Assembly: GCF_003399625.1 (NCBI RefSeq)
Contig: NZ_NBXA01000019.1
Span: 1 to 45,698, forward strand
Direction of reading: 5' to 3'
Origin: Subtercola boreus
GTDB lineage: Bacteria > Actinomycetota > Actinomycetes > Actinomycetales > Microbacteriaceae
Length of the DNA stretch: 45,698 bases
Numbering within the stretch: position 1 is the first letter of the stretch; every line of letters starts with the position of its first letter. The notes under the pieces are model-generated. The model was not told the DNA's origin. It saw only the letters and a list, made by a program, of their open reading frames with translations, and made no database searches. The position numbers and the translations under genes were made by a program. Below are positions 1 to 45,698 of the stretch, piece after piece.

Positions 1-1
1 C

Positions 2-64
2 AGCCTCAAAGGCACCAGCTACCGGCTCCGAGGACACAAAACCCTCACCACTACGACAAACTAG
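2..64 (+). CDS. C-terminal end of an IS21 helper ATPase (IstB-like), partial
   Basis: Only the last 20 codons are inside the window, ending in TAG at 62-64. They read SLKGTSYRLRGHKTLTTTTN. A lysine-glycine-x-SYRL-R sequence close to the C-terminus resembles the tails of actinobacterial IstB proteins, the AAA+ helper of IS21 transposition. The call rests mostly on the IS21-type terminal repeats that follow 10 bases later; the fragment alone is too short for a firm family assignment. Confidence 0.4.
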   Translation, partial: SLKGTSYRLRGHKTLTTTTN

Positions 65-74
65 ACACACCACG

Positions 75-126
75 TGGCACCGTTTTCAATCGGCAACATT
101 GGTACCGTTTTCGGTCGGCGTTAACA
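75..126 (+). repeat. Two subterminal direct repeats of the IS21-type end
   Basis: Unit 1 (75-99) and unit 2 (100-126) share TGG-Y-ACCGTTTTC followed by two purines and TCGGC, with a 25-base period. In IS21 elements such repeats are the transposase binding sites at each end. Confidence 0.65.
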
Positions 127-159
127 GAGCCCTCTGCGGAGGAGCTGGCGGCCAAGGAA

Positions 160-1371
160 TTGGTCCGGATGGCGGCTGAGCAGGGCCTGTCTTTGACGGG
201 GCCTGATGGGCTGCTGAAGCAGTTCACCAAAACGGTCCTCGAGACGGCGCTGAACGAGGAAATGACCGAACACCTCGGGCATGCGAAGAACCAGGCCGAA
301 CGTGACCGTGGTTCTTCGAACGTGCGGAACGGGTCACGGTCGAAGACGGTTCTGACGGAGGCGACGGGGCACGTGGGGATCGAGGTGCCCCGGGACCGGG
401 ACGGGACCTTCGAGCCGGTGATCGTGAAGAAGCATCAACGCCGCCTCACTGGCGTCGACGAGATGGTCCTGTCGCTGTATGCCCACGGTTTGACGACCGG
501 GGAGATCAGTTCGCATTTCGCTCAGATCTATGGTGCGCAGGTGTCCAAGGAAACGATCTCGAGGATCACGGACAAGGTGTCCGAGGAGATGGCTACCTGG
601 GCCAACCGGCCCCTCGATAGCGTGTACGCGGCGATCTTCATCGATGCCATCGTGGTGAAGATCCGGGACGGCCAGGTCGCCAACCGCCCAATCTATGCCG
701 CGATCGGCGTCTCCTTAGAGGGTGAGAAAGACGTCCTCGGCCTGTGGGCAGGGACCGGTGGTGAGGGGGCGAAATTCTGGATGAGTGTCCTGACCGACAT
801 CAAGAACCGTGGCGTCCAGGACACGTTCTTCCTCGTCTGCGACGGCCTGAAAGGGCTCCCGGAGGTGGTGTCCAACGTATGGCCGTTAGCGACGGTTCAG
901 ACCTGCATCATTCATCTGATCCGAGGCACATTCCGGTTGGCGTCGAAGAAGGACTGGGACGCGTTGAAGAAGGACGTCCGACCGATCTATACCGCCCCGA
1001 ACGCGGCCGCAGCACGGGTGGCTTTGGAGGAGCTGACGGAGAAATGGGGACGTCAATACGGGGCGATCATCCGGCTGTGGGAAAACGCGTGGGAAGAGTT
1101 CACACCGTTCCTGTCCTATGACGTCGAGATCCGCACCGTGATCTGTTCCACGAACGCGATCGAGTCCCTGAACGCCCGCTACCGGCGGGCCGTCAGGGCC
1201 AGGGGTCATTTCCCGACCGAGGCCGCGGCGCTGAAATGTCTGTATTTGGTGACTCGGTCGCTTGACCCGACCGGGGCCGGCAGGACACGCTGGACAGTGC
1301 GGTGGAAACCCGCGCTGAACGCGTTCGCGATCACCTTCGCCGACCGCTGGCCGGCAGCAGAAACCTACTAA
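160..1371 (+). CDS. IS256-family (Mutator-type) transposase, N-terminus cut off by an IS insertion
   Basis: DDE transposase of the IS256/Mutator family. With a TTG start at 160 the product is 403 residues. The catalytic triad is visible as D162 (FIDAIVV), D228 (VCDGL) and E335 (STNAIESLN), with the family C-x2-H at C249/H252 (TCIIHL). The open frame continues upstream of 160 through EPSAEELAAKE to about base 127 and then runs into the terminal repeats of an IS21-type element, so the native start and roughly the first 10-25 residues are probably lost. TTG 160 is only the first usable start; translation could also read through from the IS21 end. The catalytic core is intact, but the element has lost its left inverted repeat, so it is probably immobile. 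Confidence 0.85.
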   Translation: MVRMAAEQGLSLTGPDGLLKQFTKTVLETALNEEMTEHLGHAKNQAERDRGSSNVRNGSRSKTVLTEATGHVGIEVPRDRDGTFEPVIVKKHQRRLTGVDEMVLSLYAHGLTTGEISSHFAQIYGAQVSKETISRITDKVSEEMATWANRPLDSVYAAIFIDAIVVKIRDGQVANRPIYAAIGVSLEGEKDVLGLWAGTGGEGAKFWMSVLTDIKNRGVQDTFFLVCDGLKGLPEVVSNVWPLATVQTCIIHLIRGTFRLASKKDWDALKKDVRPIYTAPNAAAARVALEELTEKWGRQYGAIIRLWENAWEEFTPFLSYDVEIRTVICSTNAIESLNARYRRAVRARGHFPTEAAALKCLYLVTRSLDPTGAGRTRWTVRWKPALNAFAITFADRWPAAETY

Positions 1372-1564
1372 CCGAAAATGCTGGAAACACCGAAAACGTT
1401 ACAGACCCGTGCCCCGACGTATGAAGGCGAAGTGTTGTTGTTCGCCCGAAATAATATTCTCCCGGCAGCCGAGGACAGTCGCTTAGTTGTGGCTCGCAGG
1501 AGATGGTATCGGGTGAACGGATGGGAACCCCGTAGAGCGTCATTGGGTCAGTGAGGGTCGTTGG
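1372..1564. other. Non-coding stretch after the transposase; possible IS256 right end
   Basis: No convincing gene is seen. The segment 1391-1409, which contains AACGTTACAGACCC, looks like an IS256-type right terminal repeat, but the left partner has been removed, so the pairing cannot be tested here. The remainder up to 1564 has no recognisable structure. Confidence 0.25.
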
Positions 1565-1771
1565 TCAGCTGAGGTGACATGCGCTTCCTCGGGCCAGAGG
1601 CTCACTCAGCGATTCGAGCACCAAGATGGATTGGGTGACGTGGTCAACGATATGCGGGGGGAGTAGGCCATCCGTGAGATCGAAGAGGTCTTCGCGTAGC
1701 AATTTCACGAGAGGCTCGATTGGGTGGTTGAGTGGCGGGGCGATCTTCTCGTCTCGCGGTTCGATGTTCAC
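1565..1771 (-). CDS. Small hypothetical protein (68 aa)
   Basis: Not recognised. A GTG start at 1771 is preceded by AGAAAGG at a suitable distance, which supports real translation. The product is acidic to neutral with a leucine- and isoleucine-rich middle (LVKLLREDLFDLTDGLLPPHIVDHV) that looks helical; there is no signal peptide or transmembrane segment. It is divergent from the small gene at 1833 across an AT-rich promoter region, and both lie in an accessory zone of IS and toxin-antitoxin remnants. A role as a partner of the divergent gene is speculation. Confidence 0.45.
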   Translation of the reverse strand: MNIEPRDEKIAPPLNHPIEPLVKLLREDLFDLTDGLLPPHIVDHVTQSILVLESLSEPLARGSACHLS

Positions 1772-1799
1772 TGGGGTGCCTTTCTATAGATGATGCTTT

Positions 1800-1842
1800 A
1801 CCCAGTATAGTGACAAAACCTCGATTGATATAGTGGCATTTG
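1800..1842 (+). promoter_or_regulatory. AT-rich divergent promoter with duplicated TATAGTG
   Basis: TATAGT occurs at 1806-1811 and at 1829-1834, each followed by G, and the reverse strand of the first copy supplies TATACT. These are good -10 hexamers, but no strong -35 is paired with them. The second copy would place a transcript start at about 1841, which suits a leaderless mRNA beginning with GTG 1842. Confidence 0.35.
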
Positions 1843-2045
1843 TGGCCGAAACTTTTGATGAGCTTGAGAAGGCCGTCGCGGCGTTGCGTAGTGTCACCGA
1901 GGAGCGCGAAATACTGATCCGTCGTCGCGACGAGCTGATACGCGCATCACTGAAGGGCGGTGCGACCTGGGTTCAGGTTCAAAACGTGACCGGGCTTAGC
2001 CCGCGTGGCCTGTCTCTCGCGATTAACAGGCTGCCGAAGGAATGA
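1833..2045 (+). CDS. Small helix-turn-helix-like protein (67-70 aa)
   Basis: Function unknown. The first half is strongly helical and charged (ETFDELEKAVAALRSVTEEREILIRRRDELI). The second half, GATWVQVQNVTGLSPRGLSLAINRL, has the look of a helix-turn-helix of the kind found in small actinobacterial accessory proteins. GTG at 1833 overlaps a -10-like TATAGT, so the in-frame GTG at 1842, read from a leaderless transcript, is an equally good start. No ribosome binding site is seen. A small stem-loop follows the stop codon. Confidence 0.5.
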   Translation: MAFVAETFDELEKAVAALRSVTEEREILIRRRDELIRASLKGGATWVQVQNVTGLSPRGLSLAINRLPKE

Positions 2046-2047
2046 AT

Positions 2048-2063
2048 CTGACGCTTTCGTCAG
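2048..2063 (+). terminator. Short stem-loop after the small HTH-like gene
   Basis: Perfect 6-base arms CTGACG and CGTCAG enclose the loop CTTT, 2 bases after the stop codon. No T-run follows, so it is a weak terminator candidate at best. Confidence 0.3.
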
Positions 2064-2106
2064 GCCTGCGATCGGCTGTGCAGCGGGGTCGGCCCGGGTG
2101 ACGGCG

Positions 2107-2335
2107 TCAGCGCACGAACAGCTGCAGCGCGACGGGATCCGGCATCACGGCGAAGCCCGTCAGTCGTTCGATCTCCGCCTCGGCCTCAGCGGCGAGCCTC
2201 TGGTGGGCTTCGCGGAAGGTGTCGTGGGCGCGTTGCCCGATCCATTCGGCCGGCAGTAGTTTGCTGGGGCAGGTCGGGTTCGCGGAACGGGAAGTGTCGG
2301 TACTCGTCCCTCTCCCCACGCTGGCTGTCTCACTA
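2107..2335 (-). pseudogene. C-terminal remnant of a PaaX-family regulator, frameshifted
   Basis: Reading leftwards, one frame gives DEYRHFPFREPDLP and the next frame gives KLLPAEWIGQRAHDTFREAH, then a helical tail ending at the stop at 2107. In PaaX-type regulators the C-terminal domain carries exactly this order: an RxFP-x-DP-LP segment, then LLP-x-x-W-x-G and A-x-x-x-F-x-x-x-H. The two frames join if one base is removed from the run GGGG at 2266-2269 (+ strand), so a +1 slip explains the break. Stop codons lie just upstream of DSQRGERDEY, so the N-terminal HTH part is missing. Confidence 0.6.
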
Positions 2336-2345
2336 CACTTGCGGC

Positions 2346-2674
2346 ATGACAACAGGGCTCCTCTTGGATCGTGTCGCGATCGCTCGTGCGTGTCGCGCTC
2401 ATGGAGTCAGCCGGCTTCGGATCTTCGGGTCTGCCACTACCGATCGGTTTGATCCAGAGCGGAGTGACGTCGACATTCTCGTTGAGTTCACCCCTGACTC
2501 GCTGCATCCTTTCGAAGACTATTTCGGTCTGCGCAACATTCTGGCTCACGGATACACGACCATCGACGATGCGTTGTCTGGGGTGCCGCATCGGAGCGGG
2601 TGCCTGAGCTGATCGTCGCGGTTGACAGGCTCCTCGGCGCCGAGGGTGGAACGGGTGGGGTCGCTTCCGCCTGA
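2346..2674 (+). pseudogene. Chimeric remnant of a MntA/HepT (MNT-HEPN) toxin-antitoxin pair
   Basis: The first ~60 residues are a minimal nucleotidyltransferase (MntA antitoxin): GS at 28-29 and DVD at 41-43, followed by ILVEF. After FEDYFGL the sequence changes without a break into the C-terminus of a HepT (HEPN) toxin: RNILAHGY at 63-70 is the HEPN R-x4-H-x-Y motif, whose Tyr is the residue AMPylated by MntA. The rest of mntA and the start of hepT are absent, which indicates an in-frame deletion, perhaps at a shared GGTCTGCG. Further on, a base is missing near 2576: restoring it turns the short end into ALVWGAASERVPELIVAVDRLLGAE, the usual HepT tail, with a stop at 2672-2674. The unrepaired frame stops at 2612. 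Probably non-functional. Confidence 0.7.
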
Positions 2675-2872
2675 TTTGCGATTGGCGGAAAGCCCTGGCG
2701 GCGGTAAAAAGGCTGACCGTGCGTCGGTACTCAAGCACTGTTTCGATCCGGCGAACGCGTAGTCGCCTCATCAACTTATCATCGAGCTCTAGCTAGGCTC
2801 GAGGCATTGATAGAGCGGGGATCGGCGAGAATCGTTTGCCTGCCGGACATCTCGGGAGGGAAGAGTCGTGTC

Positions 2873-3163
2873 ATGTATCCGTACCGGCCCGCGCTTGTCC
2901 TCGTCGCTCTCAGCGTCTGTCTCGTCATTCTCGGCGGAGCGGTCGGTCGGGCCGGGTTCTGGTACGGCCAGGCGTGGCTTGAATGGGACTCGCAGGGTGC
3001 GAGCTACTTCTATACGGAGCGCCCCGGCGGTTTTCTGGTGTTGCTCGTCACCCAGGCGTGGATGCTGATCGTTTTCATCGCGGCGGCCGGGCTCGTGATC
3101 CTGGCCGTGACCCGGTGGTACAGACAGTCGATGAGGTACCGGCGGCGCGCCGACGAGGTGTGA
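2873..3163 (+). CDS. Small two-helix membrane protein, unknown function (96 aa)
   Basis: Not recognised. ATG 2873 is chosen because GGGAGGG lies at 2854-2860 and the hydrophobic segment follows at once; the open frame extends upstream to a TTG at 2807 but that part looks non-coding. There is one N-terminal membrane helix (ALVLVALSVCLVILGGAVG), a short polar loop rich in aromatic residues (FWYGQAWLEW...YFYTE), a second helix (FLVLLVTQAWMLIVFIAAAGLVIL) and a basic tail (RWYRQSMRYRRR), which predicts both ends in the cytoplasm. The gene is convergent with the esterase at 3171, leaving only 7 bases between them. Confidence 0.65.
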   Translation: MYPYRPALVLVALSVCLVILGGAVGRAGFWYGQAWLEWDSQGASYFYTERPGGFLVLLVTQAWMLIVFIAAAGLVILAVTRWYRQSMRYRRRADEV

Positions 3164-3170
3164 GCGTCAC

Positions 3171-3830
3171 CTACCCGCGGTTCGCCACCCAGCGCGCCGC
3201 CTCTACGAGTTCTGCCTCGGTGATGCCGTGCCCGCCGGGGCGTCTCACACGGGTCACGGTGGCTCCGGATGCCCGGGCCGTCCGTTCGAGCGTGTCGACA
3301 CTGGTCGACGGGGCCATCGGATCGTTATCGCCATTGAGGAGCAGCAGCTGTGTCGGGATCGGGTCGGTCAGAGTTTCGCGCGATCCGAACGGGTACATCC
3401 CCGAGAAGGCCACGACGGTGGCCGCGACCGAGGGGTGGAGCATTCCGAGTGCGAGAGCCATGTTGGCGCCGTTCGAGAACCCCGTCGCGATGACGGGGCG
3501 TCCGCCCAGGTCGTATTCGGCGAGAGCCCAGCCGACGAACCCGGCGAGTTCCCCGGCGCGGAAGATCACGTCGTCGACGTCGAACACGCCTTCACCGGCT
3601 CGGCGGAACCACCGGCTAGCCCCGTTCTCGTCGACCCGGCCCCGGGGCGCGAGGATCGCGGCGCCCGGGGCGATCCGTTCGGCGAGGCCGACGATGTCGG
3701 ATTCGCTGGCGCCGGTTCCGTGCAGGGCGAGGATGAGGGGGCCTGTGGAGGGCCCTGAGGCGGGCCGGAAGATGTGCGGCCAGGCGGCGAACCCGGATCC
3801 GGATCCGGCCGCCGCGGTCGACGACGTCAT
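3171..3830 (-). CDS. Alpha/beta-hydrolase, phospholipase/carboxylesterase family (MhqD-like)
   Basis: Serine hydrolase of 219 residues with a complete triad: S119 in GFSNG, D170 in NGDNDP and H201 in GGHGIT. The oxyanion-side motif LILALHGTG is at 32-40. The family includes MhqD of Bacillus, a hydrolase linked to (hydro)quinone resistance. Its ATG overlaps the stop of the upstream ring-cleaving dioxygenase gene by 4 bases (ATGA), so the two are translationally coupled, the same pairing as MhqO/MhqD-type loci. Inferred role: hydrolysis of a product of aromatic or quinone cleavage in the cytosol; the substrate cannot be read from the sequence. Confidence 0.8.
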   Translation of the reverse strand: MTSSTAAAGSGSGFAAWPHIFRPASGPSTGPLILALHGTGASESDIVGLAERIAPGAAILAPRGRVDENGASRWFRRAGEGVFDVDDVIFRAGELAGFVGWALAEYDLGGRPVIATGFSNGANMALALGMLHPSVAATVVAFSGMYPFGSRETLTDPIPTQLLLLNGDNDPMAPSTSVDTLERTARASGATVTRVRRPGGHGITEAELVEAARWVANRG

Positions 3831-4807
3831 CGGTCGTCACCCTCGGAGAGGGCGGGGTTGTTCTCGTGAGGGAGGGTGACGGGAACGACGGCGTGCTCGA
3901 TCTGCTCGCGGTTCGGTTCGAGCCACGGCGGGAGCTTCAGGCCGCGGCCGAGCTCGAGGAGGGGCTCGTCGATGTCGAATCCGGGGGTGTCCGTGGCGAT
4001 CTCGAACAGCACTCCGCCGGGTTCGCGGAAGTAGATCGAGGTGAAGTACTGGCGGTCGAGGATCTCGGTGACCTGGTAGCCCTGGTCGACCAGCTGCGAA
4101 CGCCAGAGCGCCTGCGTGGCACCGTCGGGCACGCGGAAGGCGATGTGGTGCACGGTGCCACCGGCCGTGAGGCCGAGTTCTGCCCGGGGGTCGGCGACAA
4201 CGTCGACGATGTGTCCGGCGCCGCCGGGGCCTGCGGAGAATCGCTGCCGGTCAGCGGTCTCAGAGACGAGCTGCAGGCCGAGGTGCTCGGTGAGGGTGCG
4301 CGCGGTGCCGGCGGCATCCCGCACGGTGAGCACGGAGGAGTGCTGCCCGCGCACGGCGAATTCGGCGGGAACGGATGCCGAATCCCACGGATCGCGAGGA
4401 TCGACTACGTTCGAGGCGACGAGGTCGAGCTGCAGGCCGTCGGGGTCGCGGAGGCTCAGGCGCTCTTCGTCGGAGGACTGTGTCGACACGGTCGAGTCGA
4501 CGCCGAGATCGGCGAAGTGCTGCTTCCACCAGCCGAGGCTGCCCGCCGGCACCGAGAATGCTGTCGTGGTCGACTGGCCGGCGCCGACGCGGCCCTGGCG
4601 CACGTTCGGCCACGGAAAGAAGGTCATCAGCGAGCCGGGACGGCCCGCGTCATCCCCGTAATAGAGGTGGTAGGTGCCGGGGCTGTCGAAGTTGACGGTC
4701 TTCTTCACCAGCCTGAGGCCTAGCCCGGTGATGTAGAAGTCGATGTTCTGCTGCGGTGCGCCGCCGATGGCAGTGACGTGGTGCAGTCCTTGAGTCTGTG
4801 TTGGCAT
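3827..4807 (-). CDS. Ring-cleaving dioxygenase, glyoxalase fold (MhqO-like)
   Basis: Protein of 326 residues made of two glyoxalase/vicinal-oxygen-chelate halves. Likely metal ligands are His 9/10 (LHHVTAIGG), His 220/221 (VHHIAFRV) and E269 (VLFEIATD), which is the type-I extradiol arrangement. The family (MhqA/MhqO/MhqE type) acts on hydroquinones and related aromatics. AGGAGAAG precedes the ATG. Upstream, the 68-base gap to metY contains ATGC-AAAC-GCAT at 4853-4864, a short palindrome that may be a MarR/TetR-type site; no MhqR-like gene is adjacent. Confidence 0.8.
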   Translation of the reverse strand: MPTQTQGLHHVTAIGGAPQQNIDFYITGLGLRLVKKTVNFDSPGTYHLYYGDDAGRPGSLMTFFPWPNVRQGRVGAGQSTTTAFSVPAGSLGWWKQHFADLGVDSTVSTQSSDEERLSLRDPDGLQLDLVASNVVDPRDPWDSASVPAEFAVRGQHSSVLTVRDAAGTARTLTEHLGLQLVSETADRQRFSAGPGGAGHIVDVVADPRAELGLTAGGTVHHIAFRVPDGATQALWRSQLVDQGYQVTEILDRQYFTSIYFREPGGVLFEIATDTPGFDIDEPLLELGRGLKLPPWLEPNREQIEHAVVPVTLPHENNPALSEGDDR

Positions 4808-4875
4808 GATGCTCTCTTCTCCTGAGACAGGCGGCCCGACGAGGGCCTATCTATGCAAACGCATGTAAGCCGTGG

Positions 4876-6279
4876 TTATTCCGCGGACACAACCAGATCT
4901 GAGGATTGCAGAGGCAGTGTGGGGTGGTGCCGTGAGCGCGCCAGGTTTTCTGGAGTTCTGCGCAGCGCGGCGAACGCGCGCTCGAGGTCGTCGAGCAGGT
5001 CGACGTCGTCCTCGATGCCGACCGAGAGCCGGATGAGCCCCTGCGGGATGCCGAGGGCGTCGCGTTCGTCATCGGTGAGGTGCGCGTGCGAGGTCGATGC
5101 GGGGTGCAGGATGAGCGACCGCACATCGCCCATGTGCGACATCCGGCTGAAGAGCTCGACCGCGTCGATGACCGTGCGTGCGGCATCCCGTCCCCCGGCC
5201 AGCGTGAAGCCGAACACGGAGCCCGTGCCCCGCGGGTAGTGCTTGAGGGCGATCGCGTGCGATGGGTTCGAGGCGAGTCCCGGGTAGTCGACGGAGACGA
5301 CCTCGGGCTGCTGCTCGAGCCACGTCGCGACAGCGAGGGCGTTCCGGCAGTGCCGTTCGACGCGCAGCGAGAGAGTCTCGAGCCCCTGCTGCAGCAGGAA
5401 CGCATTTATCGGCGACAGCACGGGGCCGAACCGGCCGGCGATCACCAGCCGGGTGTACTCGAGGTAGGCCTTGCGGCCGAACTTCTGAACGAGCGTCGGG
5501 CTGTCCGGCCTGCTCGGTCCGCCGGCCGGGGTGTTGAACTGGGGGAACTTCTCGGGGTAGGCGGCCCAGTCGAAGTTTCCGCCATCGACGACGACGCCGG
5601 CGAGGGATGCGCCGTGCCCGCTCAGGAACTTGCTTGCAGAGTGCACCACGATGTTGGCACCGTGCTCGATCGGCCGGATGAGGTAGGGAGTGGATGCCGT
5701 GCTGTCGATCACGAACGGCAGGCCCTCTGCGCGCGCGAACCCCGCGATGAGGTCGATGTCGATGAGGTCGTTCTTCGGGTTCGGGATCGTCTCGCCGTAG
5801 ATGGCCCGGGTGTTCGGACGCACACGGCGCTTCCATTCGCCGAGGTCGTGCGGATCATCCACGAACTCGACCTCGATGCCGAGGCGTTCGAAGTTCTCGC
5901 GGAACAGCGTCTTCGAGCCCTCGTAGAGGCTCGGCGTGCTGAGGAAGTGGTCGCCTGAGCGCAGGATGCCGAGCAGGGCGACCGTGATCGCGGCCTGGCC
6001 GCTCGCCACGAGGAGGGAGTCGACGCCGCGCTCCATCGCGGTCAGCTTGGCTTCGACGGCGGTGTGCGTCGGGTTGGCGTACCGGGTGTAGACCAGCCCG
6101 CCATCCTCACCGGCGAAACGTGCCTCGGCGTGGTCGAACGAGTCGAACAGAAAACCGGCCGTCAGGTAGATGGGGGTGATGCGGGCGCCGAACTCTGCGT
6201 CGATGACTTCGCCGGCGTGCACCTGCTCGGTGCTGAAGCCGAAGTTGTCCTCGCCGTACGCCTGCCGGGTGGTTGTCAT
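4876..6279 (-). CDS. metY: O-acetylhomoserine sulfhydrylase / aminocarboxypropyltransferase
   Basis: PLP-dependent Cys/Met metabolism enzyme, 467 residues from ATG 6279 (an 11-residue upstream extension is open but has no support). The Schiff-base lysine is K217 in SASKFLSGHG; YTRYANPT at 64-71 and the IDSTASTPYL segment at 191-200 are further family marks. The enzyme makes homocysteine from O-acetylhomoserine and sulfide; a cystathionine-gamma-synthase-like activity is the alternative. It is divergent from the LLM monooxygenase-mesX-mesD operon, which would use homocysteine, so it fits as the supplier of substrate. No SAM-type riboswitch was recognised in the 123-base intergenic region. Confidence 0.85.
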   Translation of the reverse strand: MTTTRQAYGEDNFGFSTEQVHAGEVIDAEFGARITPIYLTAGFLFDSFDHAEARFAGEDGGLVYTRYANPTHTAVEAKLTAMERGVDSLLVASGQAAITVALLGILRSGDHFLSTPSLYEGSKTLFRENFERLGIEVEFVDDPHDLGEWKRRVRPNTRAIYGETIPNPKNDLIDIDLIAGFARAEGLPFVIDSTASTPYLIRPIEHGANIVVHSASKFLSGHGASLAGVVVDGGNFDWAAYPEKFPQFNTPAGGPSRPDSPTLVQKFGRKAYLEYTRLVIAGRFGPVLSPINAFLLQQGLETLSLRVERHCRNALAVATWLEQQPEVVSVDYPGLASNPSHAIALKHYPRGTGSVFGFTLAGGRDAARTVIDAVELFSRMSHMGDVRSLILHPASTSHAHLTDDERDALGIPQGLIRLSVGIEDDVDLLDDLERAFAALRRTPENLARSRHHPTLPLQSSDLVVSAE

Positions 6280-6402
6280 GGTTCTACCTGTGCTCTTTCT
6301 CGATGCCGCCACGCTACGGGTTCGCCCGCCTGACCCGGAGCCCGCCCTTCACATGGCGAAACATTGCGGTTCTGGGCCGGGCTCCTCACCCAGACTGGGG
6401 GC

Positions 6403-7727
6403 ATGTCACAGCTCCAGCACTTCGGATGGTTCTTCGGCCGCGGCTTCGGCCCGCAGGGCTGGGGCGGCCCGACTACCGCTGGAACTACGCATGGCAGCGG
6501 CCCGACATCTACCAGCAGTCGGCCAGGGAGCTCGAGCAGGCGGGGTTCGACCTGCTCATCGTCGAGGACGCGCTCTCGCTCGGCTCGCCGTCGACGCTTC
6601 CGCTCCGGGTCGACTCGGCCTACGGCGGGCCCAAGCATGACCCGCTGCTGCTCGCGCCCTACCTCTTCGGTGCCACCACGCACCTCGGTGTGGCGCCCAC
6701 GGTGAATGCCGGCGCCTACCCGCCCTATCTCGCGGCCCGCCAGTTCGCCACCCTGCAGCACCTCAGCAGCAACAGGTTCGGGGTGAACGTGGTCACGGAT
6801 GTGAAGAGCGCGAGGCGCTTCGGCCTGCCCGAACTCTCGCACGACGCCGCCTACGATCGCGCCGAGGAGTGGCTGGAGGTCGTGCGCCGGCTGTGGCACA
6901 GCTGGGGTTCGGGAGCCTACGTCGGTGACGTCGACTCCGGGCGGTTCGCCGATGCCTCCCGGCTCGACGCGTTCGAGCATCGCGGCGAGTACTTCACGCT
7001 CGACGGGCCCCTCAACGCCCTGCCGTTCGACGAGGGTGTGGGCGATCCGGTGATCGTGTCGCCGGGCGGATCCGGTCGCGGGCTCGCCTTCGCGGGGCAC
7101 CAGTCCGACGTGCAGCTCGCGCTCGCTCCACTCGACGCTTCGAGCGTGCGGGCGTACCGTGCACGCATCCACGACGCCGCCGTGGCCGAGGGCCGGGAAC
7201 CGTCGGACATCGCGGTGCTCTTCGTGATCAAGCCCGAGATCCTGGGCAGCCAGGAGGAGGTGGATCGCCTCGTGCGGGAGTCCGAGCATCCGACCGACGA
7301 CGTTCTGCTCGCCGTTCTCGCCGCACAGTCGAGCGACCTCGAGACCGACCTCACCGGGCTCGACCTCGACCGCCCCCTGCCCGCCGGGGTCTTCGGGCAG
7401 CACGTGTCAGAGGGCACGATCAACAACCTCGTCGGGCGGGGAGGCTCGCTCACCTCCGACACCGTGCGCCAGATCGCGACCCGCAAGGCGCGCAAGGGGC
7501 GGCTCGCCGACGGTTCCGGTTTCGTGGGCACGGCCGTGCAGTTCGCCGACTTCGTCGAGGAGCTCGGCGACACGTGCGACAACGACGGCTTCATCATCAA
7601 CGGCGACCTGCATCCTGTCACCGTGCACCGGATGCTCGACGAGACCGTGCCCGAACTCCGTCGCCGTGGCATCCTCCGTACCTCCTTCGGCGGCGGCGGC
7701 CTCCGAGCGAACCTCCGCGACTTCTGA
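6403..7727 (+). pseudogene. LLM-class flavin-dependent monooxygenase (NtaA/SnaA/SoxA-like) with a -1 frameshift
   Basis: Flavin-dependent monooxygenase of the bacterial luciferase-like fold, about 441 residues if repaired. ATG 6403 opens with SQLQHFGWFFGRGFGPQGWG, the typical family start, but the next conserved part (RPDYRWNYAWQRPDIYQQSARELEQAGFD) is in the following frame. One missing base near 6465 separates them. The remainder (SLGSPSTLPL, FGVNVVTDVKSARRFG, VSPGGSGRGLAFAGHQSDVQLA) is uninterrupted to TGA at 7725-7727, so selection appears recent or the base is a sequencing error. An ATG at 6426 in the second frame could restart translation without the first strand. Such enzymes need FMNH2 from a separate reductase, which is not in the window. 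mesX begins 32 bases downstream. Confidence 0.75.
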
Positions 7728-7759
7728 CGCCCCTCAATAGATCGGTCTGTGCTCGAACG

Positions 7760-8803
7760 ATGATCAATGTGACGTTCTCCCTGGAGAGAACCCGATTCGA
7801 TGAGGACTATCGCCCTCGCGGCGATTCGCGCATCACGACGAACTTCGCCAACCTGGCGCGGGGCGAGAACCGCGAGCAGAACCTGCGGAAGGCCCTGGGG
7901 ATGATCGACAGGCGGTTCGCCGAACTCGCCCACGTGGGCGGCGGAAGCGGGGATCGGTACTCGATCGAACTCGACATCGTCTCGGTGAGCGTCGCCATCG
8001 ACGGTGGCAGCGACGGTGGCGGCCAAAGCGGTGGCGGCGGAGGCGGCGGTGACGCCATGCCGGTGATCGAAGTGCTGCAGACCACCCTGGTCGACCGACG
8101 GTCCGGTGAACGCATTCAGGGCATCACAGGGAACAACTTCTCGTCGTACGTCAGGGACTACGACTTCAGCATCCTGCTCCCCGAGTACAACAGGAACCAG
8201 CTCGCGGCCGGCCTCCCCAACGACTTCGGGGTTCTGCACGGAAACCTGTTCAAGGCGTTTCTGAGTTCCGACGCCTATGCCCGGAACTTCGCCAAGCCGC
8301 CCGTCATCTGTCTCAGCGTCTCGACCAGCAAGACCTACCGGCGTACCGAGAATCGTCACCCTGTGCTGGGCGTCGAGTACCGGCAGAGTGAGTACTCGCA
8401 GACGGATGCCTACTTCGCGAAGATGGGGCTGGGCGTCCGCTTCTTCCTCCCCCCGAATGGCGTGGCCCCTCTGGCCTTCTATCACCTCGGTGATCTGCTC
8501 GGTACGTACAGCGACCTCGAACTGGCCGCTACGATCGGAGCGATGGAGACCTTCCAGAAGATCTACCGACCGGAGGTCTACAACGCCACCTCCGTAGCGG
8601 GCGCCCTGTACCGGCCGAGCCTCGCGAACCCGGACTTCTCGCCTATCCCGATCGTCTACGACCGCGAAGAGCGCAGCCGGCTGGCCCTCGAGCAGGGCAG
8701 GTTCGCAGAGGAGTACTTCATCACTCCGCACAGGGCCGCGCTCGAGGAGTGGTCGAACAGCGTCACGGTCCATCAGCTCGATCCGCACGGAGAACGGTCA
8801 TGA
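7760..8803 (+). CDS. mesX: DUF1852 protein MesX, partner of core methionine synthase MesD
   Basis: A 347-residue protein of the DUF1852 family, recognised by its sequence (INVTFSLERTRFDEDYRP, GNNFSSYVRDYDFSILLPEYNRN, STSKTYRRTENRHPVLGVEYRQSEYSQTD split over the middle) and by its fixed position next to a folate-domain-free MetE-like protein. Work on folate-independent methionine synthases showed that MesD needs DUF1852 (MesX) and oxygen. The chemistry of MesX itself is not known. There is a Ser/Gly-rich insert at about 74-96 (GGSDGGGQSGGGGGGGD) that is probably a flexible loop. ATG 7760 is chosen by alignment to the conserved start; the ribosome binding site is weak. Its TGA overlaps the mesD ATG by 4 bases. 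Confidence 0.8.
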   Translation: MINVTFSLERTRFDEDYRPRGDSRITTNFANLARGENREQNLRKALGMIDRRFAELAHVGGGSGDRYSIELDIVSVSVAIDGGSDGGGQSGGGGGGGDAMPVIEVLQTTLVDRRSGERIQGITGNNFSSYVRDYDFSILLPEYNRNQLAAGLPNDFGVLHGNLFKAFLSSDAYARNFAKPPVICLSVSTSKTYRRTENRHPVLGVEYRQSEYSQTDAYFAKMGLGVRFFLPPNGVAPLAFYHLGDLLGTYSDLELAATIGAMETFQKIYRPEVYNATSVAGALYRPSLANPDFSPIPIVYDREERSRLALEQGRFAEEYFITPHRAALEEWSNSVTVHQLDPHGERS

Positions 8804-9843
8804 ACACAGTACGTCCGACATCCACACTTCCGACCTCCACCGCCGGCAGCCTGCCCAAGCCCTCGTGGCTCGCAGAGCCCGAGAAGCTCTGGTCGCCCTG
8901 GAAGCTCGACGGCGACGAGTTGGCGGAGGGCCGGCGGGATGCCCTCCGCCTGTCGCTGCTGGATCAGCAGCAGTCGGGAATCGACATCGTGAGCGACGGC
9001 GAGCAGACCCGCCAGCACTTCGTCACCACCTTCATCGAGCACCTCAGTGGAGTCGATTTCGAGAACCGGAGGACGGTCAGGATCCGCGACCGCTACGACG
9101 CCTCTGTGCCCACCGTGGTCGGCGCCGTGACCCGGGAGCAGCCGGTCTTCGTCGACGATGCGAGGTTCCTCCGGGCACAGACCGGCCAGCCCATCAAGTG
9201 GGCCCTGCCCGGGCCGATGACCATGGTCGACACTCTCTACGACGCCCATTACGGGAGCCGGGAGAAGCTGGCCTGGGAGTTCGCCACCATCCTCAACCAG
9301 GAGGCGAGAGAGCTGCAGGATGCGGGCGTCGACATCATCCAGTTCGATGAGCCCTCCTTCAACGTCTTCTTCGACGAGGTGAACGACTGGGGCGTGGCCG
9401 CGCTGGAGAGAGCGATCGAAGGGCTCACCTGCGAGACGGCGGTGCACGTCTGTTACGGCTACGGCATCAAAGCCAACACCGACTGGAAACAGACCCTCGG
9501 GGCGGAGTGGCGCCAGTACGAAGCGATCTTCCCGAAGATCCAGGCCTCCGACATCGACATCGTCTCGCTTGAGTGCCACAACTCGCACGTACCCCTCGAC
9601 CTGATCGAGCTCATCCGGGGCAAGAAGGTCATGGTCGGTGCCATCGACGTGGCGACCACCGCCATCGAGACACCGGAGGAGGTCGCCCACACGCTGCGGA
9701 GATCGCTGCAGTTCGTCGACGCCGACAAGCTCTACCCCTCCACCAACTGCGGCATGGCGCCCCTGCCCCGGGGAGTTGCCCGGGCCAAGCTCGCCGCGCT
9801 CGGGGCGGGGGCGGAGATCATCCGAAGCGAGCTCTCGGCGTAG
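8800..9843 (+). CDS. mesD: Folate-independent core methionine synthase MesD
   Basis: 347 residues, the length of the C-terminal catalytic barrel of MetE alone; there is no N-terminal folate domain. Zinc/homocysteine ligands are all visible: H216 and C218 (HVCYG), E258 (SLECHNSH) and C317 (STNCGMAPLPR). D183-E184 in IQFDEPSF is the family homocysteine-binding region. Together with DUF1852 in the same operon this matches the MesD family, which makes methionine from homocysteine without 5-methyltetrahydrofolate or cobalamin and depends on O2. The methyl donor is unknown. Translation is coupled to mesX through ATGA. Confidence 0.82.
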   Translation: MNTVRPTSTLPTSTAGSLPKPSWLAEPEKLWSPWKLDGDELAEGRRDALRLSLLDQQQSGIDIVSDGEQTRQHFVTTFIEHLSGVDFENRRTVRIRDRYDASVPTVVGAVTREQPVFVDDARFLRAQTGQPIKWALPGPMTMVDTLYDAHYGSREKLAWEFATILNQEARELQDAGVDIIQFDEPSFNVFFDEVNDWGVAALERAIEGLTCETAVHVCYGYGIKANTDWKQTLGAEWRQYEAIFPKIQASDIDIVSLECHNSHVPLDLIELIRGKKVMVGAIDVATTAIETPEEVAHTLRRSLQFVDADKLYPSTNCGMAPLPRGVARAKLAALGAGAEIIRSELSA

Positions 9844-9870
9844 GTTCGGAGCCCGGAGTCGACGGCGTCG

Positions 9871-9889
9871 ACAGAGGGGGGACCTCTGT
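9871..9889 (+). terminator. Hairpin downstream of mesD
   Basis: Perfect 7-base arms ACAGAGG and CCTCTGT enclose GGGGA, 28 bases after the mesD stop. Only two T residues follow, so it would be a weak intrinsic terminator; position is the main support. Confidence 0.4.
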
Positions 9890-9950
9890 TGCAGATGCGG
9901 TCAACAAGAATGGGGGCCAACTGTCGTTCATCGAATCGAAGAGGACGAAG

Positions 9951-10220
9951 ATGTCGGGTAAGCGCAACCGGCTGCCGACGATGGCCGATGTGGCCGCACT
10001 GGCGGGGGTCTCACCGCTGACCGTATCCCGTGCTCTGCGCGGTCTCGACTCCGTGACCGCGTCCACGAGGCGAAGCGTTGAGGAGTGGCGACTGGAGTCC
10101 GGAAGAGGGCTACCGCAATGGACTCATCCTCGGCAGGATGCCCGTCGATCGAGTTCTGGCGCTCATCGAAGCGGCGCCCGCGCCAGCCGAGGTGGTCACC
10201 GTCGAGCCGCAGCTCCGATC
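9951..10220 (+). pseudogene. LacI-family regulator remnant with a large internal deletion
   Basis: ATG 9951 begins a normal LacI-type DNA-binding domain (PTMADVAALAGVSPLTVSRALRGLDSVTASTRRSVEE), which stops matching at about 10085. A second stretch in another frame, RNGLILGRMPVDRVLALIEAAP then AEVVTVEPQLR, resembles the extreme C-terminus of LacI regulators. The sugar-binding core of about 250 residues is missing. The HTH assignment is firm; the C-terminal piece is a weaker match. At its end it runs into a remnant on the other strand. Confidence 0.6.
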
Positions 10221-10380
10221 TCCCCGTACCTCCCCAGGAGCGTTTCGTCGACCCAGACGAAACCCTTATCGAACCCCGGGAGGTGAAGGTGAGCATCCGC
10301 CGACTCGGCGACGGACAGCACCGCGGTGAGGAGCCCCGCCCGGCGAAGTGACGACGTCGGTACACGATGACGGTGTGTGG
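10196..10380 (-). pseudogene. C-terminal remnant of a GH35-like beta-galactosidase
   Basis: Reading leftwards, one frame gives AGLLTAVLSVAESADAHL followed by HLPGFDKGFVWVDETLLGRYGEIG. GH35 enzymes carry the corresponding segment (TA-x-L-V, ADAFL, PG-KGFVWVN, LGRYWEIGP) in their C-terminal beta-domain. The upstream limit is uncertain (about 10345-10390) and the frame closes at 10196. No catalytic domain is present. Together with the LacI remnant this suggests that a small galactoside locus once stood here. Confidence 0.5.
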
Positions 10381-10490
10381 ACAGCGTTCCGCCGACACCG
10401 GCTCATCTGACGCCGCGCCCGCGATGTCTTCCCCGATTCCCAGCCGGTCGCGGGCAGGTGTCGATTCGAAGCTGTACTGGCCTCAGAAAA

Positions 10491-10669
10491 TCATTGCGGT
10501 GGAAACAGACTCGGCAACCCCGGCCGCAGCCGTTCGTCGAACGCCCAGGTCAGACTTCTCGCAAACGGGTCTGTCAAGTGGCTGTCATCACGGTACGTCA
10601 CGACGTTGCCGATCGCGGCGTTGCAAACATCGCCCGGACAGAGCAGGTCGTTCAGGTTGAGGGGTATGA
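10491..10669 (-). pseudogene. C-terminal remnant of an OafA-like acyltransferase (SGNH domain)
   Basis: The leftward frame reads PLNLNDLLCPGDVCNAAIGN, then VVTYRDDSHLTDPFARSLTWAF, and ends at TGA 10493-10491. C-P-x-x-x-C-x-x-x-IGN-x-x-x-YRDD-x-HLT is the C-terminal signature of the SGNH domain fused to membrane acyltransferase-3 proteins. A stop lies about 30 bases before the homology, so the acyltransferase body has been lost. Confidence 0.6.
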
Positions 10670-10963
10670 CACGAGGCGAGCCTCGGTGCCGTCGTCACCC
10701 GAGGTCAATCCGACTGGTCTCTGGGGCCGGCCTCAGGATGGGCGGGCCGCTCCGTTACGGTGCGGGCGAGCCGTTCGGGTGACGCGGTGACGATCCGGGC
10801 CCGGGTGGATGAGGAGATGTGGCGCCTGGTTCGGGTGGCGCCGCTCCGACCTGAAGCCGTGGTGAGCGCCGGGCCGTTCTGCTGCGCGCCGTCACGGGCG
10901 GGCCTCGTCGTTCTCTTCACTTCGTGGCGCACGACCGACGCGGACATCAGCCTCCACCCCTGA
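10670..10963 (+). pseudogene. C-terminal remnant of a DUF1349 protein
   Basis: The frame from about 10670 reads EASLGAVVTRGQSDWSLGPA, GWAGRSVTVRASRSGDAVTI, RARVDEEMWRLVRVAPL and SAGPFCCAPSRAGLVVLFTS, ending at the stop 10961-10963. This matches the end of DUF1349 (concanavalin-like) proteins, with the SDWS and GPFC-x-x-P-R-G landmarks. A stop codon (10667-10669) precedes it, so roughly the first half of the domain is absent. A short protein from GTG 10760 is possible but unlikely to fold. Confidence 0.55.
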
Positions 10964-11110
10964 CCGACCGTCCGGCCAAGTGAGACCGGCTGTCGCCCGC
11001 TTGCGGACATGACCGCTTGAGGATGTTGCGACCGCAACCGGGCTGCTGCCGGAGTTGGGCAGCGACCGACAACGGCTCGCCGGAGGCGAAAACCACTCGA
11101 AAGGCCAGCC

Positions 11111-12469
11111 ATGCCCGAGTGGTACACCCTGGGCGTCGTTGCGCTCGTGATCGCGGCGGTCGTCGTGGTGATCGTGCGGTTCCGCGTCAATCCCGTCATC
11201 GCGTTGGCGCTCGGTGCGGCTGCGATCGGCCTGCTCACGGGGCTCGGCCCGGTCGACACCGTCTCGGCCATGACCCAGGGCTTCGGCGACGTGATGATGG
11301 AGGCGGGCATCCTGATCGGCTGGGGGGTACTGATCGGGGCCATGCTGAACGAGCTCGGCGCCATCACCCGGCTCGTCGAGAGCCTGATGCGCGTCTTCGG
11401 GCGGCGCGGCATCCCGTACGCCCTCGGCCTGTCGCTCGCGACCTACCTGCAGACGGTCTTCGTCGACGTGCTGATCGTGATCGCGGCGCCTCTCGCCCGG
11501 CGCATCGCCCCGCGGCTCGGGCGCGTCGGCACCGGCATCGTGGGGGTGACCTTCGCCGTCGGGCTCGAGATGGGGATCGTGATGATGGTGCCGGGGTTCG
11601 CGGCGGTCGCTCTGGCGGGCCTCCTCGGGGTGCCGCTGGGGGTGATGATGCTCGGGGGCTTCGCGGTGGTGGCGCCGACGGTCGTGCTGACCATCCTGCT
11701 GATGTCGCTGTTCTTCCGGCTCGGCTTCTGGAACCCCGAGCGTGACGAGCCGGTCGTGGTGCGCGACGACGATGAAGCCCCCGCACCGCAGGCGGCAGGG
11801 GGAGGCGAACCTGACGAAAAGGAGCAACCGCTGCTGCTGCTGTTCGCCCCGATGCTGGTCGCCCTCGCGCTGATCGCCGCTCAGGCGGTGCTCTCCGTGG
11901 CCGGGATCGAGGTGCCCGTGATGCAGTTCCTCGGCAGCCCGATCATCGCCCTGCTCCTCGCCGTGATCGCGACCGGCATCACCGGCCGCGCGGCCGTCGG
12001 CAGCAAGCGCATCGAGAACGCCGTGGTGAAGGGCTTCCAGGACGGCGGCCAGATCTTCCTTCTCACCGGCATCGGCGGGTCGCTGGCCGCGGTGATCGCG
12101 AAGGGCGACCTCGGTGCGGTGCTGCAGGGCTACTTCTCGGCGACGGCGTTCGCCCCCATCCTGCTGGTCTGGGCGATGGCGGCGGTGCTGCACATCGCGG
12201 TCGGCTCGGTGACCCTCTCGGCCATCACGGCGGCCGGCATCATCGCGCCCGTCGCGCACACGAGGGGGCTCGACCCCCTGCTCATTGCGCTCGCCGCCGG
12301 GTCGGGGGCGCTGTTCTGCATCCACGTGACGTCGAACACCTTCTGGTTGCTGCAGAGCTTCCTCGACCAGTCGGTTCGGGGCGCCCTCAAGACCGTGACC
12401 GTCGGCGTCTCGCTTGCTTCGGTGATCGCGCTCGGGATGACGCTCCTGATCTCGCTGGCGCTGTCCTGA
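11111..12469 (+). CDS. GntP-family permease (gluconate/organic acid:H+ symporter)
   Basis: Polytopic inner-membrane transporter of 452 residues, the usual GntP length. At least ten hydrophobic segments are visible, beginning with YTLGVVALVIAAVVVVIV; a charged Pro/Ala/Glu-rich cytoplasmic loop lies at about 212-240. The motif GLEMGIVMMVPG and the terminal SGALFCIHVTSNTFWLLQ segment are typical. The family imports gluconate and related sugar acids; the substrate is not readable here. AAAGG precedes the ATG. It stands alone: the graveyard of pseudogenes lies upstream and an iron-transport operon starts 86 bases downstream. Confidence 0.82.
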   Translation: MPEWYTLGVVALVIAAVVVVIVRFRVNPVIALALGAAAIGLLTGLGPVDTVSAMTQGFGDVMMEAGILIGWGVLIGAMLNELGAITRLVESLMRVFGRRGIPYALGLSLATYLQTVFVDVLIVIAAPLARRIAPRLGRVGTGIVGVTFAVGLEMGIVMMVPGFAAVALAGLLGVPLGVMMLGGFAVVAPTVVLTILLMSLFFRLGFWNPERDEPVVVRDDDEAPAPQAAGGGEPDEKEQPLLLLFAPMLVALALIAAQAVLSVAGIEVPVMQFLGSPIIALLLAVIATGITGRAAVGSKRIENAVVKGFQDGGQIFLLTGIGGSLAAVIAKGDLGAVLQGYFSATAFAPILLVWAMAAVLHIAVGSVTLSAITAAGIIAPVAHTRGLDPLLIALAAGSGALFCIHVTSNTFWLLQSFLDQSVRGALKTVTVGVSLASVIALGMTLLISLALS

Positions 12470-12503
12470 GCTTCTTCGACGCGTGGTGCGGCATCCACGA
12501 GAG

Positions 12504-12522
12504 TGAGGGTAGCCTTACATAA
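12504..12522 (+). promoter_or_regulatory. IdeR/DtxR-like iron box
   Basis: The 19-mer TGAGGGTAGCCTTACATAA agrees with the DtxR/IdeR consensus TTAGGTTAGGCTAACCTAA at 14 of 19 positions, keeping the conserved AGG, TAG, CT and TAA contacts. It lies 33 bases before the start of the Fe(III)-binding lipoprotein gene, where a repressor would block transcription when iron is plentiful. Confidence 0.6.
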
Positions 12523-12555
12523 CCCGAAAACTGAGCGTGAAAGCCCGAAGGATCC

Positions 12556-13599
12556 ATGAAACGCCTCCCCCTCCTCATCGCCGTCTCCGCAGCGGTCGCT
12601 CTCGCCCTCTCCGCCTGTTCCGGTTCCAGCCCGACGCCGGGCGCCTCGGGCGACTCCGCCTCCCTCGCCGGCACCTCGATCACGGTCTACAACGCCCAGC
12701 ACGAAGAACTCACGCAGGCCTGGGCAGACGCCTTCACGGCGCAGACCGGCGTGAAAGTGACCCTCCGGAACGGCGACGATTCCGAGCTGTCGAACCAGCT
12801 CGTCGCCGAGGGCGCGGCCTCGCCCGCCGACGTGTTCCTCACCGAGAACTCACCGGCGATGTCGCTGGTCGAGAACGCGGGTCTGTTCGCCGACGTCGAT
12901 GCGGCGACGCTCGCGCAGGTTCCGGATGCGTACAGACCGTCGACCGCGAAGTGGACCGGAATCGCCGCCCGCTCCACGGTGCTGGTCTACAACCCGTCGT
13001 TGCTGCCCGAAGCCGACCTGCCCGCATCCCTCAGCGACCTCGCCGACCCGGCATGGAAAGGACGCTGGGCCGCGTCCCCGGGAGGAGCCGACTTCCAGGC
13101 GATCGTGTCGGCCTACCTCGACCTCAAGGGTTCCGACGCAACGCTCGCCTGGCTCACCGCGATGAAGACGAACTACGTCGACTACAAGGGCAACAGCACC
13201 GTGATGAAGGCCGTCAACGCCGGTCAGGTGCCGGCGGGCGTGATCTACCACTACTACTGGGCCATCGACCAGGCCGGCACGAAGGAGAACAGCGGCAATA
13301 CGAAGCTGTACTACTTCAAGAACCAGGATCCGGGCGCGTTCGTGAGCATCTCGGGCGGGGGAGTGCTGGCCTCGAGTAAGAACCAGGCCGCGGCGCAGGC
13401 GTTCCTCGCCTTCCTCACCGGCACGGCCGGCCAGACGATCCTCCAGACCGGCACAAGCTTCGAATATCCTGTGGCCAGCGATGTCACTCCGAATCCGGCG
13501 TTGCCCGCACTCGACACTCTCGATGCTCCCGCGATCGACCCGTCGACGCTGAACAGCACCCAGGTCACCGACCTCATGACCCAGGCCGGCCTCATCTGA
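12556..13599 (+). CDS. Fe(III) ABC transporter substrate-binding lipoprotein (FbpA/AfuA type)
   Basis: 347 residues with a lipoprotein signal peptide: positive MKRL, hydrophobic core and lipobox LSAC at 18-21. The mature start GTSITVYNAQHEELTQAWADAF is the usual opening of ferric-ion binding proteins of the type-2 periplasmic fold. The Tyr-Tyr pair in VIYHYYWAID corresponds to the ferric-coordinating tyrosines of the family. It is the first gene of a three-gene operon with an IdeR-like box upstream; the next gene starts on the last base of its stop (TGATG), so expression is coupled. Confidence 0.85.
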   Translation: MKRLPLLIAVSAAVALALSACSGSSPTPGASGDSASLAGTSITVYNAQHEELTQAWADAFTAQTGVKVTLRNGDDSELSNQLVAEGAASPADVFLTENSPAMSLVENAGLFADVDAATLAQVPDAYRPSTAKWTGIAARSTVLVYNPSLLPEADLPASLSDLADPAWKGRWAASPGGADFQAIVSAYLDLKGSDATLAWLTAMKTNYVDYKGNSTVMKAVNAGQVPAGVIYHYYWAIDQAGTKENSGNTKLYYFKNQDPGAFVSISGGGVLASSKNQAAAQAFLAFLTGTAGQTILQTGTSFEYPVASDVTPNPALPALDTLDAPAIDPSTLNSTQVTDLMTQAGLI

Positions 13600-15118
13600 T
13601 GAACGCGGGGCGGCGGCGGCCGTCACTCCTGCTGGTCGTGGTGGCGGTGTTGGCCGTCGTGATGCTGCTGCCCGTCGGCTACGTGGTCGCCATCGGGTTC
13701 CAGGTCGGTTGGCCGACGCTCGCCCCGCTGGTCTTCCGGCCGAAAGTCGGCGAACTGCTGGTCAACACCGTGCTGCTCGTCGTGCTCGGAGTTCCCGTGA
13801 CGGTAGTGCTCGGGGTGGGCGGCGCGTGGCTCGTGGAGCGCACGAACCTCCCGGGCCGGCGCGTCTGGGCAGTTCTGCTCGCCGCTCCGCTGGCCATCCC
13901 GGCGTTCGTGAGCAGCTACGGCTGGGTCAGCGCCATTCCCTCGATCGGAGGTATCGGCGGGGGCCTTCTCGTTGCGACTCTGGCCTACTACCCGTTGGTC
14001 TATCTCCCGGCGGTCGCTACGCTCCGTCGGCTGGACCCTGCGCTCGAGGAATCCGCCCGGGCGCTCGGGCTGGGTCCCTGGGGGGTCTTCGCGCGTGTCG
14101 TTCTGCCGCAGTTGAGGCTCGCGGTCTGGGGCGGCGGCCTCGTCGTCGCCCTGCACCTGCTGTCGGAGTACGGCGCGTTCGCGCTCATCCGGTTCGACAC
14201 GTTCACCACCGCGATCGTGGTGCAGTACCAGTCCACCTTCGCCGGGCCCGCTGCCAGCGCGCTCGGCATCGTGCTCGCCGGTCTCTGCCTCATCCTGCTC
14301 GTCGGCGAATCTGCGACGCGCGGCACGGCGAGGTACTCCCGGGTCGGATCGGGCGCGGCGAGGTCTGCAGTGGTGCAGCGACTCGGCTGGTCGGCGCCCT
14401 TCGCGTTGGCCGCGCTGGCGGCGCTGCTGGTCGCGGCAATCGGTGTGCCCGCGGCGAGTCTCGTGCGCTGGCTCAGCATCGGCGACCCCTGGTCGCAGCG
14501 TGAGCTACCGGGGGCGATCATCCAGACGGCCGGCCTGGCCGTGACCGGTGCCGTCGTGACCGTGCTCGTCGCCCTTCCCATCGCCTGGCTCACCGTTCGA
14601 CGCCCGGGGCGCCTGGCCCGCTTTCTCGAGGGTGCCTACTACCTCGCCAGCAGTCTGCCGGCCATCATCATTGCGCTGGGGCTCGTCACCATCACCATCA
14701 GGATCGTTCCGGCGCTGTACCAGTCCGTGTTCACCGTGGTGCTCGCCTACGTCATCATCTTCCTGCCCCGCGCTCTCGTGAGCCTCCGGGCCGGTATCGC
14801 CCAGGCGCCGGTCTCCCTCGAAGAAGCCGCCCGGTCTCTCGGCCGCTCACCCCTTGCAGCCCGGGCGCAGGTGACCCTGCCGCTCATCCTCCCTGCCCTC
14901 GGCGCCGGGGCCGCGCTGGTGGGTCTCGGTGCCGCGAACGAACTCACCGCGACACTCCTGCTCGCCCCCAGCGGCACACGGACTCTCGCCACGCAGTTCT
15001 GGTCGGCCAGCTCGTCTGTCGCCTACTCCGACGCCGCCCCGTACGCGTTGCTGCTCATCGCACTGTCGTTTCCCTCGGTGGCCATCCTCTTCCTGCAGAC
15101 CCGAAAGCGTGCTCGCTG

Positions 15119-15119
<1 letters not shown>
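13599..15119 (+). CDS. Fe(III) ABC transporter permease (FbpB type, two permease domains)
   Basis: 506 residues, the length of fused double-domain iron permeases. Two binding-protein-dependent transport modules are visible, each with an EAA loop: EESARALGLGPWGVFARVVLP at about residues 148-168 (20 of these residues are diagnostic) and EEAARSLGRSPLAARAQVTLP in the second half. About 12 membrane helices are expected. Both neighbours overlap it by one base (TGATG), which indicates a tightly coupled operon. Acts in the cytoplasmic membrane with the preceding binding protein and the following ATPase. Confidence 0.87.
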
Positions 15120-16159
<1,040 letters not shown>

Positions 16160-16201
16160 GGAGCGGGGCGAGCGGCAGTCGTGGAAGGAGAACGACGTCT
16201 C

Positions 16202-17248
16202 TCAGTCGTACTCTTCCGGGCTCCATTCTTCGCGCCAGTCGATGACGGGGGTGTCTTCGTCGAAGCGGATCGGCAGCCAGACATAGTCGGCCAGCGAGGT
16301 GTTGACCTCGGCGAACTCCTCCATGGGTTCGTCGCTGTCGCGGCCGGGGGCGAAGTGTTCGACGAAGGCCTCGTGGGCCTGGGCGCCGTCGGCGAGGTAG
16401 CTCGAGAGCCAGCGGTCGCCGAGCGCGATGTACAGGTCCTTCTTGGTGGGGTGCTTGAACACCGACGAGATCTGGGAGTGGAATGACGTGCGTGATGAGT
16501 CGGTGGGGTGGAGGTCGCCGAGCACCTCGAACGGGCCGTGGTAGCTGTGGGCCACCGCTGCTTCTGAGGGGTTGGGGTAGTACCCGGTCGTGCCCGAGGT
16601 GAGCAGGTAGTGCAGCCCGTTCCGGGCGAAGTAGGCCGGGGCCTCCCTCACGAAGGGTGGCTGGGGCTGCGGGAAGTGCGTGGAGTAGTACCCGGTGACG
16701 TCGGTGTAGTCGTCGGTGAGGTCGGCGCAGATCATCTCCGAGTGCACGCGTTCGAAGTAGTAGTAGCCCTTTCCGTCGTGAGGGTCGACGACGAGATCGA
16801 AGTCGCCGGCGCTCATCCCCAGGGGCCGGAGCCAGGTGCGGGCGATCGTGTAGGGGCCGAGGATCGAGTCCGCGGTGAGTACGGTGGAGCGCTGGATGGA
16901 TCCTTTCGTCATGATCTTGATCCAGCAGACGAACTTCCCCGTCTGCTCGTTGTGGATGATGTGGGGGCGGTCGACGTACTGCGCCGGGTGCATCGGGGAT
17001 TCCGGGTCGGTTTGGTCGGGCGGGATGATCAGGCCACGGTCCTGCCAGTTGATGAGGTCGCTCGAGGAATAGCAGCGCACCCCCCAGTGCCAGATGTCGG
17101 AGCCGGGAGTCGACCGCTCCTTGTTCTCTACGTACCAGTAGAAGACTCCGTCGACGGTGATGACGGAGCCCCCGTGGGCGTGGATGCGGTTGCCGTCGGT
17201 GTCGAGCCAGGGCTGGCCGGGGCGGATCATGGTCTGCGGGTCGGTCAC
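16202..17248 (-). CDS. Glycoside hydrolase family 43 protein (galactan 1,3-beta-galactosidase-like)
   Basis: 348 residues, five-bladed beta-propeller type. The opening DTDGNRIHAHGGSVITVDGV followed by FYWYVENK, then DRPHIIHNEQTGKFVCWIKI and SAGDFDLVVDPHDGKGYYYFE, match the GH43 subgroup that contains exo-beta-1,3-galactanases. There is no signal peptide, so it is cytoplasmic and should act on an imported oligosaccharide. The GTG start overlaps the stop of the GH78 gene (GTGA), giving translational coupling; ATG 17230 is an alternative. Inferred role: removal of a galactosyl or arabinosyl unit next to the rhamnose released by GH78. Exact specificity is uncertain. Confidence 0.75.
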   Translation of the reverse strand: MTDPQTMIRPGQPWLDTDGNRIHAHGGSVITVDGVFYWYVENKERSTPGSDIWHWGVRCYSSSDLINWQDRGLIIPPDQTDPESPMHPAQYVDRPHIIHNEQTGKFVCWIKIMTKGSIQRSTVLTADSILGPYTIARTWLRPLGMSAGDFDLVVDPHDGKGYYYFERVHSEMICADLTDDYTDVTGYYSTHFPQPQPPFVREAPAYFARNGLHYLLTSGTTGYYPNPSEAAVAHSYHGPFEVLGDLHPTDSSRTSFHSQISSVFKHPTKKDLYIALGDRWLSSYLADGAQAHEAFVEHFAPGRDSDEPMEEFAEVNTSLADYVWLPIRFDEDTPVIDWREEWSPEEYD

Positions 17249-19917
17249 GATGACAGTTCTCTCTGGTCTTGTTCGGCTGGGGTGAAAGTGGAGGAGAAGT
17301 GGTGCCGGCCTGGCCCGACAGGCAGGCCCTCTCCAGTGCTGCCGGGCAGCACGACGGTCGCGGTGGCTCCCGCCGGCACTTCGACATCCAGGTCGAAGGT
17401 CGTTCCGACGCGGGTCCATGCCACTGATGCCGTGCCGAGCGGGCCCCGGTGTTCGGCGGACGCGTGGGTGAGACCCCCGCCGGGCCTGGGCGCGATCCGG
17501 AGCCTTCGGCTTCCGACACCTTCTGTGCTGAGCCCGGCCACGACGCGGTGCATGAAGTCGGCCACGGCGCCCAGGGCGTAGTGGTTGAACGAGGTCATGC
17601 CGCCGGGGTTGATCGAGCCGTCGGGCAGCATGCTGTCCCAGCGTTCCCAGATCGTCGTGGCTCCCATCGACACGGGGTACAGCCACGAGGGCAGTTCGTC
17701 CTGAAGGAGGAGCCGGTAGGCCGAGTCGACGCTCCCCGCGATCGTGAGGGCGTCGCAGATGATGGGGGTGCCGACGAAGCCGGTCGTGATGTGGAATCCG
17801 GATGCCCGGACGAGGTCGTTCAGGCGTCGCCCGGCGTGGGCGGCCTGCTCTTCGCTCGCGAAGAGATCGAAGACCAGGGCGATGGCGATCGAGGTGACGG
17901 TGTCGCTGACGACACGTCCGGTCTCGGAGAGGTACTCGTCGCCGAAGGCGGCGGCTGCCGTGTCGGCCATGACGCGATACCGCTCGGCGTCGGCCGTGTG
18001 CCCGAGGATCTGGGCGACATCCGCGAGGATCCGCGCGGTTTTCACGTGGTAGGCGGTCGCGACGAGGTATTTGTCGGTCTGCGAGGTGCCGGGATTCTCC
18101 GGTGGTGCGGCCGGGTCCAGCCAGTCTCCCAACTGGAACCCGGTGTTCCAGAGACCCGTTCCACCGGTCAGCGAGGAGACCAGGTCGACCCAGGCCTTCA
18201 TGCTGTCGTACTGGTCGGCGAGGATCCGGGGGTCGCCGTCGTGGCGGTACAGCTCCCAGGGCACGATCACGGCAGCGTCGCCCCAGGCTGCGGTCGGGAA
18301 GTTGGGGAAGCCGCATTCGATCCACGGCACGAAGTTCGGAACGTGGCCCTGATCCCGCTGTTCGAACGCCAGGTCCCGGAGCCAGCCGGTGAGCGTGCCG
18401 TGGGCGCCGTAGAGGGAGAGGGCAGTGGGAGTGAAGACCTGGATGTCCCCGGTCCAGCCTGCGCGCTCATCACGCTGGGGGCAGTCGGTCGGGAGGTCGA
18501 CGAAGTTGTCGCGCATGCTCCAGACGACGTTCTCGTGGAGCCGGTTCAGGCCGGCATGGGAGCTGTCGAACCATCCGGTGCGTTCCATGTCGGTGTGGAT
18601 CACGACCGCTTCGACGTCGATCCCGTCGGTGTCGCCGGGCCAGTTCTCGAGCTCGGCGTACTGGAAACCGTGGATGGTGAACCGCGGGCTCCACTCCTCG
18701 AAACCGTCGCCGCTGCAGGTGTAGGTGTCGATGGAGATGGCGGTGCGGAGGGGGCGGATGCCGAGGAGCCCGTCTTCGATCACTTCGGCATGGTGGAGTC
18801 TGAGCTGGTGGCCGGCGGGCCCGCTCACCCGGATCCGGAGGCGACCGGCGATGTTCTGGCCGAAGTCCAGACGGATGCGGCCACTCGGCAGCAGCTCCGT
18901 GGATGTCGGTCGCAGAGTCTCCGTGACCCTGACCGGGGGGCCGGTCGGCGCTTCGATCTCAGCCGGATAGTCGCTCAGTTCGAGGCGGTGGGGGGTGGCC
19001 CAGTCGGCGGAATCGAAGTCGGGGGTGCTCCATCCGATCGGCAGTTCCCTGGCGTCGTAGGTCTCCCCCTCGTAGAGTCCGGTGGCCTGGATGGGGGAGA
19101 CTCGGTACCGCCAGCTGTTCTCCAGCGGAACGCGGATGACCGTGCCGCTGTCGAGGGTGAGCTCGAGCTGCAGCAATACCGACACGTCGGGCCCGTAGGC
19201 ATCCCAGACGCCGCCGTCGAATCCGATCCGACCGCGGTACCAGCCGTCGGCGAGCCAGACGCCGACGGTGTTGCCGCCTGGCCGCAGGCGTCTCGTGACG
19301 TCGGTGGTCTGGTACCGGAGGCGGTGGCTGTAACTCGTCCAGCCGGGGGCGAGCAGCTCGTCGCTGACCGGGGCGCCGTTGATCTCGAGCTCGTACATTC
19401 CGTGTGCGGTCGAGTAGATGCGGGCACGACTGATCCGTGCCGAGTCGGTTCCGAGATCGGCGGGGTCGAAGTCGGCGCGGAGGAGGAAGCCCGGCCGCAG
19501 GGTTCCCGCGGCAGCTGAGGGAGAAGGGCTGATGAACGGGACGGCCCAGTCGTCGCGCTCCAGAAGCCCGGCCTCGATCGTGAGCGGCTCGCTCCAGGAT
19601 TCCCCGCCATCCTGCTGGGTGATGTGCAGCCGCACCTGCACCTGCGTGCGGGAGCGGAGCGGGCTGAAGGGCCAGTCGATGAGCCGGGTGGTCGTCGGGT
19701 CGACGGCCTCGACGTGGAGTTCGCCGCTGTTGTCGTTCAGTTCGATGTCGACCGCGGCGGGAGTGTCCCAGCCGCTGAGTTGCCAGGACAGTCGGGGCCG
19801 GCTCTCGCCGATCCCCAGAGCCGAGCTGCCCCGACGGTTCTCGAGCCAGATCTCGGCGATGACGGTGGTGGTGATGGCGGGGTTGGCGCGGTTGATGGGG
19901 TTAGTGGTGGTGCTCAC
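17245..19917 (-). CDS. Alpha-L-rhamnosidase, GH78
   Basis: 890 residues, typical of bacterial GH78. Order of domains: N-terminal Ig-like part to about 115, rhamnosidase N-domain at about 160-320 (YELEINGAPVSDELLAPGWTSY, then WLADGWYRGRIGF), concanavalin-like domain at about 330-440, (alpha/alpha)6 barrel from about 445, and a C-terminal beta-domain ending in the all-beta segment near 870. The catalytic-site signature DERAGWTGD is at 483-491. No signal peptide, hence intracellular. GTG 19917 lies 2 bases after the permease stop. It releases terminal L-rhamnose from a glycan or plant glycoside brought in by the ABC system encoded upstream. Confidence 0.9.
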   Translation of the reverse strand: MSTTTNPINRANPAITTTVIAEIWLENRRGSSALGIGESRPRLSWQLSGWDTPAAVDIELNDNSGELHVEAVDPTTTRLIDWPFSPLRSRTQVQVRLHITQQDGGESWSEPLTIEAGLLERDDWAVPFISPSPSAAAGTLRPGFLLRADFDPADLGTDSARISRARIYSTAHGMYELEINGAPVSDELLAPGWTSYSHRLRYQTTDVTRRLRPGGNTVGVWLADGWYRGRIGFDGGVWDAYGPDVSVLLQLELTLDSGTVIRVPLENSWRYRVSPIQATGLYEGETYDARELPIGWSTPDFDSADWATPHRLELSDYPAEIEAPTGPPVRVTETLRPTSTELLPSGRIRLDFGQNIAGRLRIRVSGPAGHQLRLHHAEVIEDGLLGIRPLRTAISIDTYTCSGDGFEEWSPRFTIHGFQYAELENWPGDTDGIDVEAVVIHTDMERTGWFDSSHAGLNRLHENVVWSMRDNFVDLPTDCPQRDERAGWTGDIQVFTPTALSLYGAHGTLTGWLRDLAFEQRDQGHVPNFVPWIECGFPNFPTAAWGDAAVIVPWELYRHDGDPRILADQYDSMKAWVDLVSSLTGGTGLWNTGFQLGDWLDPAAPPENPGTSQTDKYLVATAYHVKTARILADVAQILGHTADAERYRVMADTAAAAFGDEYLSETGRVVSDTVTSIAIALVFDLFASEEQAAHAGRRLNDLVRASGFHITTGFVGTPIICDALTIAGSVDSAYRLLLQDELPSWLYPVSMGATTIWERWDSMLPDGSINPGGMTSFNHYALGAVADFMHRVVAGLSTEGVGSRRLRIAPRPGGGLTHASAEHRGPLGTASVAWTRVGTTFDLDVEVPAGATATVVLPGSTGEGLPVGPGRHHFSSTFTPAEQDQRELSS

Positions 19918-19919
19918 GT

Positions 19920-20855
19920 TCAGCCCTTGACCGATCCGGCCGTGAGGCCCTTCATGACGCGCTGATTGAGGAAGAGATAGATGACGAGCGTGCCGAACAC
20001 GCTCACGCAGATGGCCGCGAACAGGGGGCCGTAGGAGACCTGGCCGTAGTTGCCGGTGAAGTTCAGGAGACCGACCTGGATGGTCTGGAGGCTCTGGCTG
20101 TTCGTGAACGTCAGGGCGATCAGCAGGTCGTTCCAGAGGAAGAAGAACTGCACGAGTGCGACGGTGAAGACCGCGTTCCGCACCATCGGGAAGCCGACCG
20201 ACCAGAACGTGCGGAAGATGTTCGCGCCATCCAGGGTCGACGCCTCGAAGATCTCCTTCGGGATGGATCGGAAGTAGGTGGCCATGAAGAACACCGTCAG
20301 AGGCATCCCGGTGGCCGTGTACGTGATGATCAGAGGCCAGAGCGAGCCGGTGAGTCCGGTCTGGAAGTAGATCGTGAAGAGCGGGAGCAGGATCATCTGG
20401 CCGGGAATGAGGATGCCCGCCAGGAACAGCATCAGGATGAACCCGCGCCCCTTGAACACCATGACCTCGAGGGCGAAGCCGGCTGCGGTGCCGAACAGGA
20501 TGATCAGGGCCAGCGACGGGAAGACGACGATGGCGCTGTTCAGGATGTAGTGGCCCATGTCGCCGACCGTGAACGCGTTCACATAGTTGGAGAACTGCGG
20601 GTCGGCGGGAAACGACCAGAACGATTTGCCGAGAAACTCGGCCTGCGTCTTGAAGGAGCTGATGAGCATCCAGACCAGCGGGTAGATCTCGATGATGAGG
20701 ATGACCGCGATCAGGATCTTCATCGGCACAGAGAGGAGGACTCCCTTCAGCGTGCGTGAATTCCGGCGGCGCCTGGCCTGCGTGATCGGTGGTGCGGAGG
20801 GGTGGGATGCGGAGGGGTGGGGCGCGGTGAGGTTCGGAGTGGCCACGGGGATCAC
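19920..20855 (-). CDS. Carbohydrate ABC transporter permease (MalG type)
   Basis: 311 residues from GTG 20855, which overlaps the stop of the MalF-type gene (GTGA). The first ~40 residues are Pro/Ser/Ala rich and basic (THPSAPPITQARRRRNSRTL region), then six membrane helices follow. The EAA loop is EIFEASTLDGANIFRTFWSV (first conserved A-x-x-D-G then F-P). The C-terminus QRVMKGLTAGSVKG is the standard CUT1 family ending. A later GTG at 20846 could also start it. No ATPase gene is in the operon; CUT1 importers commonly share an MsmK-type ATPase encoded elsewhere. Confidence 0.85.
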   Translation of the reverse strand: MIPVATPNLTAPHPSASHPSAPPITQARRRRNSRTLKGVLLSVPMKILIAVILIIEIYPLVWMLISSFKTQAEFLGKSFWSFPADPQFSNYVNAFTVGDMGHYILNSAIVVFPSLALIILFGTAAGFALEVMVFKGRGFILMLFLAGILIPGQMILLPLFTIYFQTGLTGSLWPLIITYTATGMPLTVFFMATYFRSIPKEIFEASTLDGANIFRTFWSVGFPMVRNAVFTVALVQFFFLWNDLLIALTFTNSQSLQTIQVGLLNFTGNYGQVSYGPLFAAICVSVFGTLVIYLFLNQRVMKGLTAGSVKG

Positions 20856-21736
20856 GCTTTCGTGAGGTCGCGTCGTTGCGCGCGGAAGATGAACACGGTG
20901 ACGAGCAGGCAGAGGATCGTCAGCATCAGGGCGATCGTGCTGCCGTAGCCGTAGTCCCCGTAGGTGAACGACGTCTGGTACATGTAGAGGGTCAGCGGGG
21001 TGGTGCCGCTTCCCGGCCCCCCGTTCGTCAGTGCCAGAACACTGTCGAAGACCTTCAGGGTGCCGTTGATGCTGAAGATGACGGAGGACAGCAGCACCGG
21101 CAGCGACAGCGGCAGGATGATGTGCCGGAGCAGCTTCCAGCCGGAGGCGCCGTCGATGCGGGAGGACTCGACGATGTCGTCGGGGATGTCGACGATGCCG
21201 GCGTAGAGCAGCACGGCGTAGAACCCCATCGATCGCCAGATGTCCACGGCGACGATGACCCAGAACGCTGAATCTGCGTGGCCGAACCAGTCCACGCTCG
21301 ACAGGCCCAGCGAGTTCAGGAACCCGTTGACCGGCCCTGTTGTCGGGGCGGACTGGAAGAACTGCTGGAAGAGGAGCGCGACAGCCACCGTGGGGAGCAC
21401 GACGGGAAAGAAGACGAGGGTGCGGATGATCGCGGATGCGCGCTTCAGATAGAAGTGGTACATCAGCGCGAAGGCGTAGCCGATGACGACCTGGCCGACG
21501 GTGAGCACAACGGCGTACTTGACCGTGAAGGCCAGAGCCGACCACGCCGTCGGATCCGTGAAGAACTCGACGAAGTTGTCGAACCCGTTGGGGGTGAATC
21601 CGCTGACGATGCTGCCGGTGAAGAACGTGTAGCCCAGCGACCAGAAGATCGGGACCATGACGATCAGGGAGTAGACCAAGAGGGCCGGCCCGAGCAGGGC
21701 GAAGATCGCCCGTCTGTCGCCGAGAACGCTTTTCAT
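20852..21736 (-). CDS. Carbohydrate ABC transporter permease (MalF type)
   Basis: 294 residues, six predicted membrane helices. Opening FALLGPALLVYSLIVMVPIF, the FNNF-like segment GFDNFVEFFTD, and the EAA loop ESSRIDGASGWKLLRHIILP are typical of CUT1 sugar permeases. GGPGSGTTPLTLYMY before the last helices is another family landmark. It pairs with the MalG-type permease through a 4-base overlap and sits 98 bases after the binding-protein gene, the usual place where binding-protein mRNA is processed or attenuated. Confidence 0.85.
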   Translation of the reverse strand: MKSVLGDRRAIFALLGPALLVYSLIVMVPIFWSLGYTFFTGSIVSGFTPNGFDNFVEFFTDPTAWSALAFTVKYAVVLTVGQVVIGYAFALMYHFYLKRASAIIRTLVFFPVVLPTVAVALLFQQFFQSAPTTGPVNGFLNSLGLSSVDWFGHADSAFWVIVAVDIWRSMGFYAVLLYAGIVDIPDDIVESSRIDGASGWKLLRHIILPLSLPVLLSSVIFSINGTLKVFDSVLALTNGGPGSGTTPLTLYMYQTSFTYGDYGYGSTIALMLTILCLLVTVFIFRAQRRDLTKA

Positions 21737-21834
21737 CGGGGTACGTCTTTTCTGTGAAGGAGGTCGGTGGAGCAGGAGGAGGGCCGGAACGGCGGGTCTG
21801 CTGACGCCGCTTCGGCCCCCCTGCGTGCGGGCTG

Positions 21835-23145
21835 CTACTGGCCGGCGTCCTGGACCATCTGCATGAACTGCTCACCCGTCAACGAGCCGGTCGCGAGAAG
21901 AGCTGCGTTGTTCTGGCTGACGGTGGTCTGCTTCGGGGAGAAGAGCGCCTCGAACCAGAGCGTGGCGGTGGTGGTGGCTGCGACCTTCGCCTGAACGACC
22001 TGGGTGAGCGCGGGGAGATCCGTCGGCACGTTGGTGACCTTGAAGCCGGAGACGACGCCCCCGTTGGCCAGGGCGAGGTCGCCGTAGTTCGCGGCGATGC
22101 ACTTGATCCAGGCCTGTGTGTTGGTGCCGTAACTGCTCTGGCCGAGCATTACGGGGATACCGATGTTGGCCGGGGTGTCGTCGATCGATCCCTTGCCGCC
22201 GGTGACCGCGGGGAACGGCATGTAGGCGATGTTGTCGAGGCCGATCGTGTTCTGGGCGGGGTCGTTGAAGTTCGCCAGCGTCCAGCTGCCGTTGTACATC
22301 ATCGCTGCACCGCCGGTCAGGAACGCGTTCTCCATACCGTTGTAGTCGATGGAGCCGACCGAGGGCCCGAATGCTCCGCCCTGACCGAGGGCGGCGACGG
22401 CGTCAGCCGCCTTGACGTAGGCGGCGTCGGTGAGTTTCGCACTGCCGTCTTTGACCGCCTGCAGGGCGTCGGCGCCCTGGTCGCGAAAGATGTAGTTGCC
22501 GATCAGGCGGGTGATCGGCCAGCCATCCTTGCCGTCGGCGGTGATGGGCTGAACGCCTGCCGCTTCGAGCTTCTGGGAAGCCGCGACGAGCGCGTCCCAG
22601 GTCTCCGGCACGGTGATGCCGTTGTCGGCGAAGATCTTCTTGTTGTACCAGATGCCTTCGATATTGAACTCGGTCGGCAGCACGTACGAGTCACTGCCTC
22701 CGCACAGCTTGGTGATGATCGACTGGGCCGCCGGCAGCAGGTTGCTCGACTCGTCTCCCAGGGCCTCCGTGATGTTCACGATCTTCTTCGCCTCGACGAA
22801 CTGGGTCATCAGGCTGGGCGTCCCCGAGGCGGTCGAGATGGCCGGAAGCGCATTCTGGCCGGCGAGCAGCTGGAGCTTCTGGTCCACCCCCGTGCCGGGC
22901 GTCGTGCCGACGGAGAGTGGTTGGGCGGTGTTCTCGCTCGAGCACTGGTCCTTCGACATCAGCGTGAGAACCGTGGAGATCTCGGTGTTGGTGTCGGCGC
23001 CGAGATAGTCGAACTTCGCGCTTCCTGTCGCGCTGCCGGATGCTGCCGAGCCGGAGGCGCAGCCCGCGAGCAGCAGCGCCCCGGTTCCGATGATGGCGAC
23101 GGCGGGCACGATACGCCCCAGGCGCCCCTTGGCTGTGGTGATCAC
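21835..23145 (-). CDS. Sugar ABC transporter substrate-binding lipoprotein
   Basis: 436 residues from GTG 23145, chosen because a strong AAGGAGG lies just upstream; the open frame continues further upstream but through the promoter. Lipoprotein signal with lipobox LLAGC. The rest is a CUT1 family-1 type solute-binding protein (GIWYNKKIFADNGITVPETWDALVAA split by the hinge; AAMMYNGSW near the binding cleft). As first gene of an operon with GH78 and GH43, the ligand is probably a rhamnose-containing oligosaccharide. Expression should be controlled by the divergent LacI protein through the palindrome in its leader. Confidence 0.85.
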   Translation of the reverse strand: MITTAKGRLGRIVPAVAIIGTGALLLAGCASGSAASGSATGSAKFDYLGADTNTEISTVLTLMSKDQCSSENTAQPLSVGTTPGTGVDQKLQLLAGQNALPAISTASGTPSLMTQFVEAKKIVNITEALGDESSNLLPAAQSIITKLCGGSDSYVLPTEFNIEGIWYNKKIFADNGITVPETWDALVAASQKLEAAGVQPITADGKDGWPITRLIGNYIFRDQGADALQAVKDGSAKLTDAAYVKAADAVAALGQGGAFGPSVGSIDYNGMENAFLTGGAAMMYNGSWTLANFNDPAQNTIGLDNIAYMPFPAVTGGKGSIDDTPANIGIPVMLGQSSYGTNTQAWIKCIAANYGDLALANGGVVSGFKVTNVPTDLPALTQVVQAKVAATTTATLWFEALFSPKQTTVSQNNAALLATGSLTGEQFMQMVQDAGQ

Positions 23146-23177
23146 ATTTCCTCCTTGAGATGCGAATGTGCCTCGAA

Positions 23178-23189
23178 TGAAGCGCTTCA
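23178..23189 (-). promoter_or_regulatory. LacI-type operator TGAAGCGCTTCA
   Basis: A perfect 12-base palindrome with central CG, the form bound by most LacI-family proteins. It starts 5 bases after the -10 hexamer and covers the predicted transcript start of the rhamnoside operon, so bound repressor would block initiation. Confidence 0.7.
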
Positions 23190-23194
23190 AAAGA

Positions 23195-23223
23195 ACCATA
23201 TAGACGGGTCACCACCCTGTCAA
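23195..23223 (-). promoter_or_regulatory. Promoter of the rhamnoside operon
   Basis: On the minus strand TTGACA (23223-23218) and TATGGT (23200-23195) are separated by exactly 17 bases. The -35 is perfect and the -10 matches 4 of 6. The start site should be about 23188, inside the operator. Confidence 0.65.
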
Positions 23224-23246
23224 CGCTGTTTTGGTTACGCTTCAAT

Positions 23247-23261
23247 TACTTTGCTAAAGTA
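23247..23261 (+). promoter_or_regulatory. Second palindrome in front of the LacI gene
   Basis: TACTTT-GCT-AAAGTA is a perfect inverted repeat 25 bases before the lacI-type ATG; an ACGCTTCAA half-site resembling the main operator lies just before it at 23237-23245. A likely autoregulatory site, though its sequence differs from the TGAAGCGCTTCA palindrome. Confidence 0.4.
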
Positions 23262-23286
23262 GCGTCACACTGGCTGGGAGGTTCCA

Positions 23287-24336
23287 ATGGCGGATGCTCG
23301 AAAGGCTCGTCCCACCCCGCTGCAGCCCAACATGTCCGACGTCGCCCGGCACGCCGGGGTCGCCATCGGCACGGTCTCCAACACACTGAACAATCCCGAG
23401 AAGGTTCGAGAGCCCACCAGGCTCCGTGTGCAGGCGTCGATCGAGGCGCTGGGCTTCGTGCGCAACGACGCTGCCCGGTCCCTGGCGGCGGGCTCGAGCA
23501 ACACCGTCGGCATCGTTCTGGTGGACATGGGCAACTCGTTCTTCGTCGACATCGCCCGGGGTGCGGAGGCAACGCTCCGTGAGCAGGGAATGAACCTCCT
23601 GATAGCCAACAGCGACATCGAGATCGAGAAGCAGCTCTCGAATCTCGAGGTGTTCGAGCAGGCGCGGGTGGCAGGCATCATCCTCGCGCCCCTTGACCCT
23701 CACATCACGAACTCGCTCGTCTCGAAGGCAGTGAGCAGACCGTTGGTGCTGGTCAACTACGCAGCCGAAGACGCTCGCTATGCCGGGGTCGTCGCCGATG
23801 AGCACTACGGCGGGTACATCGCCGCGCAGCACCTGATCTCCCTCGGGCGGAAGAACCTGGTCTTCGCCGGCGGTCCGATAAAGCTGCAGGCCGTCGCGGA
23901 GCGTCTCGCCGGAGCCGGACAGGCGGTGAGCGAGACTCCGGGAACCGTTCTGACACTGATCGAGACGACCGGCATGAACATCTCCCACGGGCGCACTGCG
24001 GGCAGCCGGATCGCCGCTCAGGATGCATGTGTCGACGGCGTCGTGGCGGCCTCCGACCTCCTCGCCATCGGCATCATCCAGGTTCTCGAGCAACAGGCGG
24101 GGCGACGCATTCCGGAAGACGTGGCCGTCGTCGGATACGACAACAACCACTTCGCGTCGGAGAGCACGACCCCGGTGACGACGATCAGCCAGCCCGGCGA
24201 AGACATGGGCCGGGCCGCGGCCGAACTGCTCCTCGCCGAGATCCGCGGCGAGGACGAGGGGGGCAGGAGCACGATCGTGCTGCGGCCCCACCTCATCACC
24301 AGAGCCAGCACTGTCGCCACGCGCAACAGAGTCTGA
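23287..24336 (+). CDS. LacI-family transcriptional regulator of the rhamnoside operon
   Basis: 349 residues. HTH at about 18-40 (MSDVARHAGVAIGTVSNTLN), hinge-helix region PTRLRVQASIEALGFVRND, and a periplasmic-binding-protein-like effector domain with the conserved VVGYDNNHFA and TTISQPGEDMGRAAAELLL near the end. GGGAGG precedes the ATG. Divergent from the ABC/GH78/GH43 operon with operator-like palindromes between the two starts. Inferred: represses the operon until rhamnose or a rhamnoside binds. Confidence 0.87.
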   Translation: MADARKARPTPLQPNMSDVARHAGVAIGTVSNTLNNPEKVREPTRLRVQASIEALGFVRNDAARSLAAGSSNTVGIVLVDMGNSFFVDIARGAEATLREQGMNLLIANSDIEIEKQLSNLEVFEQARVAGIILAPLDPHITNSLVSKAVSRPLVLVNYAAEDARYAGVVADEHYGGYIAAQHLISLGRKNLVFAGGPIKLQAVAERLAGAGQAVSETPGTVLTLIETTGMNISHGRTAGSRIAAQDACVDGVVAASDLLAIGIIQVLEQQAGRRIPEDVAVVGYDNNHFASESTTPVTTISQPGEDMGRAAAELLLAEIRGEDEGGRSTIVLRPHLITRASTVATRNRV

Positions 24337-24372
24337 CTCGACTCGCCTCGCCTCGCCTCTAGGAGAAGGCGT

Positions 24373-25251
24373 TCAGTCCTCGCCCAGAAGGACGGCTCGC
24401 CGGTCGTGTGCCCAGGCCGACATCGGCCGGGCCGGCGTTCCGGTGAGGCGTTCGACGTCGGAGGTCAGCGCGTCGACGCCGTCGAGACCGAGACGGGCGA
24501 CCCGGCCGAACTGCCTGCGGAGTCCCTCGGCCTGCCATGACGAGACGCCGGACAGGCGGAGCATGCCGGCAAAAGCCCGGCTGGGGAGGTGCAGGTAGCG
24601 CACTCGCCGACCGAGACCCGCGGTCAGCGATTCGGCGATCCCCCGCCCGTCGAGCAGGGCCGGCCCGGTGAGGACGGGCTCTTCGCCGGCGTGCACCCCA
24701 GCGGCGAGAACCGTGGCGGCGACCCGGGCGATGTCGTCGGTGTCGATCCACCCGATCCGTCCGCGTCCCATCGTCTGCGGAAAGATGCCGCGCCGAAGCG
24801 CCGGCGCCGATGATTCCAGGTTCGTCATGAACCCGGACGGATGGAGGATGGTGTACTCGAGTCCGCTGGAGCGCACGAGCTCGTCGATCTGCCAGATCGC
24901 GCTCGCCCAGGGCAGGGGGGAATGCTCGGCAGCGTCGCCGCCGGAGAGCTGCACGATCGCCCGCACTCCCGCCGCCTGTGCGGCACGCACGCCGTTGGCC
25001 CCGTGCTCGGCCTGCCTTGTCGTCGCCGCCGTTATCAGGAACAGTTGGTCCGCGCCGTCCAGGGCGGCGGCGAGAGACTGCGGATCGCCGAGATCTGCGA
25101 CCCTGGCGTCGACGCCGCGGGCGCGGAGTGCGTCTGCCTGGTCCGTCCGGCGCACGATCGCCCGTACGGGCACTCCCGCTGCCCGGAGCTTGTCGAGAGT
25201 CTTCCCGCCCACGTCCCCAGTCACGCCTGTGACAGCTACCAGCGAATCCAT
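24373..25251 (-). CDS. NmrA-like NAD(P)-binding oxidoreductase/atypical SDR
   Basis: 292 residues. Rossmann start LVAVTGVTGDVGGKTLDKLR with the TGxTGxxG motif, followed by VRAIVRR that suits NADP(H), and LEYTILHPSGFMTN, the usual NmrA/TMR-type substrate segment. No classic YxxxK pair, as in atypical SDRs of the NmrA group; these act as redox sensors or as quinone reductases (QorB type). AGGAGGC precedes the ATG. The divergent MarR gene and the palindrome between them indicate local control. Substrate unknown. Confidence 0.75.
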   Translation of the reverse strand: MDSLVAVTGVTGDVGGKTLDKLRAAGVPVRAIVRRTDQADALRARGVDARVADLGDPQSLAAALDGADQLFLITAATTRQAEHGANGVRAAQAAGVRAIVQLSGGDAAEHSPLPWASAIWQIDELVRSSGLEYTILHPSGFMTNLESSAPALRRGIFPQTMGRGRIGWIDTDDIARVAATVLAAGVHAGEEPVLTGPALLDGRGIAESLTAGLGRRVRYLHLPSRAFAGMLRLSGVSSWQAEGLRRQFGRVARLGLDGVDALTSDVERLTGTPARPMSAWAHDRRAVLLGED

Positions 25252-25261
25252 GATGCCTCCT

Positions 25262-25281
25262 AGTATCAGCTAACTGATACT
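25262..25281. promoter_or_regulatory. MarR-type operator between the NmrA-like and MarR genes
   Basis: Perfect 8-base arms AGTATCAG and CTGATACT around CTAA. It lies 10 bases before the NmrA-like start codon and 26 bases before the MarR start codon, so one bound dimer could silence both genes. Confidence 0.65.
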
Positions 25282-25307
25282 CAAGCATACGCGGCTAGGA
25301 TCGACCC

Positions 25308-25769
25308 ATGGCCGCAGAGTTCTCCGTGTCACGGGACGACATCGATGACGTCGCGGCGTGGACCGTCATCCGCGCCGCCCGGCAACTGGCCCGGATGCTC
25401 GCCCTCGAACTCGCGCCGATGGAGCTCAGCCCCGTCGAGTTCGGCGTACTCGCCCAGCTCGCCGACTCGGACGGGCTCAGTCAGGCCGAACTCGCGCGGT
25501 CGGTGGGAGTCCGGCCGCAGAGCATGACCGCCCTCTGTGCTGCACTCGAAAGCCGCGGTCTCCTCGCCCGCGGCCCGGACCGGGGCCGAGGCCGGCTCTC
25601 CCGGATCCGCCTGACGGAAGAGGGCCGGGCTCTCCTCGCGCGCGCCTACCCCCGGGTGCTGGCGAGCAACGACTGGTTCGGCGAAGACACCACCCGGCTC
25701 GAGGTGTTGCGCTCGACCCTCCGGCCGATGCTCGGCACGCCGGGCGAGCCGGTACCAGACGTGCCGTAG
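25308..25769 (+). CDS. MarR-family transcriptional regulator
   Basis: 153 residues. Winged helix with LAQLADSDGLSQAELARSVGV and the recognition helix RPQSMTALCAALESRGLL, then the wing DRGRGRLSRIRLTEEGRALL. Divergent from the NmrA-like oxidoreductase, with a 20-base palindrome in between; it very probably represses both. The ligand is unknown. It converges on the MDR reductase gene, leaving 7 bases. Confidence 0.85.
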   Translation: MAAEFSVSRDDIDDVAAWTVIRAARQLARMLALELAPMELSPVEFGVLAQLADSDGLSQAELARSVGVRPQSMTALCAALESRGLLARGPDRGRGRLSRIRLTEEGRALLARAYPRVLASNDWFGEDTTRLEVLRSTLRPMLGTPGEPVPDVP

Positions 25770-25776
25770 TGAAGCG

Positions 25777-26889
25777 CTAGAGGGTGACGACGATCTTCTG
25801 GGCGGAGACGCCCTTCCGCTGGAGGTCGAGGGCATCCTGGATGGCGCCCACACCGTGGCCGACAACCCGGGGCTTCGGAACGATCTGGTACGAGCCGTCC
25901 GCGAGGGCCGCCGGAAGGAAGTCTCGGTAGATGGCCAGGCTGACATCCGTCTTCTTCAGCGCGCTGCCGAAGATGTACTTCAGCTTCACGCCCCGGGTTC
26001 TGGCGGAGACCTGCATTCCGATGTTCGACGAGATCAGTTGGGCGGTGATCCGCGCGCGTGTGGCGAGGCGGCCATCGGCCAGTGCTGCAAACGAGACTGG
26101 GGGTGTGCCGATGGCGACGAAGCGGCGGCCTTTCGAAGCGCCGGCGATGCGGATGCACGCCGGAGCGCCTGTCGTGCCGAACGAGACGGCGCCGGCAAGA
26201 GTCCGGCTGGACAGGGCCCCGATGATGTCCTCTTCGACGGTGGGGCTGTTGTAGTCGAACACGAGCGCCGCGCCGAGTTCTCTCAGCGAGTCGACGTTCC
26301 GGGGCGAGGCGGTCGTGATGACCTCATACCCTGCTGCGACGGCCAGCTGGATGGCCTGGCTTCCCACGCTCGTCGAACCACCCCAGACCAGTACCGTCTG
26401 CCCGGTCGCCGCCGGGTGCGCTGAGGGATGCTGGAGGCCGAGCCACGCGGACTCGAAGAGCGCACAGGATGCCGTCGACACGGCGAGCGGAAGGGTCGCG
26501 GCCTCTTCGAACGGCAGCGCCTGGGGAATCGGCGCTGTCAGGCGCTCGAGCACGACGGTGTACTCCTGGAAGGTGCCCTCGGCTGCACTGGTGACGTCCC
26601 TGTCGGTGCCGACAGCGTGCCCGAGCACGCGGTCGCCGACCTGGAAGCGGGTGACACCCGAACCGATCTCGACGATCTCGCCGGCAGTGTCGGAGCCGAG
26701 AATCGTCGGATAGTCGAGCCATCCGTAGGTGAGGTTGCCTTCCACCTGGATGATCCATTCCAGCGGATTCATCGCGACCGCTCTGTTCCTGACGACCACC
26801 TGGTCGGCGGCGGGCGAGGGGTAGGCGGCCTCCCCGAGGTGGAAGCGGCCGTGCTTCTCTGTCAGCCAGGCGGCGGTATTGGTGGGCAT
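25777..26889 (-). CDS. Medium-chain dehydrogenase/reductase, zinc-type alcohol dehydrogenase-like (quinone/enoyl reductase group)
   Basis: 370 residues from ATG 26889, preceded by GAGGAG. GroES-like N-domain (NPLEWIIQVEGNLTYGWLDY, GSDTAGEIVEIGSGVTRFQVGDRV) and Rossmann domain with VLVWGGSTSVGSQAIQLAVA. The structural and catalytic zinc cysteines of classical alcohol dehydrogenases are absent, so a zinc-free NADPH:quinone or enone reductase is likely, similar to fungal trans-enoyl reductase-like proteins. Divergent from a TetR gene with repeated operator candidates between them. Confidence 0.75.
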   Translation of the reverse strand: MPTNTAAWLTEKHGRFHLGEAAYPSPAADQVVVRNRAVAMNPLEWIIQVEGNLTYGWLDYPTILGSDTAGEIVEIGSGVTRFQVGDRVLGHAVGTDRDVTSAAEGTFQEYTVVLERLTAPIPQALPFEEAATLPLAVSTASCALFESAWLGLQHPSAHPAATGQTVLVWGGSTSVGSQAIQLAVAAGYEVITTASPRNVDSLRELGAALVFDYNSPTVEEDIIGALSSRTLAGAVSFGTTGAPACIRIAGASKGRRFVAIGTPPVSFAALADGRLATRARITAQLISSNIGMQVSARTRGVKLKYIFGSALKKTDVSLAIYRDFLPAALADGSYQIVPKPRVVGHGVGAIQDALDLQRKGVSAQKIVVTL

Positions 26890-26919
26890 GGTGGGCTCCT
26901 CAGGCAGTGTTCCGCGTGC

Positions 26920-26971
26920 GTGATTGCACTTGGTGTAGTCGATCATGCCATGTGATTGCACCGTATGCAAT
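26920..26971. promoter_or_regulatory. TetR operator candidates between the MDR and TetR genes
   Basis: GTGATTGCAC occurs at 26920-26929 and again at 26952-26961 (about three helical turns apart). The second copy is part of the inverted repeat ATTGCA-CCGTA-TGCAAT (26955-26971), 20 bases before the TetR start codon. Confidence 0.5.
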
Positions 26972-26990
26972 GGCAGGTTAGAGTGTTGCC

Positions 26991-27593
26991 ATGTCGAGAT
27001 GGAGACCGGATGGCCGGGAGCGCCTCCAGGAAGCAGCCGTCGAACTGTTCCGGGAGCACGGTTACGAAGCGGTGACCGTGGCCGAGATCGCCGCCCGAGC
27101 GGGATTGACCAAGCGCACGTTCTTCAACCACTTCACCGACAAGCGGGAAGTGCTCTTCGCCGGCGGCGCCGACCTCCAGGCCGAGGTGCTTCGCTGCCTG
27201 CAGGATGCCGATCGAGCGAAGCCACCTTTCGAGAGGGCGATCGAGGCGCTGGGCCGAGCGGGCCGGACCCTGGCTGATGTGGTGCCCTATGCCTCCTTGA
27301 GGCGCGATCTCATCGATTCGTCGCTCGAGCTCCGAGAGCGCGACCTGATGAAATCCTCTTCTCTTTCGGCGGCAATCGCCGCCGAGCTCGAGGCGCAGGG
27401 CGCTTCCGGCCGGCTTGCCGCCTTCGCCGCCCACGCCGCTGTGGCGGTGTTCGGTGTCGCCTACGACGACTGGACGGAGACGCCCGAAGCAGATTTCGCC
27501 GACCTCATCACGGCCGCGGCTTCTGAGTTGCAGGCATCCATCGGTGCCCGCCCGGGCCGGGATGGCGACGGCCAGGGCGCGTCGTTCGGCTAG
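26991..27593 (+). CDS. TetR-family transcriptional regulator
   Basis: 200 residues. N-terminal HTH RERLQEAAVELFREHGYEAV then TVAEIAARAGLTKRTFFNHF at about residues 9-48, followed by a helical ligand domain ending in a Pro/Gly tail. Divergent from the MDR reductase with a shared operator region, so it is the probable local repressor. It is followed after 47 bases by a second TetR gene in the same direction. Confidence 0.85.
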   Translation: MSRWRPDGRERLQEAAVELFREHGYEAVTVAEIAARAGLTKRTFFNHFTDKREVLFAGGADLQAEVLRCLQDADRAKPPFERAIEALGRAGRTLADVVPYASLRRDLIDSSLELRERDLMKSSSLSAAIAAELEAQGASGRLAAFAAHAAVAVFGVAYDDWTETPEADFADLITAAASELQASIGARPGRDGDGQGASFG

Positions 27594-27640
27594 CCTTGAC
27601 GCTGCGGCCGGCGGTTCCGGCGGGAATGAGGCGTTCGGGA

Positions 27641-28192
27641 ATGGTACGGGGTGAGGGCGTGCCGACGCGGGAGCGCATCCGTTCCGCGGCGTCCACGCTC
27701 TTCCGGGAGCGTGGTTACGCACGCAGTTCCGTTCGTGACATCGCAGCCCTGGCGGAGGCGGACGCGGCGCTCGTGATCCGGCACTTCGGGTCGAAGGAGC
27801 TGCTGTTCCTCGAGACCATGCAGCCGTCTCTGGATGACGAACCGCTGCTCGCGGTGCCGCTCGAGCAGCTCGGCCGTCGGTTCGTCGAGGTCGTGCTGGC
27901 CGACGCCGACGAGTTCAGCGACGTCTATCTCGCCCTCGTGCGCGGGAGCGGGGAGCCCTCGATCGCCGGGCGACTCCGCACCGTACACGAGGAGACCTTC
28001 GTGCGGCCGCTGCTCGCCCGGCTGCCGGGTCAGGGCGGGGAGCTGCGGGCACGGCTCGCCGCTGCGCTCATCGGCGGGCTGCTCTACTCCCTCTGGGTGG
28101 TCGGCGACGAGTACCTCCTGGCCGCCGACCGGCACGAGGTCGTGGAGCGCTACGGGTCGCTGCTGCAGGACATCCTCACGCCTGCAGCCTGA
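27641..28192 (+). CDS. TetR-family transcriptional regulator
   Basis: 183 residues from ATG 27641; an in-frame ATG at 27626 and a TTG at 27596 are alternatives, with TGAGG placed best for 27641. HTH: TRERIRSAASTLFRERGYAR then SSVRDIAALAEADAALVIRHFGSK. The C-terminal domain has the GEPSIAGRLR...LAAALIGGLLYSLWVV pattern of the TetR_C subgroup. It converges with the SDR gene at 28218; the 25-base palindrome in front of that SDR is a candidate target, but the link is only by proximity. Confidence 0.82.
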   Translation: MVRGEGVPTRERIRSAASTLFRERGYARSSVRDIAALAEADAALVIRHFGSKELLFLETMQPSLDDEPLLAVPLEQLGRRFVEVVLADADEFSDVYLALVRGSGEPSIAGRLRTVHEETFVRPLLARLPGQGGELRARLAAALIGGLLYSLWVVGDEYLLAADRHEVVERYGSLLQDILTPAA

Positions 28193-28217
28193 CGCGCCCC
28201 GGCCCGCCCGCCCCGTG

Positions 28218-29237
28218 CTACTGCACTGACCAGCCGCCGTCCGACGGCAGCACGACGCCGTTGATGTTGACGGCATCGTCGCTCAACAGGAAGGTGATGG
28301 AGGCGGCCAGCTGCTCGGCGGTCGCAACCGTCGGGATCTGCGCCTGGAAGGGGGAGAGCCGCGCCTTTCCGGCTTCGGAGACGTTCGGTGGGAACGGGAT
28401 ACCCGTGGCCACGCCGCCCGGAGCGACCGCATTCACGCGGATACCCTGCAGACCGTACATGAAGGCGGCGCTGCGGGTCAGGCCGATCACGCCGTGCTTC
28501 GAGACCGTGTACGCATTGCCCGAGGCGTCGCCGCGGAGACCTGCCTCCGAGGCGACGTTCACGACCGAACCGCTTCCGGCAGCGAGCATCGCCGGCAGCA
28601 CGGCGCGCATGAGCTTGAAGCCGCCGGTGAGGTTGATCGCGATGACCCGATCCCAGACCGCATCGCTGGTCTCGTGCGCCGGCGAGAAGTCGTCGTTGAT
28701 GCCGGCGACGTTGGCGAGGGCGTGGATCGACGGACCCGCGGCGGCGGTGATGGCATCGATGTCGGCCTGCTGGGTGATGTCACCGGCGACGGTCACGATC
28801 TCGGCGCCGGGAACAAGGCCGGCCAGGTCGGCCAGGCGTTCCGCGGAGATGTCGACGGCGATCACGCGGCCGCCTTCCCTGGCGACGCGGAGGGCGGTGG
28901 CCCGGCCGATGCCGGAGGCGGCGCCCGTCACGATGACCGTCTGCCCGGCGAACCGACCGGTCGTGACGCGTTCCTGCCAGCCCGTCGGCTCCGCAGACCC
29001 GTCGGGGACGACTCCGCCGTTCACCTGCAGCACGAGGGCATCCACGGCCTCCTGGGGGAGCTGGCCCTGGCTCAGCACGACCAGTTGCTGCAGGGGGAGG
29101 CCGAGTACCGGGGTCAGGCTGCTGGCGTCGAAGCCGCCGCCGGCGCCGAGCAGGGCGGTGATGGCGGGGCCGCCCACCGGGTGATCCAGCCACGTTCCGA
29201 TCGGACTGTTCGCAGTCAGGGGGGTCTGGTCGGTCAT
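28218..29237 (-). CDS. Short-chain dehydrogenase/reductase with an N-terminal extension
   Basis: 339 residues. A classical SDR domain starts at about residue 98: TGAASGIGRATALRVA cofactor motif, NVAGIN, active-site Ser in NVASEAG and the Y-x-x-x-K in NAYTVSKHG. Ahead of it is a ~95-residue extension (NSPIGTWLDHPVGGPAITAL, then LPLQQLVVLSQGQLPQEAVD) not usual in SDRs; its role is unknown, perhaps a small alpha-helical substrate or dimer domain. AAGGAG precedes ATG 29237. A 25-base perfect palindrome lies 47 bases upstream, indicating tight repression by a TetR-type protein. Confidence 0.8.
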   Translation of the reverse strand: MTDQTPLTANSPIGTWLDHPVGGPAITALLGAGGGFDASSLTPVLGLPLQQLVVLSQGQLPQEAVDALVLQVNGGVVPDGSAEPTGWQERVTTGRFAGQTVIVTGAASGIGRATALRVAREGGRVIAVDISAERLADLAGLVPGAEIVTVAGDITQQADIDAITAAAGPSIHALANVAGINDDFSPAHETSDAVWDRVIAINLTGGFKLMRAVLPAMLAAGSGSVVNVASEAGLRGDASGNAYTVSKHGVIGLTRSAAFMYGLQGIRVNAVAPGGVATGIPFPPNVSEAGKARLSPFQAQIPTVATAEQLAASITFLLSDDAVNINGVVLPSDGGWSVQ

Positions 29238-29283
29238 GATTCGCTCCTTCTCGGGTGGGGGAGCCCCGTCTTTCGCCAGGGCA

Positions 29284-29308
29284 GGGGTGTCAACTAAGTT
29301 GACACCCC
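29284..29308. promoter_or_regulatory. 25-base perfect palindromic operator upstream of the SDR gene
   Basis: Arms GGGGTGTCAAC and GTTGACACCCC around TAA. Length and symmetry suit a TetR-type repressor. Each arm contains a TTGACA or its complement, so the site could also overlay -35 elements for either the SDR gene (leftward) or the fbiC-like gene (rightward, start 81 bases away). Confidence 0.7.
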
Positions 29309-29388
29309 TCATCCTAGGTCGCCGGGAGCGGATGAGGGGGATGGCGTCCCCGCTTCGGGAAAGCTCGGGGGAGCTAGCATGGAGCGAG

Positions 29389-31779
29389 ATGTCACCCTCT
29401 TCCGCCCCACCCGCATCCGCCCCGTCGATCGAGCGGTCACTCGCCCTCAGCGCGTCGGGGGGAACGCTCAGCGCAGAGGCAGCCGAGGCCCTGCTGCACG
29501 CGCGCGGCGCCGAGCTCGACGCACTGCTCGCCGAGGCCGGCCGGCTGCGTGACCTCGGGCTCGAGCGCGCGGGCCGCCCCGGCGTCATCACGTACTCCCG
29601 CAAGGTCTTCATCCCGCTCACCCATCTCTGCCAGGACCGCTGCCACTACTGCGTGTTCGTGCAGTCGCCGGGCAAGCTGGAGCGTGCGGGGATCGCGCCC
29701 TTCCTTTCGGCAGACGATGTGCTCGAGATCGCCCGGCAGGGCGCCGCGCTCGGCTGCAAGGAGGCCCTCTTCACGCTCGGCGACCGCCCCGAGAACCGCT
29801 GGGCCGCGGCGCGCGACTGGCTCGACGAGCACGGCTACGAGTCGACGATCGACTACATGCGGGCGATGTCGCAGCTGGTGCTGGAGGAGACCGGGCTGCT
29901 GCCGCACCTGAATCCGGGCGTCATGACGTACGCCGAGCTGGAGTCGCTGAAGGCCGTTGCCCCATCGATGGGCATGATGCTCGAGACCACTGCGACGAGG
30001 CTCTGGGCCGACAGGGGGGAGGCGCACTTCGGCTCGCCCGACAAGGATCCGGCGGTGCGCCTGCGGGTGCTCGACGACGCAGGCCTGCTGAAGATCCCGT
30101 TCACGACCGGGGTGCTGTTCGGCATCGGGGAGAACACCGCCGAACGGGTCGATGCGATGTTCGCCATCCGGGCATCCGCAGAGCTCCACGGGCACGTGCA
30201 GGAGACCATCGTGCAGAACTTCCGAGCGAAGGACTCGACGGCGATGATGTCGACGGGCGACCTGGCGACCGACGAGTACGCGGCGGCCGTCGCCGTGACG
30301 CGGCTGGTGCTCGGCCCGGATGCCCGGCTGCAGGCCCCGCCGAACCTCACCGATGCGGCAGAACTGGCGCTGCTCATCCGCGCCGGCATCGACGACTGGG
30401 GTGGGGTGAGCCCGCTCACGCCCGACCATGTGAACCCCGAGCGGCCCTGGCCGCAGATCGACGAGCTCGCCAGGCTGACGGCGGCGGGTGGCTACACGCT
30501 TCGGGAGCGGCTGACGGCGCATCCGCACTACATCCGTGAGGGTGCGCCCTGGATCGACGATGCCGTGCTGCCGGCGGTGCGCGCCCTCGCCGATTCGCGG
30601 GGCCTTGCCCGTGAGGAGGGTCTGCCGGTGGCGCCGCCGGCGACCGCGACGCGCTCGCGCTCCGCTCGCGCACTGCCGTTCCCCGCGCCCCACGCGGCGG
30701 TGCGTTCGGTGGTGTCCCTGGCGCTCGAGCGGGCGGAACGCTCGCCCGGCACGCTCAGCGATGGCGACTACGCGGCGCTCCTGCGGGCTTCGGGCGCCGA
30801 GCTCGACGCGCTCACGGGCCTGGCCGACGACCTCCGCCGTGCCCGCTTCGGGAACACCCTGTCGTTCGTGGTGAACCGCAACCTCGACTCGTCGCTCGTT
30901 CGTTCGGGAGCTGACAGAACGTCCCCGACCCTGGGTCTCGACGACTTCGCCGACCTGGCCGACGAGGCACGGATGCTCGGGGCGACCGAGATCTGCATGC
31001 AGGGTGCCGCGCATCCGGAGCTCGGGCCGTCGGGCTACGTCGACCTCGTACGCGCGGTGAAGGCCCGGCAGCCCGCTCTGCACCTGCACGCCTTCCGCCC
31101 CGCCGAGCTCGCCGACGGGGCGGCCCGCGCAGGCCTCGCGCTGCCCGACTTCCTCACCGCGCTCGCCGAAGCCGGAGTCGATTCCGTGCCCGGAACCGGT
31201 GCCCGCATCCTCGACGACACCGTGCGAGAGACGATGACCGGCGGCCGGGACCTCAGAGTCGCCGCGTGGCTCGGCATCGTCGAGGCGGCCCACCGCGCGG
31301 GCCTGGCCTCGACCGCCACGATGATCTACGGCCACATCGAGACCGCGCCTCAGATCGTCGCGCACCTCCGCACCCTCATCGCGCTGCAGGAGCGCACCGG
31401 CGGGTTCAGCGAGTTCATCCCGATGCCGTTCGTGCCGGCCGAGCATCCGTCCATGCCGCCGCATCTCGCCGGCCGCGGGCCGAATCTCCGGCGGTCCCGC
31501 GCCGTGCACGCGGTCAGCCGGCTCATGCTCGACGAGCACATCCCGCACCTCCAGTCGGCGTGGACGAAGCTCGGCCCGGCCGGCGCCCGCGCTGTTCTCG
31601 GAGGCGGCGCCGACGACCTCGGCGGAATCCTGCTCGACGGTTCGCTCCGACCGGATGCCGGGGCCGAGTCGGGCCGCCAGCTCACTCTCGACGAGGTGGC
31701 TGGTTTCGCCCGCGACCTCGGCCGGAGCGCCTGGCAGCGATCGACGCTCTACGATCCGATCGGGCCCGATGCGGGCTGA
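29389..31779 (+). CDS. FbiC-like CofG-CofH fusion with a degenerate CofH half
   Basis: 796 residues, the size of FbiC, the two-domain radical-SAM protein that makes the F0 chromophore of coenzyme F420. The CofG half is intact: C81-x3-C85-x2-C88 in LCQDRCHYCVF, then ALFTLGDRPENRW, IPFTTGVLFGIGE and VQNFRAK. The CofH half aligns along its length (VVNRN at 494-498, GATEICMQG, LHLHAFRPAEL, GTGARILDD, TMIYGH, GGFSEFIPMPF, RAVHAVSRLM), but where FbiC has C-x3-C-x2-C right after NRN-x-x-x-x-x this protein has R505, D509 and S512, and a loop of about ten residues is missing. No frameshift explains it. CofH chemistry should therefore be lost. ATG 29389 (GGAGCGAG upstream) is chosen by homology; the open frame runs further upstream. 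The next gene overlaps its end by 11 bases. Confidence 0.85.
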   Translation: MSPSSAPPASAPSIERSLALSASGGTLSAEAAEALLHARGAELDALLAEAGRLRDLGLERAGRPGVITYSRKVFIPLTHLCQDRCHYCVFVQSPGKLERAGIAPFLSADDVLEIARQGAALGCKEALFTLGDRPENRWAAARDWLDEHGYESTIDYMRAMSQLVLEETGLLPHLNPGVMTYAELESLKAVAPSMGMMLETTATRLWADRGEAHFGSPDKDPAVRLRVLDDAGLLKIPFTTGVLFGIGENTAERVDAMFAIRASAELHGHVQETIVQNFRAKDSTAMMSTGDLATDEYAAAVAVTRLVLGPDARLQAPPNLTDAAELALLIRAGIDDWGGVSPLTPDHVNPERPWPQIDELARLTAAGGYTLRERLTAHPHYIREGAPWIDDAVLPAVRALADSRGLAREEGLPVAPPATATRSRSARALPFPAPHAAVRSVVSLALERAERSPGTLSDGDYAALLRASGAELDALTGLADDLRRARFGNTLSFVVNRNLDSSLVRSGADRTSPTLGLDDFADLADEARMLGATEICMQGAAHPELGPSGYVDLVRAVKARQPALHLHAFRPAELADGAARAGLALPDFLTALAEAGVDSVPGTGARILDDTVRETMTGGRDLRVAAWLGIVEAAHRAGLASTATMIYGHIETAPQIVAHLRTLIALQERTGGFSEFIPMPFVPAEHPSMPPHLAGRGPNLRRSRAVHAVSRLMLDEHIPHLQSAWTKLGPAGARAVLGGGADDLGGILLDGSLRPDAGAESGRQLTLDEVAGFARDLGRSAWQRSTLYDPIGPDAG

Positions 31780-33259
31780 CGCTCGCGCACCTGCGACCGA
31801 GGCCGCCCCCGAACGCGTCGACGTGTTCATCGTCGGGGCCGGCTTCGCGGGCCTCGGCCTTGGCATCCGGCTCGCCCGCGAGACAGCGCACACCTTCGTC
31901 ATCGCCGAGAGATCCGACAGCGTGGGCGGAACCTGGCGAGACAACACCTACCCCGGTGTCGCCTGCGACATCCCCTCGCACCTCTACTCGTTCTCGTTCC
32001 GTCAGAAGCCCGACTGGTCGTCGGTGTTCGCCCCGGGGCCCGAGATCCGCGCCTACCTCGAGGAGTGCGCCCGCGAGGAGGGACTGCTGCCCCACCTCCG
32101 TCTCGGCTCCGAGCTCCTCCACGCGGAATGGAAAGGGGCCGACGGTCGGTGGCTGATCACCACGACCACCGGCCGGTACTCCGCCCGCGCTCTCGTCACC
32201 GCGGCCGGCCGACTCTCCGAACCGCGGATCCCCGCCACACCGGGTCTCGACACCTTCGAGGGCCCGCACTTCCACACCAGCCGGTGGAACCACGACGTCG
32301 ATCTGCGGGGCATGCGCGTCGGCATCACCGGCACCGGGGCATCCGCTGTGCAGGTGCTGCCCGCGCTCGCCGCCGAGGCCTCCGAGGTCGTCGTCTTCCA
32401 GCGGAGCGCCCCCTACGTGGTGCCGCGGGGCGATCGCCGTTACTCCGACGCCGAGAAGGCCCTCCTCGCGGGTGACCCGCAGCTGCTCGACGACTCCCGC
32501 AACGCGATCTTCTGGAAGGCCGAGCAGACGTTCCCCAGCCGCCTCGGCCGGCAACCGGACCTCGACGCCCAGCGCGCCCGCTGGCAGAACCACCTCGACG
32601 CGCAGGTCGACGATCCGGCCCTCCGCGAGGCGCTGACGCCCGACTACGAGATCGGCTGCAAACGCGTGCTGCTCTCCGACGACTACTACCCGACGCTCGC
32701 GCTGGCGAATGTGCACCTCGAGAACTCAGCACTCGCCTCCCTCGACGCCTCCCGGGCGACCGCCGCCAGTGGCCGCACCCACGACCTCGACGTGCTCATC
32801 TTCGCGACCGGTTTCCACTCCACGCGCCAGCCCTACGCCGAACGGATCGCCGGCCGCGCCGGAGAACTCCTCAGCGAACACTGGGCCGACGGGATGACCG
32901 CCTACGCCTCCACGGTCGTGCACGGCTTTCCGAACCTGTTCATCATCGACGGCCCGAATGCGAGCCTCGGCCACAACTCGGCGATCCACATGATCGAGAC
33001 GCAGCTCGAGTACGTCCTCGGTGCGCTGGAACACCTGGCCGGGCATCCGGATGCCGCACTCGAGGTCAGCGCCGAGGCCGAGGTTGCCTACACCGCCGAC
33101 ATCGATGCCGCCGCGGCGCAGACGGTCTGGCTCACCGGCGGCTGCCGCAGCTGGTATGTCGACGACCGCAGCCACCGCCTGACCCTGCTCTGGCCGGGGT
33201 ACGCGCACACCTTCCGCGAGAGGAACGGGCGGTTCGACGCGCGGCCGTTCGGCGTCTGA
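31769..33259 (+). CDS. Flavin-containing monooxygenase, Baeyer-Villiger type
   Basis: 496 residues from ATG 31769, which lies inside the last codons of the fbiC-like gene. FAD site GAGFAG at 24-29, the BVMO/FMO fingerprint F-x-G-x3-H-x3-W as FEGPHFHTSRW at 163-173, NADPH site GTGASA at 188-193, and ATGFHS near the C-terminal third. The family inserts oxygen next to ketones or oxidises N/S atoms with FAD and NADPH. Coupling to an F0-synthase-like gene suggests a link to flavin or deazaflavin chemistry, but that is inference; the substrate is unknown. Convergent with the AI-2E-type gene 8 bases away. Confidence 0.8.
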   Translation: MRADARAPATEAAPERVDVFIVGAGFAGLGLGIRLARETAHTFVIAERSDSVGGTWRDNTYPGVACDIPSHLYSFSFRQKPDWSSVFAPGPEIRAYLEECAREEGLLPHLRLGSELLHAEWKGADGRWLITTTTGRYSARALVTAAGRLSEPRIPATPGLDTFEGPHFHTSRWNHDVDLRGMRVGITGTGASAVQVLPALAAEASEVVVFQRSAPYVVPRGDRRYSDAEKALLAGDPQLLDDSRNAIFWKAEQTFPSRLGRQPDLDAQRARWQNHLDAQVDDPALREALTPDYEIGCKRVLLSDDYYPTLALANVHLENSALASLDASRATAASGRTHDLDVLIFATGFHSTRQPYAERIAGRAGELLSEHWADGMTAYASTVVHGFPNLFIIDGPNASLGHNSAIHMIETQLEYVLGALEHLAGHPDAALEVSAEAEVAYTADIDAAAAQTVWLTGGCRSWYVDDRSHRLTLLWPGYAHTFRERNGRFDARPFGV

Positions 33260-33267
33260 CCGGTCTG

Positions 33268-34410
33268 TCAGCGCGCTTCCTGCCGCGGCACGACCACCCG
33301 GTTCACGATGATGAGGCCCGCCGCCGCGACGGGTACGGCCACGAGCGCGCCGAGGATTCCGCCGAGGGCGGCGCCGCCGATCGCCGAGACGATGACGAGC
33401 GCACCGGGCACCGCGACGGCCTTGGCCATGACCCGGGGCGAGAGGATGTACGCCTCGACCTGCATGTAGACGAGCAGCACGACGGCCACGATGAGCGCGC
33501 CCCCCGGGTTCACGATCAGGGTCGCAAGAGCGGCGATCGCGGAACCGAAGACCGTGCCGACGACGGGGATGAGGGCCCCGATGAATGCCACGAGGGCGAG
33601 GAGGGCCGGGGCGGGGCTGCCGACGGCCGAGGTGACCGTGAAGGTCACGACCGCATTGGCGAGGGCGAGCACGACCTGGCCGCCGACGTAACGTCCGACG
33701 GACTGGAAGATCTCCTCGGCGAGCTCGGTCACGCGCTCGCGGCTGGAGCGGGCGACGAGGGTGTACCCCTTCCTCTTCACGGCAGGGAGGGTGAGCACGA
33801 AGTAGATCGTGAGGATGCTGACGACGATCACGCCCGTCACTGCGTCGATGATCCCCGTGCCGACGCTGAGGATGCCGCCGGCGATGCCGAGCAGCTTGCT
33901 GGGGTCGGTGAAGAAGGCGGTGACGCTCGAGAGGAGGCCGTCGACGTCGATGCTCGGCCCGACGTTCGCGGTCACCCACTGGAACCAGGCCTGGTTCGGG
34001 AGGTTCTGGACGAGCGTCGTCAGCTGGGCACTGATAACGGACACCTGTGCGGTGACCGCGGGGATGATCGCGAACACGAGCCCGACGACGGCACCGAGCA
34101 CGATGACGCCGAGCACCGCGGAGGCGGCCCAGCGGGGCCAGCCACGGGCCGACATGCGCTGCAGGAGCGGATCGAGGGCCAGCGCGAGGAACAGGGCGAT
34201 GCCGAGGTAGATGAGCACGGTCGACAGGCTCGACACCGCGCCGAGAACGACCGTCGCGGCCCCCACGCCGAGGGTCGCGATGAACGCGTAGCGGAACGGA
34301 TGATCGGGCAGGAGCCCGCGCTGACTGTCGTTGGCCCGGGCGGGCCTCCCGGCCATCCCGGCCAGTCGCCGTGCTCGTCGGTCGGAGGGGCGCGTCGGGC
34401 TCGTGCTCAT
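33268..34410 (-). CDS. AI-2E-family membrane transporter
   Basis: 380 residues with a basic N-terminal tail and about seven to eight membrane helices in the pattern of the AI-2E/PerM family: paired helices at 35-75, a central soluble part, and the conserved end PLVLG-like LGGILGALVAVPVAAAGLIIV. The segment GNAVV-like ALANAVVTFTVTSAVGSPAP with PVVGTVFGSAIAAL is typical. Family members export autoinducer-2 or act as Na+(Li+)/H+ antiporters; which applies here cannot be told. Monocistronic. Confidence 0.8.
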   Translation of the reverse strand: MSTSPTRPSDRRARRLAGMAGRPARANDSQRGLLPDHPFRYAFIATLGVGAATVVLGAVSSLSTVLIYLGIALFLALALDPLLQRMSARGWPRWAASAVLGVIVLGAVVGLVFAIIPAVTAQVSVISAQLTTLVQNLPNQAWFQWVTANVGPSIDVDGLLSSVTAFFTDPSKLLGIAGGILSVGTGIIDAVTGVIVVSILTIYFVLTLPAVKRKGYTLVARSSRERVTELAEEIFQSVGRYVGGQVVLALANAVVTFTVTSAVGSPAPALLALVAFIGALIPVVGTVFGSAIAALATLIVNPGGALIVAVVLLVYMQVEAYILSPRVMAKAVAVPGALVIVSAIGGAALGGILGALVAVPVAAAGLIIVNRVVVPRQEAR

Positions 34411-34454
34411 GGGCTCAGAGTACCGAACCCGACGCCGGGGGGAGGGGAGGGGCG

Positions 34455-35543
34455 CTACTGCTGGCGGGCCAGCTCATGGAGCGTCGGGTAGGTCGTGTAG
34501 CCCTCGGCCGTCGAACCGTAGAACGTCGACGGATCGACTTCGTTCTCGGGGTGGTCGCCCTCCCAGCGCTCGACCAGGTCGGGGTTCGCGATGATCGCGC
34601 GCCCGACGGCCACGGCGTCGGCGAAGTCGCCCTCGACGAGGGTGGTCGCCTCCTCGCGGGTGGTCATGTGGCTGAAGCCGCTGTTCACGACGAAGCCGCC
34701 GCCGAACCGCGTGCGGAGTTCCTGCACGAATTCACCGGTCGGGTCGGCGTGCAGAACGCTCACGAAGGCGAGTCCGAGCGGAGCGAGGGCATCCATCAGC
34801 GCCTGGTAAGTGGCGCGCGCGTCGTCTGCGTCGGTCTCGAGAACGTCCTGGATGTTGTGCGAGGGCGAGATGCGGATGCCGGTGCGCTCCGCACCGATCG
34901 CCTCGACCACGGCCTCGACCACCGACACGACGAAGCGGATCCGGTTCTCAGGGCTACCGCCGAACTCGTCGGTGCGCTGGTTCGAGGCAGGGGAGAGGAA
35001 CTGGTGCAGCAGGTAACCGTTGGCCGAGTGCAGTTCGACGCCGTCGAGACCGGCACGCACCGCGCGGCGGGAGGCTTCGACGAACTCGCCGCGGACGATG
35101 GCCAGTTCGTCGGTCGTGAGCTCGTGCGGCACCGGGAACGGCTTCTTGCCCTCGGGCACGTGCACGTCGCCCTCGATGGCGATCGCGCTCGGTGCGACGA
35201 TGCGGGGCGTGCCGGTGATGTCGGTGTGCGACACGCGTCCGCCGTTCATCACCTGCATGATGAGCTTTCCGCCGCGCTCGTGCACGGCGTCGGCCACGCG
35301 CTTCCAGCCGGCCTCCTGCTCGTCGGTCACCATGCCGGGCTGTCCGGGGTAGGAGCGCGACTCGGCGCTCGGGTAGGTGCCCTCCGTGATGATCAGGCCG
35401 GCGCTCGCGCGCTGCGCGTAGTGCTCGACGTTCAGGTCGTTCGGTACGCCCGACTCACCGGAGCGGGTGCGGGTGAGCGGTGCCATCACGAGGCGGTTGG
35501 CGAGGTCGATGCTGCCGAGGCTGAGCGGCGAGAAGAGATCCAC
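34455..35543 (-). CDS. Alkene reductase, Old Yellow Enzyme family (NemA-like)
   Basis: 362 residues, FMN-binding TIM barrel. Start GTG 35543 with AAAGGA upstream, giving DLFSPLSLGSIDLANRLVMA and PLTRTRSGESGVPN, the standard OYE opening. The substrate-anchoring His/Asn pair is in GVELHSANGYLLHQFLSP, and the Tyr in the same segment is the usual proton donor. Downstream FGGSPENRIRF and NSGFS complete the signature. It reduces electron-poor C=C bonds (enones, maleimides, nitro compounds) with NADPH. No adjacent regulator is visible. Confidence 0.87.
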   Translation of the reverse strand: MDLFSPLSLGSIDLANRLVMAPLTRTRSGESGVPNDLNVEHYAQRASAGLIITEGTYPSAESRSYPGQPGMVTDEQEAGWKRVADAVHERGGKLIMQVMNGGRVSHTDITGTPRIVAPSAIAIEGDVHVPEGKKPFPVPHELTTDELAIVRGEFVEASRRAVRAGLDGVELHSANGYLLHQFLSPASNQRTDEFGGSPENRIRFVVSVVEAVVEAIGAERTGIRISPSHNIQDVLETDADDARATYQALMDALAPLGLAFVSVLHADPTGEFVQELRTRFGGGFVVNSGFSHMTTREEATTLVEGDFADAVAVGRAIIANPDLVERWEGDHPENEVDPSTFYGSTAEGYTTYPTLHELARQQ

Positions 35544-35629
35544 GGAGGTCCTTTCAGGTGGTGCCGCCGTCTGCGGCACCACAGGTCCAACGCGCAGGGC
35601 GCCGACGCATTCCCCGGTCGCACCGATTC

Positions 35630-37087
35630 TCAGTGGGTGAATCCCGTCGTCTGGCCCTCCGTCGGCATGGGGGACTCGAGCCGGTCGAGGTAGCCGACGG
35701 CGTCGCGGATGTCGGCCATCAGGCTTTCGGCGAGGTTCCGGCTGAGTCCGTTCCGAACGACGATGCGCTGCACCGTGATGTCGCTGAGATTGTCGGGCAT
35801 CGGGTACGCCGGGATCAACCAGCCCTTCAGTCGCAGTCGTTCGGACAGGTGGTAGAGGTTCCAGTTCGTGGTGTAGCCCCGACTCAGCTGCCAGGCGAAG
35901 ACCGGGATGTCGGTGCCCTCGTTCCACAGGTCGAATGCCGGCATCGCCCCGATCTCCCGGGCGAGGTAGACGGCCACGTCGTGCGAGGTCTTCTGCACGC
36001 GGTAGTAGCCGTCGAACCCGAGACGGAGGAACAGGTAGTACTGCAGCAGCACCTGCGCGCCGGGCCGGGAGAAGTTCAGCGCGAAGCTCGGCATGTGCCC
36101 GCCGAGGTAGGTCACGTCGAAGATGAGCTCCTTCGGCAGGGCGTCGACGCTGCGCCAGACGACCCAGCCGAGACCGGGGTAGACCAGGCCGTATTTGTGG
36201 GCCGACGTGCTGATCGAGGCGACCCGTTCGATCCGGAAGTCCCACTTCAGGTCGGGCTGCAGGAACGGCGCGATCATGCCGCCGGACGCACCGTCGACGT
36301 GGATCGGCACGTCGAGACCCGTCGCGGCCTGGATGCGGTCGAGCGCCTCGGCGATCTGCTCCACCGGCTCGTACATGCCGGTGTAGGTGACGCCCATGAT
36401 CGCGACGACGCCGATCGTGTTCTCGTCCACATACTTCTCCAGCTCGTGGCCGTCGAGCACCTTGTGGTCGTCGGTGATCGGAACGTAGCGCGGCTCGACC
36501 TCCCAGTAGTTGCAGAACTTCTCCCAGCACACCTGCACGGCACTCGAGAGAACGATGTTCGGCTTCGCGGTGTCGAGACCCTGGGCGCGGCGTGCCAGCT
36601 GCCAGCGGCGCTTCAGGGCGAGGCCGCCGAGCATGCACGCCTCCGAGGAGCCGATGGTGGATGTTCCGATCGTGTTGTTCGCATCGGGGGCGTTCCAGAG
36701 GTCGGCGAGCATCATCCAGCAGCGGGTCTCGATGGCGGCCGTCTGGGGGTACTCGTCTTTGTCGACCATGTTCTTGTCGGCGGACTCGGCGTAGATGCGC
36801 TGCGCGTGCTCGTCCATCCAGGTGCCGACGAAGGTGGCGAGGTTGAGCCGCGAGTTGCCGTCGAGCATCGCCTCGTCGTGCACGATCTGGTAGGCCGTCT
36901 CGGGCAGGGACTCCTCCTGCGGAAGGGTGTTCAGCGGAAAGTCGTTCGCCTCCCCGTCGCGACAGAACAGGGGATTCAGCTGGTTGCGGCCGGAGACGCC
37001 GGTGAAGGCGAGGCCCGATTCGCTCGGTTTCATCGGGTTCGGGGTGTTCTGGGAGTTCTGGGCGTTTTGGGAGTTCTGGGCGTTCAC
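35630..37087 (-). CDS. Glutamate decarboxylase
   Basis: 485 residues from GTG 37087 (GAGAAGG six bases upstream); an in-frame GTG at 37108 would add 7 residues. PLP enzyme of the group-II decarboxylase family: IHVDGASGGMIAPF with the conserved DGA, and the Schiff-base lysine in STSAHKYG (K298). SIGSSEA-like IGTSTIGSSEACMLGG is the substrate and PLP-phosphate region. It converts glutamate to GABA and consumes a proton; GABA antiporter genes are not in the window. The first residues are a tripeptide repeat (NAQ/NSQ) encoded by a 9-base tandem repeat, so the N-terminus may vary between strains. Confidence 0.9.
   Translation of the reverse strand: MNAQNSQNAQNSQNTPNPMKPSESGLAFTGVSGRNQLNPLFCRDGEANDFPLNTLPQEESLPETAYQIVHDEAMLDGNSRLNLATFVGTWMDEHAQRIYAESADKNMVDKDEYPQTAAIETRCWMMLADLWNAPDANNTIGTSTIGSSEACMLGGLALKRRWQLARRAQGLDTAKPNIVLSSAVQVCWEKFCNYWEVEPRYVPITDDHKVLDGHELEKYVDENTIGVVAIMGVTYTGMYEPVEQIAEALDRIQAATGLDVPIHVDGASGGMIAPFLQPDLKWDFRIERVASISTSAHKYGLVYPGLGWVVWRSVDALPKELIFDVTYLGGHMPSFALNFSRPGAQVLLQYYLFLRLGFDGYYRVQKTSHDVAVYLAREIGAMPAFDLWNEGTDIPVFAWQLSRGYTTNWNLYHLSERLRLKGWLIPAYPMPDNLSDITVQRIVVRNGLSRNLAESLMADIRDAVGYLDRLESPMPTEGQTTGFTH
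37046..37085. repeat. 9-base tandem repeat at the start of the glutamate decarboxylase gene
   Basis: Four copies of GTTYTGGGM (GTTCTGGGA, GTTCTGGGC, GTTTTGGGA, GTTCTGGGC) plus a partial GTTC. On the coding strand they specify alternating NSQ and NAQ triplets. Copy-number change would alter the length of the N-terminus without breaking the frame. Confidence 0.7.
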
Positions 37088-37165
37088 AGCGACCTTCTCA
37101 CGTCTCACAGCGGGCAGGCGGCGGCCAGCCGTGATACCAGTGTGTCGTACCGGGAGACGGCTGTC

Positions 37166-37918
37166 TCAGCGCGGGGCCATGCGGATCGCGCCGTCGAGCC
37201 GGATCGTCTCGCCGTTGAGGTACTCGCTGCCGGCGATCGTCAGCACGAGGTCCGCGAACTCGGTGGGTCGCGCGAGCCGGGCGGGGAACGGAACCGACTT
37301 CGCGAGAGACTCGTTCACCGCCGGACCGAGCGCCGCGAGCATCGGGGTGTCGACGATGCCGGGTGCGATGGTGACGACGCGGATGCCGCTCGACGCCAGA
37401 TCCCTCGCCCCGGCGATCGTCATCGCGACCACTCCGCCCTTCGAGGCGGCATAGGCGATCTGGCCGATCTGCCCCTCGAACGCCGCAACGGATGCCGTGT
37501 TGACGACGACGCCGCGCGCGCCGAACTCGTCGTAGGGTTCGTCGCCGGCCATCTTCGCGGCCGCGAGTCTCATCACGTTGAACGTTCCCACGAGGTTGAT
37601 GTCGATCGTCTTCTGGAACAGGGCGAGGTCGTGCACGCCCGACTTCGAGAGGATGCGGCGGGCCGGCCCGATGCCGGCGCAGTTCACCACGACCCGCAGG
37701 GGCCCGTCGATGCCGTCGATCGCCTGCTGCACCTGATCCTCGTCGGTGATGTCGGCCGCCACGAACCGCACGTTCTCGGGAAGCGTCGCCTTCTCCAGGG
37801 CGGCCGCCAGATCGACGCCCGTGACGCTCATGCCCTTCTCGGCCAGGGCCAGGGCTGTTGCAGCACCCAGCCCGGAGGCCGCGCCTGTCACGAGAGCGTG
37901 TGCGCCGGTGAATTCCAT
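37166..37918 (-). CDS. SDR, 3-hydroxyacyl-CoA dehydrogenase type-2-like
   Basis: 250 residues. TGAASGLGAATALALA cofactor motif, D41 region (VDLAA) for NAD, NCAGIG, active-site Ser in NTASVAAFEGQIGQ and Y-x-x-x-K in AYAASKGG. The insertion GDEPYDEFGARGVVVNTAS is characteristic of the HSD17B10/type-II HADH group, which oxidises 2-methyl-3-hydroxybutyryl-CoA in isoleucine breakdown. AAGGAG precedes the ATG. It is 87 bases downstream of the ETF-cytochrome operon on the same strand, which fits a role in branched-chain acyl-CoA oxidation. Confidence 0.78.
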   Translation of the reverse strand: MEFTGAHALVTGAASGLGAATALALAEKGMSVTGVDLAAALEKATLPENVRFVAADITDEDQVQQAIDGIDGPLRVVVNCAGIGPARRILSKSGVHDLALFQKTIDINLVGTFNVMRLAAAKMAGDEPYDEFGARGVVVNTASVAAFEGQIGQIAYAASKGGVVAMTIAGARDLASSGIRVVTIAPGIVDTPMLAALGPAVNESLAKSVPFPARLARPTEFADLVLTIAGSEYLNGETIRLDGAIRMAPR

Positions 37919-38005
37919 GTTCTGTCTCCTTGTTGTCTGTCGAGAGTCGTTTCGTCGAGACGGTGTCTCGTGTGCCGAGGAGGTCTCAGCCGGGTGTGCA
38001 GAACC

Positions 38006-39574
38006 TCAGCGCGCCGTGACCTTCCCGAAGAGCGACGCGATCGGTGCGATGACCAGCGGTCGTGCCGCGATCCAGCCCGCCACCATCACCACGAGTGAGG
38101 CGAAGAAGATGCCGAAGCCCACCCAGTTGACCTCATCGCTCGAGCCGTACATGTGGTTCAGGTTGCGGAGTGCGCCCGTGGCGAAGACCAGGGCGACATG
38201 CACGACGATGAAGCCGACGAAGAAGAGCATCACCGGAAAGTGGATGGCCCGGGCCACCTCGATCGGGTAGGCGGCGTTCAGGCGTGTGGCGCGCTTCGGC
38301 CAGACCCCCGACATCCGCACCCCGGTGAGGGCCGCGAGCGGGGCGGCGACGAAGACGACGATGAAGTACATGAGCTGCTGCAGGCTGTTGTAGTTGACCC
38401 ACCCGTTGTCGGTCGGCCACTCCAGTGTGAGGTAGTGGATGAGCGCGGAGACGGCATTCGGAAAGACCGCCCAGCTGGAGGGCACCAGCCTCAGCCAGTG
38501 CCCGGTCGCGAAGATCAGCACGACGAAGACCACACCGTTCAGGAGCCACAGCACGTCGAGTGCCTGGTGGAACCAGAGGGTGAGGCTGATCCTCCGCTTC
38601 GTCTTCGCCCAGCGCGCTGTCCAGAAGGCGCTCGGTCGCTTCTCGGTGCGCACCTGCCAGCCCGAGCGGATGATCAGCACGATGAAGAACGCATTCAGGA
38701 AGTGCTGCCAGCCGATCCAGGCGGGAAAGCCGGATTCGACGGTGTCGGGCAGGGGGTACTCGCCCGGGTAGGTCTGCAGGAAGTCCTGCACGACGCGATA
38801 GGTGGTGAGGCCGCGCGCAGCCAGCACGGCGACGGCGGCCACGAGGAGCAGGGCGAGCGAGCCGAGCACGATCTGCGTGGGTCGCGGCAGGTGCCGCAGT
38901 CGGGTGATTCCCGTGCTGGCGCCGGTCGGCGCGGGTGCTGCTGCGCTGGCGCTGCCGTTGGCTTTGGGTGCGGTGCTGGCGGCGGGTGCGGCGGCGGGTG
39001 CGGCGCCGGTCGAGATGATGATGGGCGACCGCCTGGGAGGGGCGCCCGTGCGGGCGGCAGGCCGGCGCGGCGACTCGGGCGCGGTCGCCGGTGGTGCGGG
39101 CGCGGCGGCGGGTGCGGGCGCGGCGGCGGGAGTGGGCGCGGCGGCGGGAGTGGGCGCGGCGGCGGGCGGCGGCGCGGCGGAGGGCGGTGACAAGGGCTCC
39201 GCCGGCGCGTCGGGCGAGGTGGCGGGGGAGGCCGCGAGGCTGGCGTCGGAAGCCTCCGGCGGCCACGGTTCTCCGCCAGCGGAACGCGGGAGGCCGCGGC
39301 GCCTCGCCTGCGTGGTCGCACCCATGTCGGTGGGTGCGGGGGGAACCGCGGTTGTCGCCGAAGGAGGGGCGGTCGCGGTCGTCGCGGCAGCGGGGATGGG
39401 CGCGGTGGGTGTCGCGCCCGGAGCCGGCACCGTGGCAGCCAGAGACGCATCCGCCGCCGATGTCGGTGCGGTGTCGACCGGAGCCGCGCCGGCCGGCGGC
39501 CACGGTTCGCCGCCCGCCACACGGGGCAGCCCACGACGCAGCGGCGCTGCATCCCCCCGCACAGTGCCGGCCAC
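38006..39574 (-). CDS. Cytochrome-b-like membrane protein with long repetitive Pro/Ala N-terminus, ETF-linked
   Basis: 522 residues. Residues 1-230 are disordered Pro/Ala-rich sequence with two copies of RRGLPR-x-AGGEPWPP (13-27 and 92-106) and a hexapeptide AAPxPA array (137-162). From about 233 there are five or six membrane helices: 235-253, 286-302, 340-356, 400-418, 446-466 and 486-504. Membrane-located histidines H291 (WQHFLN), H336 (WFHQALD), H445 (AIHFPVM) and H459 (VVHVALVF) suit bis-heme ligation of a b-type cytochrome (b561/formate-dehydrogenase-gamma-like domain). GTG 39574 overlaps the etfA stop by one base. Inferred role: takes electrons from ETF into the quinone pool, in place of ETF:quinone oxidoreductase; not shown by sequence alone. 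Confidence 0.7.
39093..39164. repeat. 18-base tandem repeat inside the cytochrome-b-like gene
   Basis: Four consecutive 18-base units: two copies of GGTGCGGGCGCGGCGGCG followed by two copies of GGAGTGGGCGCGGCGGCG. On the coding strand they give the AAPxPA hexapeptides of the N-terminal linker. Confidence 0.75.
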
Positions 39575-40578
39575 TACTGCTTCTTCTTCTCGAGGGCGGC
39601 GATCAGCTGGGGGACCACCGTGAAGACATCGCCCACCACCCCGAAGTCGGCGATGTCGAAAATGGGGGCGTCACCGTCTGTGTTGATCGCCACGATGGTC
39701 TTCGCCGTCTGCATACCCGCCCGGTGCTGGATGGCGCCCGAGATGCCGAGCGCAATGTAGAGCTGGGGCGCCACCGACACCCCGGTCTGGCCCACCTGGA
39801 AGCTCTGCGGAACGTAGCCCGCATCCACCGCTGCCCGCGACGCCCCGACGGCGGCACCGAGGGTGTCGGCGAGTTCGTCGACGAGTGCGAACTTCTCCTG
39901 GGAACCGAGCCCGCGGCCGCCCGAGACCACCGTGGTCGCTCCGCGGAGCTCGGGACGGGTCGACTTCCGGGCGGTCTGGGTGAACGTCTCGATGGTGGCG
40001 ACGGGAGTCGTCGAGACCTTGACGTCGAGGGTCTCGGGCCGGGCATCCGTCGCCGCCGCTCTCTGCTCGATCGACCCCTGCCGGATCGTCACGACGGGGG
40101 CGCCGAAGGTGGCGGCCGAGTCGACGGTGTACGTTCCGCCGTAGACGGAGTGGTGGATGACCACGCCCTCGTCGTCGCGCGAGAGGCCGACCGCGTCGAC
40201 GCAGATGGCCGAGTGGCTGCGGGCCGCGAACCGGCCAGCGACCTCGCGACCCTCGATGGAGTTGGAGATGAGCACCGCGCCTGGACCGACAGCCTCGACC
40301 GCGGCCTCGAGCGCTGCGACGGTGGGTGTCGCGACCTCGGTGAGCACCTGGGCGCTCTCGACGACCAGCACGCGGGCGGCTCCGAGCTCTGCGGCGGCGC
40401 GCGCTGCGGACGCCCCGGTGCCGGGTAGCACGACGATCAGGGCCACGGGGGTGCCGATGCCGGAGGCGGCTCCCAGCAGTCCGGCCGCACTCTTCAGAGG
40501 TTCGCCGTCGGGTGTGGTGTCGACCAGCACGAGGATCGGTTCGGAAACACTGTCGGTCGTCTTCTGTCCATCGGTCAT
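39574..40578 (-). CDS. etfA: Electron transfer flavoprotein, alpha subunit
   Basis: 334 residues. C-terminal FAD domain with [20 protein letters not shown] and the alpha-subunit signature [20 protein letters not shown] followed by [20 protein letters not shown]. Works with EtfB as a soluble heterodimer that carries electrons from acyl-CoA dehydrogenases. GAGGGGCG precedes the ATG, 13 bases after the etfB stop. Downstream it is coupled to the cytochrome-b-like gene. Confidence 0.92.
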
Positions 40579-40591
40579 CTTCGCCCCTCCC

Positions 40592-41368
40592 TCAGACGAG
40601 CTTGTTCTTCAGGAGGAAGTCCGCGAGCTGCTGCCCGCCGTCACCCTCGTCGACGATCTTCGTGCCCGCGGTGCGGGGCGGCTTGCGGGCGACGCTCAGC
40701 ACGATCGAACGGGGGGCGCTCTGGTCGGCGGGATCGATCTTCAGGTCTGCGGCACTCAGCGTGACCACGGGCTTCTTCTTGGCCGCCACGATGCCCTTGA
40801 AGTTCGGGTACCGGGCTTCGGGCAGGCTCTCGGTGATGGCGACCACCGCCGGCAGCGCTGAGCGGAGCGCCATCGTTCCTGCGTCGGTGAGCCGCACCCC
40901 GGTGACCCCGGTCTCGGAGATCTCCACGCTCGAGAGCGATCCGGCCAGGGGGACCCCGAGGTGCTCGGCGATCATCGAGGGCAGAACCCCGCCCGATCCG
41001 TCGGTCGACAGGTTGCCCGTGATGACGAGGTCGTACCCGGTCTGGGTGATCGCGGCGGCGAGGATCTCGGCGGTGAGCCCGAGGTCGGCGCCGGCGAGGG
41101 CCACATCGGCGACGTGCACCACGCTGGTCGCGCCCATGGCGAGCCCCTTGCGGAGGGTCGTCGACGCCGACTCCGGCGCCATCGCGAGGATCACGACCTC
41201 GGTGTCGGGATTCGCATCCCGGTAGGTCAGTGCGACCTCGAGCGAGCGTTCCCCGATCTCGTCGAGCACCGCTTCGCTCGCGGCACGGTCGGCCAGACCC
41301 GTCTCTTCATCGATGGTGCGATCGCCGTAGGTGTCGGGCACTTCCTTGACGAGAACGATGATCTTCAC
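40592..41368 (-). CDS. etfB: Electron transfer flavoprotein, beta subunit
   Basis: 258 residues from GTG 41368 with AAGGAG upstream; the product opens [20 protein letters not shown], the normal EtfB start. The AMP-binding region is [20 protein letters not shown] and the beta signature [22 protein letters not shown]... is present with [17 protein letters not shown], the recognition loop that inserts into the dehydrogenase (LPNIM-type site). First gene of the leftward operon; divergent from the acyl-CoA dehydrogenase gene, its likely electron donor. Confidence 0.9.
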
Positions 41369-41565
41369 GGGTTCAACTCCTTGGCTTCTGATTCTGTCGG
41401 ACACGTCGTTGCGGCCACAAGGTGACGGTCGCATCAGCAAGGTGTTCCCTCCATATTGTCACCCGTACCGACGATCTACCAGCACGCCCTAGTTTATTGG
41501 TGCACGTCCTTGTAGAGTCGAGAAAAGCGCAGGCATTGGAGCAGGCGAGACGAGAGGGATTGTCC
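41369..41565. promoter_or_regulatory. Divergent intergenic region between etfB and the acyl-CoA dehydrogenase gene
   Basis: A 197-base non-coding stretch that must hold both promoters. It is relatively AT-rich around 41488-41530 (AGTTTATTGG, TTGTAGAGT). No convincing -35/-10 pair or palindromic operator was recognised. Confidence 0.4.
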
Positions 41566-42753
41566 ATGGTTCGCGAAACGACCCTGCTCGAGGACGCACC
41601 CGCACCGGCGCCGGATGACCTCACCGACGACCAGCGCGACATCGCCCTGGCCGTGCGCCAGTTCGCCCAGGAGGCCCTTGCGCCGCACGCGGTGGAGTGG
41701 GACCAGGCGAAGCACTTCCCCATCGATGTGCTGCAGCAGGCCGGAGAACTCGGCCTCGGCGGCGTGTACGTGCGGGAAGACCTCGGAGGCTCGGCGCTCA
41801 GTCGGCTCGATGCCGTGCTGATCTTCGAAGAGCTCGCCCAGGGCGACACCACCATCGCCGCCTACATCTCGATCCACAACATGGTGGCGTGGATGATCGA
41901 CACCTACGGCAGCGACGAGATCCGCCGTGAGTGGCTGCCGGGCCTCTCGGCCCTGGAGCTTCGGGGCAGCTACTGCCTCACCGAGGCGGGGGCGGGTTCG
42001 GACGCCGCGGCCCTTCGAACCACGGCCGTCGTCGACGGCGACGACTACGTACTGAACGGCGAGAAGCTCTTCATCTCGGGTGCCGGATCCTCGGCCGTCT
42101 ACGTCGTGATGGCGCGCACCGGTGGCCCAGGTCCCAAGGGCATCAGCGCCATCGTCGTGCCGGCCGACACCCCCGGGCTCACCTTCGGCGCCAACGAGAA
42201 GAAGATGGGCTGGAACGCCCAGCCCACGGCGGCCGTCTGGTTCGACAACGTGCGGGTGCCGAGATCCAACCTGCTCGGCGAGGAGGGTGGCGGGTTCACA
42301 ATTGCCATGAAGGGGCTGAACGGCGGGCGACTGAACATCGCAGCGTGCTCCCTCGGCGGTGCGCAGTGGGCATACGAGAGGGCCGTGGTCCATGTGAAGG
42401 AACGCCAGACGTTCGGCCATCCGCTCTCCGACCAGCAGGCGCTGGTCTTCCGGCTCGCCGAGATGCGGATCCAACTCGAGGCGGCCCGCGGGCTGCTGCG
42501 CCGTGCCGCCCGGGCCCTCGATGCGGGTTCCCCCGACACGGTGGAGTTCTCTGCCATGGCGAAGAAGTTCGGAACCGATGTCGCGTTCACGGTTGCGAAC
42601 GAGGCTCTGCAGCTGCACGGTGGATACGGGTACCTCGCCGAGTACGGCCTCGAGAAGGTCGTGCGCGACCTGCGGGTGCACCAGATCCTGGAGGGCACGA
42701 ACGAGATCATGAGCCTCATCGTCGGACGATCGATCATTGCAGGCACCATATGA
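41566..42753 (+). CDS. Acyl-CoA dehydrogenase, isobutyryl-CoA dehydrogenase-like
   Basis: 395 residues from ATG 41566 (GAGAGGGA upstream); 48 further upstream codons are open but look non-coding. FAD-binding YCLTEAGAGSDAAALRTTA at 137-155, GEKLFISGAG, and the catalytic base E376 in QILEGTNEIM. QLHGGYGYLAEYGLEKVVRD at 349-368 is the C-terminal ACAD signature. The downstream genes (hydrolase and 3-hydroxyisobutyrate dehydrogenase) point to isobutyryl-CoA oxidation in valine catabolism, as in the ACAD8 group. Electrons go to ETF, encoded divergently. Its stop overlaps the next start (ATGA). Confidence 0.88.
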   Translation: MVRETTLLEDAPAPAPDDLTDDQRDIALAVRQFAQEALAPHAVEWDQAKHFPIDVLQQAGELGLGGVYVREDLGGSALSRLDAVLIFEELAQGDTTIAAYISIHNMVAWMIDTYGSDEIRREWLPGLSALELRGSYCLTEAGAGSDAAALRTTAVVDGDDYVLNGEKLFISGAGSSAVYVVMARTGGPGPKGISAIVVPADTPGLTFGANEKKMGWNAQPTAAVWFDNVRVPRSNLLGEEGGGFTIAMKGLNGGRLNIAACSLGGAQWAYERAVVHVKERQTFGHPLSDQQALVFRLAEMRIQLEAARGLLRRAARALDAGSPDTVEFSAMAKKFGTDVAFTVANEALQLHGGYGYLAEYGLEKVVRDLRVHQILEGTNEIMSLIVGRSIIAGTI

Positions 42754-43826
42754 CGGCGGCCGGGCCCGCATCCGCCTCCGCCTCCGCTGAGCCTTCGTCC
42801 TCTGCCTCCGAGGCTGAGGTCGTGTTCACCCGGCGCGGGCAGCTCGGCGAGATCGCCCTCAATCGGCCTCGCGCCATCAACGCGCTGACCCACGGCATGG
42901 TCACGCTCATCCGGAAGCAGCTCGACGAGTGGGCGGCGGCCCCGGATGTCGCCAGCGTCGTGCTGGTCGGCAGGGGTGAGCGCGGGCTCTGCGCGGGAGG
43001 CGACATCGTCTCGCTCTACAACGACGCGACGACCGGTGACGGCCGCGCCTCCCTCTCCTTCTGGGCCGACGAGTATGCCCTGAACGCCGCCATCGCGCGG
43101 TTTCCGAAGCCCTACGTGGCCCTCATGGACGGCATCGTGCTGGGCGGAGGCATCGGCCTTTCGGCCCACGGGTCGCACCGCATCGTGACCGAGCGTTCGA
43201 AGCTCGGGCTGCCCGAGACGGGTATCGGGTTCATCCCGGACGTCGGGGCGACCTGGCTGCTCTCACACGCCCCCGGCCGGCTCGGAACCCACCTCGCCCT
43301 CACTGCCGGAACCGTGGGGGCGGGCGATGCGATCGAGGTCGGGCTGGCCGACAGCTACGTGCCGAGCGAACGGTTGCCCGACCTGCTGGTCGCTCTCGAG
43401 GAGACCGACGCGGATGCCGCGATCGCTCTGTTCTCGATGAGCCCACCCGACTCCGAACTGGCGGCCGAGCGCGGTTGGATCGACGCGGCCTATGCGGCAG
43501 ACACCGTTCCGGGCATCCTGGCCGAGCTTCGCGCGGATTCCGCGAACGAGAAGGCCCTCTCCACCGCCTCGACGATCGAGAGGAAGTCGCCCATCGCGGT
43601 CGCCGTCTCGCTCGAGTCGCTCGCTCGGGCGGCCGCGCTGCCCGACCTCGAATCCGCCCTGGAGCAGGAGTTCCGCGTCTCGGCGAACGCCCTCACGTCG
43701 CACGACTTCGCGGAGGGCGTGCGCGCCCAGGTCATCGACAAGGACCGTAATCCGCAGTGGGAGCCCCGCTCGGCGAGCGAGGTCGACCGGGCGCAGATCG
43801 ACGCCTACTTCGCCGCTGCCACCTGA
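42750..43826 (+). CDS. 3-hydroxyisobutyryl-CoA hydrolase (enoyl-CoA hydratase fold)
   Basis: 358 residues. After a low-complexity Ala/Ser start (about 1-22) comes the crotonase fold: CAGGDIVSLY for the oxyanion hole and LPETGIGFIPDVGATWLLS with E156 and D164, the Glu/Asp pair that separates HIBCH hydrolases from hydratases. The C-terminal ~120-residue extension with SHDFAEGVRAQVIDKDRNPQW is the HIBCH-specific ending. It hydrolyses 3-hydroxyisobutyryl-CoA to the free acid in valine breakdown. Start ATG 42750 overlaps the dehydrogenase stop by 4 bases. Confidence 0.87.
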   Translation: MTAAGPASASASAEPSSSASEAEVVFTRRGQLGEIALNRPRAINALTHGMVTLIRKQLDEWAAAPDVASVVLVGRGERGLCAGGDIVSLYNDATTGDGRASLSFWADEYALNAAIARFPKPYVALMDGIVLGGGIGLSAHGSHRIVTERSKLGLPETGIGFIPDVGATWLLSHAPGRLGTHLALTAGTVGAGDAIEVGLADSYVPSERLPDLLVALEETDADAAIALFSMSPPDSELAAERGWIDAAYAADTVPGILAELRADSANEKALSTASTIERKSPIAVAVSLESLARAAALPDLESALEQEFRVSANALTSHDFAEGVRAQVIDKDRNPQWEPRSASEVDRAQIDAYFAAAT

Positions 43827-43846
43827 TCTGAACCACAAGGAGAGAC

Positions 43847-44761
43847 ATGCGCATCGCATTCATCGGGCTCGGCAACATGGGCGGGCCCATGGCCGTCAAC
43901 CTCGCGCGGGGAGGCCACGACGTTGTGGGCTTCGACCTCGTGCAGGCGGCCACCGAATCCGCTCGCGCGGCGGGGGTGGCCGTCGCGGAGTCTGCGGCCG
44001 AAGCCGTCGCGGGTGCCGAGGTCGTCATCACCATGCTGCCGGCCGGGCGCCACGTGCTCTCGGCCTACGGGGGCACTCCCGACGCGCCCGGCCTGCTTGC
44101 CAGCGCCGCGCCCGGAACCCTCTTCATCGACTCCTCGACCATCGCGGTGGATGACGCCCGCCAGGCGCACGACCTCGCGCTCGCGGCAGGCCACCGGGCG
44201 ATGGATGCGCCGGTCTCCGGCGGCACGGTGGGAGCCGAGGCCGGAACGCTGGCGTTCATGGTCGGGGGTTCCGACGAGGACTTCGCCGTGGCCGAGCCGA
44301 TCCTCGCCAGCATGGGCGCGCGTATCGTGCACTGCGGCGGAACAGGACTCGGCCAGGCCGCTAAGGTCTGCAACAACCTGATCCTCGGCATCACGATGAT
44401 CGGGGTGAGCGAGGCCTTCGTGCTCGGCGAGAAGCTCGGGCTCACGAATCAGGCGCTGTTCGACGTGGCATCCAACGCCAGCGGGCAGTGCTGGGCGCTC
44501 ACCACGAACTGCCCCGTGCCCGGCCCCGTGCCGACGAGCCCCGCCAACCGCGACTACCGGCCCGGTTTCGCCGGAGCGCTGATGGCGAAGGATCTCGGCC
44601 TGGCCGAGCAGGCCATCACCTCGACGGGTGTGCGCGCCGAGATCGGCCTGCTCGCCGCCGCGATCTACCGCCGGTTCGCCGACGGGGCGGGTGCCGGCCT
44701 CGACTTCTCTGGCATCATCGACGACATCCGCGTCAGCAGTGAAGAAGGAGTTACAGCATGA
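43847..44761 (+). CDS. mmsB: 3-hydroxyisobutyrate dehydrogenase
   Basis: 304 residues. N-terminal Rossmann [20 protein letters not shown], substrate motif [20 protein letters not shown] at 120-139, and catalytic K173 in [12 protein letters not shown]. The C-terminal helical domain contains [20 protein letters not shown]. It oxidises 3-hydroxyisobutyrate to methylmalonate semialdehyde with NAD. AAGGAG lies upstream; the stop overlaps the next ATG by 4 bases. The next enzyme, methylmalonate-semialdehyde dehydrogenase, is not in the window. Confidence 0.9.
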
Positions 44762-45534
44762 CCGACTATGAGAACATCCTTGTCGAGCGCCGGGGGCGCG
44801 TCGGCCTCATCACGCTGAACCGGCCGAAGGCGCTGAACGCGCTGAACGCTGCCCTGATGCGTGACGTCGTCGCTGCCGCTGAGGAGTTCGACGCCGACCG
44901 GGGCATCGGGGCGATCGTGCTCACCGGTTCCGACCGGGCCTTCGCCGCGGGCGCCGACATCAAGGAGATGGCGACCCTCAGCTACCAGGAGGTCTACCTC
45001 GACGGGCTGTTCTCGGGCTGGGCCGCCTTCACTGCGGTGCGCACGCCGATCGTCGCCGCGGTTGCGGGGTATGCCCTCGGCGGCGGCTGCGAGCTGGCGA
45101 TGATGTGCGACATCCTGATCGCCGCCGACACCGCGAAGTTCGGGCAGCCGGAGATCAACCTGGGTGTGATTCCCGGCATGGGCGGCACGCAGCGGCTCAG
45201 CCGCGCGATCGGCAAGGCCAAGGCGATGGACCTCATCCTGACGGGTCGCACGATGGGCGCGGAGGAGGCGGAACGTGCGGGCCTCGTCTCGCGGATCGTT
45301 CCGGCGGCTGAGCTCCTCGACACGGCTCTGGAGGTCGCGACCACGATCGCGTCGAAGTCACTCCCGGTCGCCTACGCGGCGAAGGAGTCGGTCCAGGTCG
45401 CGTTCGAGTCGACTCTCGCCGAGGGCCTCCGCTTCGAGAAGCGCGCCTTCCAGGCCCTGTTCGCGCTCGCCGACCAGACGGAGGGCATGGCGGCCTTCGC
45501 CGAGAAGCGGGATCCGACCTTCGTCAACGGCTGA
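44758..45534 (+). CDS. Enoyl-CoA hydratase (crotonase)
   Basis: 258 residues, the normal crotonase length. [12 protein letters not shown] for the oxyanion hole, [17 protein letters not shown] with the catalytic E112, and [24 protein letters not shown] with E132. Both glutamates of a true hydratase are present. In this operon it would hydrate methacrylyl-CoA between the dehydrogenase and hydrolase steps. Last gene of the rightward operon. Confidence 0.9.
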
Positions 45535-45590
45535 CCCTCTCCTCTCCCCTCCCCTCCCCTCACGCCTCAATCGCGGGGGCGCGCGGGGCG
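45535..45590. repeat. CT-rich tract downstream of the enoyl-CoA hydratase gene
   Basis: 45535-45562 is almost pure C and T, including three consecutive CCCCT units, then a GC-rich stretch leads to the neighbouring stop codon. No hairpin with a T-run was found, so termination may be Rho-dependent; that is inference. Confidence 0.4.
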
Positions 45591-45698
45591 TCAGAGGGGG
45601 TCGGGGATGGTGGGCGGGTCGCCGAAGTCGCCCGATTCGCGGCGGAAGCGGGCGAGGATGCCCACCAGGCTCGACAGCTCATCATCGGGGAAGCCCGG
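45591..45698 (-). CDS. C-terminus of a leftward gene, perhaps a MarR-type regulator (partial)
   Basis: Open from the window edge to TGA at 45593-45591, giving 35 residues: GFPDDELSSLVGILARFRRE then SGDFGDPPTIPDPL. A helix of this kind followed by a Pro/Asp-rich tail is a common ending of MarR-family proteins (the last dimerisation helix). The call is weak because the rest lies outside; the position beside a catabolic operon fits a regulator. Confidence 0.4.
   Translation of the reverse strand, partial: PGFPDDELSSLVGILARFRRESGDFGDPPTIPDPL

What the first reader, a model, noticed from the sequence alone, without database searches (positions are those of the whole stretch)
29389..31779. FbiC homologue whose CofH half has lost the radical-SAM cysteine motif
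The protein aligns to FbiC over its whole length and keeps the CofG C-x3-C-x2-C (C81, C85, C88). At the matching place in the CofH half, right after VVNRN (494-498), the three cysteines are R505, D509 and S512 and a short loop is deleted, while flanking motifs (GATEICMQG, TMIYGH, GGFSEF) survive. A fused but dead CofH with a live CofG would not make F0 alone. It may be a new function of the CofG radical chemistry, a CofG that relies on a separate CofH, or a scaffold.
Basis: partly seen in the sequence, partly recalled or inferred. Interest (0 to 1): 0.8.

Follow-up and report, generated by a model that had tools for sequence, protein, structure and literature searches.

The report
Oxygen-using variant of cofactor F0 synthesis
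In a group of actinobacteria, one of the two iron-sulphur radical steps that build the deazaflavin core of coenzyme F420 appears to have lost its iron-sulphur cluster and to be replaced by an oxygen-using flavin enzyme encoded next door, although this core was thought to be made everywhere by two radical enzymes.

Summary
The window (a Subtercola-like genome) encodes an FbiC with an intact CofG half and a CofH half whose cluster loop is gone. In 97 non-redundant homologues, 54 are cysteine-less and 43 normal, on opposite sides of one tree branch. Where CofG and CofH are separate genes, the BVMO stays beside the cysteine-less CofH. In one relative the pair sits in a cluster with fbiA, fbiB, cofC and fgd. 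All 20 such genomes in a 99-genome set carry fbiA and cofE, none has a second CofH, and none has a candidate deazaflavin importer found only in FbiC-less genomes. Best reading: BVMO plus cluster-less CofH replace the CofH step with O2 chemistry, plausibly via a 4-hydroxybenzyl ester releasing a quinone methide onto 5-amino-6-ribitylaminouracil; CofG then closes the ring to F0. Replacement about 0.7; this exact chemistry about 0.4. No biochemistry or structure supports it yet.

The parts
29389..31779 (+). FbiC-like protein: CofG half (about residues 60-405, radical-SAM cysteines C81/C85/C88 intact) fused to a cluster-less CofH half (about residues 440-796)
30868..30936 (+). Site of the lost CofH cluster loop (VVNRN-LDSSLVRSGADRTSPTLG, residues 494-516): no cysteine, residues deleted relative to the live loop
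   Evidence: place calculated from the start at 29389
31096..31098 (+). Codon of R570 (HAFRP), Arg in 54 of 54 cysteine-less rows, Ser in live CofH
   Evidence: place calculated from the start at 29389
31769..33259 (+). Partner, a type I Baeyer-Villiger-like monooxygenase; ATG at 31769 overlaps the fbiC stop (31777-31779); GGTWRDNTYPGVACD and FEGPHFHTSRWN motifs; R299 aligned to PAMO R337 (catalytic role of R337 recalled)

Best explanation
An F0 synthase variant with one radical step instead of two. The CofH barrel has lost its [4Fe-4S] loop and no longer does radical-SAM chemistry; its product is made with help from the adjacent flavin monooxygenase. Proposed steps: (1) tyrosine is transaminated to 4-hydroxyphenylpyruvate (inferred); (2) the BVMO, whose nearest solved relatives are steroid and phenylacetone monooxygenases, inserts oxygen next to the benzylic carbon with O2 and NADPH to give a 4-hydroxybenzyl (oxalyl) ester, as PAMO turns phenylacetone into benzyl acetate (inferred by analogy); (3) the ester loses its acid to give the p-quinone methide, which in the cluster-less CofH barrel alkylates C5 of 5-amino-6-ribitylaminouracil (inferred). 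This would give the normal CofH product with balanced redox, because the quinone methide is the 4-hydroxybenzyl radical less one electron and one proton; (4) the intact CofG half closes the ring to F0 (family knowledge); (5) FbiA, CofC and CofE make F420 (genes shown; cofC looked for only in G038). Shown here: loss of the cluster loop, a single split in the tree, complete linkage of the BVMO in the loci examined, persistence of the pair when CofG is split off, F420 context, no other CofH. About 0.7 for replacement of the CofH step; about 0.4 for this exact chemistry.
For: BVMO downstream on the same strand in 54 of 54 cysteine-less loci and in 0 of 43 live loci, of which 32 have at least 1.3 kb downstream. 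One branch separates the two kinds, SH-aLRT 100. Reverse search: of 29 further BVMO loci in the order, 26 have a CofH-like gene adjacent, and it is cysteine-less in all 26 genomes; of 13 new loci in the class-wide search, 7 are linked, all cysteine-less. Linked BVMOs (52 rows used) lie on one side of a branch against 19 unlinked ones, SH-aLRT 99. Split genes: CofG separate, cysteine-less CofH beside the BVMO in at least 11 genomes, and cofH*-bvmo-cofG in L210. G038 cluster: fbiC*-bvmo-fgd-fbiA-LLM on one strand with cofE and cofC converging on the other, all over their cut-offs; FGD also adjacent in G028, G039, G055 (coordinates). fbiA and cofE in 20 of 20 such genomes. No second CofH. Candidate importer in 0 of 20. 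Nearest PDB sequences are steroid and phenylacetone monooxygenases; PAMO makes benzyl acetate (PMC3404926, passages).
Against: No activity, product or structure is known; the structure tool was off. The cysteine-less CofH half evolves faster than live CofH (dN/dS 0.12-0.29 in 13 pairs against 0.05-0.20 in 9). BVMO divergence follows the CofG half at least as closely as the CofH half, so nothing there singles out CofH. G011, a same-genus genome without this pair, keeps fbiA and cofE with no importer found; 14 of 64 cofE genomes have neither FbiC nor the importer at the thresholds used, so tail genes alone do not prove an F0 source. 3 of 29 and 6 of 13 BVMO homologues are not near a CofH. An alpha/beta hydrolase lies between the genes in 15 of 54 loci, which could instead mean hydrolysis of an ester product. 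The BVMO substrate is guessed from relatives.
Confidence: 0.7

Rival explanations
1. The trio makes a different deazaflavin or related metabolite: the BVMO supplies an unusual benzyl donor or oxygenates the product, and CofG cyclises it, so the final cofactor is a modified F0/F420.
For: The CofH barrel has clade-fixed changes in conserved motifs (R570 54/54, E651 53/54, M679 53/54), which could mean a changed substrate. An alpha/beta hydrolase is present in 15 of 54 loci.
Against: fbiA and cofE are present in 20 of 20 genomes and, in the one cluster read in full, cofC and fgd too, over their cut-offs; the CofG half is nearly as conserved as in normal FbiC (147 against 155 columns at 98% or more).
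Confidence: 0.15
2. F0 or F420 is salvaged from outside and the FbiC*/BVMO pair does something unrelated to F420.
For: Of 64 genomes with cofE, 33 have no FbiC, so salvage is probably common in this order.
Against: The binding protein of a BtuFCD-like importer found near F420 genes occurs (E below 1e-100) in 19 of 99 genomes, all FbiC-less, and in 0 of 20 cysteine-less and 0 of 10 live genomes. FbiC* and BVMO are in one cluster with fgd and fbiA in G038. Other kinds of importer were not looked for.
Confidence: 0.08
3. The CofG half performs both radical steps and the CofH half is only a docking barrel; the BVMO has a separate role.
For: All 97 aligned rows keep the CofG cysteines. One CofG-half position that is Asp in live rows (residue 151) is variable in the cysteine-less ones.
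Against: It does not explain the 54/54 against 0/43 BVMO association, nor why a stand-alone cysteine-less CofH stays with the BVMO. Besides residue 151 and two N-terminal positions (16, 31) the CofG half shows no such clade-specific change at the threshold used.
Confidence: 0.04
4. A decaying pseudo-domain or assembly error.
For: The loop itself is highly variable in length.
Against: 54 non-redundant loci from many genera with long open frames; dN/dS below 0.3 in 13 pairs; stand-alone genes.
Confidence: 0.02

Closest known systems
FbiC, bifunctional F0 synthase (CofG-CofH fusion; NCBIfam NF006687)
   Same: Whole-length homology, intact CofG radical-SAM motif, CofH barrel and C-terminal region, association with F420 genes
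   Different: CofH cluster loop and its three cysteines absent; a BVMO downstream in every locus examined; S570R and other fixed changes
CofH, 5-amino-6-(D-ribitylamino)uracil--L-tyrosine 4-hydroxyphenyl transferase (TIGR03551)
   Same: Barrel with NRN, GATE-C-QG, PGT, YGH and TGGF motifs
   Different: Scores 337 bits against a cut-off of 374; no [4Fe-4S] motif, so no radical-SAM chemistry expected
MqnE aminodeoxyfutalosine synthase (PDB 6xi9)
   Same: The one solved sequence that covers most of the CofH half at E up to 0.001
   Different: MqnE keeps its cluster cysteines (alignment) and serves menaquinone synthesis (recalled)
Phenylacetone and steroid Baeyer-Villiger monooxygenases (1w4x, 4ap3)
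   Same: Nearest solved relatives of the partner (E about 1e-64 and 1e-71), both BVMO fingerprints, aligned Asp and Arg
   Different: Partner is about 50 residues shorter, its clade excludes the 19 unlinked homologues tested, and it sits with F0 synthesis genes; substrate unknown

Membership tests
FbiC / bifunctional F0 synthase | Full-length similarity to CofG-CofH fusion over the curated cut-off | tested here: met
   NF006687 1019.8 against 1018 bits, only just
FbiC / bifunctional F0 synthase | CofG radical-SAM CxxxCxxC | tested here: met
   C81, C85, C88 invariant
FbiC / bifunctional F0 synthase | CofH radical-SAM CxxxCxxC (two radical-SAM sites) | tested here: not met
   Absent in the window and in 53 other rows of 97
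CofH (TIGR03551) | Score over the equivalog-domain cut-off | tested here: not met
   337.2 against 374.1 bits
CofG (TIGR03550) | Score over the equivalog-domain cut-off | tested here: met
   464.3 against 213.35 bits
F0 synthase by function | Makes F0 from tyrosine and 5-amino-6-ribitylaminouracil | not testable with these tools
   Needs biochemistry; genome context only
Type I Baeyer-Villiger monooxygenase (31769-33259) | FxGxxxHxxxW(P/D) fingerprint (pattern recalled) | tested here: inconclusive
   FxGxxxHxxxW found in 51 of 54 partners including the window; the last position is N in the window and varies (P, D, R, Q and others) in the rest
Type I Baeyer-Villiger monooxygenase (31769-33259) | Second fingerprint [A/G]GxWxxxx[F/Y]P[G/M]xxxD (pattern recalled) | tested here: met
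   Searched as G[GAT]xWxxNxYPGxxxD: 51 of 54 partners including the window
Type I Baeyer-Villiger monooxygenase (31769-33259) | Oxygen insertion into a ketone | not testable with these tools
   Inferred from relatives only

The most novel reading that the evidence does not exclude
An aerobic route to the F420 core in which a Baeyer-Villiger monooxygenase and a radical-SAM barrel stripped of its iron-sulphur cluster jointly replace CofH: the flavoprotein makes a 4-hydroxybenzyl ester from a tyrosine-derived keto acid, the ester collapses to a quinone methide, and the former radical enzyme now works as a polar C-alkyltransferase on 5-amino-6-ribitylaminouracil.
Probability: 0.4. Interest if true: 0.92.

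Novelty: new variant of a known kind. Interest (0 to 1): 0.85.

Why it matters
A 2021 review states that in all studied F420 producers F0 is made by a universal mechanism with two SAM-radical domain enzymes, and that structures are missing, likely because these proteins are oxygen-sensitive (PMC8498797, passages). If this reading holds, one of the two steps is an exchangeable module with an oxygen-dependent counterpart. It would be a case of a radical-SAM fold that lost its cluster yet kept its place in a pathway, would correct annotation (the protein just passes NCBI's cut-off as a normal F0 synthase) and could help F0 production in aerobic hosts. It also suggests a testable split among F420-gene-bearing Micrococcales between makers, of both kinds, and likely importers.

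Tried and rejected
Separate CofH elsewhere in the genome: none found. Frameshift or sequencing error: rejected by the same state in relatives. Fusion merely carrying a dead domain: disfavoured by stand-alone cysteine-less CofH genes next to the BVMO. F0 salvage: the one importer type tested is absent from these genomes; two of them (G028, G055) have only an ATPase-like hit of 36-37% near fbiA, with no binding protein or permease. The first PF01933 hit for fbiA was ambiguous, because 10 of 14 control genomes ring too, so TIGR01819 was used.

Literature: no description of this variant, or of a BVMO in F420 synthesis, was seen in the listings (one open-access library; titles and starts of abstracts only; two searches listed 20 of 21 and 10 of 84 papers). 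Passages of three papers were read; none was read whole.

A distance comparison over 51 loci shows the BVMO tracking both halves (r 0.74 with CofH, 0.78 with CofG; partial r 0.35 and 0.51). It does not favour a CofH-specific coupling over plain co-inheritance of the locus.

Rows dropped before counts: the 97-row set leaves out 9 near-duplicates, L002/L003 (same protein as L001), L030/L031/L033 (split CofG pieces, followed up later) and hits under 600 bits, among them L024, which is live. The 80 loci are the best of 146 found and near the query by design, so 54:43 is not a frequency in nature. One search used 32 of the 54 partner BVMOs, 13 of the 26 linked order-wide ones and the 7 linked class-wide ones, and left out L207-L209; 'unlinked' there rests on coordinates or on searched flanks. 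Of the 32 order-wide BVMO genomes two had no locus; G142 was seen later (L216), G374 has an FbiC-like gene 42 bases upstream whose cysteines were not examined. G075 is unresolved (fragments), and the short match of G067 (7e-6) was counted as no FbiC.

Full report
What is there. The open frame 29389-31779 (+) encodes a 796-residue protein that matches CofG-CofH fusion proteins over its length: NF006687 1019.8 bits against a cut-off of 1018, CofG TIGR03550 464 against 213, CofH TIGR03551 337 against 374. The CofG cysteines C81, C85 and C88 are intact. In the CofH half, the live loop [25 protein letters not shown] is replaced after VVNRN by LDSSLVRSGADRTSP. R505 and D509 fall in the first two cysteine columns; the third is a gap, so the loop is better called deleted.

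It is real and widespread. I took relatives from 99 genomes (32 matched) and 80 loci from the GTDB collection (the best 80 of 146 found). The nearest named relative is Subtercola boreus, 96%. In a 97-row non-redundant alignment all rows keep the CofG cysteines; 54 lack the CofH cysteines and 43 have them. The cysteine-less rows include Subtercola, Humibacter, Agreia, Herbiconiux, Curtobacterium, Frigoribacterium, Naasia, Amnibacterium, Promicromonospora, Sanguibacter, Cellulomonas, Nesterenkonia and Arthrobacter wenxiniae (names). With the loop columns left out, a tree of all 97 places the two kinds on either side of one branch (SH-aLRT 100): one change suffices, though the unrooted tree does not show its direction.

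It is not plain decay. Over 13 pairs of cysteine-less relatives, dN/dS is 0.03-0.16 for CofG, 0.12-0.29 for the CofH barrel without the loop, and 0.11-0.38 for the neighbour BVMO; in 9 live pairs CofH has 0.05-0.20. The barrel is thus constrained, but less than live CofH. It has 45 columns at 98% identity or more (live: 70) and fixed or nearly fixed changes: R570 (54 of 54; Ser in live), E651 (53 of 54; Asp), M679 (53 of 54; Leu), G751 (52 of 54; Glu).

The neighbour. The gene directly downstream in the window (ATG 31769, overlapping the fbiC stop at 31777-31779) is a flavin monooxygenase whose nearest solved relatives are steroid monooxygenase (4ap3) and phenylacetone monooxygenase (1w4x). 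Each of two BVMO patterns was found in 51 of 54 partners; of the six misses one (L018) is a truncated row and the others were not looked into. The last place of the first fingerprint (P/D in the recalled consensus) varies. R299 aligns with PAMO R337 and D67 with PAMO D66 (my count on the alignment), and both are invariant in the 37-row alignment; that these PAMO residues are catalytic is recalled. The BVMO follows the cysteine-less fbiC on the same strand in 54 of 54 loci, within about 1.2 kb, and is absent from all 43 live loci, 32 of which have at least 1.3 kb downstream and 41 at least 1.3 kb upstream. In 15 of the 54 an alpha/beta hydrolase lies between.

The reverse test. Starting from the BVMO, 32 of 396 genomes of the order matched at E 1e-140. 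Of the 29 loci other than the window's own, 26 have a CofH-like gene adjacent, and in all 26 genomes it is cysteine-less and carries the Arg and Glu named above. The other three (46-52% identity) have no FbiC-like match in the genome. In the class-wide search 17 of 394 genomes matched; of 13 new loci 7 are linked, all cysteine-less, 5 of them matching the HAFR-type pattern and 2 not resolved; 6 are not linked. Linked BVMOs fall on one side of a branch (52 rows against 19 unlinked, SH-aLRT 99).

Split genes. In two other families of the order CofG is a separate gene and the cysteine-less CofH stands alone beside the BVMO, in at least 11 genomes (for example L181 and L182). In G581, of the same class but not the same order, the order is cofH*-bvmo-cofG on one strand (L210). 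The constant pair is therefore cluster-less CofH plus BVMO.

F420 context. In G038 one strand reads fbiC*, BVMO, F420-dependent glucose-6-phosphate dehydrogenase (472.6 bits, cut-off 420), FbiA (347.7, cut-off 257), an LLM F420 oxidoreductase (377, cut-off 244), with CofE (226, cut-off 181) and CofC (122, cut-off 105) on the other strand, converging. FGD also lies next to the pair in G028, G039 and G055 (coordinates). The own genome has fbiA (322.6 bits with its neighbours in the frame) and cofE on contig C7, away from the window (C19), and an FGD over cut-off on C32. In the 99-genome set 20 genomes have the cysteine-less kind (17 fused, 3 split); all 20 have fbiA over cut-off and cofE. In the 17 fused ones the matches are pieces of one gene, so no other CofH-like place was found.

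Salvage as a rival. 33 of 64 cofE-bearing genomes have no FbiC. In one of them (G017) fbiA ends what looks like an operon of a BtuF/BtuC/BtuD-like importer. The importer lies within about 6 kb of fbiA, where the contig allows, in 10 of 22 FbiC-less genomes with fbiA, in 0 of 20 cysteine-less and 0 of 11 live or unresolved ones. A genome-wide search for its binding protein finds 19 genomes at E below 1e-100 (three more between 1e-50 and 1e-60), all FbiC-less; the 19 all have cofE; 0 of 20 cysteine-less and 0 of 10 live genomes are among them (chance of no overlap between importer and any FbiC 9e-8, between importer and the cysteine-less kind 1.6e-4, both ignoring relatedness). By this measure the cysteine-less genomes behave like F0 makers. 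Against this, 14 cofE genomes have neither, including the same-genus G011, which lacks both genes of the pair.

How it probably works. The known CofH reaction yields a p-hydroxybenzyl radical from tyrosine that adds to ribityldiaminouracil and is then oxidised by the cluster; CofG cyclises (PMC8498797 passages; PMC8210684 passages). A p-quinone methide is the same fragment less one electron and one proton, so its polar addition would give the same product without a radical. A BVMO could provide it: PAMO turns phenylacetone into benzyl acetate (PMC3404926 passages), and a 4-hydroxybenzyl ester should lose its acid readily (chemical knowledge, not tested). 4-Hydroxyphenylpyruvate or 4-hydroxyphenylacetaldehyde are the likely substrates. 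R570 may hold the acid group (speculation). Shown: the parts, their linkage and context. Inferred: substrate, ester, quinone methide, alkylation.

Verdict. Observation confirmed; interpretation partly supported. I saw no description of it in the listings of the library searched, which holds open papers only.

Noticed in passing
L193:2019-5848 (genome G017) and the fbiA neighbourhoods of FbiC-less genomes L224, L226, L228, L230-L234, L240: A BtuFCD-like ABC importer (binding protein, FecCD permease, ATPase) lies near fbiA in 10 of 22 FbiC-less genomes with fbiA and in none of 31 genomes with FbiC: a candidate F0/F420 uptake system. 19 of 99 genomes carry its binding protein at E below 1e-100; 7 of these have cofE but no fbiA match over cut-off, so some may import F420-0 or F420.
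   Followed up: partly
G011, G026, G037, G059, G060, G063, G069, G076, G091 and five more genomes: 14 of 64 cofE-bearing genomes have neither FbiC nor the importer's binding protein at E below 1e-100 (nine of them with fbiA over cut-off); their F0 source is unexplained. G059 has a more distant importer near fbiA (binding protein 44%) and G032 a partial binding-protein match.
   Followed up: no
L073:8304-9281, L075:8259-9236, L095:8070-9308 and others: An alpha/beta hydrolase gene lies between cysteine-less fbiC and the BVMO in 15 of 54 loci and near none of 43 live loci; it would fit an ester intermediate or its removal (three of the fifteen tested against Pfam).
   Followed up: partly
L049, L092, L097: Three records named Acidobacteria/Acidobacteriaceae carry the cysteine-less fbiC and group with Microbacteriaceae or Promicromonosporaceae in the trees; these bins are probably mislabelled.
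   Followed up: no
window 29236-31779: The fbiC* frame is open from an earlier ATG at 29236, overlapping the opposite SDR-type frame at 28218-29621; the start at 29389 is likelier but not proven.
   Followed up: no
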